Origin: Leucobacter sp. CX169
GTDB taxonomy: Bacteria; Actinomycetota; Actinomycetes; Actinomycetales; Microbacteriaceae
Length of the DNA stretch: 64,000 nt
Assembly (NCBI RefSeq): GCF_017161405.1
Contig: NZ_CP071051.1
Coordinates: forward strand, 2,852,001-2,916,000
Reading direction: 5' to 3'
This document shows, in pieces, positions 1 to 64,000 of the stretch (positions within the stretch are counted from its first letter, which is position 1; the number at the start of each line of letters is the position of its first letter). Under the pieces are notes generated by a model. That model searched no databases. It saw nothing but the letters and a program-made list of their open reading frames with translations, and was not told where the DNA came from. Position numbers and translations under genes: made by a program.

Positions 1-12
1 GAACCGCGGAAT

Positions 13-1248
13 CTACGCCCGCGCCCCGCGCTTCGTCGCGACGACGACCGTGAACGTGCGGTCGCGCGCGACCTGGCGGGTCGGCCCGATCACGCGCTCG
101 ATCAGCGGCCGATAGCCAAGGTGCGTGTTAAAGACCACCCACAGCTCTCCGCCGGGCGCGAGGGCGGGAGCCGCGGCGCGGATGAGGCGGTGCGCGACGC
201 CCGCGTGCACGGTCGCGCCCGTGTGAAACGGTGGGTTCAGCGCGATGAGGTCGGCCCATTCCGCCGGCACGCCGTCGGCCGCGTCGGCGCGATGCACGCT
301 CACGCGATCCTCGACCCCCGCGGCGAGCGCCGTCTCGCGCGCGGCGCGCACCGCGGCGGCCGACTGGTCGGTCGCGTGTACACTCGCCTCCGGGTGTGAC
401 AGCGCGAGCGAGACCGCGATCGTGCCGTTGCCGCAGCCCAGGTCGACGATGTTTCGGGCCAGTCGCCCCCGGGCGGACTCCCCGAGCGCACGCAGCATCA
501 ATCGGGTGCCGTGGTCGAGCGTGGGCCCGCCGAACGTCGCGCCATACGCGGCGAGCGCGAACGGCAGGTCGGGGTCCGTGCCCCAGAGCGGGAAGCGCAG
601 AGGGCCGCGCTCGCTGGCGGCGCGCGGCGCGCAAGCGGTGAGCACGCGCGACTTGCGCACGGCCAACCCGGCGCTCACCTCACCGAAGGAACGACGCAGC
701 ACGTCGTTCATGGCGAGCGCCATGTGCTTCACGCGCCCGCCCGCCAGCACCCAGACATCGGGTGCCGCCCAACGGGCGATCGCGCTCGAGATCTCGTCGA
801 GCGCGTCGAGGCCGCGCGGCAGCTGCACGAGCACGAGGCGGGCGCCCGCCAGCAGCTCCGGGCCGAGCGGGAGGTTTGTGTATGCGCGAGCGCCCCCGAG
901 GCGCTCTGCGTTGCGCGCGAGCGCGAGCTCGCCGAGCAGCGGATCCTGATGGACGCGAATGTCGGTCGCCCCGTGTCCGAGGGCTGCGCCGAGGGTCAGC
1001 GCGCCATGCCGATCGCCGATGACCACCAGCTCGCCCGGGCCCAGAGAGCCGAGCGTCTCGGCCGCGGTCGACAGCAGCAGTTCGTCGGTCGCATCGTAGG
1101 CGAGCAGCGCGTCATCCTCGACGTCGGGCTCGCGGCTCAGCGCCGAGAAATCAAAGAAAGTAGGATCTGCAGGGATCGCACCACTGGCAGGATCCTGCGC
1201 GAACACATCGCTCACGAGCCGTTGCCCGAGTGCCGCCCCGGCCGCCAC
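13..1248 (-). CDS. RsmC/RlmG-like rRNA guanine-N2 methyltransferase
   Basis: Class I SAM-dependent methyltransferase of about 410 residues in the two-domain RsmC/RlmG layout: a degenerate N-terminal methyltransferase-like half, then a catalytic half with the SAM motif VDLGCGNG near residues 268-275 and the substrate motif NPPFH near 338-342. NPPF/Y is the signature of enzymes that methylate an exocyclic amino group, here probably guanine N2 of rRNA; which rRNA position is inference. The GTG at 1248 has an AGAGG seven bases upstream. A second GTG at 1215 overlaps the hspR stop as GTGA, so either start is possible. Either way the gene overlaps hspR and is probably co-transcribed with the heat-shock operon. 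Confidence 0.8.
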   Translation of the reverse strand: MAAGAALGQRLVSDVFAQDPASGAIPADPTFFDFSALSREPDVEDDALLAYDATDELLLSTAAETLGSLGPGELVVIGDRHGALTLGAALGHGATDIRVHQDPLLGELALARNAERLGGARAYTNLPLGPELLAGARLVLVQLPRGLDALDEISSAIARWAAPDVWVLAGGRVKHMALAMNDVLRRSFGEVSAGLAVRKSRVLTACAPRAASERGPLRFPLWGTDPDLPFALAAYGATFGGPTLDHGTRLMLRALGESARGRLARNIVDLGCGNGTIAVSLALSHPEASVHATDQSAAAVRAARETALAAGVEDRVSVHRADAADGVPAEWADLIALNPPFHTGATVHAGVAHRLIRAAAPALAPGGELWVVFNTHLGYRPLIERVIGPTRQVARDRTFTVVVATKRGARA

Positions 1249-1649
1249 ACGACGACCTCTGCGCGTCGCTGTGTCCGCGTCCCGCGGCGCAGCGAAACGA
1301 CTTCGCCCGCACTTCCCGCCGCAAATACCCGTCGATCGGGGCGCTTGAGCATTTCGGCGGCGAGCGCGCGCTCGAGCTCGAGTACACGTCCCTCCAACTG
1401 CTCGACGCGGTCCTGAAGCGCCAGCACCCGCCGGATCCCTTCAAGACTCAGCCCCTCCGCCGACAAGCGGGCGACCTGACGCAACTGCGAAACGTCGTGC
1501 AACGAGTAGCGACGCGTGTTTCCGCGGGTGCGCTGAGGTGACACGAGCCCGATGCGGTCGTACTGCCGCAGAGTTTGCGGGTGCATTTCGGCGAGCTCGG
1601 CGGCAGCGGCAATCGCAAACACCGGGGTGTACTGGTCCATCTCCGTCAT
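1212..1649 (-). CDS. hspR: HspR heat-shock repressor, MerR family
   Basis: MerR-type winged helix-turn-helix at about residues 8-75, with the family's TLRQYDRIGL-type recognition region and a short coiled coil near 80-100. It binds HAIR operators in front of dnaK operons and uses DnaK as co-repressor, which makes the operon self-limiting. Here it is the fourth gene of dnaK-grpE-dnaJ-hspR, 82 bases after dnaJ, and two HAIR-like sites lie upstream of dnaK. An internal ATG three codons in is an alternative start. Its 3' end overlaps the methyltransferase gene. Confidence 0.93.
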   Translation of the reverse strand: MTEMDQYTPVFAIAAAAELAEMHPQTLRQYDRIGLVSPQRTRGNTRRYSLHDVSQLRQVARLSAEGLSLEGIRRVLALQDRVEQLEGRVLELERALAAEMLKRPDRRVFAAGSAGEVVSLRRGTRTQRRAEVVVWRPGRHSGNGS

Positions 1650-1731
1650 CTCAAGCTCCTTCCCACTCTGGCTGTACTGCAGTTGACGCGCGAAGGCGAG
1701 GCCATTGCTGGCCCCGCCTACGCAGGTGATG

Positions 1732-2679
1732 CTACCCGCGGGCCCGTGCGAGGAGATCCTCGCGCGGGTTGTCCTGCGGTTCGACTTCCCGGAACGTCTC
1801 GAGCGCCGCCTTCGCGTCGTCCGAGAGGTGCGCCGGAACGACGACCTGGACCTCAGCGAGCAAGTCGCCGGTGCCCTTGGCGGATTTGATGCCGCGCCCC
1901 TTGACGCGCAGCACGCGGCCGCTCGGGGTGCCCGGCTGCACTTTCAGCTTCACCGGGGGGCCGCCCAGTGTGGGGACCTCAACGGTCGCGCCCAGCGCGG
2001 CCTCGACGAACGTCACCGGCAGCGTGAGCCGCAAGTTCAGCCCGTCGCGTTCGAACACGGGGTGCTTTCGAACATTCACGGTCAGGATCAGGTTCCCTGC
2101 CGGTCCGCCGTTCGGGCTTTGCTGCCCGCGCCCGCGCACCTTGATTTTTTGGCCGTCCGAGACGCCAGCAGGAATCTTCACCTTGACGGTGCTCCCATCC
2201 GGGGTCTGCAGCGTGACGGTGTTCCCGGCCGCCGCAGTCTCGAAGTCGAGCGTGGTCGAGGCGGTGATATCGCGCCCGGGCTGGGGGCCGCGGGCACGCC
2301 CGCCACCCCCGCCGAACATGCTGAAGATATCTTCGTAGCTCTGGCCGCCGCCCTGCTGGTAGGAACCAGCCTGGCCGCCGCCAAACATACCGCCGAAGAC
2401 GTCCTCGAAGCCCTGACCGCCCTGCGTGAAGCGGGCGTGGCCCGGTCCCATCGATCGCATCTGGTCGTACTCAGCGCGCTGCTCCGTGTCAGAGAGCACC
2501 GAGTAGGCCTCGCTGATCTCCTTGAACTTCGCCTCGGCTTTCGCATCGCCCGAGTTGGAATCGGGGTGGTAGGTGCGCGCCAGCTTCCGATAGGTCTTCT
2601 TCAGCTCGGCCTCGCTGACGTCCTTTGAGACGCCAAGAATTCCGTAGAAGTCCTTCTCGAACCAGTCTTGACTAGCCAT
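1732..2679 (-). CDS. dnaJ: DnaJ-family co-chaperone without zinc finger
   Basis: 315-residue J-domain protein. The J domain (about 1-72) has the HPD triad at 38-40, followed by a Gly/Phe-rich linker (about 78-130) and the two-part substrate-binding C-terminal region (about 135-300). The CXXCXGXG zinc repeats of class A DnaJ are absent and I see no cysteines at all, so this is a class B/CbpA-like protein in the classical dnaJ position. It stimulates DnaK ATPase and delivers substrates. The start is ATG at 2679, overlapping the grpE stop by 8 bases; the frame stays open far upstream of that but only inside grpE. Confidence 0.93.
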   Translation of the reverse strand: MASQDWFEKDFYGILGVSKDVSEAELKKTYRKLARTYHPDSNSGDAKAEAKFKEISEAYSVLSDTEQRAEYDQMRSMGPGHARFTQGGQGFEDVFGGMFGGGQAGSYQQGGGQSYEDIFSMFGGGGGRARGPQPGRDITASTTLDFETAAAGNTVTLQTPDGSTVKVKIPAGVSDGQKIKVRGRGQQSPNGGPAGNLILTVNVRKHPVFERDGLNLRLTLPVTFVEAALGATVEVPTLGGPPVKLKVQPGTPSGRVLRVKGRGIKSAKGTGDLLAEVQVVVPAHLSDDAKAALETFREVEPQDNPREDLLARARG

Positions 2680-3289
2680 CTGCCCCCACCGCCACCGCCA
2701 CCTTCGCGGCGCGCAACTCGACACCGCCAATCCGGTATCCCCGCTCAACGACGTCGAGCACCGTGTGCGCCTCGGTCCCGGGAACCGGAACCTGGGCGAT
2801 CGCCTCGTGCAGTGCGGGGTCAAAGAGGTCGCCGACCTGTCCGAAGCTCTCGAGCCCGAAGCGCTCGAGGCTGCCGCGCAGCTTCTGCGCGATCGCGTGG
2901 AAGGGGGTGCCCTCCACGAGGTCGCCATGGGCGTCGGCCCGGTCCAGATCGTCCAGCACGCCAAGCAGCGGGGTGAGCACGGCCGCGGTCGCCCGCTGCT
3001 GCTCAATCACTCGATTCTCCTCGGTGCGCTTGCGGTAGTTTGCGTACTCGGCATTGACGCGACGCAGGTCCTCGAGGTACTCGTTCGCGACGTCGGTGGC
3101 CTCAGCGGGGGAATCGCCATCCTCCGCCGAACGCGCGTCGTCGTTCTGCTCCTGGCCGAGGATGTCCTCGACCGTCAGATCCGCGTCGCCCTCCGCCTGC
3201 GGCGCAGGGCCGGAGGTTGCACCCTCCGGCCCTGCCGCGGCGGGAACCTCGTCGCCCATGCCGGGCGTGCGCTGTTCCTCATTCGCCAT
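2672..3289 (-). CDS. grpE: GrpE nucleotide exchange factor
   Basis: 205 residues. A disordered acidic N-terminus (about 1-65) precedes the long dimerisation helix (NAEYANYRKRTEENR region) and the C-terminal beta domain with the family pattern DPALHEAIAQVP...GYRIG. It exchanges ADP for ATP on DnaK. The start ATG lies two bases after the dnaK stop and its end overlaps dnaJ, so translation of the three chaperone genes is tightly coupled. Confidence 0.96.
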   Translation of the reverse strand: MANEEQRTPGMGDEVPAAAGPEGATSGPAPQAEGDADLTVEDILGQEQNDDARSAEDGDSPAEATDVANEYLEDLRRVNAEYANYRKRTEENRVIEQQRATAAVLTPLLGVLDDLDRADAHGDLVEGTPFHAIAQKLRGSLERFGLESFGQVGDLFDPALHEAIAQVPVPGTEAHTVLDVVERGYRIGGVELRAAKVAVAVGADG

Positions 3290-3291
3290 GA

Positions 3292-5136
3292 TTACTTCTT
3301 CTCCTCGTCGTCTTCTACGACCTCGGCGTCGATGACGTCGTCATCATTCGCCTCTGCGGTCGTGTCCGCAGCCTCGGGGGTCTCCTGCGCGGCGGCGTAG
3401 ATAGCCTCGCCCAGCTTGCCCTGGCTCTCGTTCAGCTTGTCGAAGGCCGACTTCACCGCAGCCTCGTCCTCACCGGCGAGCGCCTGCTTCAGCGCGTCGA
3501 GATCGCCCTGCACCTCGGACTTGACGTCCGCGGGCAGCTTGTCCTCGTTGTCCGAGATGAGCTTCTCCACCGAGTAGGCGAGCTGCTCGGCGTTGTTCCG
3601 GGCGTCAGCAGCCTCGCGGCGCTGCTTGTCCTCGGCAGCGTGCTCTTCTGCATCACGCACCATGCGCTCGATGTCTTCCTTCGAGAGCGAGGAACCACCC
3701 GAGATGGTGATCGTCTGCTCCTTACCGGTGCCCTTGTCCTTTGCGTGAACCTGGACGATGCCGTTGGCATCGATATCGAAGGTGACCTCAACCTGCGGCA
3801 CGCCACGGGGAGCGGGCGCGATGCCGGTCAGCTCGAAGGTGCCGAGGTTCTTGTTGTCACGGGTGAACTCGCGTTCGCCCTGGAACACCTGGATCGACAC
3901 GGACGGCTGGTTGTCGTCAGCAGTCGTGAAGGTCTCACTGCGCTTGGTCGGGATGGCCGTATTGCGCTCGATGAGCTTCGTCATGATGCCGCCCTTCGTC
4001 TCGATACCGAGTGAGAGGGGGGTCACGTCGATGAGCAGAACGTCCTTGCGCTCGCCCTTCAGCACGCCAGCCTGGAGGGCTGCACCCACGGCGACGACCT
4101 CGTCAGGGTTGACACCCTTGTTCGGCTCGCGGCCGCCGGAGAGCTGCTTGACCAGCTCGGTGACGGCGGGCATGCGGGTAGAGCCACCGACGAGCACGAC
4201 GTGCGCGATGTCGGCAACCTTGACGCCCGCCTCAGCGACGACGTCGAGGAACGGCTTGCGGGTGCGCTCAAGGAGATCCTTGGTGAGCTCCTCGAACTTC
4301 GCGCGGGTCAGCGTCTCTTCGAGGTTCGCGGGACCGTTCTCGGTCATCGAGAGGTACGGCAGCTGAATCTGCGTGCTCATCGAGTTCGACAGTTCCTTCT
4401 TCGCCTGCTCGGCGGCTTCCTTCATGCGCTGGAGCGCAATCTTGTCGCCCGAGACGTCAACGCCAGTGGTGGCCTTGAACTGCGAGATCAGCCACTGCAC
4501 AACGCGCTGATCCCAGTCGTCGCCACCGAGGCGGTTGTCGCCAGCGGTCGCACGGACCTGAATCGTCGAGAAGTCGTCGTCCTTGCCCACCTCAAGGAGG
4601 GACACGTCGAACGTGCCGCCACCCAGGTCGAAGACCAGGATGAGCTCGTCTTCCTTGCCCTTGTCGAGGCCGTAGGCGAGCGCCGCCGCCGTGGGCTCGT
4701 TGATGATGCGCAGAACGTTGAGGCCCGCGATCTCACCGGCTTCCTTCGTGGCCTGGCGCTCGGCGTCGTTGAAGTAGGCGGGCACCGTGATGACCGCGTC
4801 GGTGACGGTGTCACCGAGGTAGGTCTCGGCGTCGCGCTTCAGCTTCATCAGCGTGCGCGCGCTGATCTCCTGCGCGGTGTACTTCTTGCCGTCAATTTCC
4901 TGGGTCCAGTCGGTGCCCATGTGACGCTTCACCGAAGCGATGGTGCGGTCCACGTTCGTGACGGCCTGGCGCTTCGCGGTCTCGCCGACGAGCACCTCGC
5001 CGTCCTTCGTGAAGGCGACGATCGAGGGGGTCGTGCGGAAGCCCTCTGCGTTCGCGATGACGGTGGGCTCGCCACCCTCGAGGACGGCCACCACAGAGTT
5101 GGTGGTACCGAGGTCGATTCCTACTGCACGTGCCAT
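3292..5136 (-). CDS. dnaK: DnaK (Hsp70) chaperone
   Basis: 614 residues. It begins [14 protein letters not shown], the phosphate-1 loop of the Hsp70 ATPase, and carries the [10 protein letters not shown] motif, the [15 protein letters not shown] linker region, the beta-sandwich substrate domain and a helical lid ending in an acidic ...EEKK tail. It folds and protects proteins and is also the HspR co-repressor in actinobacteria. The ATG at 5136 was chosen because AAGGAG lies just upstream and the homologous N-terminus starts there; the frame is open further up through the promoter. It is the first gene of the operon. Confidence 0.98.
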
Positions 5137-5204
5137 GTTGTTTACTCTCCTTGCATCAGGGTCGAAGTCCGAATGCCAACGGCCTCGGATCAAATTCGTG
5201 ACGG

Positions 5205-5225
5205 GTTGAGCCGTCTGCACTCAAG
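5205..5225. promoter_or_regulatory. HAIR operator 1 (HspR site)
   Basis: GTTGAGC, seven bases, ACTCAAG. This matches the HAIR consensus CTTGAGT-N7-ACTCAAG at 12 of 14 arm positions. It overlaps the dnaK -10 and start point, the expected repressor position. Confidence 0.85.
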
Positions 5226-5251
5226 TTTACTGAGTCGCCCTCGGGTGTCAA
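5224..5251 (-). promoter_or_regulatory. dnaK promoter
   Basis: On the minus strand TTGACA (5251-5246), a 16-base spacer and TAAACT (5229-5224) form a housekeeping-type promoter pointing at dnaK. The -10 is covered by HAIR operator 1. Confidence 0.65.
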
Positions 5252-5266
5252 GTCAAGTCGAGTAAA

Positions 5267-5287
5267 CTTGAGCCACTCTCACTCAAC
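5267..5287. promoter_or_regulatory. HAIR operator 2 (HspR site)
   Basis: CTTGAGC, seven bases, ACTCAAC: 12 of 14 HAIR arm positions. It lies upstream of the dnaK -35. In addition a perfect 12-base inverted repeat (5220-5231 with 5261-5272) links the inner arms of the two operators, which could help two HspR units act together. Confidence 0.8.
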
Positions 5288-5333
5288 ATTCAGATTTCAT
5301 CCAGTGAGCCTATGGTTTTCCTGGCCGCAGTCC

Positions 5334-5339
5334 TATGGT
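5334..5339 (+). promoter_or_regulatory. -10 hexamer for a leaderless DUF2165 mRNA
   Basis: TATGGT followed by exactly six bases and then the ATG at 5346, so transcription should begin at or next to the start codon. No Shine-Dalgarno sequence is needed under this reading. Confidence 0.45.
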
Positions 5340-5345
5340 GAGGGC

Positions 5346-5921
5346 ATGAACAACTCCACTCAGCCCGCAGCGCCGCGCGGCTGGAGAGTGCTCGGCACCC
5401 TTCCGGTAGCGGCCGCCAGCCTGGTCATCGTCAACGCCCTCTACATCTTCCTCGTCGCCCTCGGCAACATCACCGACTACGACACCAACTTCGCCTTCGT
5501 GCAACACGTCCTCGCAATGGACACCACCAACTTCGGTGGCGAGCCCGGCACGGGCCTCGACCCCGACGTCATGTGGCGCGCGATCACCGACCCGGTGATT
5601 TGGAACATCGGCTACATCGGGGTCATCGTGTGGGAATCGCTCGCCGCCCTCGTGCTGATCGCGGCGAGCGTCCAGTTCTTCCGCGGCTTCGCGGGCAAGG
5701 GATTCGCGAGCGCACGCACCCTTTCCACCATCGGCCTCGTCATGATCATCCTGCTCTTCGTGGGCGGCTTCATCACGATCGGCGGCGAGTGGTTCCAGAT
5801 GTGGCGCTCGAGCTCCTGGAACGGCCTCGATCCAGCGTTCCGAAACTCGGTCATCGCGGGCATCGGGCTCGTGCTGCTGCACCTGCCAAGCAAGGCCTGG
5901 GGGCCGGATCAGTCCAACTAG
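5346..5921 (+). CDS. DUF2165 family membrane protein
   Basis: 191 residues with about four hydrophobic segments (near 17-42, 92-118, 130-155 and the C-terminus) and a polar extracytoplasmic stretch between the first two. The WNIGYIGVIVWESL region and overall pattern are those of DUF2165, a family of small predicted integral membrane proteins of unknown function. It diverges from the dnaK operon; one HAIR site lies about 60 bases upstream, so HspR could influence it, which is inference. A possible in-frame start further upstream would lie inside that operator and is less likely. Confidence 0.75.
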   Translation: MNNSTQPAAPRGWRVLGTLPVAAASLVIVNALYIFLVALGNITDYDTNFAFVQHVLAMDTTNFGGEPGTGLDPDVMWRAITDPVIWNIGYIGVIVWESLAALVLIAASVQFFRGFAGKGFASARTLSTIGLVMIILLFVGGFITIGGEWFQMWRSSSWNGLDPAFRNSVIAGIGLVLLHLPSKAWGPDQSN

Positions 5922-5943
5922 CGCGGCCCACCGAAAGGACAGT

Positions 5944-6678
5944 ATGACGGAACAGGTGAGCGGCGCCCTCGCCGAGATCAGTGCGTTTCTTTTCGACCTC
6001 GACGGGGTGCTCACGCCTACCGCTGAGCTGCACATGCTCGCCTGGCAACGCACCTTCGACCAGGCTTTTTCCGAACTCGGGATCGAACCGCCCTATACCG
6101 ACGCCGACTACTTCGCGCACGTAGACGGGAAGAAGCGGGCGGACGGCGTCGACACGCTGCTGCGTTCTCGCGGGGTCACGCTGCCGCTCGGCACCCCGCA
6201 GGATCCGCCCGACGCCGTCACCGTGAACGGCATCGGTAACCGCAAGAACATCGCCTTTGGGCTCTTGCTGCGGGAGGACGGCATCACCCCCTTCCCCGGA
6301 TCCCTGCAGCTGCTTGATGCGCTGCGCGGCCGTCCGCTCGCCGTCGTCTCCAGCTCGAAGAACGCGGAGGAGGTGCTGCGCTCGGCCGGGATCCGGGACC
6401 GCTTTTCGGTGGTCGTGGACGGGATGACCGCGGAGCGCGAGCACCTGCCCTCGAAGCCCGCGCCAGACGTGTTTCTGCGTGGCGCCGAGCTGCTGGGGGC
6501 GGACCCAGCCCGCGCCGCCGCATTCGAGGACGCCGTGAGCGGGGTCGCGTCGGCGGCGGCCGGGGGCTTCGGGCTCGTGGTGGGCGTCGACCGCGGCGCC
6601 GGCGCAGACGCGCTCCGCAAAGCTGGAGCGCATATGATCGTGTCCGATCTCTCCGAGTTCCTTGCCGCACGGGCGTAG
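5944..6678 (+). CDS. pgmB: Beta-phosphoglucomutase, HAD family
   Basis: 244-residue HAD phosphatase-fold protein. Motif I is FDLDGVLT with both Asp residues, a helical cap follows, motif II is VVSSSKN, the Lys sits in SKPAPDVF and the acidic motif is FEDAVSG, all typical of beta-phosphoglucomutase. The enzyme converts beta-glucose-1-phosphate to glucose-6-phosphate. The neighbouring GH65 phosphorylase 24 bases downstream makes beta-glucose-1-phosphate, so the two form one short pathway. It starts 22 bases after the DUF2165 gene with AAAGGAC as ribosome-binding site. Confidence 0.88.
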   Translation: MTEQVSGALAEISAFLFDLDGVLTPTAELHMLAWQRTFDQAFSELGIEPPYTDADYFAHVDGKKRADGVDTLLRSRGVTLPLGTPQDPPDAVTVNGIGNRKNIAFGLLLREDGITPFPGSLQLLDALRGRPLAVVSSSKNAEEVLRSAGIRDRFSVVVDGMTAEREHLPSKPAPDVFLRGAELLGADPARAAAFEDAVSGVASAAAGGFGLVVGVDRGAGADALRKAGAHMIVSDLSEFLAARA

Positions 6679-6702
6679 CCCAGCAACAGAAGAAGGATCC
6701 GC

Positions 6703-9204
6703 ATGCTCGATCGCGACCGCTTCCCCGTAGACCCGTGGCGCCTCGTCGAGCGGCGCCTGTCGTCTGAAGACGCCGGCGTTGCCGAAACACTCTTCGCCCT
6801 CGGCAATGGGTATCTCGGCATGCGCGGCAACCACCCCGAGGGCCGGCAGGCGCACGAGCACGGCACCTTCATCAACGGCTTTCACGAAACCTGGCCCATT
6901 CAGCATCCCGAGCAGGCCTACGGCTTCGCCGAGGTGGGGCAGACCATCGTGAACGCGCCGGACGCCAAGGTGATGCGGGTCTACGTCGACGACGAGCCGT
7001 TGGCGCTCGATTTCGCAGAGCTCACGGACTACTCGCGGGAGCTCGACCTGCAAAGCGGCGTGCTGCGCCGAGACCTGACCTGGGAGACGCCCTCGGGGAA
7101 GCGAGTGCGGGTGGAGATGGAGCGCCTCGTCTCCTTCGACGAGCGGCACTTCGCGTTGCAGCGCATGACCGTGACGATGCTCGACTCCGACGCCCCCGTC
7201 ACCATCAGCAGCCAACTCGTGAACCGCCAGGACGGGGAGGACGTCTACGGCGGCGTCCCCCGCGCCGCGCGCGCCTCGTTCGACCCCCGCCAAAGCGAGC
7301 AAATCGCTACCCGCGTCCTGCAGCCGCAGGAACACTGGCAGGAGGAGTACCGGTCGATCCTCGCGTACCGCACGAGCTCGTCAGGCATGACGCTGGCCGT
7401 AGCCGCCGACCACATCGTCGAGACGGAAAACGAGGTGTCGGCGCGTCGACTCGTCGAGCCTGACATTGCCAAGAACGTGTTCCGCGTGCGCGCGAAGGCC
7501 GGGGTGCCCATCCGCGTCACCAAGCTGATCAGCTACCACACCTCCCCCACTGCACCGGCCCGCGAGCTCGTTGATCGCTGCCGCCGCACCCTCGATCGGG
7601 TGCTGGGCGAGAGCATCGACGACGTCTTCACGGCGCAACGGGCCTGGCTCGACGACTTTTGGAAGCGCAGCGACGTGGTGATCGGCGGTCAGCCCGAGCT
7701 GCAGCAATCGGTGCGGTGGTGCCTGTTCCAGATCGCGCAGGCCGCGGCCCGAGCTGACGGCGCTGGCATCGCGGCCAAGGGCGTCACCGGGTCGGGTTAC
7801 AGCGGGCATTACTTCTGGGACACCGAGATCTACGTACTCCCCTTCCTCGCCGCGACGTCGCCGCGGCTCGCGCGCAATGCCCTCAGAATGCGCGCCCTCA
7901 TGCTGCCGGCCGCGCGGCGCCGCGCGCACATGCTCAACGAGGCGGGCGCGCTCTTCCCCTGGCGCACGATCAATGGCGAGGAGGCCTCGGCCTACTACGC
8001 TGCCGGCACGGCGCAGTACCACATCAACGCCGACGTCACCTCGGCCCTCGCGAAGTACGTGAACGTCACCGGCGACGAGTCCTTCCTGCAGCAAGAGGGC
8101 ATCGATATCGCCGTCGAGACGGCACGGCTGTGGGAGACCCTGGGCTTTTGGCGCCGCATCAACGACGTCGACACGTTCCATATTCACGGCGTTACCGGCC
8201 CGGACGAGTACACGACCGTGGTCAATGACAACCTCTATACCAACGTGATGGCACGGTTTAACCTGCGCTTCGCGGCAGACGCGCTCGACGACCTCGAGGT
8301 GACGAACCCGCCCGCGCACGCCAGCGCGGTACGCCGGCTGCACATCGAACCCCACGAGTCGGGGGCCTGGCGGCGCGCGGCAGAGGCGATGGCCATACCC
8401 TTCTCCGAATCGGCTGGGATCCACCCGCAGGACTCGCTCTTCCTCGACCGCGAGGTGTGGGACCTGGCGCACACCCCGCCCGAAAAACGACCCCTGCTGC
8501 TGCATTTCCACCCCCTCGTGATCTACCGCTTCCAGGTGCTCAAGCAGGCGGACGTGGTGCTCGCGCTGTTCCTGCGCGGCGACGAGTTCACCCCGGAAGA
8601 AAAGCTCGCGGACTTCACCTACTACGACCCGCTGACCACCGGCGACTCGACCCTTTCGGCGGTCGTGCAGTCCATCATGGCGGCCGAGGTCGGCTACCAG
8701 GATCTCGCCCTCGAGTACTTCTCCGAGGCCGTCGCCGTCGACCTCGCCGACCTGCACCACAACGCGGCGGACGGCGTGCATATCGCCTCTGCCGGAGGGG
8801 TCTGGTCGGCACTCGTCAGCGGCTTCGGCGGCATGCGCGACACCGACGGGAGTCTGAGCTTCGATCCACGACTGCCCGAGAGCTGGCCCAGCCTCGACTA
8901 CCCGATCCTCTGGCGCGGGCACACGATTCGCGTCACCGTGCTCCCTCGCGAGCTGCGCCTGAGCCTCGAGTCCGGCGGCCCCATCACCGTAAGAGTCCGC
9001 GGAGAGCACCACGAGCTCACGACCGCGGCGGTGCTCGCGGTGCCGCTCGCTGACCAGGGCCCCGTCCGGAAGGGGCGCCCGGGCGTCGGTCAGTACGAGA
9101 ACGTCCTCCGCGCGGACGGCACTCAGATGTCACCCATGGTGCCGAGCACAGAATCCGCCGCGCGGACGGCGCCGATTACGACGATTCCTGGGCCAGCGCT
9201 CTAG
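6703..9204 (+). CDS. GH65 disaccharide phosphorylase (maltose/trehalose/kojibiose type)
   Basis: 833 residues in the GH65 order: N-terminal beta-sandwich (about 1-270), linker helices, (alpha/alpha)6 barrel (about 320-720) and a small C-terminal beta domain. The general acid is Glu502 in GVTGPDEYT, and the phosphate-binding HNAADGVHIAS region follows near 686. It phosphorolyses an alpha-glucosyl disaccharide to glucose and beta-glucose-1-phosphate. Pairing with beta-phosphoglucomutase fits trehalose or maltose use. Substrate specificity cannot be read from sequence alone. The last 40 or so residues after the C-terminal domain are low complexity. Confidence 0.88.
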   Translation: MLDRDRFPVDPWRLVERRLSSEDAGVAETLFALGNGYLGMRGNHPEGRQAHEHGTFINGFHETWPIQHPEQAYGFAEVGQTIVNAPDAKVMRVYVDDEPLALDFAELTDYSRELDLQSGVLRRDLTWETPSGKRVRVEMERLVSFDERHFALQRMTVTMLDSDAPVTISSQLVNRQDGEDVYGGVPRAARASFDPRQSEQIATRVLQPQEHWQEEYRSILAYRTSSSGMTLAVAADHIVETENEVSARRLVEPDIAKNVFRVRAKAGVPIRVTKLISYHTSPTAPARELVDRCRRTLDRVLGESIDDVFTAQRAWLDDFWKRSDVVIGGQPELQQSVRWCLFQIAQAAARADGAGIAAKGVTGSGYSGHYFWDTEIYVLPFLAATSPRLARNALRMRALMLPAARRRAHMLNEAGALFPWRTINGEEASAYYAAGTAQYHINADVTSALAKYVNVTGDESFLQQEGIDIAVETARLWETLGFWRRINDVDTFHIHGVTGPDEYTTVVNDNLYTNVMARFNLRFAADALDDLEVTNPPAHASAVRRLHIEPHESGAWRRAAEAMAIPFSESAGIHPQDSLFLDREVWDLAHTPPEKRPLLLHFHPLVIYRFQVLKQADVVLALFLRGDEFTPEEKLADFTYYDPLTTGDSTLSAVVQSIMAAEVGYQDLALEYFSEAVAVDLADLHHNAADGVHIASAGGVWSALVSGFGGMRDTDGSLSFDPRLPESWPSLDYPILWRGHTIRVTVLPRELRLSLESGGPITVRVRGEHHELTTAAVLAVPLADQGPVRKGRPGVGQYENVLRADGTQMSPMVPSTESAARTAPITTIPGPAL

Positions 9205-9292
9205 GCCGGGCGTGGACGAGCGACCGCCGCTGGCGCACTGAGGGAACCCCAGGACGGGGTGGCACCTCTCCTCACCGCCTGGCGCGGATAGC

Positions 9293-9326
9293 ATGGTGGG
9301 GCGCCAATTCTCTGGCGCCCCACCAT
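9293..9326. terminator. Hairpin between GH65 gene and helicase
   Basis: Perfect 14-base inverted repeat (9293-9306 with 9313-9326) around a six-base loop, GC-rich, without a clear T run. It most likely ends the upstream transcript. It also sits just in front of the helicase ribosome-binding site GAGGAGG, so a role in the helicase leader is possible. Confidence 0.6.
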
Positions 9327-9348
9327 CCGAGCCGGCCGAGGAGGCACC

Positions 9349-10857
9349 GTGGCGCGCACCTTCGCCGGACGGCCGAAACTCAGCACCGAGCAGCAGGCCG
9401 TCTACGACCGCATCGAGCACACGCGGGAGCACGTCTTCGTGACGGGCCGCGCCGGCACCGGCAAATCAACCCTGCTCAATCATCTGTCGTGGAACACGAG
9501 CAAGCAGATCGTGGTGTGCGCGCCCACCGGCGTCGCGGCGCTTGGGGTCGGCGGCCAGACGATCCACTCCCTCTTCCGGCTGCCCACGGGGGTCATTGCC
9601 GACCACGCAATCGAGCAGACCGCGGAGCTCAAGAAGCTACTCGGCGCGATCGACACGCTCGTGATCGACGAGGTGTCGATGGTGAACGCTGACCTGATGG
9701 ACGGCATCGACCGGGCACTGCGCCAGGCGCGGGCCCGCAGGCACGACCCCTTCGGCGGGGTGCAGGTAATCCTGTTTGGCGATCCGTACCAGCTGCCGCC
9801 CGTGCCACCGCGCGACCCCGATGAGCGCGCGTACTTCGCCGACATGTACCGTTCGCCCTGGTTCTTCGACGCGAAGGTGTGGGAAGGCGCAGACCTCTCA
9901 ATCATCGAGCTCACCGAGATCCACCGGCAGAACGACGACCGCTTCAAGCAACTGCTCAACGGGATCCGCCACGGCGTGGTGACGGCTGAGATGGCCGGCG
10001 AACTCAACGACGCCGGCGCGCGGCCCGCACCGAAGGACGGTGTGATCACGCTCGCCACCACCAACGCAATCGTCAACCGGATCAACCAGACGCGCATCAA
10101 ATCACTCGCGGGTCAATCGATGCGGGCCGAGGCCGAGGTGACCGGCGAGTTCAACCAGAGCAGCTTCCCGGCCGACGAAGTGCTCGAGCTCAAGATCGGC
10201 GCGCAGGTGATGTTCCTGCGCAACGACCCGGACGGGCGATGGGTCAACGGCACCCTCGGCACCGTGACCAAAGTTGCCGGCACGGTCTGGGTCGAGGTCG
10301 ACCAGGGCGGCGGGCTCGAAGAGTTCGAGGTCGAGCCCGCGACCTGGGAGCGCTATAAGTACCGCTACGACGCCGTCACCAAGACGCTGACGAAGGACGT
10401 CGTTGCGGAGTTCGAGCAGTTCCCGCTGCGCCTCGCCTGGGCCGTGACCATTCACAAGGCCCAGGGCCAGACGTACGAGTCGGCGATTATCGACCTCGGG
10501 CCGCGGGCGTTCAGCGCCGGCCAAACGTATGTGGCCTTCAGCCGCGTGACCTCGATGGATGGGCTGTACCTGGCCCGGCCGTTGCGCCCGAACGACATCA
10601 TCGTCGACGCCGACGTGGCGCGGTTTATGCGCGGGCGCCGCGTGGCCGCGGCGGGGCCCGCAATCACCGCAGCGGCGGCCGAGTCGACCGAAACGACCGA
10701 TTCAGCTGACGCCATGTCCGGGAAGGCGACGGCCGCGCCCGCCAAGTCCCCGACGCAGAGGAAGTCAGCCGTCAAGAAGCCAGCGGCGACGAAGGCTGCG
10801 GCCAAGAAGTCCCCCACGAAGAAGTCGACCGGCAAGGCTGCCACCCCGAAGCCTTAG
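9349..10857 (+). CDS. Pif1-like superfamily 1B DNA helicase
   Basis: 502 residues. Walker A is GRAGTGKST near residues 28-36 and Walker B is LVIDEVSM near 104-111. The SF1B C-terminal motifs are also present: an OB-like insert near 300-340 and the WAVTIHKAQGQTYE plus YVAFSRVTS signatures near 364-405. Pif1 relatives unwind DNA 5'-3' and deal with G-quadruplexes and stalled forks. It uses a GTG start with GAGGAGG four bases upstream. The final 75 residues form an Ala/Lys/Pro/Ser tail resembling a histone H1 C-terminus, probably for non-specific DNA binding. Confidence 0.85.
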   Translation: MARTFAGRPKLSTEQQAVYDRIEHTREHVFVTGRAGTGKSTLLNHLSWNTSKQIVVCAPTGVAALGVGGQTIHSLFRLPTGVIADHAIEQTAELKKLLGAIDTLVIDEVSMVNADLMDGIDRALRQARARRHDPFGGVQVILFGDPYQLPPVPPRDPDERAYFADMYRSPWFFDAKVWEGADLSIIELTEIHRQNDDRFKQLLNGIRHGVVTAEMAGELNDAGARPAPKDGVITLATTNAIVNRINQTRIKSLAGQSMRAEAEVTGEFNQSSFPADEVLELKIGAQVMFLRNDPDGRWVNGTLGTVTKVAGTVWVEVDQGGGLEEFEVEPATWERYKYRYDAVTKTLTKDVVAEFEQFPLRLAWAVTIHKAQGQTYESAIIDLGPRAFSAGQTYVAFSRVTSMDGLYLARPLRPNDIIVDADVARFMRGRRVAAAGPAITAAAAESTETTDSADAMSGKATAAPAKSPTQRKSAVKKPAATKAAAKKSPTKKSTGKAATPKP

Positions 10858-10963
10858 GCGCTCTTTCTCCGCCTCTGCCGCATCCCTCCCGCACCCCCGA
10901 ACGCACGGCGTCCACGCGCGCACGGCCGAGGCGAAACGAGCGCCCGCCGCCTCACCCCGCCTT

Positions 10964-11026
10964 CCTCGAGCAGTCTCAACATGCTGCTTCAATTCAGGGG
11001 ATGCCGCAGATCGAGACTGCTCGAGG
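10964..11026. terminator. Long inverted repeat between convergent genes
   Basis: Perfect 14-base arms (10964-10977 and 11013-11026) enclose 35 bases that themselves contain a small CTGC/GCAG stem. It lies between the converging helicase and MFS genes, just past the MFS gap, so a bidirectional terminator or cruciform is the simplest reading. There is no T tract. Confidence 0.5.
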
Positions 11027-11028
11027 GG

Positions 11029-12240
11029 CTATCGGGCGCGCTGACGCCCCTCCGCCGCGTAGGCGAGCACGGCGATGAGCAGGCCGCCGGCCGCGAGCAC
11101 TGCGCCCGCCCAGGCCGGGGCGGCGAAGCCCCATCCGGCCGCGATCACAGCGCCGCCCAGGAACGCGCCGAGGCTGTTCCCGACGTTCAGCGCGGAGTGG
11201 TTCAGGGCCGCTGCGATTGCCTGGTAGTCGCCGGCGACGTCCATAAGTCGGGTCTGAATGGCGGGGCTCATGACGAACGAGACGAAGCCCACCGCGAAGA
11301 CGAGGATGCACACCGCCACCAGCGAAGACGAAAGCAGCGCGAGCAGCACCAACACTCCCGCCATAGCCGCCAGGCTGAACAGCAGGGTGCGTTTGATCTC
11401 GATGTCTGCCAGATGCCCACCGACGATGTTGCCCACGGTCATGCCCAGCCCGATCAGTACGAGCACGATGGGGATGACCCAGGTCGGAGCGCCGACAACC
11501 TCGGTGACGACCGGCGCGATGTAGCTGTACATCGCGAAGAACCCGCCGAAGCCGACCGCCCCGATCGCGAGGGCGAACCACACCTGCGTCACGCGGAAGA
11601 CGCCGAGCTCCGCTCGCAGCGTGCGCCCCGGGGATCCTGCCTGGTGGGGCACAAATCGCGCAATGGCGACGGTCGCGAGCGCGAACACGAGCGTGACGAC
11701 CAGGAAGGCCGTCCGCCAGCCCCACTGCTGTCCAAGGAACGTGCCGAGCGGCACCCCCACGACGTTGGCGAGGGTCAGGCCGGTCAGGATGAAGGCGACG
11801 CCCTTTGCCCGGTTTCCCGGCCCCATCACTTCGGCGGCGACGAGCGCTCCGAGTCCGAAGTAGGCGCCGTGCGGCAGGCCGGCGAGGAACCGCGAGACGC
11901 CGATCAGCTCGAAGGTCGGCAGCACGACCGTGAGCGCATTGAAGACCGTGAGCGCGAGCGCCAGCACGACCATGACGCGATGTCGCGGATACTTTGCCGC
12001 GAAGCCGGCAATCGTGGGCGCTCCGACGACGACGCCGAGCGCATAGAGCGAGATCAGCCAGCCGGCCTTACCGAGGGCGTCCTCCTGGCTCGACGCCCAC
12101 ACAGCGGGCATGACGTCTCGCGCGATGTCGGGCAGCAGCCCCATCGCGACGAATTCGGTCATGCCGATGCCGAAACTGCCGATGGCCAGAGAGAGGAGCG
12201 CCATCTTCGCCGCACCCCTCGAAATGTTCGAGGGATTCAC
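11029..12240 (-). CDS. MFS transporter, DHA1 (AraJ/drug efflux) type
   Basis: 403 residues with 12 predicted membrane segments. The N-terminal FGIGMTEFVAMGLLPDIA and the GAYFGLGALVAAEVM region are typical of the AraJ/NepI/chloramphenicol-efflux subgroup of DHA1 exporters. It is likely a proton-coupled efflux pump for small hydrophobic or sugar-like compounds; substrate unknown. The GTG at 12240 is preferred because the upstream open frame runs into the heme oxygenase gene; no strong ribosome-binding site is visible, so translation may be coupled to that gene 37 bases upstream. Confidence 0.82.
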   Translation of the reverse strand: MNPSNISRGAAKMALLSLAIGSFGIGMTEFVAMGLLPDIARDVMPAVWASSQEDALGKAGWLISLYALGVVVGAPTIAGFAAKYPRHRVMVVLALALTVFNALTVVLPTFELIGVSRFLAGLPHGAYFGLGALVAAEVMGPGNRAKGVAFILTGLTLANVVGVPLGTFLGQQWGWRTAFLVVTLVFALATVAIARFVPHQAGSPGRTLRAELGVFRVTQVWFALAIGAVGFGGFFAMYSYIAPVVTEVVGAPTWVIPIVLVLIGLGMTVGNIVGGHLADIEIKRTLLFSLAAMAGVLVLLALLSSSLVAVCILVFAVGFVSFVMSPAIQTRLMDVAGDYQAIAAALNHSALNVGNSLGAFLGGAVIAAGWGFAAPAWAGAVLAAGGLLIAVLAYAAEGRQRAR

Positions 12241-12277
12241 TCGTTCAGCGTAGTCGGCTTTTCGGCCGACGCGCGGG

Positions 12278-12943
12278 CTACGCTGCGGCGGCGGCCTTCG
12301 CGCGGGCCAGGTCGATGAAGACCTCGGTGTTGAAGCGGTACGCAGCACGGACCTCGTCGATCGCGCGGGCGCGCTCGTCGTCGTTCAGGCCAGCACCGAG
12401 AGCGTCGAGCTCGGCACGGTAGCCAGTCTTGAACTCAGCGAGGTCGCCCAGCGAGCTGAAATCGTAGAACTCGGCCCCCGTGCCCGCGAACTCGTGCTGC
12501 TTGGCGACGCGGCGAGCGATCATCTGGCCGCCCGAGAGGTCGCCGAGGTAGCGCGTGTAGTGGTGGGCGACGAAGCCGGCAGCCCAGCCCTCAGCCCCGA
12601 CTTCGCGGATCCGGGCCGCGTAGGCCTCGGTCGCGGGCACCGCGGTGATCTGCTCGCGCCAATCGGCGCCGACCAGGAACTCGAGGTCGCGTTCGAGCGC
12701 AGGCATCCGAATCAGTGCCTCGTTCAGGAAGGGCTGCACCGCGGGATCCTGCGCCAGATCGGCAGCAACCGCCTCGAGCGCCTCGTACATGTAGAAGTGC
12801 TGCACGACGAGCGCGACGTAGTCCTCGCGGGTCGCGGTTCCCCGCATGATTCCCTCCATGAAGCCGGCGCCCTCGCTGTCGGAGTGGTCCGACCAGGTGC
12901 CCTCGCGGAGGGCCTGGGAGAAGGGAATGGCAGTGCTGGTCAC
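12278..12943 (-). CDS. Biliverdin-producing heme oxygenase
   Basis: 221-residue all-helical heme oxygenase. The proximal heme ligand is His20 in WSDHSDSEG, and the distal-helix glycines are in YLGDLSGGQ near 125-133. It cleaves heme to biliverdin, CO and iron, as HmuO of corynebacteria does. The GTG at 12943 has AGGAG upstream. The DUF2470 gene 46 bases upstream on the same strand suggests a two-gene heme-use operon. No heme importer lies nearby in the window. Confidence 0.92.
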   Translation of the reverse strand: MTSTAIPFSQALREGTWSDHSDSEGAGFMEGIMRGTATREDYVALVVQHFYMYEALEAVAADLAQDPAVQPFLNEALIRMPALERDLEFLVGADWREQITAVPATEAYAARIREVGAEGWAAGFVAHHYTRYLGDLSGGQMIARRVAKQHEFAGTGAEFYDFSSLGDLAEFKTGYRAELDALGAGLNDDERARAIDEVRAAYRFNTEVFIDLARAKAAAAA

Positions 12944-12989
12944 AGTGGGGCTCCTATGGGGGCGGAAGAGTGGAAACGAGTGGGGCGAG

Positions 12990-13289
12990 CTAGTGCTCGC
13001 GCGGGGTGAGGCCGAGGCGCGCGCACGCCTCGCGGTAGACGAGCACGACCGAGCCGCGCACCTGCGGCCGCTCCGAGATCGGCGCATCGGGCCACGGCAC
13101 GACGAGTTCGTGCTCGCCAGCGGGGTCGGTCACACTCCAGCGAGCGACGTCGCCGTCAAAGCCGGTCATGACGCTCGCCGTCACCTCGGGGTAGCCAAAT
13201 GCGCGCGCGATCAGCACATTGTCCGCCAGGTGGTCGTCGTTCATGTGGTGCAGCACACCTGCAACGGCCTGTTCATCAAATACGCTCAC
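12990..13289 (-). CDS. DUF2470 domain protein
   Basis: 99 residues. The conserved HHMNDDH near 14-20 and the FGYPEVTASVMTGFD region mark DUF2470, the small domain found at the C-terminus of HugZ-type heme-degrading enzymes and as a stand-alone protein beside heme genes. It starts with GTG behind CTGGAGGA. Its position immediately upstream of heme oxygenase suggests a role in heme binding or disposal, which is inference. Confidence 0.85.
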   Translation of the reverse strand: MSVFDEQAVAGVLHHMNDDHLADNVLIARAFGYPEVTASVMTGFDGDVARWSVTDPAGEHELVVPWPDAPISERPQVRGSVVLVYREACARLGLTPREH

Positions 13290-13384
13290 TCCTCCAGTCT
13301 ACGCGGGGCACCCAATCCCATGGCTCTCAGGCGGCACCCGGTAGACTCACCGGGTACTTCTTCCCTCGGCGAATAGGTGGTTCT

Positions 13385-14695
13385 GTGATCCCGAAGTTCG
13401 GCGCGCGCGTCTCTGCCGCCTCCATTGGACTGCTGACCGTGGTCGCCCTTGGGCTCACCGGCTGCACGGGATCCGACGCCGACGCGGGATCCGCCGCACT
13501 GTCGACCATGCCAACTGAGACGAGCGAACAGGTCAGCGCCGCCGTTGCGAACGCGCTGGGAGCAAGCCGGTCCACCGAAGCCGTCATCGGCGTGTGGGCG
13601 CCGTGGAGTGGCGACCTCGTCCAGGCATACGCCACCGAAGGCGATCCGCAGGCGAACGCCGACTCCGCCATTCGTGGCGCCCAGGCCTCACAGCCCGTCG
13701 TCTGCGCACTGCTGCTCGCAATGGTCGAGGACGGCCAGGTCACGCTCGACCGCGAGGTCAGTATGGACCTCACGCGCCAGGTCGGCATCGACGGCATCAC
13801 GTACCGACAGCTGTGCGACGGCACCTCCGGCCTCGCAGACTTCAAGGGCCCCTTCGCGGACATCTTCGTGAACAACCCGACGCGGCCGTGGCCGATCCGC
13901 GAGCTCCTCGCGCAGGGAATCGCGACCTCGCCGCTGTCTTGGCCCGGACTGGACGTCCACATCAGCGACACTGACGCAGCGATGCTGGGCCGCGCGCTGA
14001 GCGTGCGCAGCGGCGTCGACCTGGCCGACCTGCTCGAGCAGTACGTCTATGAGCCCGCAGGGATGGCGCACTCGTCGCTCCCTGGGACCGACGACGTCAC
14101 GCTCAGCGGGAACCACCTCGAGGGCATCAGCTTCCCGAGCGCCGGCGGCGCCCCCGTCTGCGACGTGGAACCTGCCCCGGTCGAGAAGGTCTCCCCCTCG
14201 ATGTTGTCGGGCGCGGGCGCGACCGTCACCACGGTCACGGACCTCAAGAACTTCTACGCCTCCTATCTCGGCGGCGATTTCGAGTCGGAGAAGACCCAGG
14301 GCGTCACCACTGAGGTCCGCCCCACGAAGAACCCCGAGCGCGACGCCGAGGGCAACCCGATCGCCGAGGTGACCGATTCGCCCAGCAACTGGGGCTTTGG
14401 CGTCGAGCAGGTCGGCCCGCTCTGGGGTCGCAGCGGCTCAATGCCGGGCAGTTCGACCGCCGCGTTCCACGACCCGTCCTCGGGCTTCACCGTCGTGGTC
14501 GCGCTGAACAACGCGGGCTCGGGTCAGAGCATTGCGCGCGCCCTGGCCTTCCAGATCGCGGCCATTGTGGCAGCTGGCCAGCCGGGCGAGCTCGAAATTC
14601 CCTGGACCGCCGAGGAGCGTGCCGCCCAGATCGCCGAGGCCGCCATTTGCCCCGTCGTCGTGGAGGCCCCGGCCGAGGAAGCCCCCGCCGAATAG
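13385..14695 (+). CDS. Lipoprotein with beta-lactamase-like serine hydrolase fold, probably catalytically dead
   Basis: 436 residues. A lipoprotein signal ends in LTGC near residue 20. The rest aligns by eye with the class C beta-lactamase/DD-peptidase family: [25 protein letters not shown], an acyl-site helix and a GRSGSMPG near the C-terminal KTG/HXG position. The catalytic motifs are missing: the SXXK region reads QASQPVV, with no lysine three after a serine, and the YXN position reads HIS. It is therefore likely a binding or regulatory wall protein. It starts with GTG behind AGGTGG, and a -10-like TAGACT lies at 13341. An Ala/Glu/Pro tail ends the protein. Confidence 0.75.
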
Positions 14696-14939
14696 CCCTG
14701 TTCCGGTCGGATCCGCAGCTCAGCCCGCGGAACCGTTCACCGCGGCGTGCCCGAATTGTGACAATTTGGTGACCTACGCGCGTATTCATTCGGATACTGT
14801 GGCGAATGGAGTTGCCATCCTGCGCTGTCTGCGCGGGTCACCCCGTACGGGGACGATCCGGTGTTGTGCGTGTGATCCGGCGACGACCGGGCCCGGATTC
14901 TCTGGCCCGAAGCGCTATCAGAAGGAAACACACGAAGTT
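14696..14939 (+). other. Long leader region of the cold-shock gene
   Basis: No gene is seen. A -10-like GATACT near 14795 would leave a 5' untranslated region of roughly 140 bases before the cold-shock start. Long structured leaders are usual for cspA-type mRNAs and set their temperature response; whether this one does so is inference. Confidence 0.4.
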
Positions 14940-15143
14940 ATGGCTACCGGTACCGTGAAGTGGTTCAACGCCGAAAAGGGTTATGGATTCATCGCCCCTG
15001 ACGACGGCAGCGCCGACGTGTTCGCTCACTACTCGGCAATCGAGTCGTCGGGCTTCCGCACGCTCGAGGAAAACCAGAAGGTTGAGTACGAACCGGCTCA
15101 GGGCCCCAAGGGTCCCCAGGCCGAGAAGATCCAGGCGATCTAG
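14940..15143 (+). CDS. cspA: Cold-shock protein
   Basis: 67-residue single cold-shock domain. It has RNP1 (KGYGFIAP) and RNP2 (DVFAHYSAI), the aromatic patch that binds single-stranded RNA or DNA. It melts mRNA secondary structure at low temperature or acts as a general RNA chaperone. The start is ATG with AGAAGGA about 12 bases upstream. It is monocistronic, with a strong hairpin directly after the stop. Confidence 0.96.
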
Positions 15144-15159
15144 TCTCAATCATTAGTGC

Positions 15160-15193
15160 GAACGGGGTGGTCCAGCGTTGGACCGCCCCGTTC
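15160..15193 (+). terminator. Rho-independent terminator of cold-shock gene
   Basis: 15-base-pair stem (one G-T pair) with a four-base loop, followed by GTTGTTT. It lies 16 bases after the cold-shock stop codon. Confidence 0.85.
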
Positions 15194-15212
15194 GTTGTTT
15201 CTCGGGCCCGGG

Positions 15213-16163
15213 CTACGCAGGATCCCGGGAACCGGGCTCCCCGTGCAGCGCGTCATGCCCGCCGTGCCCCTCGGGCTCGAGCTGGAACGTCGCGTGGTCG
15301 ATCCTGATGGGGAAGTGCTCGGCGACGCAGGTCTGCAGTGAGGCGAGAATCTCTGGGGCATGACCATCGGTGAAGCACTCCGCCTCGACGGTGACGTGCG
15401 CCGTCAGAATGGGCAGGTCGCTTGAAATGCGCGTGATGTGCAGGTCGTGCACGGCGAGCACGTGCGGCAGACCCAGAATGTGGGTGCGCACGTCGGCGAG
15501 GTCGAGCCCCTTTGGCGTCTGCTCGAGCAGGACACTCAGCGAGCTGCGCAGCAGTGAGATGGTGCGGGGCACAATCAACACGGCGATCAGGATCGCGGCG
15601 ATCGAGTCTGCCCGCTCCCAGCCGAACCAGGCGATGAGCAGCGCGCTCACGATGACCGCAACCGAGCCGAGGGCGTCGTTCACGACCTCGAGGAACGCGG
15701 CGCGCATATTCAGGTTGGCGCCCCGCCCGCCCGCGAGGATCGCCATCGCGATGACGTTCGCAACGAGGCCGACGATCCCGAAGATGAGCATCGTGCCGGA
15801 GGCCAGCTCAGCGGGCTCGAAGAGCCGCCGCACGCCCTCGATCATCGCGTAGACGCCGACCGCCAGCAGGATCAGCGCTTGCAGGCTCGCGCTGAGCGCT
15901 TCGGCCCGGCGGAACCCCCAGGTGTGGGTGTCGGTGGCGGGACGTTCCATGAGGCGCGCGGCCGTGAGCGCGAGCAGGAGACCGATCACATCGGTGAGCA
16001 TGTGCGCGGTGTCGACGAGCAGCGCAAGACTGCCCGTGATGATCGATCCCACGAGTTGGGAGAGGAAGACGAGGAATGTCAGACAGAACGCGAGGGTGAG
16101 CCTGCGGCGATTGCTCGCGCCCCCGGTCGCGGCAGCGGCGCCGTGGTGGTGGCCCGCGCCCAC
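15213..16163 (-). CDS. Cation diffusion facilitator (zinc/cadmium/cobalt exporter)
   Basis: 316 residues, six membrane segments and a cytoplasmic C-terminal metal-sensing domain. The transport site has HMLTD in helix 2 and EVVND in helix 5, so the second site carries Glu where many CzcD proteins have His, as the second CDF in this window also does. Short His clusters occur at the N-terminus and near the end. The GTG start overlaps the stop of the ArsR gene by one base (TAGTG), so the pump is made together with its presumed sensor. Confidence 0.9.
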   Translation of the reverse strand: MGAGHHHGAAAATGGASNRRRLTLAFCLTFLVFLSQLVGSIITGSLALLVDTAHMLTDVIGLLLALTAARLMERPATDTHTWGFRRAEALSASLQALILLAVGVYAMIEGVRRLFEPAELASGTMLIFGIVGLVANVIAMAILAGGRGANLNMRAAFLEVVNDALGSVAVIVSALLIAWFGWERADSIAAILIAVLIVPRTISLLRSSLSVLLEQTPKGLDLADVRTHILGLPHVLAVHDLHITRISSDLPILTAHVTVEAECFTDGHAPEILASLQTCVAEHFPIRIDHATFQLEPEGHGGHDALHGEPGSRDPA

Positions 16164-16532
16164 TAGCCGGCCTCGGTCAGCGCTGCCGCGTGCTGGGCGG
16201 GGTGCGGGTGGCGCACCTCGGCCCCGACTGCGTGCTCTGCTTGGTAGAGCGCAACGCGCACGAGCTCGATCGCGTGCTCGCCGGCGAGCCGGTAGTACAC
16301 CCGCACCCCCTCCTGACGGGTCACGACGATGCGGCTCATGCGGAGCTTCGCGAGGTGCTGGGAGACAGTGGCCTGAGGCTTGCCGACAACCTCTGCCAGT
16401 TCCCCAACCGAGCGTTCGCCATCTTCAAGCGCCAGAATCAGTCGGACGCGGGTCGCATCGGCGAGCAGCGAGAAGATCTCAACCGCGACGGGAATGGAGC
16501 CGTTGACGAGCTCTTCATTATCTGCGTACATA
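16163..16532 (-). CDS. ArsR/SmtB-family metal-responsive repressor
   Basis: 122 residues from the ATG at 16532. The winged helix has the signature VGKPQATVSQHLAKLRMSRIV and DATRVRLILAL. The C-terminal tail HPHPAQHAAA could be a metal-binding region. It sits directly in front of, and overlaps, the CDF exporter, so it is most likely a metal-released repressor of its own operon. Upstream of the ATG the DNA is AT-rich (TAAATATATTCGT) with no ribosome-binding site, suggesting a leaderless start. A GTG at 16564 is a weaker alternative. Confidence 0.88.
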
Positions 16533-16656
16533 CGAATATATTTACACACGCAGAGAGTTCCCACAACGTTCCAGGGTGCCGACAGGTTGGCGAGCAGCGA
16601 AGCCGCACCGCGATTCTGCTAGTGTTGAGCGGTCGGGATCGTTGAGATTCCGCCAC

Positions 16657-16730
16657 GGGGCTGTAGTTCAATGGTAGAACTTCTGCTTCCCAAGCAGATA
16701 GCGCGGGTTCGATTCCCGTCAGCCCCTCCA
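16657..16730 (+). tRNA. tRNA-Gly (anticodon CCC), CCA encoded
   Basis: Cloverleaf read directly: acceptor GGGGCTG/CAGCCCC (16657-16663 with 16720-16726), D stem GTTC/GAAC, anticodon stem TCTGC/GCAGA around loop TTCCCAA, T arm GCGGG-TTCGATT-CCCGT, discriminator T and encoded CCA at 16728-16730. The anticodon CCC reads GGG glycine codons. Confidence 0.97.
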
Positions 16731-16854
16731 CAACACTTCACTTCCTTTGGGCGCGAACCCTTCCCCGTACAAAGCAGCTTCGCGTCTTCCGAGACATTCC
16801 TCGGGCGCGCTAGTACGCTGAGGGCCAGTCAGTCATGGGCCCAAAGGGGAGTCA

Positions 16855-17955
16855 ATGGATACTCAAGAGAAGCTTGTCAGTCTTGCTACGAAGATTGAAC
16901 AGCAGCGTGCATCGATAGAGACCGAAGAAGCGACTAAGAACGCCTTCGTGATGCCGTTTCTTTCCTTGGTCTTGGGGTACGACGTGTTCAACCCCAACGA
17001 GGTAGTACCTGAGTTCACCGCCGACGTCGGAATCAAACGCGGCGAGAAGGTGGACTATGCAATCGTTCACGACGGCTCGGTCCAGATACTGATCGAATGC
17101 AAACACATCGGTGCGCCGCTGAACGTGAAGCATGCCTCTCAGCTGTACCGCTACTTCGGCGTCACCAAGGCTCGAATTGCGATCCTCACCAACGGCGACG
17201 AGTACCAGTTCTTCACAGACCTCGACTCCCCCAACATGATGGACGAGAAGCCTTTCTTGATCCTGACGCTCACGGACCTAGACGCGTCGCTCGTCCCCGA
17301 GCTGCGAAAGATGTCAAAGGACACATTCGATCTCGACTCGATCGTTTCTGCCGCGGAGGAACTCAAGTACATCGGGGAGCTGAAGCGCGTATTCGCGGCC
17401 CAGTTCAGTTCCCCCGACAAGGAATGGGTAAAGTTCCTCGTCAATCGCGTTTATGGCGGCGCATTCACGCAGAAGGTGCGGGAGCAGTTCACGGTCCTCG
17501 TAGAGCGCTCGGGCAAGCAGTTCCTGAACGACCGCGTCAATGACAGGCTGAAAGCGGCACTGGGAGGACCAGCCGTAGTCGCAAGCACCGAGCAGGAATT
17601 GGTTATCGGCAAGGAAGCGAGCGCGGTTGTGGCGCGCAATTCGATCTCCGACGATACAGACGACGGAATCGCGACCACACTCGACGAGCTTGAGGCGTTC
17701 CACATCGTGCGTGCGATTGCGTGCAGCGAGGTGCCCGTCAGCCGAATCTCACAACGGGACACTAAGTCCTATTTCGGCGTACTCCTCGATGACAATAACC
17801 GGAAACCCATCGCCCGACTGCACTTCAACACGTCGCAGTACTACATCGGGCTATTTGATGCGGACAAGGTCGAGACTCGACACCCCATCACGGTACCCGC
17901 TGAAATCTACAACTTCGCAGACCACATCCGGGGGACAGTCAACACCTACGCCTAG
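16855..17955 (+). CDS. Stand-alone HsdR N-terminal-type (PD-(D/E)XK) protein
   Basis: 366 residues. The N-terminal 170 or so match the type I restriction HsdR N-terminal fold: EEATKNAFVMPFL near 24-36, then Asp67, then Glu81-Cys-Lys83 as a PD-(D/E)XK nuclease core, then the HASQLYRYF helix. There is no helicase domain and there are no HsdM/HsdS genes beside it. The C-terminal half (about 270-366) resembles a small compact domain of unknown role. It is a solitary gene behind AAAGGGGA, directly downstream of tRNA-Gly, and looks less GC-rich than its neighbours, which hints at acquisition. It could be a defence nuclease or a DNA-binding relic; function unproven. Confidence 0.7.
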   Translation: MDTQEKLVSLATKIEQQRASIETEEATKNAFVMPFLSLVLGYDVFNPNEVVPEFTADVGIKRGEKVDYAIVHDGSVQILIECKHIGAPLNVKHASQLYRYFGVTKARIAILTNGDEYQFFTDLDSPNMMDEKPFLILTLTDLDASLVPELRKMSKDTFDLDSIVSAAEELKYIGELKRVFAAQFSSPDKEWVKFLVNRVYGGAFTQKVREQFTVLVERSGKQFLNDRVNDRLKAALGGPAVVASTEQELVIGKEASAVVARNSISDDTDDGIATTLDELEAFHIVRAIACSEVPVSRISQRDTKSYFGVLLDDNNRKPIARLHFNTSQYYIGLFDADKVETRHPITVPAEIYNFADHIRGTVNTYA

Positions 17956-17986
17956 TGGGAGGGGCAAAAACGAGCCCCGGCCGCAC

Positions 17987-18685
17987 CTAGAGCAGGGCCG
18001 CGAACCTCTCAGTCGCCGACGTTGAGCCCGCGACGATGATCTCATCGTCCTCGCTAAGGACCGTGTCGAGCGTCGTGTGCCCCCAGTCCGCGCCCGGGTG
18101 CTTGACTGCGACGACCGTGACATGGTGACGCGCGCGCATGCCAGTCTCGCCAAGGGGCTTACCCAAGGCTTCTCGCGGCGGGCTGGTCTTGACCATGGCA
18201 AATCCATCCGCGAACTCGACATAATCGAGCATTGCCCCTCGGACGAGGTGAGCGACTCGGCGACCCATGTCATGCTCCGGGCGAATCACGTGCTCCACCC
18301 CGAGCTGTTCAAGGATCTGCCCGTGGGCCGGGCTCACCGCCTTCGCCCAGATCGTCGGCTTCTTGAACCGCAGCAAGTGGGAGGTCGTGAGGATGCTGGC
18401 TTCCAGGTCGCTGCCGATGCCGACCACGGCCCGGTCAAACTCGTGCACCGACAGCTGGCGCAGCACTTCTTCCTTCGTCGAGTCGGCACGCACGACGTGA
18501 GTGAGCAGACCGTTGAAGGACTGAACAACTTCCTCGTCCGAATCGATGCCCAGAACTTCGGTCCCCGCGGCCTCGAGCTCCAAGGCCAACGCACCACCAA
18601 AGCGGCCGAGTCCGATCACGACGACCGCGTCCGCGTCCGCGATCCGCTCGATCCGCTTGCCGGCAAAGATGGGGTGCTTAACCAA
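17987..18685 (-). CDS. ktrA: KtrA/TrkA potassium channel gating subunit
   Basis: 232 residues: RCK-N Rossmann domain (VIGLGRFGGALA near 20-31, acidic IDSDEE at the second strand) followed by a TrkA-C domain. It binds nucleotide and gates the KtrB potassium channel. The TTG at 18685 was chosen because AAGGAAAGG lies upstream and it overlaps the ktrB stop by 8 bases. The order ktrB-ktrA on the minus strand is an operon. Confidence 0.9.
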   Translation of the reverse strand: MVKHPIFAGKRIERIADADAVVVIGLGRFGGALALELEAAGTEVLGIDSDEEVVQSFNGLLTHVVRADSTKEEVLRQLSVHEFDRAVVGIGSDLEASILTTSHLLRFKKPTIWAKAVSPAHGQILEQLGVEHVIRPEHDMGRRVAHLVRGAMLDYVEFADGFAMVKTSPPREALGKPLGETGMRARHHVTVVAVKHPGADWGHTTLDTVLSEDDEIIVAGSTSATERFAALL

Positions 18686-20045
18686 TGAGTGGCCTTTCCT
18701 TGGGGAATTCGTAGAGGAGCTTGCTCGAACGGAGGGCAAGAGCGGACGCAAGAGTGACGGGGCCGAGTCGTCCGACGAACATGAGCAGTACGAGCAACAG
18801 TTGGCCGGCCGGGGGCAGGCTCGCGGTGATCCCCGTTGAGAGCCCCACCGTGGCGAACGCCGAGATCGTCTCGAACAGCAACCGATCGAAGCCGAAGTCC
18901 GTCATCAGCATGAGCGCCATCGTCGAGCCAATGACCAGCGCGACGGCGAGCAGCACGATAGTGATGGCCTGACGGTGCACTGATCGTGAGAGCCGCTTTC
19001 CGAAGACGTTGACCGCGGTACCCCCGCGAATCTCGGTCAGGAGAATGAACAGCAAAACCGCAAAGGTGGTGATCTTGAGGCCGCCGGCGGTACCGGCCGG
19101 GCCGCCGCCGATAAACATCAGGATGTCCATCCCCAACCAGGTAGCCGGGTCCATCTGACCGATGTCGAGCGAGTTGAAGCCGGCGGTGCGCGTCATGACG
19201 GACTGAAAGAACCCGGCCAGCACCCGATCCGCAATGCCCAGCGCGCCCAACGTCCTGGGGTTGGTCCACTCGAGGATGCAGATGAACAGCGTCCCCAGCA
19301 CCAGCAGCACTGCAGTTCCGCTCAGCACGAGCTTCAGGTTCATGCTCCAGTGCACCGGCGTGCGGTACCGATGACGCAGCTCGAACAGCACCGGGAAGCC
19401 CAATCCGCCGGTGATGATGGCGGCGGCGATCGGCAGGCAGATCCAGGGGTCGCCGACGAAGGCCATGAGGTTGTCGGTGAAGAGCGCAAAGCCCGCGTTG
19501 TTGAACGCCGAAATCGAGTGGAAGAACCCCATCCAGATCGCTTTCCCCGGGGAGTATCCGTATCCCACGCCGAAGCGCAATGCGAGCAAGGTCGCGACGA
19601 CGAGCTCAACGACAACGGTGATGCGCAAGATGCCGAGCAGGATCGAACGCACGTCCCCAAACCCGGTGCTCTTCGTCTCGACGGCCGCCTGGATGCGCGA
19701 CTTGAGCCCCAAGCGGCGGGCCAGCAAGACGCCGAGGAGCGCGGCAAACGACATGATGCCGAAACCGCCCAGCTGAATCAGCACCAGGATCACGACCTGC
19801 CCGAACGGGGTCCAGTACTGGGCGGTGTCGACCACCGCCAGGCCGGTGACGCACACCGCCGAGGTGGCGGTGAAGAGGGCATCCAGGAAGCTCGCCCCTC
19901 CCGGGCCGGTCTTCGCGATCGGGAGCATCAACGCTGTCGTCCCCGCCAGGATCCCCACCCCAAAGCCTGCAGCGATGCCCTGAGCTGGGTGGCGAGGAGT
20001 CAGGTACCGGGCGCTGGCCCTGACTCTGTCGGCGACGACGTGCAT
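18678..20045 (-). CDS. ktrB: KtrB/TrkH potassium transporter
   Basis: About 455 residues with four repeated membrane-pore-membrane units. Selectivity-filter loops are visible at SAVCVTGLAVVDT, SAFNNAGFALF, MTRTAGFNSLD and FATVGLSTGIT, each with the key glycine. It is a sodium- or proton-assisted potassium channel working with KtrA. ATG at 20045 is preferred; a TTG 33 bases upstream is also in frame, and neither has a clear ribosome-binding site. Confidence 0.92.
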   Translation of the reverse strand: MHVVADRVRASARYLTPRHPAQGIAAGFGVGILAGTTALMLPIAKTGPGGASFLDALFTATSAVCVTGLAVVDTAQYWTPFGQVVILVLIQLGGFGIMSFAALLGVLLARRLGLKSRIQAAVETKSTGFGDVRSILLGILRITVVVELVVATLLALRFGVGYGYSPGKAIWMGFFHSISAFNNAGFALFTDNLMAFVGDPWICLPIAAAIITGGLGFPVLFELRHRYRTPVHWSMNLKLVLSGTAVLLVLGTLFICILEWTNPRTLGALGIADRVLAGFFQSVMTRTAGFNSLDIGQMDPATWLGMDILMFIGGGPAGTAGGLKITTFAVLLFILLTEIRGGTAVNVFGKRLSRSVHRQAITIVLLAVALVIGSTMALMLMTDFGFDRLLFETISAFATVGLSTGITASLPPAGQLLLVLLMFVGRLGPVTLASALALRSSKLLYEFPKERPLIG

Positions 20046-20129
20046 GAACGCAAGCGTAATGCGAAGTTCGCCCGACAAATGAACGCAATCGCTTGTGCGC
20101 CCCCGCTGGGGACTCGGGGCCCGGGCCCC

Positions 20130-21578
20130 CTACCCGACGTGCGCCAACACCGGCGCCTCGTTCTGCGGCAGGAGCTCCGATTTGGGCACGCGAATCAGCA
20201 CTGCCGCGATGATCGACGCGAGCACCATTGCAACGGCGGCCGTCACGAAGATCGCTGAGTAACCCTCGGCGAAGGCATCGAGCAACGCGTTCCCGCGAAG
20301 CCCCGCCGTGGGCCCCGCGACCTGGACATAGACCGCGGTGAACACGGAGACACCGATCGATCCACCGATCTGCATGGCTGAGTTCGCGGTCGCCGATGCG
20401 GCTCCAGCGTCGTGCGCGGCGACGCCGCTCAGCGCGAGGTTCTGCAGGGGAACGAAGATGAAGCCCATGCCGAGCCCCATCACTACGAGCGCGGGCAGCA
20501 CCTGCACGAAGTAGTTTCCGTCGGCGGTGATTTGGCTGAGGTAGCCAAGCCCCACCGCCGCGAGCAGCGGACCGCCAATCATCATGAGCCGGGGTCCGAC
20601 TGCCGTGAGCATCTTCGTGGCGATCGGCGCGACGACCATGATGGCGAGGGTCAAGGGCAAGCTCGCGAGCCCGGCCTGGAAGGGCGCCATTCCCAGCACG
20701 ATCTGGAGGTGGAAGGCCAGATAGAGCGTGGCACCAATCATCACGCTGCCGGTGACGGCCTGAATGAGCAACGCACCGCCGCGCACGCGGTTGGCAAGGA
20801 TCCGCAGGGGAAGCAGGGGCTCCGCAACCTTCGTCTCGATCCACACAAACAGCGCGAGCAGCAAGATACCCGCAGCCAGGAACCCGACCGTTTCGGGCGC
20901 GCCCCAGCCATGCTCGGCGAGGCTAAAGCCGTACACCAGCGACCCAAGCCCGAGCGTCACCGTGATCGCGCCCCACACGTCGTAGCGGTTGTTTCCTTCG
21001 GCCTTGCTCTCCGTCAGGAAGAAGGCCCCGCCGATCATGCCGACAGCAACGAAGAACACGTTGACCAAGAGGCACCAGCGCCAGTCGGCGAATTCGGTGA
21101 GCAGGCCGCCCAGGAGCAGTCCGACTGCCGCGCCGGCGCCGGCGATAATGCCAAATACCGCGAACGCCGTGTTCCGGTCCTTCCCCCGCGGGAAGGCCAC
21201 CGTCAGCAGCGCGAGCGCAGCCGGCGCGAGCAGCGCAGCAAAGATTCCCTGCAGGCCTCGCGCAAGAATGAGTTCGGCGCCGGATCCTGCCAGGCCGCCG
21301 TACACCGACGCCAGGCCGAAACCGATCATGCCCACCATGAAGGCGCGCTTGCGACCCCAGTAGTCAGCGACTCTGCCGCCGAGCAGCAGCAACGCCCCGA
21401 ACGCGAGCGCGTAGGCAGTGACGACCCATTGCCGTTGGCTGTCCGAGAGATCCAACTCTAGCTGGGCCTGCGGCAGCGCAATGTTGACGATCGTGCCGTC
21501 GAGCACGACGACGAGTTGCGTCAGCGAGAGCACGGCCAGCGCCCACCAACGATTGGGTGAGCGTCGGGAAATAGACAT
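20130..21578 (-). CDS. DHA2-family (14-helix) MFS drug exporter
   Basis: 482 residues, 14 membrane segments. Motif D1 LDGTIVNIALPQ lies near 26-37 and motif A GGRVADYWGRKR near 66-77, with a central GQ/GP-rich motif C helix, as in EmrB/QacA-type pumps. It exports hydrophobic drugs using the proton gradient; substrate unknown. The ATG at 21578 follows TCCCGGAGG. The ribosome-binding site lies in the 3' arm of a perfect hairpin, suggesting translational attenuation. An in-frame GTG at 21659 would add 27 residues or could encode a leader peptide read-through. Confidence 0.87.
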   Translation of the reverse strand: MSISRRSPNRWWALAVLSLTQLVVVLDGTIVNIALPQAQLELDLSDSQRQWVVTAYALAFGALLLLGGRVADYWGRKRAFMVGMIGFGLASVYGGLAGSGAELILARGLQGIFAALLAPAALALLTVAFPRGKDRNTAFAVFGIIAGAGAAVGLLLGGLLTEFADWRWCLLVNVFFVAVGMIGGAFFLTESKAEGNNRYDVWGAITVTLGLGSLVYGFSLAEHGWGAPETVGFLAAGILLLALFVWIETKVAEPLLPLRILANRVRGGALLIQAVTGSVMIGATLYLAFHLQIVLGMAPFQAGLASLPLTLAIMVVAPIATKMLTAVGPRLMMIGGPLLAAVGLGYLSQITADGNYFVQVLPALVVMGLGMGFIFVPLQNLALSGVAAHDAGAASATANSAMQIGGSIGVSVFTAVYVQVAGPTAGLRGNALLDAFAEGYSAIFVTAAVAMVLASIIAAVLIRVPKSELLPQNEAPVLAHVG

Positions 21579-21585
21579 AAAAAAG

Positions 21586-21625
21586 ACCTCCGGGATCTCT
21601 GTGAGTGCCGGAGGTTTCAAGCCTC
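21586..21625 (-). promoter_or_regulatory. Possible translational attenuator of the DHA2 pump
   Basis: Reading the transcript, ACCTCCGG (21615-21608) can pair perfectly with CCGGAGGT (21593-21586), which contains the pump's ribosome-binding site. Just upstream GAGG (21625-21622) can pair with CCTC (21614-21611), the same bases. The two hairpins exclude each other, the usual anti-sequester/sequester arrangement. Inference from sequence only. Confidence 0.5.
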
Positions 21626-21730
21626 GGACCGATGTCGCTTTCGCGCTGCTCGACCACACCGGCCGTTGGGCCAGTCAGATCTCTAGGTTACCAAAGGCGA
21701 TCATTGGGGCGGGCTGGGAGCCCTCGCCGC

Positions 21731-21736
21731 TAGAAT
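21731..21736 (+). promoter_or_regulatory. -10 hexamer for leaderless dcd mRNA
   Basis: TAGAAT, then six bases, then the GTG start of dcd at 21743. Predicted start of transcription coincides with the start codon. Confidence 0.55.
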
Positions 21737-21742
21737 CGACAC

Positions 21743-22348
21743 GTGCTGCTTTCAGATCGTGACCTCAATGCTGAACTCGCCTCCGGCCGGATCCGTCTGG
21801 ATCCCTCGTCCGACGACATGGTCCAGCCGTCGAGCATCGACGTGCGTATTGACCGCTACTTCCGTCTCTTCGACAACCACAAGTACCCCGTGATCGATCC
21901 GGCAGAGGACCAGCCCGAACTCACGCGCCTCATCGAGGTTGACCCCGCGGAGGGCTTCATCCTGCACCCGGGCGAGTTCGTCCTCGGTTCGACGTTCGAA
22001 CAGGTCACCCTGCCCGACGACATCGCGGCCCGCCTCGAGGGAAAGAGCTCACTCGGCCGACTCGGCCTCATGACGCACTCAACCGCCGGCTTCATTGACC
22101 CCGGCTTCACGGGTCACGTCACGCTCGAGCTCTCGAACGTCGCGACGCTGCCGATTCGCCTGTGGCCCGGAATGAAGATCGGGCAGCTGTGCTTCTTCCA
22201 GCTCAGCTCACCCGCCGACCACCCGTACGGCTCGGGCGAGTACAAGTCGCGCTACCTCGGGCAGCGCGGCCCCACCGCCTCGCGCTCGTTCGTGAACTTC
22301 CACCGCAGCGACGTCACTGCGACCGACGCGGGCGCAAACGGCGGCTAG
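21743..22348 (+). CDS. dcd: dCTP deaminase
   Basis: 201 residues. The family signature [23 protein letters not shown] is seen across residues 96-119, with the catalytic Glu in TLELSN near 128-133. It deaminates dCTP to dUTP. Actinobacterial forms are often bifunctional and also release pyrophosphate to give dUMP; I cannot tell which applies here. No ribosome-binding site precedes the GTG, in agreement with a leaderless mRNA. Confidence 0.95.
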
Positions 22349-22426
22349 GGCGCTTTGCAGGGGCGCTTGGCCTGCGGCTCCGGGCGTGAAACAGCCGAGG
22401 CACACCTGCTACTCAGCACACGCTCG

Positions 22427-22432
22427 TACACT
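22427..22432 (+). promoter_or_regulatory. -10 hexamer for leaderless PGPGW mRNA
   Basis: TACACT, then six bases, then ATG at 22439. No Shine-Dalgarno sequence. Confidence 0.45.
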
Positions 22433-22438
22433 CCCCTC

Positions 22439-22810
22439 ATGAGCGACACACCCTCGACTGCTGCACGCGCCGCTTCCGCCTTCGCTCGAGCGGCTGGCTC
22501 CGCGGGCCGAGAGACACGCGCCGCTATTCGACGCAACCCGATGACCGACCGCGTCTACCGCACCACGATCGGCGTCGTGGGTGGCACAACGTTCGTCGTC
22601 GGGCTCGCCCTGATTCCGCTGCCTGGGCCGGGGAGCTTGATCGCGATCGGCGGGCTTGCGTTGCTCGGCACCGAGTTCGAGCGGGCGCAGCGAGCACACG
22701 CCCGAGCGAACGAGGTCGCGCGCAAGGCGGTCGCCCGTGCGAACGAGGCGCGCCTCAGACGGGCAGCTCGGCGAAGCGATGCCCAGGCGGCATACTCGCC
22801 CCCAGCCTGA
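22439..22810 (+). CDS. PGPGW-type transmembrane protein
   Basis: 123 residues. A hydrophobic hairpin at about 45-80 contains IPLPGPGSLIAIGGLALLG, the core of the putative transmembrane PGPGW family. A basic, Ala/Arg-rich helical tail lies on the inside. Function is unknown. It lies 90 bases after dcd with its own -10 element and ends 24 bases before the convergent ABC ATPase gene. Confidence 0.72.
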   Translation: MSDTPSTAARAASAFARAAGSAGRETRAAIRRNPMTDRVYRTTIGVVGGTTFVVGLALIPLPGPGSLIAIGGLALLGTEFERAQRAHARANEVARKAVARANEARLRRAARRSDAQAAYSPPA

Positions 22811-22834
22811 CGCCTGGCCTTCGGCCGAACGCGC

Positions 22835-23605
22835 CTACCCCTCGTGAATCAGGCGCAGGATCTGGGCTGCACGCGTGCGAAACTCGGGCGCCTCGGCGTC
22901 GGCACGGTGCCGAGGCCGGGCGATCGGGACGGCGATTTCCTCGCGGACCCGTCCGGGACGCGGACTCATCACGACCACGCGGTCGCTCGTGAGCACCGCC
23001 TCCTCGATGTCGTGCGTCACGAGCACGACGGTGAGCTTGTGGCGTTCCCAGACCTCGAGCAGGAGTTCTTGCATGGTGCGCCGCGTAAGCGCGTCCAGCG
23101 CGCCAAACGGCTCGTCCATGAGGAGCACATCGGGGCCGTAGCTGAGTGACCGCGCGAGGGCCACGCGCTGCTGCATGCCGCCCGAGAGCTGAGCCGGGTG
23201 CGCCTGCTCGAACCCGTCGAGGCCCACGAGCGAGATGAACTCGCGCGCACGCTCGGTGCGCTCTGCAGCCGACAGGCCCGCCTCGCCGCGCAGGGCGAAC
23301 TCGATGTTGCCGCGCACGGTAAGCCACGGCATCAGGGTGGCCTGCTGGAACACCATTCCGCGGTCGCGACCGGGGCCGAGCACCGGTGTTCCGCTGACCT
23401 CGATCGAGCCCTCGGAAGGGTCTTCCAGGCCCGCGATGAGTGACAGCAGCGTCGACTTGCCGCAGCCAGATGCGCCGACGACCGAGACAAACTCGTTCTC
23501 GGCAACCTCGAGATCCACCCCCTCGAGCGCCGTGACGTCGCCAAAGCGCTTCGTGAGGCCGCTGATGCGGATCTTCGGGGTCAGCGTGGAAGCAGGCGTC
23601 GTCAT
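22835..23605 (-). CDS. ABC transporter ATPase, nitrate/sulfonate/taurine type
   Basis: 256 residues. Walker A GASGCGKSTLL is near 43-53, signature LSGGMQQRVALAR near 138-150, and Walker B DVLLMDEPFGALD follows, with an H-loop in VTHDIEEAV. The GCGKST and MQQR features are those of SsuB/TauB/NrtD ATPases. The ATG overlaps the permease stop as ATGA. Third gene of the binding protein-permease-ATPase operon. Confidence 0.9.
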   Translation of the reverse strand: MTTPASTLTPKIRISGLTKRFGDVTALEGVDLEVAENEFVSVVGASGCGKSTLLSLIAGLEDPSEGSIEVSGTPVLGPGRDRGMVFQQATLMPWLTVRGNIEFALRGEAGLSAAERTERAREFISLVGLDGFEQAHPAQLSGGMQQRVALARSLSYGPDVLLMDEPFGALDALTRRTMQELLLEVWERHKLTVVLVTHDIEEAVLTSDRVVVMSPRPGRVREEIAVPIARPRHRADAEAPEFRTRAAQILRLIHEG

Positions 23606-24438
23606 GCGCGGCCCTCCTGGTAGGCGAACATGCGGCGGCCCAGCCAGCGCATCGTTTGATCGAGCACCAACCCGAGCACGCCCAAGACCAACACGTACGC
23701 GATGATCGTGTCGGTCGCGAAGTAGCGCTGAGCGACCGTGATCCGGTAGCCCATCCCGCTCGAAGCCGCCACGAGCTCGGCCACCACGAGCCAGGTCCAG
23801 GCCCAGCCGAGGGTGATGCGCAGCGCATCCCAGATGCGCGGCATCGCCGAAGGAACGACGATGCGGGCGAGCATGGCGATGCGGCCCAGCCCGAGCGTCT
23901 CGCCGAGACGCACCAGTCCCACCGGGACTCGGCGCACCGCGTCGGCCACCATCAGCACCTGCTGGAAGAACGTGCCCATCCAGATGATGAGGAACTTCTG
24001 ACCGTCGTCGATGCCGGCCCACACGATCGTGAGCGGCACGAATGCCACGACCGGCATATAGCGAATGAAGTCCATGAGCGGCTCGAGCGCCGCCTCGACG
24101 CGGGCATTCACACCCATGAGCGTGCCGATCGGCACCGCAAGCACCGTCGCGAGCACGAAGCCGACGAAGATGCGGTAGACGCTGACCGCGATGTCCGACC
24201 ACAGCTCGCCATTGCCCGACTGCTCGACGAGCGCGCCGACCACGGCCTCGGGGCTCGGCAGAAACATCGGGTCGACGAGTCCCAGTTTCGTCGCCAGCCA
24301 CCACACCGCAATGAGCACCACGAAGGTGCTGACCGAGGTGGTGAGGGCGGCTCGCCGGCTCAGGCGCTCGCCGATCCGCCGCCGGCGAGGGCGGCGGACG
24401 GCGGGCACGGCAGAAGTCACTGCGGTGGTCTCAGGCAT
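23602..24438 (-). CDS. ABC transporter permease, SsuC/TauC type
   Basis: 278 residues, about six membrane segments after an Arg-rich cytoplasmic N-terminus. The EAA loop ETLGLGRIAMLARIVVPSAMP couples to the ATPase, and PLTIVWAGIDDGQKFLIIWMG is typical of the sulfonate/nitrate group. It starts 21 bases after the binding-protein gene. Confidence 0.9.
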   Translation of the reverse strand: MPETTAVTSAVPAVRRPRRRRIGERLSRRAALTTSVSTFVVLIAVWWLATKLGLVDPMFLPSPEAVVGALVEQSGNGELWSDIAVSVYRIFVGFVLATVLAVPIGTLMGVNARVEAALEPLMDFIRYMPVVAFVPLTIVWAGIDDGQKFLIIWMGTFFQQVLMVADAVRRVPVGLVRLGETLGLGRIAMLARIVVPSAMPRIWDALRITLGWAWTWLVVAELVAASSGMGYRITVAQRYFATDTIIAYVLVLGVLGLVLDQTMRWLGRRMFAYQEGRA

Positions 24439-24459
24439 ATGCGGCTCGGATTTGCGCGA

Positions 24460-25470
24460 CTACGGCTGGGGCAGGAAGCTGGCGTCGACAATCGACTTCG
24501 GGTCGGCCGTGCCCTCGATCATGCCGATGCGCGAGGCCACCTTGATGATCGCCGGCAGGGTCGCGTCGCGGTACGAGCCGTCCAGCATCTCGGCATTCTC
24601 GGCGAGGGTGAAGTAGTGCACGCCGTCAAACGCCGATGCGAGCTCTTCCACGTTGCTGCCGACGCCGGCCGCAATGATCGCGCGGGCCTCGTCGGTGTTT
24701 GCCTCGTAGAAGTCGAGCGAGTCGCCCCATGCCGCGATGACGGCCCGGACGGCCTCGGTCTCAGCCTCGAGCACGTCGTTGCGCACGACGAGTACGTCGG
24801 AGATGAGGCCTTCGTGCTCGGCGGCCGTCACGAGGGTCTCGATGCCCTTGCCGGCGCCGAGCGCCGAGCTGACGTAGGGCTCGTAGGTGACGGCGGCGGG
24901 CACGCTGCCTGCGATCAGCGCCGTTCCTGCCTCGTCGGCGCCCATCGGCACGCGCTCGATGTCGTCGAACGTGAGGCCGGCACGGTCGAGCGCGTCGCCG
25001 AGCAGTAGTTCGCTCGTCGCACCCTCCTCGTAGGCAACCTTCTGGCCTTTGAGTCCCTCGACGGAGCTGATGCTGCCGTCGGTCAGGATCGCGTCGGCGC
25101 CGGTGGCGGTGTCGAGCATCAGCACGATCGATACGTCGACGCCGTTCTCGACGAACTGCAGGGCGGTGTGGCTGGCGACGCTCGCCATATCGAGCTTCTT
25201 CGCCGCGAGGGCGGCATTCACCTCAGCATCGGCGCTGAAGCTCGTCAGCTCTACCTCGACGCCCTGATCGGCGAAGAATCCCTGATCCTCCGCGACATAC
25301 CACTGGCCGTAGCCGAGCCAGGGCTGCGTGCCCATGCGGAGCTGCGTCGCGCCGTCGGCACCCCCCTCAGACTCGCCGGCCTGCGGCGATGCGCAGCCAC
25401 TCAACACGAGCGTTGCTGCAGCAACCAACCCTGCGGCTGCGGTCATCTGGCGGAACATGCGTCGGTTCAC
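24460..25470 (-). CDS. Substrate-binding lipoprotein, NMT1/SsuA type
   Basis: 336 residues. The lipoprotein signal has lipobox VLSGC near residues 23-27. The mature part is of the NMT1/SsuA type, beginning RMGTQPWLGYGQWYVAEDQG and continuing with KKLDMASVASHTALQ. Sulfonates, taurine, nitrate, or thiamine-precursor pyrimidines are candidate ligands; no desulfonation or thiamine gene is nearby, so the ligand is open. The GTG at 25470 has GAGGAAGGA upstream. A -10-like TAGACT on the minus strand at 25556-25561 may be the operon promoter. Confidence 0.85.
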   Translation of the reverse strand: MNRRMFRQMTAAAGLVAAATLVLSGCASPQAGESEGGADGATQLRMGTQPWLGYGQWYVAEDQGFFADQGVEVELTSFSADAEVNAALAAKKLDMASVASHTALQFVENGVDVSIVLMLDTATGADAILTDGSISSVEGLKGQKVAYEEGATSELLLGDALDRAGLTFDDIERVPMGADEAGTALIAGSVPAAVTYEPYVSSALGAGKGIETLVTAAEHEGLISDVLVVRNDVLEAETEAVRAVIAAWGDSLDFYEANTDEARAIIAAGVGSNVEELASAFDGVHYFTLAENAEMLDGSYRDATLPAIIKVASRIGMIEGTADPKSIVDASFLPQP

Positions 25471-25775
25471 GGCAGTGAATCCTTCCTCGCGTCTGGCGCG
25501 ATGCGTCGGCCGCGGCAGGCGCCGGGCATCCCACAAGACACTGGGGGACCGAACCAGTCTATCCAGCGCCGTCGGCGATTTCTGCATGGGTACAGTCTGC
25601 CTCTGCCGGGATCCTGCGCGAAGTCGCCTGGGTGAACCCGGCCCGCGACCCGCAGCCACGCCCCCATCTAGTGAGCGCAAAGTGCTGCTTCACGATTCGT
25701 GAAAGCACCTATTGCGCTCACTAGATGCGCGAACGAGGTGAAGTAATCAGGGCGAGAGAGAAACGCAGTGCAGGA
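25471..25775. other. Intergenic region upstream of the NMT1-type operon
   Basis: No convincing gene. It holds the probable promoter of the ABC operon (TAGACT, minus strand, 25556-25561), one copy of the GGATCCTGC motif at 25609-25617, and the long palindrome listed separately at 25665-25727. Confidence 0.5.
25665..25727. repeat. 63-base extended palindrome
   Basis: Outer arms of 16 bases pair perfectly (25665-25680 with 25712-25727, CATCTAGTGAGCGCAA and complement). Inside are a 5-base stem (GTGCT/AGCAC) and a 6-base stem (TTCACG/CGTGAA) with only small mismatches. It follows the 3' end of the copD-ctaG gene by about 50 bases. It may be a terminator without T tract, a REP-type element or a protein site. 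Confidence 0.7.
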
Positions 25776-27824
25776 TCAACCCTCCCGCTTGCCCATTCGC
25801 TCGTCGCGGGCGGCAATCTTGCCCAGGCGCGCGTTGTACGCCTCGAGCTCGGCCTCACCCGAGCGATCGGCGGCTCGGTCGCGGCGCTTCGTCTCGCGCT
25901 CGTCGCTGCGTGCCCACTGCACCGCCACGATGAGCGCGAGCGCAAAGGTCGGCAGCTCGCCGATGCCCCAGGCGATGCCGCCGCCGGCGGACTGATCCTC
26001 GAGCGGGGTCGCCCCCCAGGTGCGGCCCATCGCGCCGTACCAATCGGCGAGCAACAGCCCGGTCGAGCCCATGATCATGACGCCAAAGAAGGCGTGGAAG
26101 CCCATCGAGGCGAACAGCGTGACCAGGCGCAACGCGTATGGGAAGCGGTAGGGCACCGGGTCGACGCCGATCATCGACAGGCAGAACAGGTACCCCGAGA
26201 TGAGGAAGTGCACGATCATCCACTGGTGCCCCAGGTGTTCTTCCATCGACCAGCGGAAGAGGCCAGAGAAGTAGAACACCCAGAGCGAACCGACGAAGAT
26301 GACCGAAGCCACGAGCGGGTGCGTGATGAACTTCGAGTACGGGGTCTGCACCATCCACATGACCCACTCGCGGGCACCCCAGGAGCCGTCCTGGCGCTTC
26401 TTCGTCGCGCGCAACAAAAGGGTGATCGGGGCGCCGAGCACGAGCAGCAGCGGGATCATCATCATGAGCAGCATGTGCATGAGCATGTGCATGCTGAAGA
26501 GCACCTGCTCGTAGGCGTTCAGGGCACCGTTGGTCGCGTAGAACAGGCCGACCATGCCGGCCACCCAGAGGATCGTGCGACCGATGGGCCATTTGTCCCC
26601 GCGGCGGTGCAGCCGAATCACGCCAGCCAGGTAGAGGCCAACGGCGAAAACGCACACGAGCGTCCACGCGAGATCGAACTTCCAGACCGTGAGGAAGCTC
26701 GAAGGCAGCAGCTCGGGCGGCAGCGGGTCCCCCGTAAGCCATTCGGCGGGAGAGACGAGGCCGTTGCTGCCACGCGCCGGTTCGAGCGCGACCGGCGTCT
26801 CGCTGCGTCCGAGCGCGCCCGCGATTCCCGAGGCGATCCCCATGACGGCGAGCTCGAGCACAACGAACCAGGTGAAAATACGCGCTCCCGCGGCGCCCGG
26901 GCGATCGATCCTCCGCAGCAAGAACTGCCGTTGCAGCGCACCGAAGACGCCCAGCACGATGAGCGTGCCGGTCTTGATGAGCAGCAGGATCCCGTAGCCG
27001 GTGCCGAAGAGCGCTTCGAGGGAGCCGACGCGGATCCAGCCGCTGACCACGCCCGAGGCGGCTACCCCGATGAACGCGAACAGGGCGATCGACGAGTAGC
27101 GGCTGGCAAGCACGGCGAGGCGGGGGCGGTCGACGAAGCGCGAGACGAGCACGAGGCTCACGAGGCCGCCGATCCAGGCGCCTGCGCCGACGAGGTGTAC
27201 CAGCAGCGCGTTCACGGCCTGACTGTGCCCTGAAGCCCCCGCGGCGTGGCCCTGGGCGGCAAGGGGGAACATGGCGACGCCGGCGGCAATTAGCGGCAGC
27301 AGCGCCAACCGCCGGTCACGCACCGCGAAACACAGCACTGAGGTCGCCGCCGCGACGAGCACGACCTGCAGCCAGAGTCGCCCGAGCTCAATCTCGGTGA
27401 CGAACTGGGCGAGACCGGCGCCAAACGCCTCGCTCGACGAGAAAGCCAGGCCCGAGACGTCGACATACGTGACGATGAGCGTCGTCGCGGCCGATACCGT
27501 GAGTAGTGCGGCGGCACCGGCGGCGAGGTCGAGCCCGAGCTGCCATTCGCGCCTCTCGGTCGAGTACGACCAGAGCTGGAAGATCAGGGCACCGAGCAGA
27601 ATCCCGCCCGAGAGATTCACCAGGGTGCGCGCCAGGGGGCCCGCGAAGCGGACGAACGCCCCGGGGTCGAGCAGCTGGCGCTCCGCACCGGCTCCGCCGA
27701 TCTGCAGACCGACGGCGAGCGCCGCGACGCTGAATACGAGGAGGGCCGCGGGGCCGAGGATCAGCGCGAGGCGCGCGGGACCGGAGGCGGCACCGAACGA
27801 GCGGGTGCGAGACGAAGAGGGCAC
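25776..27824 (-). CDS. CopD-CtaG fusion: copper resistance / cytochrome c oxidase assembly membrane protein
   Basis: 682 residues with about 15 membrane segments. The first half (to about 330) is a CopD-like copper-transport domain with HLVGAGAWIGGLVSLVLV. The second half (about 385-650) is a caa3-type CtaG domain with MHMLMHMLLMMMIPLLLV, HPLVASVIFVGSLWVFY and MGFHAFFGVMIM, whose Met and His residues can handle copper. Such fusions are usual in actinobacteria and deliver copper to the oxidase CuB centre or take it up. The C-terminal 60 residues are charged. It starts at GTG; single gene. Confidence 0.88.
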   Translation of the reverse strand: MPSSSRTRSFGAASGPARLALILGPAALLVFSVAALAVGLQIGGAGAERQLLDPGAFVRFAGPLARTLVNLSGGILLGALIFQLWSYSTERREWQLGLDLAAGAAALLTVSAATTLIVTYVDVSGLAFSSSEAFGAGLAQFVTEIELGRLWLQVVLVAAATSVLCFAVRDRRLALLPLIAAGVAMFPLAAQGHAAGASGHSQAVNALLVHLVGAGAWIGGLVSLVLVSRFVDRPRLAVLASRYSSIALFAFIGVAASGVVSGWIRVGSLEALFGTGYGILLLIKTGTLIVLGVFGALQRQFLLRRIDRPGAAGARIFTWFVVLELAVMGIASGIAGALGRSETPVALEPARGSNGLVSPAEWLTGDPLPPELLPSSFLTVWKFDLAWTLVCVFAVGLYLAGVIRLHRRGDKWPIGRTILWVAGMVGLFYATNGALNAYEQVLFSMHMLMHMLLMMMIPLLLVLGAPITLLLRATKKRQDGSWGAREWVMWMVQTPYSKFITHPLVASVIFVGSLWVFYFSGLFRWSMEEHLGHQWMIVHFLISGYLFCLSMIGVDPVPYRFPYALRLVTLFASMGFHAFFGVMIMGSTGLLLADWYGAMGRTWGATPLEDQSAGGGIAWGIGELPTFALALIVAVQWARSDERETKRRDRAADRSGEAELEAYNARLGKIAARDERMGKREG

Positions 27825-27891
27825 CCGCCAAGCCTACGCGTTGCCGGTGGCAGGATCCTGGCCGTCGCCCGTCGTGCGGGAGATGCAGCGA

Positions 27892-27921
27892 TGCCCCCGG
27901 AGGCTGAGCCTGCCGGGGGCA
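27892..27921 (-). terminator. Terminator hairpin after hup
   Basis: Nine-base perfect stem TGCCCCCGG/CCGGGGGCA with a 12-base loop, beginning about 20 bases past the hup stop. No T tract. Confidence 0.6.
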
Positions 27922-27942
27922 TCACACAAGATGCGGGGTGAG

Positions 27943-28221
27943 CTACTTGACTGCAGCCTTCAGCTTGCTGCCAACCGAGACCTTGACGCGCTTGCCGGCG
28001 GGGATGTTGATGGTGTCGCCGGTCTGGGGGTTGCGGCCCGTACGTGCAGCGGTGTCCGCCGACTCGAACGCGATCCAGCCGGGGATCGAGACCTTGTCGC
28101 CCTTGGCAACGGTCTCGGAAACAGCGGCGAAGAAGCCGTCAACTACGCTCGCGACAGCGGCCTGGCTCTGACCGGTGTCAGCAGCGATCTTGGCAACGAG
28201 CTCAGTCTTGTTCAGTGACAT
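27943..28221 (-). CDS. hup: HU-family nucleoid protein
   Basis: 92 residues: short HU/HupB form with the DNA-binding arm signature RTGRNPQTGDTINIPAGK and the N-terminal NKTELVAKIA helix. It lacks the long Lys-rich tail of mycobacterial HupB. It bends and compacts DNA. GGGAGGAC lies upstream of the ATG, and a terminator-like hairpin follows. Confidence 0.96.
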   Translation of the reverse strand: MSLNKTELVAKIAADTGQSQAAVASVVDGFFAAVSETVAKGDKVSIPGWIAFESADTAARTGRNPQTGDTINIPAGKRVKVSVGSKLKAAVK

Positions 28222-28651
28222 GTTCTGTCCTCCCAGGGCACCGGACTCGAGAGCCGAGCCCCTGATCGTGTTCAGGTATCCCCGTCGCCGGGGTTTCGAT
28301 CAAGTGATCGCTAAGAATCTACAACACATCGGCGGAAATCCGCGGAACTTTGCGGCTGATCTTCTCAGATTCGCGCCGTGGCCCTGCGCTAGCAGCCCTG
28401 CCCCGATCGGGGCAGCCGCGGCAGAGCGCTCGGATCCTTGGCAGGTTTCCCCAGATCAGCACTGGGTTCTGTGCGCGCTCCGTGTGGCGACGGCGGGGGG
28501 CCGGGGCAGCAAGTGCGCCTGGGAGAAGAATCCCGGAATTCCGGGGTTTCTCTGCGCGCGAAACCGCACTGTGCGGGTTTCGCCGGATCCGGAAACGCAA
28601 AAACGGGCGCGAACCCCGAAGGATTCGCGCCCGTTTTTGATAGACGAGAAG
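28222..28651. other. 430-base intergenic region upstream of hup
   Basis: No gene is supported. From hup outward there is a plausible minus-strand promoter zone (GATACC near 28270-28280) and GC-rich stretches. Consecutive small hairpins follow (AATTCCGG region near 28540; GCGAAACC/GGTTTCGC near 28558-28582), then the strong rpsN terminator at 28599-28638. Confidence 0.5.
28599..28638 (-). terminator. Rho-independent terminator of rpmB-rpmG-rpsN operon
   Basis: Perfect 15-base stem AAAAACGGGCGCGAA / TTCGCGCCCGTTTTT with a 10-base loop, 14 bases past the rpsN stop. The A/T ends give a U run in either direction. Confidence 0.93.
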
Positions 28652-28957
28652 TTACCAGCTCGACTTGGTGATGCCCGGAAGCTCACCGCGGTGGGCCATG
28701 TCGCGGAAGCGAACACGGCTGACACCGAACTTCGACAGGACACCACGGGGGCGGCCGTCGATGACGTCGCGGCTGCGCACGCGCACCGGCGAAGCGTTGC
28801 GGGGCAGCTTCTGGAGGCCCACGCGTGCAGCCTCGCGGCTCTCGTCGGTCCCGTTGGGATCGATGAGCGCCTTCTTCAGCTCGGCGCGCTTCTCTGCGTA
28901 GCGCGCGACGATGACCTGACGCTGCTTGTTCTTCGCAATCATGCTCTTCTTAGCCAT
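28652..28957 (-). CDS. rpsN: 30S ribosomal protein S14, zinc-free long form
   Basis: 101 residues, starting [14 protein letters not shown] and ending [13 protein letters not shown]. It lacks all four cysteines of the zinc-binding short S14, so this is the C-minus form. It binds the head of the small subunit. Third gene of rpmB-rpmG-rpsN; the ATG follows the rpmG stop by two bases. In many actinobacteria this trio is a zinc-independent, Zur-controlled set, but I see no Zur-like box here. Confidence 0.97.
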
Positions 28958-28959
28958 GT

Positions 28960-29127
28960 TTAGCGCTCCTCTCGGAATTCGACGTGCTTGCGGACCACCG
29001 GGTCGTACTTCTTGAGTACGAGACGGTCGGGGTTGTTGCGGCGGTTCTTACGGGTCACATACGTGAACCCGGTGCCTGCCGTCGACTTCAGCTTGATGAT
29101 CGGACGGACGTCCTGCTGCTTCGCCAC
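28960..29127 (-). CDS. rpmG: 50S ribosomal protein L33, zinc-free form
   Basis: 55 residues: begins [18 protein letters not shown], contains [21 protein letters not shown], ends FREER. There are no CXXC pairs, so it is the zinc-independent L33. The GTG start overlaps the rpmB stop by one base (TAGTG). Confidence 0.96.
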
Positions 29128-29363
29128 TAGATCTTCACCCCGCGCTTCTGGAGGTCTGCGACCACTGACTCAATGCCACGAACGTCGATCAGCTTGATGG
29201 CCTTGACCGAGAGGGTCAGGGTCACCTTGCGGCCGAGCGAAGGCACGAAGTAGGTCTTCTTCTGGATGTTCGGATCGAACCGACGCTTGGTGCGACGGTG
29301 CGAGTGCGAGATGTTGTGTCCGAAGCCGGGAACGGCTCCAGTCACCTGGCACACTGCTGCCAT
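29127..29363 (-). CDS. rpmB: 50S ribosomal protein L28
   Basis: 78 residues: [29 protein letters not shown] followed by the typical [15 protein letters not shown] core. Only one cysteine is present, so the CXXC zinc pairs are lost. The ATG at 29363 follows AGGAGG. First gene of the operon. A perfect inverted repeat lies in its leader. Confidence 0.96.
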
Positions 29364-29384
29364 GATGTATTCCTCCTGAGTACC

Positions 29385-29404
29385 GTAACGCGGGACCGCG
29401 TTAC
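29385..29404 (-). promoter_or_regulatory. Inverted repeat in the rpmB leader
   Basis: GTAACGCG, four bases, CGCGTTAC: perfect eight-base arms, ending 21 bases before the rpmB ATG and close to its ribosome-binding site. It could be a repressor site or an mRNA hairpin for feedback control. It does not resemble the Zur-type boxes upstream of znuA. Confidence 0.5.
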
Positions 29405-29597
29405 CCAAGATCACTTGTCGGCATGTGTTTCACGAACCGTTCGGGGCCAAAACCCAGTACGACGCGAGGCTCACATACGATCTGGACGGGGAAATCCGCC
29501 CAGCCAAAGATCAAGCTTACGACGCGCCCGGGCAGTCGGTCAAATCAGGATCGCCGAGGTGCCGCCCCGGTCGGTACCGTCGGGCCCTATTCGGTCG

Positions 29598-29603
29598 TAG
29601 GCT
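29598..29603 (+). promoter_or_regulatory. -10 hexamer for leaderless SGNH hydrolase mRNA
   Basis: TAGGCT, six bases, then GTG at 29610. Confidence 0.45.
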
Positions 29604-29609
29604 ACGAGC

Positions 29610-30377
29610 GTGACTGACATCAAGTTCGTAGCCATCGGCGACAGCTTTACCGAGGGCGTGGGCGACGAACTCGCTGATGGATCGGTGCGGGGCTGGGCCG
29701 ACCTCACGGCGGAGGGCATCGCCCGCGCGACCGGCGCACCCGTGCAGTACGCGAATCTCGCCATCCGCGGGCGCCTGATCGCCCCGATCCTGGCGGAGCA
29801 GCTGGAGCCGGCCCTCGAGCTCGGCCCCACGCTCGTGTCCTTCAACGGCGGCGGGAACGACATGCTGCGCCCGGGAACCAATATGGCGAGCATCCTCGCG
29901 CAGACCGAGCGGGCGCTGACACGGATCGTGGAGTCGGGCGCCACACCCATCCTGCTATTCGGCGCAGACCCCACCGGCGGCCTTCCCGGCGGCTCCCGCT
30001 TCCGGGCGAAGGCAGAAGCCCTCGGAGAGGGAACGCAGCGCATCACCGACCGGCTCGGTGTCGTGTTGGTGGACAACTGGCATGACCCAGAACTCCCGAA
30101 GGCGCAGTACTGGTCGACCGACCGCCTCCACATGGCCCCCGTCGGGCATCACCGCGTCGCCGCCAATGTGCTTCGCGCCCTCGGCTACGAGCCCCCTGCG
30201 GACTGGACCCTGCTGGCCGATCCGGTCCCGAAACCCGGCACGAGGGAGCAGCTGCGCTACACCCGTGAGCACATGCTGCCGTGGATCGGGCGACGCCTGA
30301 CCGGCCGCTCGAGCGGCGACGGTCGCAGCGCGAAGCACCCCGCCTGGGTCGAGGTCTCTCCCACACGGTCCCGCTAA
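29610..30377 (+). CDS. SGNH/GDSL-family hydrolase
   Basis: 255 residues. Block I is GDSFTEG near 9-15 with the nucleophilic Ser, block II glycine in the NLAIRGR region, block III GGGND near 75-79, and block V DRLHM with Asp and His near 170-174. No signal peptide, so probably a cytoplasmic esterase or acyl hydrolase; substrate unknown. The last 40 residues are basic. Monocistronic, diverging from the rpmB operon. Confidence 0.88.
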   Translation: MTDIKFVAIGDSFTEGVGDELADGSVRGWADLTAEGIARATGAPVQYANLAIRGRLIAPILAEQLEPALELGPTLVSFNGGGNDMLRPGTNMASILAQTERALTRIVESGATPILLFGADPTGGLPGGSRFRAKAEALGEGTQRITDRLGVVLVDNWHDPELPKAQYWSTDRLHMAPVGHHRVAANVLRALGYEPPADWTLLADPVPKPGTREQLRYTREHMLPWIGRRLTGRSSGDGRSAKHPAWVEVSPTRSR

Positions 30378-30568
30378 TGCGCGACTCGGCGCTTCGGGGA
30401 ATCATCCCGTAGGACGACACCGGTCATACCCAGGGCTGATGCCCGGCGGCGCGGCTCACGCCAGAGTGAGAGGAGTAGTCGTCACCGCCATCGTGCGTCG
30501 GTGCGCCGTTTCCGCGCACATCTGCGGTGACCCGGCGCCGAGCGCCGAAGCATCACCCGAAAGGCCCC

Positions 30569-33500
30569 ATGACCTTCCTCACACGCGCGAGCCTCAAGAA
30601 TCGCCTCATCGTTGGCCTCTTGACCCTCGCGGTCGCGGCCATGGGCCTCTTCTCCATGTCGGCGCTCAAGCAAGAGCTGATGCCGTCGATGCAGGTGCCG
30701 ATGGCATTTGTGTCGGCGCAGTCGCCCGGTCTCGCGCCCGAGGAGATGGCGCGCACCGTGACGGAGCCGGTCGAGCAGGCGCTACAAGCGGTCCCCGGCA
30801 TCAAGAGCGTGGTTTCCGACACGTCGAGCGGCTTCGCCTCGATCACCGTCGAGTGGCCGTTCAGCACGGATGACGAGGACACGCTCCGCGCGATCCGGGC
30901 GGCCGCAGATGCACTGAAGCCGACGTTCCCGCGGGGCACCGAACTGACCGTCTTCTCGGGCGGCTCCGACGAGATGCCCGCGATGGTGTTGAGCGCTGGC
31001 ACTAGCGGCGACGAGGCCGTGTTTGCCGACAAGATGGCGCAGACCGTGGTCCCCGCGCTCCAGGGCGTCGCCGGCGTTCAGAAGGCCGAGCTCGCCGGGC
31101 GCGAGGACGAGAAGATCGTCATCGACATTCGTCCGGCCGACGCCGCTCGCCTGAAGGTCGACCCCAATCTCATCGCCCCGGCACTCGAATCGCACGGCGC
31201 AGCCCTCCCCGCCGGCCAGGCGGAGTCGGAAAACGGCGCGCTCTCGATCACCGTCGGTTCCGCGCTCACCTCGGTCGAGGAGATCGCCGCTCTGCCCATC
31301 ACTGCGGGGGACGGCGTGGTGCGCATCTCGGACTTCGCGGACGTGCACGTGGAGACGGTCCCCGCGACCTCCATTTCGCGCGTCAATGGCAAGCCCGCGC
31401 TGACCCTGCAGATCACTCCCGCCCAGGGCGCGAACGTCGTCGACATCTCGCACGCCGTGACCGCAGAGCTCGACCGTCTCGCGCCCGAGCTCAAAGCGGA
31501 GTTCGTCACGATCTTCGACCAGGCCCCCTACATCGAGCAGTCAATCCACGACCTCTCGGTCGAGGGCGGGCTGGGACTCCTCTTCGCGGTTCTCGTCATC
31601 CTGGCATTCCTCGGCTCATGGCGCTCCACGCTGATCGCCGCGGTGTCGATCCCGCTCTCCCTGCTGATCACCCTGGTGGGACTGTGGTGGAGCGGCAATA
31701 CCCTCAACATCCTGACCCTCGGCGCGCTGACCATCGCGATCGGCCGCGTCGTCGACGACTCCATTGTGGTCATCGAGAACATCAGTCGCCGCCGCGGTCC
31801 GGGCGAGCTGACCCCCGAGAGCGTCATCGCCTCGGTGCGCCAGGTCGCCGGCGCCATCACGGCCTCGACGCTCACCACCGTCGCGGTGTTCCTGCCCATC
31901 GCCTTCGTCTCGGGCATCGCCGGACAGCTGTTCCGGCCCTTCGCCATCACTGTCACGATCGCGCTGCTCGCCTCACTGCTCGTCGCGCTCACGATCGTCC
32001 CGGTGCTGGCGTACCTCTTCATGCGAGGTCGCGCGCCGCAGGCTGCGGCAACGATGCCGGCCGAGCAGGATCCTGCCGGTGACCTGCCGACTGCCGAGCT
32101 CGAGGCCGCCGCACCGGCCGCCGTGGCCGAGACGTCCGACCTCGACGAGATCCACACCCCGCCGGATCGGCTCCAGCGCGCCATCATGCCGGCGCTGAAC
32201 ACGACTCGACGCCACCCGGTCATCACCCTCGTCGCCTCGGGCGTGATCCTGCTCTGCACGCTCGGACTCAGCGTCCTCATCCCCACCGACTTCCTAGGTT
32301 CCTCCGGGAACGAGAGCCTGCAGCTGACCCAGTCGCCGAAGGGCACGAAGAACGCGGACGACCTCATCAAGGCTGCCGAGCCGGTCGAGAAGGCCCTTGC
32401 CAAGGTCGACGGGGTGCGCGACATCATGACGTCGATTCCCCTCGACGTCAGCGACGCCCCGCCGACCATCTCCTACGACGTCCAGCTGGAGACCGGGGCG
32501 AAGGTCGACGAGGTCGATGCCGCGGTCAGCAAGGCGCTCGAACGCCTCGGGAACGCCGACGACTTCCAGACCCTGACGCAGGACGCGTTTGTCGGCGGCG
32601 CGGGCGGCGGCGGCATCTCGCTGCAGATCCGCGGCAACGATCCGGTCGCGCTGCGCAAGGCCAGCGACCTGCTCGAAGCGAAGCTGTCGGACGCCAAGGG
32701 TGTGCAGTCGGTGCGCAGCGAGCTCGCCGGCGAACAGCCGGTCGTGCGCGTGAAGCTCGACGAGGTGAAGGCCGCAAAGCTCGGCTTCGACCGGGCGATG
32801 GTCGCGCGGGCCATCCAGGAGGCCCTCGAAGGACAGACCGTCGGGCAGCTCATGCTCGACGGACAAGAGCGCACCATCATGGTGCGCACCCCGGGGACCG
32901 AGCGCACGGTCGAAAAGCTCGGCGAGATCCTGCTGCCGGTGACCCCGCAGCAGTCGGCGGAGGCCCAAAAGATCGCCTCGGACGCGCTGCAGGACAAGGC
33001 CAAGGCTGAGGCCGAGGCAGCGCGCATCAAGGGGAACAACGAGCTCGCGAACCAGATGCGTGAGGCCGCCAATCAGCGCGCCGAACTCGTCGGCCAGGTC
33101 GGCGAACTGAACGCGCAGTTGGCCGCGCTCAGCGCCGCACCCGTGGTGCCCGGCCCGCCCCTCACGCCCGACGAGGACGCCATGCAGCGCGCCCAGCTCG
33201 AGCGTGCCGAGCAGATTGCCGCGCTGCAAGGCGCCCTCTCGGGGACCCAGAGCGGGATCGCGGCGATGGACGAGCAGCTCGTGGCGCTGCGGCAGGCGCA
33301 GGCCGACTCGGCCACGCAGCTCGCTGAGCAGCAGCGCGCCGAGGCCGAGCAGGAACAGGCCATGGAGGTCTCGGGTACCGCGCTCCCGCTGTCCGCGATC
33401 GCGACGATCGAGGAGGAACTCACCGCCCCGTCCATCACCCGGTCCGGCGGCGAGCGCCAGGTCGCGCTCACCGTGACCCCGCGCAGGGGACAACTCGACG

Positions 33501-34201
33501 CCGCGAACGCCGCGGTCGAGCGGGCCATCGCAACGGTGGACCTGCCCGCCGGCGTCAGCTTCGAGCTCGGCGGGGTGAGCGCCGAGCAGGACGAGGCGTT
33601 CGCCCAGCTGGGCGCGGCAATGCTCGGCGCGATCCTGCTCGTGTTGCTCGTGATGGTCGCGACGTTCCGCAGCTTCCGCGGGCCGTTCGTCCTCCTCGTC
33701 TCGATTCCGTTCGCGGCGACGGGAGCGATCCTGGGCCTGCTCATCACCGGCACGCCCCTCGGCCTGCCGGCGCTGATTGGCCTGCTCATGCTCATCGGCA
33801 TCGTGGTCACCAACGCGATCGTGCTCATGGACCTCGTCAACCGGCTGCGCGCCGACGGAGCCTCGCTCGCCGAGGCGGTCGAGCACGGTACTCGACTGCG
33901 GTTGCGGCCCATCCTCATGACCGCTGCGGCGACCATCTTCGCGCTGATCCCGATGTCGCTCGGGCTCACCGGCGGCGGCGTCTTCATCTCGAAGCCCCTC
34001 GCGATTGTCGTGATCGGCGGGCTCATCTCCTCGACCCTGCTCACGCTGATCCTCGTGCCAATTCTCTACACGCTGGTCGAGCGGCGACGCGAGAGGCGCA
34101 TCGAGCGGCGCGAGATGCGCCGTGCGACGCGTGCCGAACGCCGTGCCGAGCAGCGCGGCGAGGGCCCCGCGGCCGACATCGAGGCGCTGACCGAGGCGTA
34201 G
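30569..34201 (+). CDS. RND-superfamily efflux transporter with coiled-coil insert
   Basis: 1210 residues, AcrB/HAE-like: one N-terminal helix, porter loop to about 325, a six-helix block containing GRVVDDSIVVIENISRR with the paired proton-relay Asp residues, a second large loop, and a second six-helix block near 1010-1180. Residues about 797-930 of the second loop are an Ala/Gln/Glu-rich insert with heptad character that is not part of standard AcrB. No periplasmic adaptor or outer-membrane gene is nearby, as expected for a single-membrane organism. It likely exports lipids or drugs. The ATG at 30569 has AAAGG upstream. Confidence 0.85.
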   Translation: MTFLTRASLKNRLIVGLLTLAVAAMGLFSMSALKQELMPSMQVPMAFVSAQSPGLAPEEMARTVTEPVEQALQAVPGIKSVVSDTSSGFASITVEWPFSTDDEDTLRAIRAAADALKPTFPRGTELTVFSGGSDEMPAMVLSAGTSGDEAVFADKMAQTVVPALQGVAGVQKAELAGREDEKIVIDIRPADAARLKVDPNLIAPALESHGAALPAGQAESENGALSITVGSALTSVEEIAALPITAGDGVVRISDFADVHVETVPATSISRVNGKPALTLQITPAQGANVVDISHAVTAELDRLAPELKAEFVTIFDQAPYIEQSIHDLSVEGGLGLLFAVLVILAFLGSWRSTLIAAVSIPLSLLITLVGLWWSGNTLNILTLGALTIAIGRVVDDSIVVIENISRRRGPGELTPESVIASVRQVAGAITASTLTTVAVFLPIAFVSGIAGQLFRPFAITVTIALLASLLVALTIVPVLAYLFMRGRAPQAAATMPAEQDPAGDLPTAELEAAAPAAVAETSDLDEIHTPPDRLQRAIMPALNTTRRHPVITLVASGVILLCTLGLSVLIPTDFLGSSGNESLQLTQSPKGTKNADDLIKAAEPVEKALAKVDGVRDIMTSIPLDVSDAPPTISYDVQLETGAKVDEVDAAVSKALERLGNADDFQTLTQDAFVGGAGGGGISLQIRGNDPVALRKASDLLEAKLSDAKGVQSVRSELAGEQPVVRVKLDEVKAAKLGFDRAMVARAIQEALEGQTVGQLMLDGQERTIMVRTPGTERTVEKLGEILLPVTPQQSAEAQKIASDALQDKAKAEAEAARIKGNNELANQMREAANQRAELVGQVGELNAQLAALSAAPVVPGPPLTPDEDAMQRAQLERAEQIAALQGALSGTQSGIAAMDEQLVALRQAQADSATQLAEQQRAEAEQEQAMEVSGTALPLSAIATIEEELTAPSITRSGGERQVALTVTPRRGQLDAANAAVERAIATVDLPAGVSFELGGVSAEQDEAFAQLGAAMLGAILLVLLVMVATFRSFRGPFVLLVSIPFAATGAILGLLITGTPLGLPALIGLLMLIGIVVTNAIVLMDLVNRLRADGASLAEAVEHGTRLRLRPILMTAAATIFALIPMSLGLTGGGVFISKPLAIVVIGGLISSTLLTLILVPILYTLVERRRERRIERREMRRATRAERRAEQRGEGPAADIEALTEA

Positions 34202-34223
34202 TCCGAGGAAAAACCGAATGCTC

Positions 34224-34254
34224 GCGGCCGGGTGGCGACTCGCTACCCGGCCGC
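34224..34254. terminator. Hairpin between RND gene and PLP-enzyme gene
   Basis: Ten-base perfect stem GCGGCCGGGT/ACCCGGCCGC with an 11-base loop. It lies between the two convergent stops and overlaps the last codons of the minus-strand gene, so it could serve both. Confidence 0.55.
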
Positions 34255-35376
34255 CGGCGTCTTGAGCCCCGACCCGGTCAGCACGACGACTGTGGTCTCT
34301 CCCGGCAGGATCGCGCCGCGCGCCCGGAGCTGGGTGAGCGCCGCAGCCGCGGTCGCGCTGGTGGGCTCGACGTACATTCCGGTGCGGGCGAGCGCGTCTC
34401 GGGCGCGCAGGATCCCGTCCTCCGGAACCGCGATGCTCTGGCCCCGGGACTCGCGCAGCGCCTCGACCATGAGGGCGAGACGAAGCGGGCTCCGGATCGC
34501 CGTGCCCTCCGCCGCGGTGGGGCGGACGGGCCGCTCGTCGCGCTCGCCCCGGAAGGCGGCGTCGACGGGCGAGCAGTTCAGCGGCTGCGCCGCGTGTAAC
34601 CGTGGCAGCCGGTCGATCGCCCCGGCGCGCAGCAGCTCGCGGAAGCCGAGCGCGCAGCCGAGCAGGCTGCTGCCCGCGCCGACCGGCACGATCACGTGGT
34701 CGGGCGCCGTGAAGCCGAGGTCCTCCCAGATCTCGTACGCCAGGGTCTTCGTGCCTTCGAGAAAGAACGCCTGCCAGTTGTGGCTCGCATAGAACCCCTC
34801 GCCGCGCGCGAACGCCTCGATGGCCGCATGCTGGGACGCTTCGCGCGGCCCGTCGACGAGGCGCACCTCAGCCCCGTACGCGCGGGCTTGTGCGAGTTTG
34901 GCGGGCGACGTGGTGGCCGGCGCAAACACCGTGACCCCCAGCCCGCCGGCCGCGGCGTAGCCGGCGACCGAGGCCCCGCCGTTGCCCGAGCTGTCCTCGA
35001 GCACCCGCGTGATGCCCTGCTGGCGCAGGACCGAGAGCATCACGCTCGATCCGCGGTCCTTGAAGCTCCCGGTAGGCGAGAACCATTCGAGTTTGAAGCG
35101 CGCGGGCGCGCCCTCCCAGTCGCGCTCCACGAGCGGCGTGCACCCCTCGCCGAGGCTGATCGGGCGCGCGACCGCGAGCGGCAGGGCCGCCCGGTAACGC
35201 CAGAGGCTGCGCTCGGCGCTGTCGATCTCACTTCGGCCGATGCCGCCCCCCGGGGTGACGAGCAGCGGTCGCCCCCCGTCCGAGCGCCATCGCGGCACCC
35301 CGATCGGGGAGCGGGCACCGTCGAACGGGTCGACGTACGCGGGCTCCGGTGCCCCCGTAGGTGCGCCCGCCGTCAC
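34243..35376 (-). CDS. PLP-dependent threonine synthase-like enzyme
   Basis: 377 residues, fold type II. PLP Lys lies in PTGSFKDRG near 101-109, the SSGNGGASVAGYAA phosphate/substrate loop near 127-140, and the VGAGSSLLG glycine loop follows. Closest in look to threonine synthase and related lyases/dehydratases, but shorter than typical synthases. The GTG at 35376 overlaps the gluD stop as GTGA. It is the last gene of a glutamate-type transporter operon, so it may act on the imported amino acid; substrate unproven. Confidence 0.75.
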   Translation of the reverse strand: MTAGAPTGAPEPAYVDPFDGARSPIGVPRWRSDGGRPLLVTPGGGIGRSEIDSAERSLWRYRAALPLAVARPISLGEGCTPLVERDWEGAPARFKLEWFSPTGSFKDRGSSVMLSVLRQQGITRVLEDSSGNGGASVAGYAAAGGLGVTVFAPATTSPAKLAQARAYGAEVRLVDGPREASQHAAIEAFARGEGFYASHNWQAFFLEGTKTLAYEIWEDLGFTAPDHVIVPVGAGSSLLGCALGFRELLRAGAIDRLPRLHAAQPLNCSPVDAAFRGERDERPVRPTAAEGTAIRSPLRLALMVEALRESRGQSIAVPEDGILRARDALARTGMYVEPTSATAAAALTQLRARGAILPGETTVVVLTGSGLKTPAAG

Positions 35377-36200
35377 GCCTTCTTCGCCTCGACCAGCCGG
35401 GCCGCGCGCCTCCCGACCCAAGAGAGCGTGAGGTTGATCGCCAGGTAGATCACCACCGCCACGACCCAGAAGCTGAAGAGATAGGCGTTGCCGTAGTAGT
35501 TACCCATGTCCTTGATCGTCTTTGACAGCTCCGAGTAGGCCACGATGTAGCCCAGCGAGGTGTCCTTGAGCAGCACGATCATCTGTGCGATGAGAATGGG
35601 CAACATCTGGGTGAACGCCTGGGGAAACTCGATGAGCATGCGGGTGCGAATCGGCGTGAGCCCGATTGACAGCCCCGCCTCGCGCTGGCCCTTGTTCAGG
35701 GACACGATGCCGGCGCGCAGCGCCTCGCCCACGATCGCGCCGTTGTAGACGGCGAGCGCGATTACGACGGCCCAGAAGGCGCCGGTCGAGGCGACGAGCA
35801 GGATGAAGAGCATCATGAGCAGCACGGGCATGCCGCGGAAGAACTCGAGCACGACGGCGACGGGCACCCGGATCCACATCGACTTTGCCAGCCGGCCGAA
35901 GGTGAAGAGAATGCCAATCATGAATGCGCCGACCATCGCGGTGACGGCGGCCAGCAGCGTAGCGACGACGCCCTTGCCGATCGCGCCCCAGACCTCGCCG
36001 TAGGCGAGCACGTCCCAGCGGGAGGCGTCGAACATGCCGGGAGTGACGTTGCCGTTGACCGCCACCTGCGGCTGGGCGAGCCGCCAGATGGCCCAGCCGA
36101 GCACTGCGGCGACGGCGATCAAGCCGACGACGGAGATGAGGACCGAGCGCTGCCTGGCCTTGGGGCCGGGGGCGTCGTAGAGAACCGTTGCCGTGCTCAT
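35373..36200 (-). CDS. gluD: Amino-acid ABC permease, GluD type
   Basis: 275 residues. A first membrane helix near 20-42 and a polar extracytoplasmic loop precede five further helices. The EAA motif region EALRAGIVSLNKGQREAGLSIGL couples to the ATPase. Typical of the polar-amino-acid GluD/GltK group. The ATG overlaps the gluC stop as ATGA. Confidence 0.9.
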   Translation of the reverse strand: MSTATVLYDAPGPKARQRSVLISVVGLIAVAAVLGWAIWRLAQPQVAVNGNVTPGMFDASRWDVLAYGEVWGAIGKGVVATLLAAVTAMVGAFMIGILFTFGRLAKSMWIRVPVAVVLEFFRGMPVLLMMLFILLVASTGAFWAVVIALAVYNGAIVGEALRAGIVSLNKGQREAGLSIGLTPIRTRMLIEFPQAFTQMLPILIAQMIVLLKDTSLGYIVAYSELSKTIKDMGNYYGNAYLFSFWVVAVVIYLAINLTLSWVGRRAARLVEAKKA

Positions 36201-36847
36201 CGCAGCACCCGAACCTTCTTCTCAATCTGCCCGGCGATGAGGCCGAGCGGAACGGTGATCACGAGGTAGCAGAGCGCGATGCCCACGAGGATGGGGATGA
36301 CCGCCTGCCCGTTCTCGTTCGTGAGGCTTCGTGCGACCGCAAAGAGCTCAACCACGAAGAACCCGCCGGCGACCGAGCTGTTCTTCGTGAGCGCGATAAA
36401 CACGTTGATGAGCGGCGGCACGACCATGCGCAGCGCCTGCGGCAGCACGATCAGCGTGAGCGTCTGCCCAAAGTTCAGCCCGATCGAGCGGGCCGCCTCA
36501 GCCTGCCCGACGTGGACGCCGTTGATCCCTGACCGCAACGCCTCTGCCACGAACGGTGAGGTGTAGATCGCCAGGGTAATCATCGCGAGGATCGGGTACG
36601 ACGGTTTGTCCGGCGCAATGAGCGGCAGGACGAACACCATGAAGATGAAGAGCATGACGAGCGGGGTATTCCGGATGATCTCGGTGTACACCGTCGCGAA
36701 GCCGCGCAGCGAGGCAACCGGCGAGATCCGCATCGTCACCACGACGAGACCGATCGCCATCGCCCCGAGGCCGCCAAAGATGAGCAGGCGCAGGGTCATC
36801 CAAAACCCGGTGCCGACTGCGCCGATGTTCTCGAAGAACACGTCCAC
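36197..36847 (-). CDS. gluC: Amino-acid ABC permease, GluC type
   Basis: 216 residues, five membrane helices. The coupling loop is ALRSGINGVHVGQAEAARSIGL and the helix-2 motif TEIIRNTPLVMLFIF is typical of glutamate permeases. It works with GluD as a heterodimer. It starts 61 bases after gluB. Confidence 0.92.
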   Translation of the reverse strand: MDVFFENIGAVGTGFWMTLRLLIFGGLGAMAIGLVVVTMRISPVASLRGFATVYTEIIRNTPLVMLFIFMVFVLPLIAPDKPSYPILAMITLAIYTSPFVAEALRSGINGVHVGQAEAARSIGLNFGQTLTLIVLPQALRMVVPPLINVFIALTKNSSVAGGFFVVELFAVARSLTNENGQAVIPILVGIALCYLVITVPLGLIAGQIEKKVRVLR

Positions 36848-36908
36848 TGGGGCCGCCTCTCATGTCGGGGTGTGGTGGCCGGGGCGTCTCGCCCCGGCCA
36901 CCAGTGGG

Positions 36909-37781
36909 TCAGTACCGGTCGATCGTCGGCGGGGTCGGCGTCGCGAGCACCTTGCCCGCGGTCGACTCCCAGGCCTTCGCCCAGGCGCCGTCTTCGAACG
37001 ACTCCTCGAGGGTGTCGTTGATGAAGGTGCGGAAGTCCTCATCGCCGAGCTTCAGGCCGATGCCGTACGGCTCTTCCGTGAAGGGGTTGTCGATGACCTC
37101 GAACTGGCCGGCGTTCTGGTCGGCCAGACCGGCGAGGATCACGTTGTCCGTGGAGACCGCGACGACCTCACCCGCGCGCAGCGGCTCGAGGCAGTTCGAG
37201 TAGGTGTCGGTCGCGAGGACCTCGACGCCGGCGTCCTTCAGGTTCTGCTCCGATGTCGATCCGGTGACCGAACAGACCTTCTTACCCTTGACGTCGTCGA
37301 TTCCCGTGATGCCGTCGGGGTTGCCGCTGAGCACCAGCAGGTCCTGGCCAGCGACGTAGTACGGGCCTGCGAAGTCGACGACTTCCTTGCGCTTGTCGTT
37401 GATCGTGTAGGTCGCGATCACGAGATCAACCTCGCCGTTCTCGATAAACGGCTCGCGGTTGGCCGAGACGGCCTCTTTCCACTCGATCTTGTCCGCGGGA
37501 ATGCCGAGCTTGCCGGCAATCAGCTTGCCGATCTCGACGTCAAAGCCCTCAGGCCCGTTCGGGCCCTTCAGGCCGAAGAGCGGCTGATCAAACTTCGTGC
37601 CGATCGTGATTTTGCCCGCCTCGTTGAGCTTCGCCATCGTGGTGCCGGCCTCAAAGGTCGTCTCGGCAGCCACCTCGGGAGCGGCTGTTTCGCCGCCTCC
37701 CCCGGGAGAGCCGGACGCGCAGGCCGAGAGCGCCAATGCTCCGACCGCAGCAATCACGAGTGCGTACTTGGTAATTCGCAT
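36909..37781 (-). CDS. gluB: Glutamate-type substrate-binding lipoprotein
   Basis: 290 residues with lipobox LSAC near 18-21 and a Gly-rich linker. The class 3 binding-protein domain starts ITIGTKFDQPLFG and includes the hinge region DLVIATYTINDKRKEVVDFAGPYY. Family preference is glutamate/aspartate; exact ligand unverified. It lies between the ATPase and permease genes, 69 bases after gluA. Confidence 0.9.
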   Translation of the reverse strand: MRITKYALVIAAVGALALSACASGSPGGGGETAAPEVAAETTFEAGTTMAKLNEAGKITIGTKFDQPLFGLKGPNGPEGFDVEIGKLIAGKLGIPADKIEWKEAVSANREPFIENGEVDLVIATYTINDKRKEVVDFAGPYYVAGQDLLVLSGNPDGITGIDDVKGKKVCSVTGSTSEQNLKDAGVEVLATDTYSNCLEPLRAGEVVAVSTDNVILAGLADQNAGQFEVIDNPFTEEPYGIGLKLGDEDFRTFINDTLEESFEDGAWAKAWESTAGKVLATPTPPTIDRY

Positions 37782-37850
37782 GGGTGCCTACCTTCGTTGG
37801 TGTGCGGGCGGGGTTGTGCCCGCCCTATGGGTCCCGCGAGCGATCATCGA

Positions 37851-38627
37851 CTAGTGGCCGAGAATCTTGGAGAGGAAGTCCTTGGCGCGGGAGGTCTGTG
37901 GGTTGTCAAAGAACTGCTCGGGAGTCGCTTCCTCGACGATCTGGCCATCCGCCATGAAGACGATGCGGTCGGCCGCGCGTCGGGCAAATCCCATCTCGTG
38001 CGTGACCGCCACCATCGTCATGCCGTCGTTGGCCAGGCCGATCATGGTGTCGAGCACCTCGTTGATCATCTCGGGGTCGAGCGCCGAGGTTGGCTCGTCG
38101 AGCAGGATGAGCTTGGGCTCCATCGCGAGCGAGCGAGCGATCGCGGCCCGCTGCTGCTGCCCGCCAGACAGCTGAGAGGGCAATTTCTTTGCCTGATTGG
38201 CGATGCCGACGCGCTCGAGCAGGCGCATCGCGCGTTCCTCTGCCTCTTTCTTCGAGAGGCCGAGGACCTTAATGGGGCCGAGCGTCACGTTCTCGAGGAT
38301 GGTCTTGTGCGCGAAGAGGTTGAATGACTGGAACACCATGCCGACATCTGCGCGCAGCTTGGCGAGTTCCTTGCCCTCTTCGGGAAGCGCGACGCCGTCG
38401 ATCGTGATCGTTCCCGAGTCAATCGTCTCGAGCCGGTTGATCGCGCGGCAGAGGGTCGACTTTCCCGACCCCGAGGGCCCGAGCACGACCACTACCTCGC
38501 CGCGGCCGACCTGCGTATTGATGTCCTTGAGCACGTGGAGTTCGCCGAAGTGTTTATTCACACCGGTGATCGTCACGAGCGCATCTTCTCGATCGCGGAC
38601 CACTCTGACCGCCGTCGTTTCTCCCAT
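37851..38627 (-). CDS. gluA: Glutamate-type ABC ATPase
   Basis: 258 residues: Walker A GPSGSGKSTLCR, signature LSGGQQQRAAIARSL, Walker B LILLDEPTSALDPE and VTHEMGFARRAADR, all typical of GluA/GlnQ. ATG at 38627 is chosen; a GTG 33 bases upstream is in frame and neither has a strong ribosome-binding site. First gene of the gluABCD-PLP enzyme operon. Confidence 0.92.
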   Translation of the reverse strand: MGETTAVRVVRDREDALVTITGVNKHFGELHVLKDINTQVGRGEVVVVLGPSGSGKSTLCRAINRLETIDSGTITIDGVALPEEGKELAKLRADVGMVFQSFNLFAHKTILENVTLGPIKVLGLSKKEAEERAMRLLERVGIANQAKKLPSQLSGGQQQRAAIARSLAMEPKLILLDEPTSALDPEMINEVLDTMIGLANDGMTMVAVTHEMGFARRAADRIVFMADGQIVEEATPEQFFDNPQTSRAKDFLSKILGH

Positions 38628-38794
38628 GCCCGTATCTTGGGCCCCTGCTGTGGTCGGCACAAGGGGTGTGGATAACTCGCGTGTTCGCGATCAGTGGCGC
38701 TGACAACCAGGGAATTCCCCGTGTTCCCGTGTCAGAACTCGGTGCGATCCCCTCACGGGCGGCCGCGGCGGCCGCGGGGATTGTTATGTTTCCG

Positions 38795-39196
38795 TCACCC
38801 GCGCGCGGCTCGGCAGGACTCGCACACCCCGAACAGGTCGACGACGTGCTCGATCTCCGCAAAGCCGTACTCGGCGGCGACCTGCCGCGACCACGTCTCG
38901 ACGGCCTCGGCCGCCAGCTCGCGGGTGTCCCCGCAGCTTCGGCAGATGAGGTGGTGGTGGTGACCCTCCATCGCGCACGATCGGAAGAGGTTCTCGCCCT
39001 CGGGCGCTTGCACCGAGTCCGCCTCGCCCGATTCGGTCAGCCCCGACAGCGCGCGATAGACCGTCGCGAGCCCGATCGTGGAGCCCTGCTCGCGCAGTCG
39101 CTGGTGGAGCTCCTGCGCGCTGACGAACCCGCGCGCCTCGGCGAGGGCTGCCCGCACCGCCTCGCGCTGCCAAGTGTTGCGTCGAGCGCCGCTCAC
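38795..39196 (-). CDS. zur: Fur-family regulator, probably Zur
   Basis: 133 residues: winged helix with GLATVYRALSGLTESGEAD, then the dimer/metal region with HHHHLICRSCG near 85-95 and a second CESC pair at the end that together hold structural zinc. It is the last gene of the znuACB operon, so zinc sensing and self-control through the two boxes upstream of znuA is the likely role. Start GTG at 39196, 28 bases after the second permease gene. Confidence 0.85.
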   Translation of the reverse strand: MSGARRNTWQREAVRAALAEARGFVSAQELHQRLREQGSTIGLATVYRALSGLTESGEADSVQAPEGENLFRSCAMEGHHHHLICRSCGDTRELAAEAVETWSRQVAAEYGFAEIEHVVDLFGVCESCRAARG

Positions 39197-39224
39197 GAGT
39201 GCCTCCCGGTGGCCTGGTTGATGG

Positions 39225-40073
39225 TTATGCCTGTGCCCCACGGTATCGAACCCGGCGCGCTCCCGCGCGAGCACTCACCCGGTGCACACCGAGCGCGACG
39301 AGAAACAGCAACGCGACGGCGACACCCACCGCGCCCCCGGCCGCAACGCCGAAGGCGGCGGATCCCCACAGCCCGAGCAGCCCCGCGAGCACGCCGATGC
39401 CGGCGGCAATCGGGGGGATCCAGCCGATGGACGGCGCGACCAGCCGGGCGGCCGCGGCCGGCCCGATCAGGACGGCGACGCCCAGGATCGCGCCGACCGC
39501 CGGCATGGCGGCGACGACTGCGGCTGCGATCATCGCGGTGGCCACGAGCTCCATCGGCCAGGACCGGTAGCCCGCGGCGCGAAAGCCCGCCGGGTCGAAC
39601 GTGTGGAACAGGAGGCGCCGGCCGAAGATCGCAAGCAGCAGCAGCGAGGTGACGAGCACCGCCGCGGTCGTAACGACGTCGGACACGCTCACTCCCAGTG
39701 GCGAGCCGATCAGCAGGGCGTCGACCCCCACGACGTCGGCTCCACCCGGCAGCGCGATCGAGGGGGCCAGGCTCGCAAGCAACGCCCCGAGCGCGAAGCC
39801 AAACGAGAGTACGACCCCGCTCACGACCTGGCGTCCCTGCCCGGGCACCCGGGTGAGCAGGGTCATGAGGAGGACCAGTACGACCGCGAAGGCGGCCTGG
39901 CCCGCGAGCACGCTCCACCCCAGGATCGCGAACAGCACGCCGCCGGGGAAGGTGGCGTGGCTGAGCGCGACCGCGAAGAACGAGCGTCGTCGCAGCACGA
40001 TGAGCGTGCCGGCGAGGCCCGCGAGCAGGCCGAGCAGCGTGAGTTCGAGGGCGGCAAGGGCGAGGTAGCTCAC
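39225..40073 (-). CDS. ZnuB-type metal ABC permease, second copy
   Basis: 282 residues, eight to nine membrane helices, ABC-3 family. It has ALSHATFPGG near 37-46, ALLIGSPLGVS and FDPAGFRAAGYRSWP. It pairs with the permease gene just upstream, whose stop it overlaps as GTGA, to form a heterodimeric channel. Confidence 0.88.
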   Translation of the reverse strand: MSYLALAALELTLLGLLAGLAGTLIVLRRRSFFAVALSHATFPGGVLFAILGWSVLAGQAAFAVVLVLLMTLLTRVPGQGRQVVSGVVLSFGFALGALLASLAPSIALPGGADVVGVDALLIGSPLGVSVSDVVTTAAVLVTSLLLLAIFGRRLLFHTFDPAGFRAAGYRSWPMELVATAMIAAAVVAAMPAVGAILGVAVLIGPAAAARLVAPSIGWIPPIAAGIGVLAGLLGLWGSAAFGVAAGGAVGVAVALLFLVALGVHRVSARAGARRVRYRGAQA

Positions 40074-40990
40074 GCGGCGACCTCCGTGCCCTCGGGCCGG
40101 ATCCTGCGCAACCGCGCCCGCAGCAGCCGAGGTGCCAGCAGCCGGAAGCCGACCGCGAGGGCGTACGCCGCGACGAGCACGAGCACGACTACCGCGCCGG
40201 GCGAGACCGCCACCCCAGCGCCGACCGAGCTGGAAAACGACACCCAGAGCCCAATGACCCCCGCGGCGAAGGGCACGAGGATCGCGATGGGGATGAGCCA
40301 GGCGAGGCGGCGCGTGAGCAGGCGCGCGGTCGCCATGGGCACGGTCAGGATCGCGAGGACCATGAGCGTGCCGAGCGCCTGCACGCCCGCGACGACGAGC
40401 AGCGCGACGGCGGCGCCGAGCGCGAGATCGGTGGGGGTGGTGCGAAAGCCCGCCGCAGCGAAGCCCGCGGGGTCGAAGGCGCGCAGCAGCTGGGCACGCC
40501 AGGTGAACGCGATCACGGCGACGGCGACGATGGCCACCACGACGACCTGGACGAGCTGTTCCTGCGTCACGGTGAGCAGGCGGCCTAAGAGGAGTTCCTC
40601 GAGTTGGCTGACGTAGTTCTGCTGACGCGAGACGAGGACGATGCCGATGCTGAAGAGGCTCGTGAGCACGACGGCGATCGCGGCGTCCGAGCCCACGCCC
40701 CGTCGCTCCAGCACTGTGAGCAGCACGACGGCGGCGAGCGCCGCGATCAGGGCGCCGGGGAGGAGGGCGGCGGTCCCGCCGACGATCGAACCGATGACGA
40801 GGCCGGGGAAGACCGCGTGGATCAGACCGTCACTCATGAACTCGAGATCGCGGAGGCTGATGAACAGGCCAACGACGCCCGCCGCGACCGCGAGCACGGC
40901 GACGGTGATGAGCGCCCGGGACATGAACGGCAGCGCGAAGACGTCGAGCGGCCCGAACGCGGCCTGCAGCTCGAAGATTCCGGGGGTCAC
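40070..40990 (-). CDS. znuB: ZnuB-type metal ABC permease, first copy
   Basis: 306 residues, about nine helices, ABC-3 family: FMSDGLIHAVFPGLVIG near 52-68, LLGRLLTVTQEQL and FDPAGFAAAGFRTTP. The GTG start overlaps the ATPase stop by one base. A charged C-terminal tail ends RPEGTEVAA. Confidence 0.9.
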   Translation of the reverse strand: MTPGIFELQAAFGPLDVFALPFMSRALITVAVLAVAAGVVGLFISLRDLEFMSDGLIHAVFPGLVIGSIVGGTAALLPGALIAALAAVVLLTVLERRGVGSDAAIAVVLTSLFSIGIVLVSRQQNYVSQLEELLLGRLLTVTQEQLVQVVVVAIVAVAVIAFTWRAQLLRAFDPAGFAAAGFRTTPTDLALGAAVALLVVAGVQALGTLMVLAILTVPMATARLLTRRLAWLIPIAILVPFAAGVIGLWVSFSSSVGAGVAVSPGAVVVLVLVAAYALAVGFRLLAPRLLRARLRRIRPEGTEVAA

Positions 40991-41844
40991 TACGCGGCGC
41001 TCCAGGGCGAGGTGGGCTCGTCCGGCCGTTCGGTTTCGCGCGTGGTGGTGACCGTGTGGTGGTCCAGTTCGACGGTCGAGCCGGCGAAGGCGCGCTCGAC
41101 GGCGTCGAGCGTCAGCGCCTCATCGATCGGCCCGTATGCGACGAGGCATCCGGTCGGCCGGGCCCCGGGGTCGCCGTGGTGGCCGTCGAGGAGGAGGACG
41201 TGACTGCAGGTCTCTCGGGCGATCTCGAGGTCGTGCGTCGACACGAGAATGGTGCGCCCCTCGACGCGGAGCTCGCGAATGGTGGCGAGCAGCATGTCGC
41301 GGTTGGCGCGATCCAGTCCGTTGAAGGGCTCGTCGAGCAGCAGGATCTGCGGGTCGACGACGAGCGCGCGGGCAAGGATCACGCGCTGCTGCTGCCCACC
41401 TGAGAGCTCGCCGAAGCGGCGGCGGGCGAGGTGGGCGAGGCCGACGCGCTCGAGGGCGGCGTCAACGCGGCGGCGGCCGTCGCGACCGACCGGGCGCACC
41501 GGGCCGAGCGCACGGTAGAGCCCCATCGTGACGGCCTGGCGCACCGTGATTGGCAGCTCGTTGTCGCGACGGTCGGCCTGCGGCAGCGACCCGACGCGCG
41601 CGAGCGCCGCCCGGGGAGATCCGCCGAGCACGCGGAGGCTTCCGCCGGTGAGCTCGGCGAGCCCCAGGAGGCCCCGCAGCAGGGTCGACTTCCCCGCCCC
41701 GTTCGGCCCGATCAGCGCGACGGCCGATCCTGCCTCGATCGTCGCCGTGATGTCCGCAAGCGTGGTGACCCCGCGATACCCGAAGGAGGCGCCGAGGAGC
41801 TCAATCACCGGGGCGCCCGGTGCAGCGGCCTGGTCGGTGTTCAT
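40990..41844 (-). CDS. znuC: ZnuC-type metal ABC ATPase
   Basis: 284 residues: Walker A GPNGAGKSTLLRG, Q-loop LPQADRRDNELPITV, signature LSGGQQQRVILARAL and Walker B ILLLDEPFNGLD, the pattern of zinc/manganese transporter ATPases. An extended C-terminus has LDGHHGDPGA and HHTVTTT. The ATG overlaps the znuA stop as ATGA. Confidence 0.9.
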   Translation of the reverse strand: MNTDQAAAPGAPVIELLGASFGYRGVTTLADITATIEAGSAVALIGPNGAGKSTLLRGLLGLAELTGGSLRVLGGSPRAALARVGSLPQADRRDNELPITVRQAVTMGLYRALGPVRPVGRDGRRRVDAALERVGLAHLARRRFGELSGGQQQRVILARALVVDPQILLLDEPFNGLDRANRDMLLATIRELRVEGRTILVSTHDLEIARETCSHVLLLDGHHGDPGARPTGCLVAYGPIDEALTLDAVERAFAGSTVELDHHTVTTTRETERPDEPTSPWSAA

Positions 41845-42947
41845 TGCAGGGCCTCCTGGAGGGATTCGGGCAGGGGGTCCGGCGTGAAGCCCCAAGCCTC
41901 CAGGATGACACGAACGTTGTGCTCGGTCGCCGCGAGATACGTGTCGGTGTCGCTACCGGGCACACCCAGGGCGTCCACCGCGAGCGTGTCGCTGTCGATC
42001 ACGGTGGCCCCCGACTCGCGAGCGATCGTGCGGGCGAGCTTCGGGTTCATCGTGGACTCGACGAAGATCGCCCGAACGCCCTGTTCCTGAATCTTCGCGA
42101 CGAGGGCGTCGATCTCGGCGACGCTCGGCTCCGCGTTGTCCTCGAAACTCGGCAGGATCGACCCGGCAAACGCGATCTCGTACGCGTCGAGGAAGTAGCG
42201 GAGCGAGTCGTGCCCGCTGACCAGGATCCGCTCGCTCGGGGGTACCCGCGCGAACTGGGCGGCGGCCCAGTCGTCGAGATCGGCGAGCAGCTGCTGGTAT
42301 GCCTCGGCGCGATCCTGGAAGCCTGTCGCGTGCTCGGGGTCGGCGGCCGCAAGACCGTCGGCGACCGCGTCGACCATGCCAGCCGCCATCATCGGGGCGG
42401 TCCAGAGGTGCGGGTTGACGTCGCTCTCGCCGTGGTCGTGGCCGTCGTGCCCCTCCTCCGCGGTTTCCTCCGCGGCGTGCTCGTCGGCATGCTCATCCTC
42501 GTGCGCGTGCTCGGCGTGCTCCGTCGCATCTTCCGCCTCGTGCGCGGCGCGCTCGGTCGCGGCGCGAGCGGCCTCAAGGTCGACCCCGCTGCTCGCGTCG
42601 ATGATCTCACCGGCGAACCCAGAGGCCTCGATGGCGCCATCGATGTAGGTGTCGAGGCCTTGCCCGTTCACAATCAAGACATCGGCGCGGGAGAGCTCGA
42701 GCAGTTCGGCCGGGCTCGGGTCGAAGTGGTGCGCTGAGCTGCCGGGCGCCATGAGTCCGCTGATCGTCACGTCGTCCCCGCCGACGATGCGCGCAAAGTC
42801 GGTGAGCTGCGTCGTGGTCGTGACGACGCGCAGATGCCCGCCATCCCCGTCGTCGGGGGTCACGGCACATCCCGTGAGGGCGAGCGAGCCGGCGGCGAGC
42901 GCCGCGATGGCCGCGCTGAGGGTGAATCGGTGTGATGCAGTGCGCAT
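41841..42947 (-). CDS. znuA: ZnuA zinc-binding lipoprotein
   Basis: 368 residues. Lipobox LTGC lies near 23-26. The cluster A-I fold has metal-ligand candidates in GSSAHHFDPSPAE and DVNPHLWTAP. An acidic His-rich loop (about 136-170, repeats of HAHEDEHADEH type) is characteristic of zinc rather than manganese binding proteins. Start ATG at 42947 behind AGGAAG. First gene of the operon, with promoter and two Fur/Zur boxes directly upstream. Confidence 0.92.
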   Translation of the reverse strand: MRTASHRFTLSAAIAALAAGSLALTGCAVTPDDGDGGHLRVVTTTTQLTDFARIVGGDDVTISGLMAPGSSAHHFDPSPAELLELSRADVLIVNGQGLDTYIDGAIEASGFAGEIIDASSGVDLEAARAATERAAHEAEDATEHAEHAHEDEHADEHAAEETAEEGHDGHDHGESDVNPHLWTAPMMAAGMVDAVADGLAAADPEHATGFQDRAEAYQQLLADLDDWAAAQFARVPPSERILVSGHDSLRYFLDAYEIAFAGSILPSFEDNAEPSVAEIDALVAKIQEQGVRAIFVESTMNPKLARTIARESGATVIDSDTLAVDALGVPGSDTDTYLAATEHNVRVILEAWGFTPDPLPESLQEALQ

Positions 42948-42961
42948 GAGTGCTTCCTAGT

Positions 42962-42976
42962 TGAGAACGACTCTCA
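42962..42976. promoter_or_regulatory. Zur-type box overlapping znuA -10
   Basis: TGAGAACGACTCTCA, an imperfect 15-base palindrome. On the minus strand the znuA promoter reads TTGCGA (43004-42999), 17 bases, TAGACT (42981-42976); this box touches the -10. Confidence 0.75.
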
Positions 42977-42988
42977 GTCTAGGGGTAA

Positions 42989-43003
42989 TGAGAATCGTTC
43001 GCA
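42989..43003. promoter_or_regulatory. Zur-type box overlapping znuA -35
   Basis: TGAGAATCGTTCGCA, an imperfect palindrome matching the Fur/Zur pattern TGANAATNNTTNTCA at most positions. It covers the znuA -35 and points a possible influence at the divergent amidase gene too. Together with 42962-42976 it also forms a larger 12-base inverted repeat with one mismatch. Confidence 0.75.
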
Positions 43004-43080
43004 ACAACACGCGGCCCCGGTCATCGCCGAGGAATTCGCCGCTCGTTAGGCTGGCACGAGACAGAGTGAATGGGGATCGC

Positions 43081-44508
43081 GTGCTCGAATTACCAACCAG
43101 CGCCGTCGGGTTGCGCGACGCGCTCCGCACCGGCAGCCTCACCGCCCGAGAGGTCACCGAGCACTTTCTCGGCCGCATCGAGGCCGAAAACCCGAGAATC
43201 GGCGCCTTCGTCAGCGTGAACGCCGACTCCGCACTTGCCGAGGCCGATGCCGCCGACCGCCAAGTTGCCGCCACCCCCGCCAGCGATCGCCCCGGCCTTC
43301 CGTCGCTGCTGGGCATGCCGATTGCGCATAAGGACATCGTCGATGTCGCCGGCGCCCTGACGACACACGGTTCGCGCGCGCTGCCGCACCGCGTGGCAGA
43401 CACCGACTCCCCCATCGCCCAACAACTGCGCGACAGCGGCGCGATCTCACTCGGCAAGACCCAGGTCCCCGAGCTCGGCCTCTCCTCCTACTCCGAGAAC
43501 GACGTCGCGCCGCCCGCGCGCAACCCACTTGACCCCGAACGCACCCCCGGCGGTTCCTCAGGCGGCGCGGCCGCCGCGGTCGCCGCCGGCATGCTGCCCC
43601 TGTCCCCGGGCAGCGACGGGGGCGGATCCGTGCGCATCCCGGCCCTCGCCTGCGGGCTCATCGGCCTCAAGCCCGGGTTCGGCGCCGTGCGCGCGGACAC
43701 GCTCCTCGGCGACACCGACCCGTTTGGGGCCCCGCGCCTGGTCACCTCGGGCCCGCTCGCGCATTCGGCGGCGGACGCGGCGCTGCTCTACGACGCCATG
43801 ACCCGGGTCTCCGGCACGACGAGCGAACCCGCGCTCGAGGCCGTCGTTCGGGCCGAAGACCTCGGGCCCTTGCGCATCGGCGTGAGCCTGCGCTCACCGT
43901 TCGAGTCGGCGATGGATGTTGCCCTCAGCCCCGAGGCACTGTTGGCCCTCGAGTCGGGGATCGCCGCACTGAGCGCTTCCGGGCACCGGGTCGAGGAGGC
44001 CCGCTTCAGCTACGACCCCCGCTACACCGACGCCTTCACGACCGCGTGGACTTCGGCGCTCGCGCTGCTCGATTTCGACGCCGGTGCAGTGGAGCGCTTG
44101 GGCGCACTGGCGCGGTCCTTCCGCGTACGCTCGATCGCGCGCGACCCCGGGCGCATCCGAGAAGCCGGCGCGATCCTGCAGCAATTTGCCGCCGACGCCG
44201 ACGCTCAGTGGGGGAAGTACGACGTCGTCCTCACGCCCGGCCTCGCGTTCCTGCCGCCTCGCATCGGGTCAAACCTCGCGCTCACCCCCGACGAGGATTA
44301 CCGCCAGCAGTGCCTCTTCACCCCCTTCACGTCGATGGTGAACGTGTCGGGATTGCCCGCCATCGCGGTACCGACCATCGAGGTCCCGGCAACGAACTCC
44401 CAGGCCGCCCGCCCGCTCTCGATGGGCGTGCAGCTCATCGCACCCCGCGGCGGCGAGATCCGGCTGTTGCAGCTCGCGGCGCAGATGGAGGCGAGGCTCG
44501 CCCGCTAA
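43081..44508 (+). CDS. Amidase-signature family hydrolase
   Basis: 475 residues. The Ser-cisSer-Lys triad is visible as Lys84 (AHKDIVDV), cis-Ser159 (GGSSGG) and nucleophile Ser183 (DGGGSVRIPA). It cleaves an amide; GatA-like enzymes share this fold but gatB/gatC are not here, so a free-standing amidase is more likely. Start GTG at 43081. Its stop overlaps the last four bases of the converging glycosyltransferase gene. Confidence 0.88.
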   Translation: MLELPTSAVGLRDALRTGSLTAREVTEHFLGRIEAENPRIGAFVSVNADSALAEADAADRQVAATPASDRPGLPSLLGMPIAHKDIVDVAGALTTHGSRALPHRVADTDSPIAQQLRDSGAISLGKTQVPELGLSSYSENDVAPPARNPLDPERTPGGSSGGAAAAVAAGMLPLSPGSDGGGSVRIPALACGLIGLKPGFGAVRADTLLGDTDPFGAPRLVTSGPLAHSAADAALLYDAMTRVSGTTSEPALEAVVRAEDLGPLRIGVSLRSPFESAMDVALSPEALLALESGIAALSASGHRVEEARFSYDPRYTDAFTTAWTSALALLDFDAGAVERLGALARSFRVRSIARDPGRIREAGAILQQFAADADAQWGKYDVVLTPGLAFLPPRIGSNLALTPDEDYRQQCLFTPFTSMVNVSGLPAIAVPTIEVPATNSQAARPLSMGVQLIAPRGGEIRLLQLAAQMEARLAR

Positions 44509-45725
44509 CGGCGGGGCAGGATCCCGGCATACGCCACGAGCAGGCGGTCCGTCGAGGCGGACCAGCTCCGCCGCTCGGCGAACGCTCGCGCGGACTCGCC
44601 CATGCGGATCCAGCCCGCCTCGTCACTCAGCACCTCGCGGATCGCTGCCGCCCAGGTCGCCGGATCGCGCCCTTCGATAAGCAGTCCCGTTTCGCCGTCG
44701 AGGACGGCTTCGCGCAGGCCCCCGGCGTCGGCGGCGGCAATGACCGGGACCCCTGACGCGGCGGCCTCGAGGGCGATCAGCCCGAACGTTTCTGAGTGCG
44801 AGGGCACGAGCACCAGGTCGGCGTGCCGCAGCCGGTCGGCCAGCTCGTCGCGATGCAGGGCCCCGTCGAAGCGGACCGCGCCGTTCAGGCACTCGGCCGC
44901 GGCGTGGAGGCGCGCGGTGTACCCGTCGTCGTCGGGCGGGGGTGCGCCGACGATCCGCAGCACCGGTCGCTCGCGTGACGAAATCGCCGCGACGGCGTCG
45001 ATCGCGAGGTCGAAGCCCTTCAGCGGGTGCAGGCGGCCGGCGACTAAGACCTCAGCGGGTTCGCCGGCGCGCCGGCGCTGCAGGTGGGCGGCGCGCTCGC
45101 CCGCGCCGAGGGGGTGGAAGTCGGCAGCGTCGACGCCGAGGGGCACGACGGCCACTCGCTCGCCGCCCAGGCGCTGGCGCACCGTCGCCGCCTCGGCCTC
45201 GCTCACCGCGATGACGAGGTCGGCGTCGCGCGCCAGCGTCTGCTCACCCACCAGGCGGCCCGGCGACTCGGCCCGCTCACCCGACGCGAGTGGCGTGTCC
45301 GACCCGGCGGCGATGCTGTGGAAGCTCTGCGCGAGCGGGATCCCGAAGCGACGGGCGACGGGCAGCGCCGCGATGCCCGAGAACCAGTGCTCTGCGTGGA
45401 GCAGGTCGAGGGGGAGCCGCCCCAGGAGCGCGGCGAGCGCCGCCGTGAACGCTGGCATCAGAGTCTCGTGCGCACCCTTGTCGAGCAGACGCTGGGGCCC
45501 GGCGTCGAGGTGATGCAGCCGCAGCCCCTCGGCGAGCTGGAGCGAGGCGGGCTGCTCCGCTGCGCTGCGCCGGGTGATGAGCTCAACCTGGTGGCCGCGA
45601 CGCGCGAGCTCACGGGCCTGCGCCAGCACGACGACGTTCATCCCGCCAGCGTCCTTCGTCCCCGGCTCATCAAGCGGCGAGGTGTGCAGCACGACGAAGC
45701 CGATGCGCAGCGGGAGAACAGACAT
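44505..45725 (-). CDS. Family 4 glycosyltransferase (MshA-like)
   Basis: 406 residues, GT-B fold. The N-terminal domain has the Gly-rich GTKDAGGMNVVV loop, and the C-terminal domain has VAGRLHPLKGFDLAID and the EX7E motif SETFGLIALEAAASG. It resembles MshA, which makes the first mycothiol intermediate, and also sucrose-phosphate-type enzymes; assignment to either is open. ATG at 45725. It converges on and overlaps the amidase gene by four bases. Confidence 0.82.
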   Translation of the reverse strand: MSVLPLRIGFVVLHTSPLDEPGTKDAGGMNVVVLAQARELARRGHQVELITRRSAAEQPASLQLAEGLRLHHLDAGPQRLLDKGAHETLMPAFTAALAALLGRLPLDLLHAEHWFSGIAALPVARRFGIPLAQSFHSIAAGSDTPLASGERAESPGRLVGEQTLARDADLVIAVSEAEAATVRQRLGGERVAVVPLGVDAADFHPLGAGERAAHLQRRRAGEPAEVLVAGRLHPLKGFDLAIDAVAAISSRERPVLRIVGAPPPDDDGYTARLHAAAECLNGAVRFDGALHRDELADRLRHADLVLVPSHSETFGLIALEAAASGVPVIAAADAGGLREAVLDGETGLLIEGRDPATWAAAIREVLSDEAGWIRMGESARAFAERRSWSASTDRLLVAYAGILPRR

Positions 45726-45762
45726 GGATCGAACGTATCTCACGATTCGGCACTGACCGGCA

Positions 45763-46953
45763 TTAGGCCCCGCTCCCGATCCCTGCCGCGAGACGGACAA
45801 GCGTCGCCCCGGCGTTGTACCCCGCAACCCCGGCACGCGAGCCGTCGCGGTGCAGGTGTTCAGTGAGCAGCCCTTCTGGCCGGAACGAGGGTTCGAGCTC
45901 GAGCGCAGCGGCGGCGTCCCGCTCACTCCCCTGAGCCGGCCGGATCCCTCGCGCCGCGATGACCGTGCCATACACCTGCAGCGTGAACCCCGAGCGAGGC
46001 AGATAGGCGCCCGGATCTTCCGCTCCCTGCAGATCATGCAGGATGGTGCGCGCGGCGTGCGCGCCCTGCGCTGCGGCGTCGTCCCAGTGGTCGATGCGCA
46101 TCGGCGACCCATCGATCGACAGCACCGCGGCGCTCCCCGCGGCGTAGACCGAGGTGGCGCCTACGACGCGCAACGCCAGGTCCACCCGAATCCCGCCTGC
46201 CGCTTGGGCCCAGTCTGTGGCCGGCACGGTTCCCTGCGCGACGACAAGCACATCGACATCCTCTCGAGTCCCGTCACCCAGCGTCAGCGTCACGGCCCGC
46301 GCACCGCGCCCGGGTTCAACCGCGACGAGGTCGCTGCCAAAGCGTGCGTCGACCCGATCGCGGTGCAGCTCTGCAAGTTGCTCCGCAATACGCCTGCCGA
46401 CCGCGGCCCGAAGCGGCTGGGCGGAACGTCCGAGCAGTAGGACTTGGGAGCCGGCCGCACTGAAGTGGCTGGCGACCTCGGCACCGATGAACCCCGAGCC
46501 GAGGATCGCGATGCGCGTCCGTGCAGGGTCGGGAAGCGCTGCACGCAGGGCCAGTGCGTCAGCCGCGGTGTGGAGCTGGTAGACCCGGCTGCCGCGAGCG
46601 ACCGTTGTCGCCGGGCCGAGGCCGCGCGGCACGCTTCCACTCGCCAGCACGAGCGCGTCGGCGCGAAGCTCGCGGCCGTCGGCGAGCGTCACGCTGCGCC
46701 GAGCCATGTTGAGGCCGACCGCGCGACCGGCGATGAGGTCGACCCCGGCCACAGGATGCAACTGAATCTGCTCGGGGGTCAGTAATCCCGGGAGCACGCC
46801 AGTGTCGACCAGAGTGCGGTTGATCGGCCGATCCGGCTCGGCGTCCAGCACGCGCACGGGTCCGTCGAATCCCTGCGTGCGCAGCTTCGCCGCACACGCG
46901 TGCCCGGCGGCGCCGCCGCCCACGATGAGCACCCCAGTTGCTGAATCTGACAT
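45763..46953 (-). CDS. FAD/NAD(P)-dependent reductase of the copper island
   Basis: 396 residues, ferredoxin-reductase-like: FAD motif VLIVGGGAAGHACAAKL at the N-terminus and NAD motif IAILGSGFIGAEVASHF near 145-161, then the YAAGSAA FAD-closing motif and a C-terminal domain. It diverges from copZ-copA across an interval with two CsoR-type palindromes, so it is probably copper-induced. Its electron acceptor is unknown; no redox-active CXXC is seen. ATG at 46953 behind AGAAGGAG. Confidence 0.83.
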   Translation of the reverse strand: MSDSATGVLIVGGGAAGHACAAKLRTQGFDGPVRVLDAEPDRPINRTLVDTGVLPGLLTPEQIQLHPVAGVDLIAGRAVGLNMARRSVTLADGRELRADALVLASGSVPRGLGPATTVARGSRVYQLHTAADALALRAALPDPARTRIAILGSGFIGAEVASHFSAAGSQVLLLGRSAQPLRAAVGRRIAEQLAELHRDRVDARFGSDLVAVEPGRGARAVTLTLGDGTREDVDVLVVAQGTVPATDWAQAAGGIRVDLALRVVGATSVYAAGSAAVLSIDGSPMRIDHWDDAAAQGAHAARTILHDLQGAEDPGAYLPRSGFTLQVYGTVIAARGIRPAQGSERDAAAALELEPSFRPEGLLTEHLHRDGSRAGVAGYNAGATLVRLAAGIGSGA

Positions 46954-46996
46954 TTTGCTCCTTCTGCATATTGGCTGGCAGTCACCCTTGCCAGGG

Positions 46997-47013
46997 ATAC
47001 CCCCCATGGGTAT
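46997..47013. promoter_or_regulatory. CsoR-type operator 1
   Basis: ATACCC, five bases, GGGTAT. Fits the TACCC-N-GGGTA pattern of CsoR copper-repressor sites. It is the copy nearer the reductase gene. Confidence 0.75.
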
Positions 47014-47028
47014 ATAGTGACTGTAGCA

Positions 47029-47045
47029 ATACCCCACTGGGGTAT
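47029..47045. promoter_or_regulatory. CsoR-type operator 2
   Basis: ATACCCC, ACT, GGGGTAT: perfect 7-3-7 palindrome 44 bases before copZ. With operator 1 it can control both divergent transcripts. Confidence 0.85.
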
Positions 47046-47088
47046 AAACCATCGCCGAAATATCGGCCCACACGCAGGAGGAACCATC

Positions 47089-47301
47089 ATGGCAACCACT
47101 GAATTCCAGGTCACGGGTATGACGTGCGGCCACTGCGAAGGATCAATTCGCAGCGAAGTGAGCCAGATCCCCGGCGTCTCGAACATCGAGGTCAGCGCCG
47201 CCACCGGCCACCTCTCGGTCACCACGACCGGCGATCCCGTCGATACCGCGGCAGTGTTCGCGGCCGTCGAAGAGGCCGGCTACGAGGCCGCTACACGCTA
47301 A
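47089..47301 (+). CDS. copZ: CopZ copper chaperone
   Basis: 70-residue heavy-metal-associated domain with the metal site MTCGHC at 11-16 and a ferredoxin-like fold. It ferries Cu(I) to CopA. ATG at 47089 behind GCAGGAGG. First gene of the copper export operon. Confidence 0.95.
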   Translation: MATTEFQVTGMTCGHCEGSIRSEVSQIPGVSNIEVSAATGHLSVTTTGDPVDTAAVFAAVEEAGYEAATR

Positions 47302-47375
47302 TTGCCCACCCGCCGAGCGAGGCGCCTGGGAACCCCACCCAAGCGCCCCGCGGCACCAGATTGAGGATCCACCCC

Positions 47376-48335
47376 GTGAACACTCCCCTGCGACTCAGCC
47401 TCTATGGGATCGGCCTGGTCGCCGCCTTCGGCGCCGCCTTTGCCCTGTCAGGCGCGTTGACACCCGAGGCGGCCGTTGCCGATCGCGCGGCGGCCACCGA
47501 GGCCGCACACGGGACGGCCACCGAACACGGCGAGACCGCTACCGCAGTGACTGCGACCACCGAGTCCACCCGGGGGGTGACGCTCGCCTCAAATGGGCTG
47601 CAGCTCAGCCCCGTCGCAGCGCCCCACGCGATCGGCGAGGATGGAAAGCTCAGCTTCTCAGTCACGGACGCGAGCGGCGAGCCGATGCTCGAGTACGTCG
47701 AAGAACACGAGAAAGAACTGCACCTGATCGTGGTCCGCTCAGACGGGGCGGAATTCCGGCACGTCCACCCGACGCTTGACACGGCTGGCACCTGGTCGCT
47801 GCCGTGGAGCTGGGACGCCGCCGGCAGTTACCGCGTCTTCGCCGACTTCGTTCCCGCCGGCTCGGAGAACCCCGTCACCCTGACCCGCACGGTAGAGGTG
47901 GCTGGCGAGTTCGCCCCAGCAGACTCCCACGACACCTCACGCGAGGCCAAGGTTTCGGGCTTCGACGTCAGCCTCGAGGGCGACCTCCTCGTGGGGTCTG
48001 CCTCCACGCTGACGCTCTCCGTTTCGCGCGACGGAAAGCCCGTCACCACGATGGAGCCCTACCTCGGCGCGTTCGGCCACTTGGTCGCCCTCCGCGAGGG
48101 AGACCTTGCCTATCTGCACGTGCACCCCGAGGGCGCAGAGCCCACCCCCGGTGAGAATTCCGGCCCCGAGGTCGTCTTCGCGAGCGAAGCTCCCACTGCC
48201 GGCCGGTACTTCCTGTACTTCGACTTCCAGGTCGACGGAAAGGTGTATTCGGCTCCGTTCATCGTCGACGCCGCCCCAGCGGCCGCGGGTGCGAGCGAAC
48301 CGGTCGAAGAGGAAACTCACGACGAGGGTCACTAG
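47376..48335 (+). CDS. Membrane-anchored His-rich protein of the copper operon, unknown function
   Basis: 319 residues. One N-terminal membrane segment (about 6-26), a low-complexity Thr/Ala/Glu stretch, then two beta-rich halves. Each half has a His cluster: HLIVVRSDGAEFRHVHP near 118-134 and FGHLVALREGDLAYLHVHP near 232-250. The paired His strands could bind copper outside the cell. The tail EEETHDEGH adds more possible ligands. Starts with GTG, 74 bases after copZ and just before copA, so a copper role is inferred from position and composition. I cannot assign a named family. Confidence 0.7.
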   Translation: MNTPLRLSLYGIGLVAAFGAAFALSGALTPEAAVADRAAATEAAHGTATEHGETATAVTATTESTRGVTLASNGLQLSPVAAPHAIGEDGKLSFSVTDASGEPMLEYVEEHEKELHLIVVRSDGAEFRHVHPTLDTAGTWSLPWSWDAAGSYRVFADFVPAGSENPVTLTRTVEVAGEFAPADSHDTSREAKVSGFDVSLEGDLLVGSASTLTLSVSRDGKPVTTMEPYLGAFGHLVALREGDLAYLHVHPEGAEPTPGENSGPEVVFASEAPTAGRYFLYFDFQVDGKVYSAPFIVDAAPAAAGASEPVEEETHDEGH

Positions 48336-48386
48336 CAACTCCCGGTCACTTACCCCTGCACTCTTCAGCGACAAGGACACCCACTG

Positions 48387-50702
48387 ATGTCGACGACTCA
48401 GACACCCGATACCCCGACCCACAGCTATGACCTTGAGATCGGCGGCATGACCTGCGCGTCATGTGCGCTGCGCATCGAGAAAAAGCTCAACAAGCTCGAC
48501 GGCGTCGAGGCCTCCGTCAACTATGCAACGGAGAAGGCGAAAATTGTCGCTCCGGAGGGGTTCGATCCGAAATTGCTCATCGCGGAAGTCGAGAAGACCG
48601 GCTATTCGGCCGCCCTGCCCCAGCCGAAGGCGTCCGCAGGAGGCGACGCGGTCGCTACCGATGAGGGCGAGGCTCCAGACACCGAGCTGATCGCACTGCG
48701 CCAGCGCCTGATCGGGTCAATCGTGCTGTCGGTACCCGTCATCTTGATGGCGATGATCCCTGCGCTGCAGTTCGACTACTGGCAGTGGGCCTCACTCACT
48801 CTTGCGGCACCCGTCATCGTCTGGGCCGCATGGCCGTTCCACCGTGCCGCCTGGACGAATCTCAAGCACGGCACCGCGACGATGGACACACTGGTGTCCG
48901 TCGGCACGGGCGCCGCGTTCCTGTGGTCGCTCTACGCACTCTTCCTCGGCACTGCGGGCGAACCCGGCATGACACACGCATTCGAGCTCTCGATCAGCCC
49001 CACGGACGGGGCCGGCAACATCTACCTCGAGGTCGCCGCCGGCGTCACCATGTTCATCCTCGCCGGCCGCTACTTCGAAAAGCGCTCCAAGCGTCAGGCC
49101 GGGGCGGCACTGCGCGCCCTCCTCGAGCTCGGCGCGAAAGATGTCGCGGTGATGCAAGACGGCGGCGAGGTGCGGATCCCGATCGAGCAGCTTGCCGTGG
49201 GCGACGAGTTCATCGTCCGACCCGGGGAGAAGATCGCGACGGACGGCGTCATCGTCTCGGGCATGTCAGCGATTGACGCCTCTATGCTCACCGGCGAGTC
49301 GGTTCCCGTCGAGGCTGGACCGGGCGACGCCGTCACCGGCGCCACCGTCAACGCGAGCGGCCGCATCGTGGTGCGCGCCACCCGCGTCGGCACCGACACG
49401 CAGCTCGCCCAGATGGCACAGCTGGTCGAGGACGCGCAATCAGGCAAGGCCGACGTGCAGCGCCTCGCCGACCGAGTGTCAGGAATCTTTGTCCCGATCG
49501 CGATCGCCATCGCCGTTGTCACCCTCGGCGCCTGGCTCGGCGCCGGGTTCCCCGTCGCCTCGGCATTCACGGCGGCAGTCGCAGTTCTCATCATCGCGTG
49601 CCCCTGCGCCCTCGGCCTCGCGACCCCGACCGCCCTCTTGGTCGGCACCGGTCGCGGCGCGCAGCTCGGCATCCTCATCAAGGGGCCCGAGGTCCTGGAA
49701 TCGACCCGCAAGGTCGACACCATCGTGCTCGACAAGACCGGCACCGTCACGACTGGCAAGATGACGCTGATCGACGCGATCCCCGCCGTGGGAACGTCGC
49801 GCGAGGACCTGCTGCGCCTGGCAGGCGCGATCGAGGACGCCTCGGAGCACCCGATCGCGCAGGCCATCGCCAAGGGCGCCACCGAGGCGCTCGACATCGT
49901 CCTCCCCGCCATCGAAGACTTCCGCAACGTCGAGGGCAAGGGGGTCACGGGCATCGTGGACGGACACGCCGTCCTCGTCGGACGCCAATCGCTGCTCGAC
50001 GACTGGTCGGTTGCGGCCGATCCCGAGCTGCAGGCAGCGAAGGACGCCGCCGAGCAGCAGGGCCGCACCGCCGTACTCGTGGCGTGGGACGGCGAGATCC
50101 GGGGCCTCATCACTGTCGCCGACCGGGTGAAGCCGACGAGCGCCGAGGCGATCCGCCAGTTCCACGCACTCGGCCTCACGCCGATCCTGCTCACCGGCGA
50201 CAATGAGACGGTGGCTCGCCAGATCGCCGCAGAGGTGGGCATCGAGCGCGTCGTTGCCGAGGTGCTGCCGAGTGACAAGGCAGACGTTATTCGGAAGCTG
50301 CAGGCAGAAGGTCGCGTCGTCGCGATGGTGGGCGACGGCGTGAACGATGCCGCAGCTCTCGCCCAGGCCGATCTTGGCCTTGCGATGGGTACGGGCACGG
50401 ACGCCGCCATCGAGGCGTCCGACATCACCCTGGTGCGCGGCGATCTCCGCAGCGCGGCCGACTCGATCCGGCTCTCTCGCCGCACCCTCGGAACCATCAA
50501 GGGAAACCTGTTCTGGGCCTTCGCCTACAACGTTGCCGCGATTCCGCTGGCGGCACTTGGCCTGCTCAACCCCATGCTCGCCGGCGCGGCGATGGCGTTC
50601 TCGAGCGTCTTCGTTGTCGGTAACAGCCTCCGCTTGCGCTCCTTCAAGAGCCACGCGGTGGATTCGCAGTCGTCGAAGACGACAGTCCACGTCGGCGCAT
50701 AG
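48387..50702 (+). CDS. copA: CopA copper-exporting P1B-type ATPase
   Basis: 771 residues: one N-terminal metal-binding domain (GGMTCASC at 19-26), eight membrane helices, the intramembrane CPC at 405-407, phosphorylation Asp449 in DKTGT, HP motif in SEHPIAQA, and [13 protein letters not shown]. The A-domain motif is TGES. It pumps Cu(I) out of the cytoplasm. Third gene of the copper operon. Confidence 0.97.
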
Positions 50703-50731
50703 CCGCATCGACACCCACGAAAGGAATCACC

Positions 50732-50944
50732 ATGTGCGAGGCACACAACCACGCGTCCACCACCGAGGCCGAGGTCTCAGACACCGCCGAATGTCCCGTG
50801 ATGCGCGGGAACTTCGTGAACAAGGAGGAAGCGGTCGCGCAGAATCTCTTCCGCGACTACCAGGGTGAGCGCTACTACCTGTGCTGCGCCGCCTGCGGCC
50901 CGCTCTTTGATGCAGACCCCGAGAAGTACCTGGCCAAGGCGTAA
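50732..50944 (+). CDS. Small YHS-like metal-binding protein
   Basis: 70 residues. A Cys/His-rich start (MCEAHNHAS) precedes a YHS-like core: CPVMRGNFVNKEEA, then YYLCCAACGPLFDADPEKYL. YHS domains near copper ATPases probably bind metal. Last gene of the operon, 29 bases after copA and just ahead of the strong terminator. Confidence 0.78.
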   Translation: MCEAHNHASTTEAEVSDTAECPVMRGNFVNKEEAVAQNLFRDYQGERYYLCCAACGPLFDADPEKYLAKA

Positions 50945-50955
50945 GTATCGGCAAA

Positions 50956-51001
50956 AAATGAGGTCGGCCCCGGAGTGTGCGCTCCGGGGCCGACCTCATT
51001 T
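50956..51001. terminator. Bidirectional terminator, copper operon / cupin
   Basis: Perfect 20-base stem with a six-base loop (50956-50975 with 50982-51001), A run on one side and T run on the other. It separates the copper operon from the converging cupin gene. Confidence 0.95.
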
Positions 51002-51022
51002 CCGCATGCCTGCGCGTGAGGT

Positions 51023-51397
51023 CTATTCTGCGTGAGCCGCGAGCGCCGCGAACGGGATGGTGACCCAACTCTTGCGCAGCGTCTCATGGACCTCCCACGA
51101 ACCGGTCCAGCCCTCGGGCGTCACGAACAGCGACCCAGGGCCGACCTCGAAGGTCGTGCCGTCGGGCTCGGTGATCGTCGCCCGGCCCATCACGATCTGG
51201 CACATCTCGTGGTAACGCGGCCGCGTGCTGGCGAACGTTCCGGGAGTGACCTCCCAGACGCCCGACCGGATTCCCTCGGGCGACTCCCACACGGTCCGCG
51301 ACGATTCGGTCTGCCCGGCAATCTCGGCGGTCGCCTTTGCCGTGTGCTCGCCAGCCTCGCAGGTCGTCACATCGTTGATCACAATCGCCTTGGTCAT
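51023..51397 (-). CDS. Cupin-domain protein (DUF861/Cupin_3 type)
   Basis: 124 residues, single cupin barrel. It has SGVWEVTPGTFASTRPRYHEMCQIVMGRATI followed by GPGSLFVTPEGWTGSWEVHETLRK, typical of the (S)-ureidoglycine aminohydrolase-like Cupin_3 group. The catalytic role is unknown; these often lie beside amine-oxidation genes. ATG behind AAAGGAG. Its promoter contains the GntR-type box (51485-51496), so it probably belongs to the regulon of the GntR gene 1.3 kb away. Confidence 0.8.
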   Translation of the reverse strand: MTKAIVINDVTTCEAGEHTAKATAEIAGQTESSRTVWESPEGIRSGVWEVTPGTFASTRPRYHEMCQIVMGRATITEPDGTTFEVGPGSLFVTPEGWTGSWEVHETLRKSWVTIPFAALAAHAE

Positions 51398-51484
51398 ACG
51401 CTCTGTCTCCTTTGAATTCGCACGGCACCGTCGCCGAGCGTGGCGGAACTCCGCCCGATTCAATGATCCCAACACGATTGAAGG

Positions 51485-51496
51485 ATTGTCAACAAT
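51485..51496. promoter_or_regulatory. GntR-type box upstream of cupin and CDF genes
   Basis: ATTGTCAACAAT. On the minus strand it contains TTGACA, a suitable -35 for the cupin gene with a GATCAT-like -10 18 bases on. The same palindrome core occurs at 52654 and 63580. Confidence 0.7.
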
Positions 51497-51508
51497 TTAC
51501 AATCCTGT

Positions 51509-51514
51509 TATCGT
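51509..51514 (+). promoter_or_regulatory. -10 hexamer for leaderless CDF mRNA
   Basis: TATCGT, six bases, then ATG at 51521. Confidence 0.45.
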
Positions 51515-51520
51515 GGGCAC

Positions 51521-52594
51521 ATGACCTCCAAAAATTCCGTGGGCACTCCGCCGGATCGCAATGACGCGCACTCCCACGACGAGCACAGCCACGAGCACGA
51601 CCACAGTCACGGCACCGAGTTCAGCGACGGCCACCCCGCCCGCCCCGAGGCGCAAGACGGCGGCGGTCACGGCCACGACCACAACCACGGCCTGGACGGC
51701 CACGCGACGTCAGGCGGCAAGCACCGCAAGAAGCTGGTGATCGTCCTCAGCATCACCGCAACGATCTTCATCGTGCAACTCATCGGCGCGTACATCTCGG
51801 GATCGCTTGCGCTGCTCGCCGACGCGGGTCACATGCTCACCGACGCGACCGGCGTACTCATCGCCCTGATCGCGACATTTGTTGCCGCGCTACCCGCGAC
51901 CTCGAAGCGCACCTTCGGCCTGATGCGCATCGAGGTCCTCTCCGCGATGATCAACGGCATCGTCCTCAGCGTCATCTGCGTCGTGATCGTCTACAGCGCG
52001 ATCCAGCGCATCGGAAGCGACGTTGAGATCGAGACGGGCCCAATGCTCATCGCCGCCATTGTCGGCGCGGTCGCGAACGTCATCTCTCTCTTGATCCTGC
52101 AGTCGGGCCAAAAGGAGAGTATCAATATCCGCGGCGCCTACCTGGAGGTTCTGGGCGACCTCATCGGTTCGGGTGCGGTCATTGTGGCCGGATTCATCAT
52201 CATGTTCACCGGGTGGAACTGGGTTGACCAGGTGGCCGCCTTCGCGATCGCGCTCCTCATCGCCCCCCGCGCCTACAGCCTCCTCAAGGATGTCGTCCAC
52301 ATCCTGATGGAAAGCACACCGAAGGACGTTGACCTCGACCAGACCCGCGAGCACCTGCTCTCGGTGCCCGGCGTGCAAGAGGTGCATGACCTGCACGCTT
52401 GGACGATTACCTCCGGCGTCAACGCCCTCTCGGCGCACGTCGTGATTGACGAGCAGGATCTCGACTCTCGCGGCTACCACAAAATTCTCGACGAGCTCCA
52501 CACCTGCATCAGCGAGCATTTCGACACCAGCCACTGCACGCTGCAACTCGAACCGGTTCCACACGCCGAACACGAGCACAGCCTGCACCCGTAG
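51521..52594 (+). CDS. Cation diffusion facilitator with His-rich N-terminus
   Basis: 357 residues. The first 65 are a His/Asp/Glu-rich metal-binding segment (HSHDEHSHEHDHSHG type), then six membrane helices with HMLTD in helix 2 and EVLGD in helix 5, then the cytoplasmic ferredoxin-like domain. Probably exports zinc or a similar divalent cation. It is distinct from the CDF at 15213 and has no ArsR partner; its promoter region is shared with the cupin gene. Confidence 0.9.
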   Translation: MTSKNSVGTPPDRNDAHSHDEHSHEHDHSHGTEFSDGHPARPEAQDGGGHGHDHNHGLDGHATSGGKHRKKLVIVLSITATIFIVQLIGAYISGSLALLADAGHMLTDATGVLIALIATFVAALPATSKRTFGLMRIEVLSAMINGIVLSVICVVIVYSAIQRIGSDVEIETGPMLIAAIVGAVANVISLLILQSGQKESINIRGAYLEVLGDLIGSGAVIVAGFIIMFTGWNWVDQVAAFAIALLIAPRAYSLLKDVVHILMESTPKDVDLDQTREHLLSVPGVQEVHDLHAWTITSGVNALSAHVVIDEQDLDSRGYHKILDELHTCISEHFDTSHCTLQLEPVPHAEHEHSLHP

Positions 52595-52633
52595 GCCCAA
52601 ATACTCCCGTCACTTCGTAGGTCTTGCACAGCA

Positions 52634-52688
52634 TCCACCACAGTGGCGGGAATATTGTCTACAATGCGACAATAATCACTGTGGTGGA
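52634..52688. repeat. 12-base inverted repeat enclosing the gntR operator
   Basis: TCCACCACAGTG (52634-52645) and CACTGTGGTGGA (52677-52688) are perfect complements separated by 31 bases, with ATTGTCTACAAT in the middle. It could be a terminator for the CDF gene, a leader hairpin for gntR or a second regulator's site. Confidence 0.6.
52654..52665. promoter_or_regulatory. GntR-type box upstream of gntR
   Basis: ATTGTCTACAAT, 60 bases before the gntR ATG. It suggests autoregulation. Confidence 0.7.
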
Positions 52689-52725
52689 ATGGCACCATCC
52701 TCACTGAAGCTTCTCGGAGGCACCC

Positions 52726-53451
52726 ATGAATGGCGTAAACGCACTGTCCGCGATCACGAGTCGGCCCACGGCCGTGGTGATTGCCGATCAGCTTCGCGAG
52801 AGCATCATTGAGGGCGCCTTCGCGCCGGGCGATCAGATCAACGAAGCCCAGGTCGCGAGCCAGCTGAATGTCTCGCGCGGTCCGGTCCGTGAGGCCCTGC
52901 ACCGTCTCGTCCAAGAGGGACTGCTGCTCGCGCGCCCCAATCGCGGCGTCTTCGTCCAAGAACTCAGCGTGCGAGATGTTGCCGAGGTGTACGAGGCGCG
53001 CGAAGTCATCGAGTGCGCCGCCGCCGAGATCATCACAAAACTCGAGCCTGAGCGGCGAAACGCGCTTGCCGACAGCCTCGAGTCCGTCATCGATCGAATG
53101 TCCGTCGCACTCGCGAAAGACGACTGGGCCGGTCTTGGACGCATCGACCTGGAATTCCACACCGAGCTCGTCGCTGACTCAGGAAACACGCGCCTAGTGC
53201 GCGCCTATGCCACCCTGGCCACCGAAGCGCTCATCTGCCTGAGGCATTTTCCTGGAGCGTACCCGAAGCCCGATCGCGTGGTCGCTGGGCACCGCGAGAT
53301 CTCTGACCTCTTGCGCAGCGGCGATATGACCGAGCTGCACCTCGTGCTCCACCGTCACCTGTCACTCAACGACTACCCGCTGCACACGCACGATGCCGAC
53401 GGTTCACTGCGCCACGGCCGTGACGAGGCCCACGAAGCGGCGCGCGTGTAA
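52726..53451 (+). CDS. GntR-family regulator, FCD/FadR subfamily
   Basis: 241 residues. The N-terminal winged helix (about 12-78) has LRESIIEGAFAPGDQINEAQVA and SRGPVREALHRL. The FCD effector domain (about 85-225) has likely metal ligands in DLEFHTELV, GHREISDLL and HRHL. It senses a small acid or amine and releases DNA. It lies at the 3' end of the converging catabolic operon, and its box recurs in front of that operon and the cupin gene. ATG behind GGAGG. Confidence 0.88.
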   Translation: MNGVNALSAITSRPTAVVIADQLRESIIEGAFAPGDQINEAQVASQLNVSRGPVREALHRLVQEGLLLARPNRGVFVQELSVRDVAEVYEAREVIECAAAEIITKLEPERRNALADSLESVIDRMSVALAKDDWAGLGRIDLEFHTELVADSGNTRLVRAYATLATEALICLRHFPGAYPKPDRVVAGHREISDLLRSGDMTELHLVLHRHLSLNDYPLHTHDADGSLRHGRDEAHEAARV

Positions 53452-53452
53452 C

Positions 53453-53465
53453 GGGCGCAGCGCCC
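53453..53465. terminator. Small hairpin between gntR and the catabolic operon
   Basis: GGGCGC-A-GCGCCC palindrome in the 24 bases between the two convergent stops. Weak on its own. Confidence 0.35.
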
Positions 53466-53475
53466 ACTTTCTCCG

Positions 53476-54579
53476 CTAGTTCAATTGCCCCTGGGCCGCG
53501 ACACGCCATCGCCCGTGGAAGGTGCCGGAGCTGTCAGTGATGATGAGCTCTTCGACCGCGTTGACCACCGGGCAGACGTGATGCGGCACTACCGCGATCC
53601 GGTCTCCGACAGTCGGGCGCTCGCCCCCGATGGGCAGCTCGAGAAATCCGTGATATTCGTTGAGCTTCGCCAGCACACCATCGAAGCTGGGGACCTGACC
53701 GAAGCCGCGCTCGGGGCTACCCTCGCGGGCGAGCGCTTTCGTTCCGGCGTCGATGATGACGTGCCGGTGACCCTGATCGCTGACCACCGTACTCGCGACA
53801 AAGAGGCCGATCTGGCCGGTCTCGCAGTCTCCCAACCGCGCGTTGTCGTAGTCATTGAAGACGTACTCCCCCGGGCGAATCTCTGTGATCACCGGGTCAG
53901 TGCTGTACGCCGCGGTCGGCGTCGATGCGGCGCTGACGACGTGCGCTTCAAGACCTACATTCGCGAACGATGCGACCGCACGGCGCAACGCGTCGGCCTG
54001 ATCGGCGGCAGCGGCTTCACGGGCCCCCAGCCTGCCCCCGTGGCCCGGGTACGTGAACACGCCGAGCGGCTCAAGGCCGCGCGACTGCGCGTGCGCCGCG
54101 AGGGCCCCCGCGGCTTCCGGGGGTACGCCCGAGCGCCCTGCACCGCAGTCCACCTCGATCACGACGCCGAGCAGGCCAACGAGTTCACCCATTGCGGCCG
54201 CGAGCTGATCGATGGCGGCGATACTCTCTGCCCCTACGCTCAGCTGCGTCTCCTGCGCCAGCCGTTGCAGGCGCTCAGCCTTGGCGCCGCCCGCCCACAG
54301 GGGGTAGGCCAGAAAAATGTCCGCGCAGCCGTCTTCGGCGAAGATCTCTGCCTCGCTCAGGTTTCCGGCAGTTAAACCGATGGCGCCAGCCTCGAGCTGC
54401 ATTCGTCCGATCTCGAGGCACTTGTGCGTCTTCACGTGCGGGCGCAGGTCCTTGCCGTGAGCATCGGCAAACTCTTGCATGCGCGCAATGTTGTCGTCGA
54501 CCACGTCGATCAACACGATCGGCGCCGGAGTGCTGATCTGATCACCCAGCCGCTCAATCACCTGAGGGAATTGCTGCAT
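53476..54579 (-). CDS. DSD1-family PLP enzyme (D-threonine aldolase / D-hydroxy-amino-acid lyase-like)
   Basis: 367 residues, alanine-racemase-type barrel. The PLP Lys is in LRPHVKTHK near residue 49. The C-terminal domain has the metal site PHHVCP near 332-337 seen in D-serine dehydratase and D-threonine aldolase. It likely splits or dehydrates a D-3-hydroxy amino acid, giving an aldehyde or keto acid. Last gene of the seven-gene operon; GGAGG precedes the ATG. Substrate unknown. Confidence 0.82.
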   Translation of the reverse strand: MQQFPQVIERLGDQISTPAPIVLIDVVDDNIARMQEFADAHGKDLRPHVKTHKCLEIGRMQLEAGAIGLTAGNLSEAEIFAEDGCADIFLAYPLWAGGAKAERLQRLAQETQLSVGAESIAAIDQLAAAMGELVGLLGVVIEVDCGAGRSGVPPEAAGALAAHAQSRGLEPLGVFTYPGHGGRLGAREAAAADQADALRRAVASFANVGLEAHVVSAASTPTAAYSTDPVITEIRPGEYVFNDYDNARLGDCETGQIGLFVASTVVSDQGHRHVIIDAGTKALAREGSPERGFGQVPSFDGVLAKLNEYHGFLELPIGGERPTVGDRIAVVPHHVCPVVNAVEELIITDSSGTFHGRWRVAAQGQLN

Positions 54580-54677
54580 GCGCGTCCTCCAACTCTGCGC
54601 AGTCGATATCGCGACGGCGCGCGGGGCCGCGTGTGCTCCCCCGGCCCCGGCCTCACCCCATACTTCGCCCGGTGGGC

Positions 54678-56168
54678 TCAGCCCAGTCGACTGATGATGA
54701 CGTTCTTTGGTTCGCTCATCTCACGGACCGCGCTCGCGACGCCCTCACGACCGACGCCGGACCGCTTCGAGCCGCCAAACGGCATCGAGTCGATACGGAA
54801 GTCGCTCGTCTCGTTGATGAGCACACTGCCTACGTGCAGGCGCTCCACCGCGTACATCGCTGTGGCCATCGACGCGGTGTAGATGCCGGCCTGCAGGCCG
54901 AAATCGGTGTCGTTCACCCGGTCAAGCGTGCGATCAAAGTCGTCAAAGGGCAGGATCGACACGATAGGTCCGAATATCTCGTCGTGGAGCACGCGCGCGC
55001 GTTCGGGAACATCGACCAGCACGGTGGGGGTAAAGAAGGCCCCGCGACGCTCGCCACCAATGGCGACGCGCGCGCCGTCGGCGATCGACTCGGCCACCCA
55101 GTCCGCCATGCGCTGCGCCTCGCGTTCAGAGATCAGTGGCCCGACGTCGGTCGCGGTATCTTTCTTCGAGCCGACAACGAGCTTCGCGGTACCCGCAAGC
55201 ACCTGTGCGACGAGTTCGTCGTAGCGGCTGCGGTGCACGAAGACGCGCTGCACGGACAGGCAATTCTGCCCGGCGACTCCGAAGGCGCCGTCGACGATTC
55301 CGGCGGCGGCGGCCGACACGTCGCCGTCCTCACAGACGACGACGGCATTGTTGCCGCCCAACTCCATCAGCATTTTTCGTGCACCGGCAATACGCGCGAG
55401 CGCGTCGCCGGTGACCGGTCCCCCGGTGAACGAGACGGCCGCCACGCGCGGGTCGCTCACCAGCGCCGTGCCCGCCTCCCGCCCTGTAACGAGGACCGCC
55501 ATCCGCTTTGCCGGCATGCCGGCCCGCAGCAGAATATCAACGAGCGCCAATGCCGACAGTGGCGTCGTCTGCGCCGGCTTAAGCACGATCGCGTTGCCGG
55601 CGATCAGGCCGGGACCGATCTTGTGCGCGACCAGGTTCATCGGGTCGTTGAACGGGGTGATTGCGGCGATGACACCAAGCGGCACACGACGGTTCCACCC
55701 AATCTTTCCCGCACCCCGGGGCGTATCGGCAAGAGGCAGGGTTTCGCCCTCCAACAAGTGCGCCGAGGCCGCCGAGAGTCGCAGCGTCTCAGCGGTGCGA
55801 GCCGCCTCTCGCGTCGCTTCGGTGATCGTTTTACTGCTCTCTGCTGAGATGATCCGCGCGAGCCGATCTGCTTCGTCGCGGACGATGGCCGCCGCACGCT
55901 CGAGTGTCTCTCGTCGCTCCCACAGTTCCCACGGGTCCTCCCGCAGACTCCGCTCCACTCCAGCTACGGCGCGGTCCATGTCGTGCACGTCGCCGACGTA
56001 CACGTGAGCGATGAGGCTGTCGTCCTCAGGGTCGGTCACCGCGAGCGAAAGCTCGCTGGTGATCCACTTCCCGTCGATATATGCACCACCGGGGATACGA
56101 CGCTCTTCCAAGCCGGGCTCAAACCCGACCTGGGGCATCTCGACGGTTTCACACATACAGGTACTCAT
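54678..56168 (-). CDS. Aldehyde dehydrogenase (NAD(P)+)
   Basis: 496 residues. Catalytic Cys is in FGVAGQNCLSV near 290-300, general base Glu in MELGGNNAVVV, and the oxyanion/NAD residues are ITPFNDP and VLKPAQTTPLSA. It oxidises an aldehyde to the acid, presumably the product of the amine oxidase or aldolase in the same operon. The N-terminus MSTCMCETVEMP with CXC is unusual; ATG at the internal Met 11 is an alternative start. GAAGGAG lies ten bases before the first ATG. Confidence 0.92.
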   Translation of the reverse strand: MSTCMCETVEMPQVGFEPGLEERRIPGGAYIDGKWITSELSLAVTDPEDDSLIAHVYVGDVHDMDRAVAGVERSLREDPWELWERRETLERAAAIVRDEADRLARIISAESSKTITEATREAARTAETLRLSAASAHLLEGETLPLADTPRGAGKIGWNRRVPLGVIAAITPFNDPMNLVAHKIGPGLIAGNAIVLKPAQTTPLSALALVDILLRAGMPAKRMAVLVTGREAGTALVSDPRVAAVSFTGGPVTGDALARIAGARKMLMELGGNNAVVVCEDGDVSAAAAGIVDGAFGVAGQNCLSVQRVFVHRSRYDELVAQVLAGTAKLVVGSKKDTATDVGPLISEREAQRMADWVAESIADGARVAIGGERRGAFFTPTVLVDVPERARVLHDEIFGPIVSILPFDDFDRTLDRVNDTDFGLQAGIYTASMATAMYAVERLHVGSVLINETSDFRIDSMPFGGSKRSGVGREGVASAVREMSEPKNVIISRLG

Positions 56169-56200
56169 CGCTCACGTTCTCCTTCGTCGGTTCTCGGCTA

Positions 56201-57508
56201 CTAGCTCAGCTTGTCTTGCAGGGCGTAATAGGCCCCGCCAACCGGAAGGTGCAAAGCCGGATTTCCGAAGTAGCCGGGAATCCAGGGGTTCTTCAAGTCG
56301 CCCCAGACGTTCGCCGACGGGTTGCCCGTAATCACCTCGGTCATAACCTTGCCCATGTAGGTCGCCATCTGCACGCCATGACCCGAGTAGTTGAGCGAGT
56401 AGTACAGGCCCTTGTGCTGGCCGGCGTGCACCATCTGGTCCATCGAAATGTCAACCAGCCCGCCCCACATGTAGTCAATGCGTGCGTTCTTCGTCTGAGG
56501 GAAGATGTAGTGCATCGCCTTCTTCAAGATCTCGCCGCTCTCGCGATCCTGCGAGGGATCAGACAGTGCAAAGCGTGCGCGACCACCAAAAAGCAGGCGG
56601 TTGTCCGGCGTAATCCGGAAGTAGTAGATGAAGTTCTTGCTATCCGACGCCATGCGACGGTTCGGCATCAGCTCATCAACGAGCTCCTGGGGCAGCGGCT
56701 CAGTCACCACGATGAAGCTTCCCACCGGGATCACCCGTCGCTGCTGCCAGCCGAAGGGCTTGCCGGTGTACCCGCTCGTGCCGAGCACGACGCTGCCCGC
56801 GCGGATGTTCCCGCGAGTGGTCTTGAGGTCGTGCACGGTGCCACTGCCGATGCGGGTGAGGTCATACACCTCCGCCTTCTCGTGAATGGTCGCGCCTTCT
56901 TCGAGGGCGAGACGTCCGAGCTCGTGGCCGAACTTGCCGACGTGCATGCCGGCGCCCAGGGGGTCGACCATGGCGCCGTGATACACGTCAGAGCCGATCT
57001 CAGAGTGAATATTCGCCTTGTCGACAAGCTTCACCGGCTGCCCCACGAGCCGCTTGAGGGCCTCGGCGGTCTGCTTCATCCCCTCGAAGTGGGACTCTTT
57101 CCAGGCCAGGTTCATCTTGCCGGTGCGCGCGTAGTCAACCTGCAAGTCGTTGTCCTTGACGAGGTTCTCGATGAGGTCGATCGCGTCGTTGTACTCGGTG
57201 AAGTACTTGACCGCTCGTTCCTCGCCGTAGCGCTTGATCGCGTTGCGGAAGCCGATCGCGAGACCGGTGGTCGCCATGCCGCCGTTGCGACCTGATGCAC
57301 CCCAGTTGACCGTGTTTGCTTCGAGGACAGCGACCGACTTGCCGGCGCGTGCCGCGTGGTAGGCCGTCGACAGTCCGGTAAACCCGGCGCCGACAACGGC
57401 GACATCGACCTCCTTGGGAATATCGGTCTGGGTGTAGTCACCGCTCGGCGTCGAAGTATCGAGCCAGTAGGAGTGCATCTTCACGTTCGGGTGCTCCGTC
57501 TTCTTCAT
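56201..57508 (-). CDS. FAD-dependent amine/amino-acid oxidoreductase (PuuB-like DAO family)
   Basis: 435 residues. The FAD motif VVGAGFTGLSTAYHAARAG lies near 35-53 with Glu in LEANTVNWGASGRNGG; a DAO-type substrate domain and the closing NYSGHGVQMATYMGK motif follow. Close in pattern to gamma-glutamylputrescine oxidase and related amine oxidases, which turn amines into aldehydes with H2O2. It lies next to the aldehyde dehydrogenase, making an amine-to-acid route likely. Substrate not identified. Confidence 0.88.
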   Translation of the reverse strand: MKKTEHPNVKMHSYWLDTSTPSGDYTQTDIPKEVDVAVVGAGFTGLSTAYHAARAGKSVAVLEANTVNWGASGRNGGMATTGLAIGFRNAIKRYGEERAVKYFTEYNDAIDLIENLVKDNDLQVDYARTGKMNLAWKESHFEGMKQTAEALKRLVGQPVKLVDKANIHSEIGSDVYHGAMVDPLGAGMHVGKFGHELGRLALEEGATIHEKAEVYDLTRIGSGTVHDLKTTRGNIRAGSVVLGTSGYTGKPFGWQQRRVIPVGSFIVVTEPLPQELVDELMPNRRMASDSKNFIYYFRITPDNRLLFGGRARFALSDPSQDRESGEILKKAMHYIFPQTKNARIDYMWGGLVDISMDQMVHAGQHKGLYYSLNYSGHGVQMATYMGKVMTEVITGNPSANVWGDLKNPWIPGYFGNPALHLPVGGAYYALQDKLS

Positions 57509-57586
57509 GTGTGTTGCGTAATCTGGTGGCCGAGGCCGGGGGCCGGGCGGAAGCGCGGTGGCTTCCGACCGGCCGAGGTGCGTGTA

Positions 57587-59101
57587 CTACTTCACTCGCG
57601 TGGTGTACTCGGTGATGAGGCGACGCTCAAGCGGGTCACGTACGAGGTCGGTGAATGTTCCGGCCTCGCCCTGCACGACGCGCTCGTGCACGAGCGGCAC
57701 GACGGCATCGAGCTGCAGGATCGCGGCTTCCGCGTCCATCGTCGCCTGCTGACGCTCTTCGCCCGCGGGGATCTGCAGGCTCGCCTTGATGAGGGCATCG
57801 ACGTCAGCGTTGCAGAGCTGGGCGACGTTGTATCCGCCGTCGCAGGTGAAATCCTGCGCGAGGAACGAGAGCGGATCGCCCGTGTCAAGCATCGTGCCGC
57901 GTGAGTAGATCACAGCGTCAAAGCCCGGGTTTAGCATTTCTTCTTCCATGTTGACGTACTCGCGAACGTCCTGCGTCACGACGAAGCCTGCATCTTCGAG
58001 CTGCTTTTCGAGCTGCACCGCAATCTCGGGGTTCTCCGCACGATCCGTGTAGGTGGCGAGGGTGATTGCAATGCCGTCGACCTTGGCCGGGGCTACGCCC
58101 GATTCGACGTCACCGCGCATCGGCTCTGCCCACGGGATCGCCGGGCCGAGCAGGCCGGTGGACGGGTCCGCCTGGCCCTCGTACACCGTCTCCACGATGG
58201 CCTGCGGGTCAATCGCTGCACGAGCTGCTGCCCGCACGGCCGGGTCGGCGAAGGGGCCGGTCGTGTTGTTCATGGTCATGATGGTCGAGCGCGGCATGAA
58301 GACCTCATTCACCATCTCGGGGTCAAGGAGGGTGACCTGCGAGACCGGAATGGTCTCGGCAACGTCCGCGGTGCCCGCGCGAAGGGCGCCGGCGCGTGCC
58401 GCACCATCGGGGACGAACGAAACGTCAATGCCCGAAGCGAGGGCGACATCGCCCCAGTAGTCCTCGTAGCGGTCGAGGGTCGCGGTCGTCGTGCCCTGCA
58501 CGTCCACGAGCTCGAAGGGGCCGGTGCCGGTGCCAACGGGGGTCACCGTGCCGTCTTCGAGGTACGCGGCGTCAGAGAAGACCGAGAGCTGTGGGCTGGC
58601 GAAGCGGTTGGTGAGCAGCGGGTCAGGCACGTCGGTCGTGACCGTGAGCTCGTAGTCGCCGGTGGCCTCGGTCGTGACCGATATGCCCTTGAGGGCACGC
58701 GGCGGGGTCGTCGAGGACGCCGCCTGGTCAAAGGTGTTCTTCGCTGCTGCCGCATCGAATGGGGTTCCGTCGTGGAAGGTGACGTCGTCACGCAGCGTGA
58801 AGATCCAGGTCAGCTCATCGACCTGCTCCCATTCGGTGGCGAGCAACGGTTCGATCTCGAGGTTTTCATTTAGCCGAACGAGGGTCTCGCCGGTGCTCCA
58901 GCGCGAGAGCTTTGCGACGTCGTCACTGAAGGGGTTCAGGGCCGCCGTGGGTGGCTGCATCATGACGAGCTCGATGCGGTCATTGCCTCCCCCTTCGCCG
59001 CCTGCGGCGTTGCTGCCGCCGGCGCATCCGGTCATGACGAGGGTGATGCTTGCGGCGATGGCGATCGTCGTCGCAACTTTGGGACCAAACGTTGTGCGCA
59101 T
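57587..59101 (-). CDS. Oligopeptide/nickel-type substrate-binding lipoprotein
   Basis: 504 residues, SBP family 5. Lipobox VMTGC lies near 22-26, followed by a Gly-rich linker. The core includes the TLRDDVTFHDGTPFDAAAA motif near 105-120 that marks DppA/OppA-type proteins. It captures the substrate for the fused transporter encoded upstream. Family members bind peptides, nickel complexes, opines or amines, so the ligand may be an amino compound. Confidence 0.9.
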   Translation of the reverse strand: MRTTFGPKVATTIAIAASITLVMTGCAGGSNAAGGEGGGNDRIELVMMQPPTAALNPFSDDVAKLSRWSTGETLVRLNENLEIEPLLATEWEQVDELTWIFTLRDDVTFHDGTPFDAAAAKNTFDQAASSTTPPRALKGISVTTEATGDYELTVTTDVPDPLLTNRFASPQLSVFSDAAYLEDGTVTPVGTGTGPFELVDVQGTTTATLDRYEDYWGDVALASGIDVSFVPDGAARAGALRAGTADVAETIPVSQVTLLDPEMVNEVFMPRSTIMTMNNTTGPFADPAVRAAARAAIDPQAIVETVYEGQADPSTGLLGPAIPWAEPMRGDVESGVAPAKVDGIAITLATYTDRAENPEIAVQLEKQLEDAGFVVTQDVREYVNMEEEMLNPGFDAVIYSRGTMLDTGDPLSFLAQDFTCDGGYNVAQLCNADVDALIKASLQIPAGEERQQATMDAEAAILQLDAVVPLVHERVVQGEAGTFTDLVRDPLERRLITEYTTRVK

Positions 59102-59160
59102 GCGTGGGACCTTTCTTGAAGAACTGATGTCTGCTGGATTCCCCGGTGGGGATCAGCGCA

Positions 59161-59835
59161 CTACTTGATGCCGAGCGCCTCGTTGACCTCGTCGAGCGAG
59201 GTCACTCGCTGCGCGCCATATTCGGGAATGTCGATGTCGTACCCACGGTCCAGGTAGACCTTGTTGTGGAAGCCCAGCAGTTCCATGGGGACGTGGTCAT
59301 ACAGGTGGTGTGAGGAAATGTGGAGGAAGTCTTCGGGCTGCGCGTCCAGTTCTGCGAGCATGTGTTCGAATGCCTGGAAACGAGGCTTGTAGGCCCCGGT
59401 CTGCTCGGCAGTGATGACTGCGTGGAAGGGTGCGCCGAGGCGGGGGATGAAGGCGTTCAGGTGGCGGTCATCGGCGTTCGAGAGACCCACCAGCGGGAAG
59501 TGATCCGCCATCTTGGCGAGGGGCTCGAGTACGTCCGGGTGTGCGCCCCAGCTCAGCACGTCCTGCTGCACGGTGGCCACTTGCTCGTCAGTGATCTCCA
59601 GGCCAAAGCGCGCGGCGGTCCGGCGAAATGAGCGCTCCAGAATCTGATCGTACGGACGATATTCCATGATCTCGTCGTAGCGGTCGAGGCTGAACTTACT
59701 GAAGAACGCCTCCAGCTGCTCGCCGTCCAGGCGGTCAGCAATCATGGGCTCAACCGTCTTGCGCATCTCGAAGTAGATGAGCGTGCCGATGATGTCGAAC
59801 GAGATGTACTTGGGGCGAGGAATTTCCAGGGACAC
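59161..59835 (-). CDS. HAD-superfamily hydrolase, L-2-haloacid dehalogenase type
   Basis: 224 residues. Nucleophile Asp is in SFDIIGTL near 14-21, where the second Asp of phosphatases is replaced, as in haloacid dehalogenases. Motif II is GLSNADD, Lys is in GAYKPRFQAF, and motif IV reads HISSHHLYDHVPMELLG, different from the usual acidic DD. It may hydrolyse a C-X bond or be a specialised member. GTG at 59835 behind AAAGG. Its role beside amine oxidation is unexplained. Confidence 0.78.
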   Translation of the reverse strand: MSLEIPRPKYISFDIIGTLIYFEMRKTVEPMIADRLDGEQLEAFFSKFSLDRYDEIMEYRPYDQILERSFRRTAARFGLEITDEQVATVQQDVLSWGAHPDVLEPLAKMADHFPLVGLSNADDRHLNAFIPRLGAPFHAVITAEQTGAYKPRFQAFEHMLAELDAQPEDFLHISSHHLYDHVPMELLGFHNKVYLDRGYDIDIPEYGAQRVTSLDEVNEALGIK

Positions 59836-59857
59836 TGAGATGCCTTTCGTGGGGGTG

Positions 59858-61774
59858 CTAGCGAGAGTGTTTGGGAGTCGGTGCCGGCTCGACCTGAATC
59901 GGCGCCGTAGCGAGGACCGGAAGCGTGCTGCCCCCGGGGGTGAAGCCATTGCCCGCCGCGTCGATGCCCGCACCAAACTTGTTGCGGCCTCTGCGGAAGT
60001 CGAAACTCAGGCTCGAGAGGGAAACGGCGAAGATCGAAAGGAGCATGAGCGCGCCGGCCGGCACCAACACCACGAGGGGCGCTCGCTCGACGTAGGGCAT
60101 GCCCTCGGCGAGCACCAGGCCCCAGTCGGACTGCGGCGGCTGCGGGCCCAGGCCCAAAAAGCCGAGGGCGGCCAACGCGAGCGCGATTCCAGGAAGGCGC
60201 AGACACGCGTGACGAAACACTGGGCCGATGACGCTCGGAAGTACGTAGCGGAGCATCATCCGCGTCTTTCCGACTCCGAGCACCGGCGCGATCTTGACGT
60301 GCGGTTGGGCTTTCACCTCTGACACGAGTGCGGCAGTGTGGGCCGCCAGCGGTGCCCAACTGACGGCGGCGACTGCAATGGCCGCGCCGAAGGACGACGG
60401 ACCGAGCACCGCGGCAACGATCAGGCCAGCGATGATGGGCGGCGCCGCGTTCGTGATCTCGATCGGTCCGGCGCCAGCGTTGGGGAACATGCCTACGATG
60501 AGTCCCAGCACGAGACAGATGCCTGCGACGAGAACCCCAACACCCATGGTGGAGAGTGCGCCGTGCGAGATGCGGGCGAGAACATCGCGTCCACTGGCAT
60601 CAGCGCCCAGCGGAAGCTCCCAACTCGGCGGCTGTAGACGGGTGTAATCGAGCGCGTAGGGGTCGCGAGGCAGGCCGGCGACCACGATGACGATGAGCAG
60701 CACGAGCATGACCGCGGGCAACACGAGCGCCCACTTCGAACTCGGGGTCTTGGGCACAGCCGCGGGCAGCGAGTTCGAGCGCAGTGCGGGGCCGAGCAGC
60801 ACGCGCCGGAGCAGCGTAGCGCCGAGGCCCAGTAGCACGGCGAGCAGCATGAGGAGGATCACACCGGCTTGCAGCATCGGCAGGTCCTGCGACTGCACGG
60901 CCGCCAGGGTTGCCCGGCCTATGCCTGGAATTGCATATACCTGCTCGATCACCACGGCACCAGCCGTAATGCCGACGAGGATCAGTGACATAGGCGCGGT
61001 CACGGCGGGGAGCGTGCGACGAATAACGGCGAAGATGATGCGCGTCTTCGAGAAGCCCGCTACCTGCCAGGTGGCCACCCAGCGTTCGCTGAAGGTGTTC
61101 GCGAGGGCGTCGGAGAGCAGGCGTCCGAGGAAGCCGCCGGTGGGCAATCCCATGGACAGTGCCGGCAGGACGACGTAGCTGATGCCGCGCCACCCAAATG
61201 GAGGGAACCAACCGAGCCAGACGGCGAAGACGACCAGCAGCACGGAGGCGAGCAGGAACTCGGGCAGGGCGGTGAACGCGGCGGCAATTCCGCCTCCCGT
61301 CCGGTCGGACCGCCCGGCGAGGCCGCGCACGAAGGTCGGAATCGTCAGCAGTGCTCCGAGCACCACGGCGACCACCAGTGAGGCGAGCATGAGGGTCAGC
61401 GAGACGCCGAGCGCCGAGATCATCTCTGGCATGACGGGCTGGCGAGTTGTCCACGAGACGCCGAAGTCTCCCTGCACGGCGTTTCCGAACCAGGAGAAGA
61501 AGGCCCCCACTGGGCCACCGTTCAGCCCGAGTTCGAGGCGAATGGCCTCGAGCGCTTCGGGATCAATCGCGCCCTCTGAGTAGCGCGAGCGGTACACGGA
61601 CGCGGCGATGTCGCGGCCGGAGAGAAGCGGCAGAATGCCCAGCATGAAGATCACCGCGAAGATGGTGATAATGCGCGACAGGGTCGAAATAATGGCCGCA
61701 CGCGACGAGCCTGAGAGCGCGTTTCGACGTTGGGCGTTGCGCAGCGCGGGAACAGCCTGCGTAGATACCGACAT
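59858..61774 (-). CDS. Fused DppB-DppC-type ABC permease
   Basis: 638 residues joining two binding-protein-dependent permeases that are usually separate. The first half (about 25-325) is DppB-like, with the ...GLNGGPVGAFFSWFGNAVQGDFGVSW stretch and EAA-like VAGFSKTRIIFAVIRRTLP. The second half (about 345-600) is DppC-like, with PLGADASGRDVLARI and LGVGKTRMMLRYVLPSVIG. A Pro-rich C-terminal tail follows. It forms the whole membrane channel as one polypeptide. It starts 77 bases after the ATPase gene. Confidence 0.87.
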   Translation of the reverse strand: MSVSTQAVPALRNAQRRNALSGSSRAAIISTLSRIITIFAVIFMLGILPLLSGRDIAASVYRSRYSEGAIDPEALEAIRLELGLNGGPVGAFFSWFGNAVQGDFGVSWTTRQPVMPEMISALGVSLTLMLASLVVAVVLGALLTIPTFVRGLAGRSDRTGGGIAAAFTALPEFLLASVLLVVFAVWLGWFPPFGWRGISYVVLPALSMGLPTGGFLGRLLSDALANTFSERWVATWQVAGFSKTRIIFAVIRRTLPAVTAPMSLILVGITAGAVVIEQVYAIPGIGRATLAAVQSQDLPMLQAGVILLMLLAVLLGLGATLLRRVLLGPALRSNSLPAAVPKTPSSKWALVLPAVMLVLLIVIVVAGLPRDPYALDYTRLQPPSWELPLGADASGRDVLARISHGALSTMGVGVLVAGICLVLGLIVGMFPNAGAGPIEITNAAPPIIAGLIVAAVLGPSSFGAAIAVAAVSWAPLAAHTAALVSEVKAQPHVKIAPVLGVGKTRMMLRYVLPSVIGPVFRHACLRLPGIALALAALGFLGLGPQPPQSDWGLVLAEGMPYVERAPLVVLVPAGALMLLSIFAVSLSSLSFDFRRGRNKFGAGIDAAGNGFTPGGSTLPVLATAPIQVEPAPTPKHSR

Positions 61775-61851
61775 CTGCTTTCCTTCCTCAAAGTATGTGC
61801 TGGGGTGGGCACCTGGACCGCTGGGTCGGGTACCGGGCTCGGTCGCCCTAG

Positions 61852-63504
61852 CTAGGCGGGAATCTCCAGGCCCTCCGGAACCATGTGGAGGTTCGGGATG
61901 GCATCGAGCAGTTCCCGCGTACGCGGGTGACGCGGACTGGTGAGGAGCTGCTTCGTGGGCCGGTCTTCGACCACATCGCCGCCGTGCATCACGATGGTGC
62001 GCTCACAGAGGCTTGCCACCATCGAGAGGTCGTGGGACACCACGACAATTCCAGTGCCACGCTCTTGTGAGACCTGACGCATCAGGCTGACGATCGATTC
62101 GCGCATCGGAAGATCTAGGCCGCTGACCGGCTCGTCGGCCAGCAAGAAGTCGGGCCGCGTGGCGATGGCACGGGCGATCGCGAGGCGCTGGGCCTGGCCT
62201 CCCGAGAGCTCGTTCGCTCGGCGGTTCAAGAAACGCTCGTCAAGGTTGACCGCGTGTAGCGCTTCACTCACCATCTCGTCGTGATTGCCCTGCACGCCGA
62301 GGCGCACCAGCGGCTCCTTGACGAGGCCCTGCACCGTCATGAGCGGATCGAGCGTGCTGGCCGGATCCTGGGGCACATACTGCACCTTGCGGCGGTACCA
62401 CTTCAGCTGCTTCACCTCGGCGGGGTAGACCTCTTTGCCGGTGCAGACGATCGCGCCGGTGTCCGTTGATTCGAGAGCGAGCATGATGCGCAGCAGTGTC
62501 GTCTTGCCCGACCCCGAGACGCCGACGATGCCGACCCGCTCGCCGGCGCCGATGACCAAGCTGGTCAGGTTGAGGGCCGGCTTCATCTCGCGCGAAGCAA
62601 AGGGGCGCTTTCGGGGCATCGCGTACTCGCGGCTCACATTGGCGATATCGAAGAAGATTCTGCGCTCGGGCGCCGGGGCCTCGTGCTGCTCACGAAGTGC
62701 CGCGAGTTCATCGCGGAACTTCTCGATGTAGGGCTCGACGGTCGCGGAACGGGCCGCGCGGATGAGTTCGCGAGTGTAGGGGTTCCTGGGGGCGGCGAAA
62801 ATCGAGTGGACGTTCCCGCGCTCGACGACATCACCGTCTTTCATGACAACCGCGTCGCTGCACAGTTCGGATGCGACGGCAAAGTCGTGCGTGATGAAGA
62901 GCAGCGCCGGGGTGTTCTGCCCCGCGGTGTACTTCTTCAGGACCTCCAACACGCGCTTCTGGGTGACGACGTCAAGCGCGGTCGTCGGTTCGTCGGCCAC
63001 CATCAGTCGGGTGTTGCACGCGAGGGCAAGTGCGATACAGACGCGCTGCCGCTGGCCGCCCGAGAGCTCGGCCGGGAACCGGTCAATGATGTTCTCTGGG
63101 TCGGGCAGACCCACCGATTCTGCGAGCTCTACGGCAAGCTCCAACGCATCGACACGAGACAGCTCCCGGTGGCGCCGCAACGGCTCAACCAGCTGCTCGC
63201 GCATACGCACCAGCGGGTTCAGGGCGACGGCGGAGTCTTGAAACACCATCGCTACGCGTGCATCGTTCGCGCGCTTCGAGGCGGGGACACCGAGCACCTC
63301 GATGCCGTTGACCTTGATGCTGCCCGAGGTCACGGCGTTGCGCGGCAACTGGCCGAGTACTGCGCTCGCGGTCAGAGACTTACCGGAACCGGACTCCCCG
63401 AGGAGGCAGACACGCTGACCCTGGCCCACGTGGAACGTGGTGCCATTCACAATGGCACGACCCCCAATGGAGATCTTGAGGTCGGTCACTTCGAGACTGT
63501 GCAT
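61852..63504 (-). CDS. Fused DppD-DppF-type ABC ATPase
   Basis: 550 residues with two complete nucleotide-binding domains. The first has Walker A GESGSGKSLTA, signature LSGGQRQRVCIALAL and Walker B MVADEPTTALD. The second has GVSGSGKTTLLR, LSGGQAQRLAIARAI and LLADEPVSGLD. It powers the fused permease. First gene of the operon, 74 bases downstream of the GntR box and -35. Fusion of the two ATPases is common; together with the fused permease it gives a three-protein transporter. Confidence 0.9.
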   Translation of the reverse strand: MHSLEVTDLKISIGGRAIVNGTTFHVGQGQRVCLLGESGSGKSLTASAVLGQLPRNAVTSGSIKVNGIEVLGVPASKRANDARVAMVFQDSAVALNPLVRMREQLVEPLRRHRELSRVDALELAVELAESVGLPDPENIIDRFPAELSGGQRQRVCIALALACNTRLMVADEPTTALDVVTQKRVLEVLKKYTAGQNTPALLFITHDFAVASELCSDAVVMKDGDVVERGNVHSIFAAPRNPYTRELIRAARSATVEPYIEKFRDELAALREQHEAPAPERRIFFDIANVSREYAMPRKRPFASREMKPALNLTSLVIGAGERVGIVGVSGSGKTTLLRIMLALESTDTGAIVCTGKEVYPAEVKQLKWYRRKVQYVPQDPASTLDPLMTVQGLVKEPLVRLGVQGNHDEMVSEALHAVNLDERFLNRRANELSGGQAQRLAIARAIATRPDFLLADEPVSGLDLPMRESIVSLMRQVSQERGTGIVVVSHDLSMVASLCERTIVMHGGDVVEDRPTKQLLTSPRHPRTRELLDAIPNLHMVPEGLEIPA

Positions 63505-63557
63505 TGGTGCTCCAGCATTCCGGGTGAGTCACGGCGGCGTTGCACGTGATAAATTTG

Positions 63558-63587
63558 AGGATAGGCAAAGCTCATGCAGATTGTCAA
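63558..63587 (-). promoter_or_regulatory. Promoter of the catabolic/transport operon
   Basis: Minus strand TTGACA (63587-63582), 18 bases, TATCCT (63563-63558). The -35 lies wholly inside the GntR-type palindrome, so binding would block RNA polymerase. Confidence 0.7.
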
Positions 63588-63593
63588 CAATCT
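63578..63593. promoter_or_regulatory. GntR-type operator of the operon
   Basis: AGATTGT-CA-ACAATCT, a perfect 7-2-7 palindrome and the best copy of the ATTGTCNACAAT motif in the window. Confidence 0.78.
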
Positions 63594-63644
63594 ACCGTTC
63601 TCGTTTCCGGAATGAGACACTTCCCACGGCACGCCCTGGTGCGG

Positions 63645-63656
63645 ATTGTTACCAAT
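63645..63656. promoter_or_regulatory. Possible second GntR-type site
   Basis: ATTGTTACCAAT, a weaker copy 60 bases upstream of the main operator; it would allow looping or act on the divergent MFS gene. Confidence 0.4.
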
Positions 63657-63740
63657 AGACAATTTGCGCCCCACTTGCGACCTCCCGGCCCCAGTAACAA
63701 GACGGCAGGCTTCTGCGCGACCACCTCGGCCACCCACTAC

Positions 63741-63756
63741 TTGCGTTCTTACGCAA
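63741..63756. promoter_or_regulatory. Inverted repeat upstream of the terminal MFS gene
   Basis: TTGCGT, four bases, ACGCAA: perfect arms, 20 bases before the ATG at 63776 and just upstream of AATACTGT. Likely a repressor site for this gene. Confidence 0.55.
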
Positions 63757-63775
63757 ATACTTGAATACTGTTCGC

Positions 63776-64000
63776 ATGCTCTCCGCCCTCCGCAACCGCG
63801 TCTACCGCCGACTCCTCTCGGCCCACATCGTTGCCTTGCTCGGCACCGGCCTCGCAACGATCGCCATCGGCTTTCTCGCGGTGGACCTAGCGGGCGATCG
63901 GGCCGCCGCAGTGCTCGGCACCATCCTCGGCATCAAGATGGTCACCTACCTCGTGCTCGCCCCGCTAGCCCCAGCCATCGCGCGGCGCGTCGGGGCACGG
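63776..64000 (+). CDS. MFS transporter, truncated by window end
   Basis: The first 75 codons are present. They start MLSALRNRVYRRLLSAHIVALLGTGLATIAIGFLAVDLAG and continue with a second helix through KMVTYLVLAPLAPAIARRVG, a motif A-like loop. This is the start of a 12-helix MFS exporter, possibly of the MdtG/NreB type. The rest lies outside the window. No Shine-Dalgarno sequence is evident; AATACT six bases before the ATG suggests a leaderless start. Confidence 0.75.
   Translation, partial: MLSALRNRVYRRLLSAHIVALLGTGLATIAIGFLAVDLAGDRAAAVLGTILGIKMVTYLVLAPLAPAIARRVGAR

Follow-up and report, generated by a model that had tools for sequence, protein, structure and literature searches.

A conserved leader RNA with two exclusive folds before actinobacterial drug pump genes, a candidate translational riboswitch

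Few riboswitches are known that respond to toxic compounds and govern drug pumps, and the ligands of such RNAs tend to point to cell chemistry not known before. In the actinobacterium Leucobacter sp. CX169, the gene of a drug efflux pump is preceded by a hairpin in which its ribosome-binding site is hidden, which raises the question of whether the leader of this mRNA is a switch and, if it is, what operates it. The locus lies on the minus strand of a stretch of 64,000 nucleotides (contig NZ_CP071051.1, positions 2,852,001 to 2,916,000), referred to here as the window, whose numbering is used throughout. A preliminary description, made from the sequence alone, had read the leader as a device of antibiotic-induced translational attenuation, governed by a leader peptide. 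By comparing the upstream DNA of related pump genes, searching genomes for further copies of the leader and examining its alternative folds, we propose a different sensor, the RNA itself.

The pump leader and its conserved core

The pump gene (20130-21578, minus; 482 amino acids, ATG at 21578) encodes an efflux transporter of the MFS type that belongs to the DHA2 family of drug pumps, since the MFS_1 and EmrB-subfamily models (PF07690 and TIGR00711) both score above their cut-offs; its best-matching solved chains are EfpA and an antiseptic resistance protein. Just upstream, on the same strand, ACCTCCGG (21615-21608) and CCGGAGGT (21593-21586) form a perfect stem of 8 pairs around a 14-base loop. 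The Shine-Dalgarno (SD) sequence GGAGG (21591-21587, minus), 8 bases 5' of the ATG, is buried in this stem just as the preliminary description stated, and a run of six T (21584-21579, minus) follows it. Further upstream, GAGG (21625-21622) is able to pair with CCTC (21614-21611); because these CCTC bases are used by the SD-hiding stem as well, the two folds are mutually exclusive, a second point on which that description was borne out. In the window alone the stem is mildly unusual (a perfect stem of at least 8 pairs arises in 11 of 300 dinucleotide shuffles, and the folding z-score of the leader is -1.96); the comparison among relatives settles the question, and we therefore accept the hairpin as real. 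It forms the last part of a larger element, which runs from about 21678 to 21579 on the minus strand.

The comparison drew on the upstream DNA of the best 80 of 106 pump relatives found in genome contigs. The leader starts with a conserved RNA structure, in which three covarying helices (P1, P2 and P3) precede the SD-hiding hairpin (P4, 21615-21586). The first three make up an aptamer-like core (21678-21610, minus), recognised by covariation, by mutual information and by a score of 69.3 bits with R1, a covariance model of the part before P4 that has 69 positions and 52 rows (the window and 51 of the 80 loci). P1 (21675-21658) is a hairpin of ACTGGCC (21675-21669) with GGCCGGT (21664-21658), and all seven of its pairs have changed on both sides among relatives. 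P2 (21655-21626), traced by alignment covariation and RNAalifold, joins GG (21655-21654) to CC (21627-21626) and U21653 to G21629, and continues past a bulged U (21628) with the pair C21652-G21630 and a variable stem; its paired U faces G or A across relatives. P3 (21625-21611), the fold proposed to free the SD, consists of the GAGG and CCTC named above and the loop CTTGAAA. One of its four pairs varies on both sides in a free MAFFT alignment (A-U to G-C), and two do so in an alignment fitted to the model. The loop reads CTNGAAA in 84 elements and CTGAAAA in 8, together 92 of 94, and the conserved letters left unpaired are this CUNGAAA loop, the bulged U and a G in the P1-P2 linker.

The free alignment, of 52 rows, 51 of them distinct (the window and 51 loci), has a covariation score of 0.423, against 0.205 when shuffled and at most 0.102 in slid registers. 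The corresponding values for the final alignment, of 102 rows and 94 distinct, are 0.468, 0.193 and at most 0.087, with 93.6% of cells paired; this alignment is favoured by having been fitted to the model, and the shuffles ignore relatedness. RNAalifold recovers P1-P3 from the free alignment and omits P4, which P3 excludes. Modelled pairs account for 10 of the top 13 by corrected mutual information, and the mutual information of the element alignment gives no hint of a pseudoknot or of further tertiary pairs. Covariation of the stems, on which the earlier reading depended, is strong for P1-P3 in the relatives' alignments and modest for P4, in which three of the eight pairs have changed on both sides (11 cells) and the number of pair types is not above that of shuffles (5 against 5.1). 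The leader thus has one general mark of a riboswitch, a conserved and structured 5' untranslated region with covariation.

A second such mark is location in a transcribed leader, and here it is the sequence of the promoter that speaks for it. Counted from base 1 of the element, the -10 box TAACCT (21690-21685, minus) lies at -12 to -7. TANNNT begins at -20 to -8 in 88 of the 94 elements (shuffled mean 8.0, s.d. 2.5), most commonly at -12 (53 elements) and next at -13 (21); the position profile of the elements contains no conserved -35 sequence. By the usual -10 rule, transcription of the pump gene would start at the CUG before P1, and the mRNA should then contain the element in full. A start downstream of the 5' arm, which would have spoiled the idea of a switch, is accordingly made unlikely in most relatives, whose -10 box places the predicted start at base 1 of the element. 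A dCTP deaminase gene adjoins the pump gene in divergent orientation, with about 65 bases from the predicted pump transcription start to its start codon (21678-21743).

Genes downstream of the element and the divergent TetR

R1 matches 64 of the 80 pump loci at E 2e-5 or better (51 in the model and 13 outside it), matches three weakly (L060, L070 and L079) and finds nothing at 13. The loci that bear the element include members of Microbacteriaceae, Streptomyces, Cellulomonadaceae, Promicromonosporaceae, Beutenbergiaceae, Nakamurella and Rhodococcus. The window's own genome holds a single match, that of the pump leader, the next score being 23.4 bits. A second model, R2, found 48 elements in 45 of 299 Microbacteriaceae genomes; nearly all the sequences behind it are pump leaders, a number of the same species, and it leans towards such leaders. 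Pumps at least 57% identical to that of the window follow 43 of the 48 elements, and a second DHA2 pump, 47% identical, follows two (L144 and L154). Two more (L143 and L153) precede a protein that weakly resembles antibiotic biosynthesis monooxygenases (ABM), with a match below the cut-off in one (E 0.0088) and none in the other, and no NCBIfam match for the protein of L143. The remaining element (L121) precedes a pentapeptide-repeat protein (Pfam, above cut-off), whose matches to the Qnr and MfpA models fall far below their cut-offs; pentapeptide-repeat proteins are a broad kind that includes gyrase protectors. An SDR oxidoreductase is preceded by the element in two lineages, Curtobacterium (L038 and L074) and another family of the order (L112).

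The weakly ABM-like protein has 256 amino acids in both copies (2246-3013 minus in L143, 2231-2998 minus in L153), and its frame apparently starts at CTG or GTG. In L038 and L074 two RNA copies stand back to back (1236-1292 minus and 1363-1430 plus), with the pump on one side and the SDR gene on the other, and the paired copies differ in platform. In L112 (1501-3059) the RNA is followed by the SDR gene and then by a YceI-like gene.

Searches within single genera found the pentapeptide association in one of three genomes, and elements in two of seven genomes of the ABM-bearing genus, the new one before a pump. The cases away from the main pump are few: SDR in two lineages, the pentapeptide-repeat protein in one genome, and the ABM-like protein and second pump in one genus each. 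Copies of this RNA are spread through many Actinobacteria; most stand before drug pumps, and a few before other genes that are likely to be protective.

Pump genes that lack the RNA tend to have a divergent TetR gene instead. With a TetR profile made from four of the loci and upstream flanks of up to 1500 bases, such a gene was found at 10 of the 13 loci without RNA (four being the seeds of the profile) and at all three loci with a weak remnant, that is, at 13 of 16 loci without clear RNA against 2 of the 64 with it (L047 and L065). TetR-like matches also occur upstream on the other strand at two further RNA loci (L015 and L009), and a few flanks are shorter (157 bases in L021), where a TetR gene could be missed. 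Counted by locus, the exclusion has a Fisher p of 1.7e-10; the pump tree implies about four changes of RNA state and offers only three independent supported pairs (sign test p 0.5), for which reason the association is suggestive and not proved. The data suggest that pump genes carry either the RNA or a divergent TetR, and rarely both. In one supported pump clade, Rathayibacter and its near kin, the RNA weakens by grades alongside the divergent TetR: RNA alone in L024, RNA with TetR in L047, weakened RNA with TetR in L065, a faint remnant with TetR in L060, L070 and L079, and TetR alone in L067 and L077.

Alternative folds and the control of translation

The competition between P3 and P4 seen in the window recurs among its relatives. 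Of the 94 elements, 56 have a contiguous helix of at least six Watson-Crick pairs between the 3' arm of P3 and a G-rich SD; when the downstream DNA is shuffled, the mean is 1.4 elements and the maximum 5. By this strict test the SD-hiding helix is missing in 38 copies. Another competitor of P3, directed against its 5' arm and loop, is present in 10 of the 94, counted without a shuffle control and exemplified by GGGGCUGGA with UCCAGCCCC before the Curtobacterium SDR gene; 28 elements have neither. A less specific test, for any duplex competing with P3, gives p at or below 0.05 against shuffled DNA in 39 of 94, and p 0.08 for the window. In the copies without the SD-hiding helix, the expression platforms vary or have no recognised form; differing platforms around a conserved core are expected of a riboswitch aptamer, but 28 of the 94 copies show no platform of either kind.

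Fold predictions covered 91 of the 94 elements, with the start codon chosen automatically and doubtful for a few (L024, L069 and L112). When P3 is forced, the SD has a median unpaired probability of 0.42 instead of 0.14, and the median energy penalty is 6.3 kcal/mol; the window's own values are 0.15 without and 0.49 with the constraint, for 8.2 kcal/mol. Exposure of the SD increases in 70 of the 91 elements, by more than 0.3 in 36, and does not increase in 21. Shuffling the stretch from core to SD leaves the SD largely buried (median 0.23, compared with 0.14), in a control that keeps most of both P4 arms; much of the hiding therefore comes from the SD pairing with CCUCC of the core itself.

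We consider it probable that the leader represents an undescribed class of translational ON riboswitch for a toxic compound. The proposal builds on features read from the sequences, namely the structure, the exclusion of one fold by the other in the window and in 56 of the 94 elements, the position of the promoter, the gene associations and the scarcity of TetR; what we infer is that a small molecule binds the RNA directly, that it turns expression on, and what sort of compound it is. P1, P2 and P3 would fold into a small aptamer. With no ligand present, the more stable P4 would capture the 3' strand of P3 and keep the SD hidden; a toxic compound, which is probably exported by the pump or related to what it exports, would bind the P1-P3 core and hold P3, so that GGAGG would be freed and the pump made. 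Of the switchable architecture first described before this drug pump, the two exclusive folds stand, and their stems covary, but control by a leader peptide is not supported; putative induction of the pump by antibiotics through the leader is plausible.

The same RNA could instead be the site at which a protein or a small RNA stabilises P3 or P4, an explanation that we regard as unlikely although it is the strongest of the rivals. A protein might recognise the conserved letters of its loop and bulge, and one element shared by several genes is what a common regulator would also produce. However, the element tends to occupy the place that a TetR repressor has in other relatives, the genes behind it resemble protection against a compound, and in the window and 16 relatives it matches no protein-bound leader of Rfam 15.

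Less likely again is transcription attenuation, with P4 and the T run as an intrinsic terminator and P3 as the antiterminator. The six T directly after P4 in the window fit such a scheme, as do at least 5 T within 8 bases in 32 of 70 SD tails, but the other 38 tails have fewer, and the SD itself lies inside the stem, 6-8 bases from the start codon in 50 of the 52 pattern-fitting elements (of 94). A terminator scan reported no site at P4, but its loop limit of 8 excludes the 14-base loop of this hairpin. Judging by its letters, the T run could add some transcription termination to the translational switch that we prefer.

We give very little credence to an RNA thermometer, or to a constitutive leader that merely lowers translation of the pump. 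Either would suit an SD that the predicted fold keeps paired for the most part (unpaired probability below 0.3 in 66 of 91), but neither accounts for the P1-P3 core, conserved although it lies far upstream, or for copies that have a different platform and have yet kept the core.

Least probable of all is ErmC-like translational attenuation by a ribosome stalled on a leader peptide, as first suggested from the GTG at 21659: its frame is indeed open through the element, and a GTG stands in the P1-P2 linker of 46 of the 94, but the other 48 have none there, and in the window the frame runs without a stop into the pump (an ORF of 509 amino acids) and would make an N-terminal extension, not a separate leader. 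No short upstream ORF with its own stop is conserved among the 94 leaders (closed ORFs of at least 3 codons occur in 35 and share neither frame nor sequence), and the lengths of the elements are spread evenly modulo 3 (27/32/35).

Relation to known RNAs and wider occurrence

At the gathering score, no family of Rfam 15 matches the element in the window or 16 relatives, and neither RF01764 (the yjdF riboswitch) nor the guanidine families, among which ykkC-III (RF01763) is today's guanidine-III, are matched. When E values up to 5 were allowed for the window and L033, each gave one below-threshold match, CRISPR-DR9 and snoZ248, which we take as chance. In attenuators of the Erm type, alternative hairpins hide or free the SD of a resistance gene, as proposed here, but they use a leader peptide, for which this element offers no support. 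TetR-controlled DHA2 pumps of the QacA/QacR type belong to the same pump family and are likely inducible, as this one may be, but they sense through a DNA-binding protein, whereas the proposed sensor here is the mRNA leader. Another close parallel is the yjdF (azaaromatic) riboswitch, whose ribosome-binding site is predicted to be freed on binding of toxic aromatic compounds. That riboswitch also alternates with a protein, PadR being described in PMC4793209 as taking its place, as TetR appears to do here. Unlike this element, it is tied almost only to yjdF and is listed from Firmicutes in PMC2864571; ykkC-III is listed there from Actinobacteria, in which this element also occurs. Guanidine riboswitches activate exporters, according to PMC7736828. 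The motifs named in the parts seen of PMC11109978, PMC8632094 and PMC2864571 are others than this one, and the titles and opening lines of the literature matches listed do not describe the element; an earlier mention is possible, for example in supplementary files.

More tentatively, and with slightly less than even confidence, we suggest that a single new class of RNA sensor for a toxic natural product is spread across Actinobacteria, where it would switch on unrelated means of protection (export, reduction by an SDR, a weakly monooxygenase-like protein and a pentapeptide-repeat protein), and that it replaced TetR in the pump lineage, TetR having returned in Rathayibacter, whose pump leaders retain RNA remnants beside TetR. 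The direction of these exchanges is a guess, the tree being unrooted, as is the thought, prompted by the gene set, that the sensed compound is aromatic or resembles a gyrase poison. If the suggestion is true, an mRNA and a repressor protein would be seen exchanging one sensing job. A model of 69 positions, a predicted 5' end, a switch that can be seen in the sequence and the range of gene families behind it narrow the search for the ligand.

In wider samples the element was found in 11 of 396 genomes drawn from the phylum, with a cut-off of E 0.01 (three strong, eight at 32 bits or less), in 11 of 394 of the class and 12 of 396 of the order at 1e-4, and, with a third model (R3) at 5e-4, in 6 of 256 (among them L159, set aside) and 12 of 233 genomes, all these samples overlapping; a small family search added only the known L112, in one of 12 genomes. 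Searches of more than 40 genomes scored only 12-22 candidates per genome, so that a missing match is no proof of absence. Matches away from pumps that scored at most 35.3 bits (L083-L086, L089-L096 and L159) were set aside, the elements described here scoring at least 39 bits; L065 (33.9 bits) and the Rathayibacter remnants (18.7-24.3 bits) were kept solely for their place before a pump.

A core-pattern match in a virus (L113) is taken as chance, as it lies antisense inside a long phage ORF and no downstream ORF of more than 80 amino acids was found. Spread by phages or plasmids was considered and rejected, the searches giving no match or short partial ones at E 0.8-0.9; plasmid-borne relatives of the pump are all less than 60% identical. 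One locus, L002, comes from a record named Planococcus (Bacillota), and its pump groups with those of Microbacteriaceae in the tree; the record may be mislabelled, or the gene may have been transferred.
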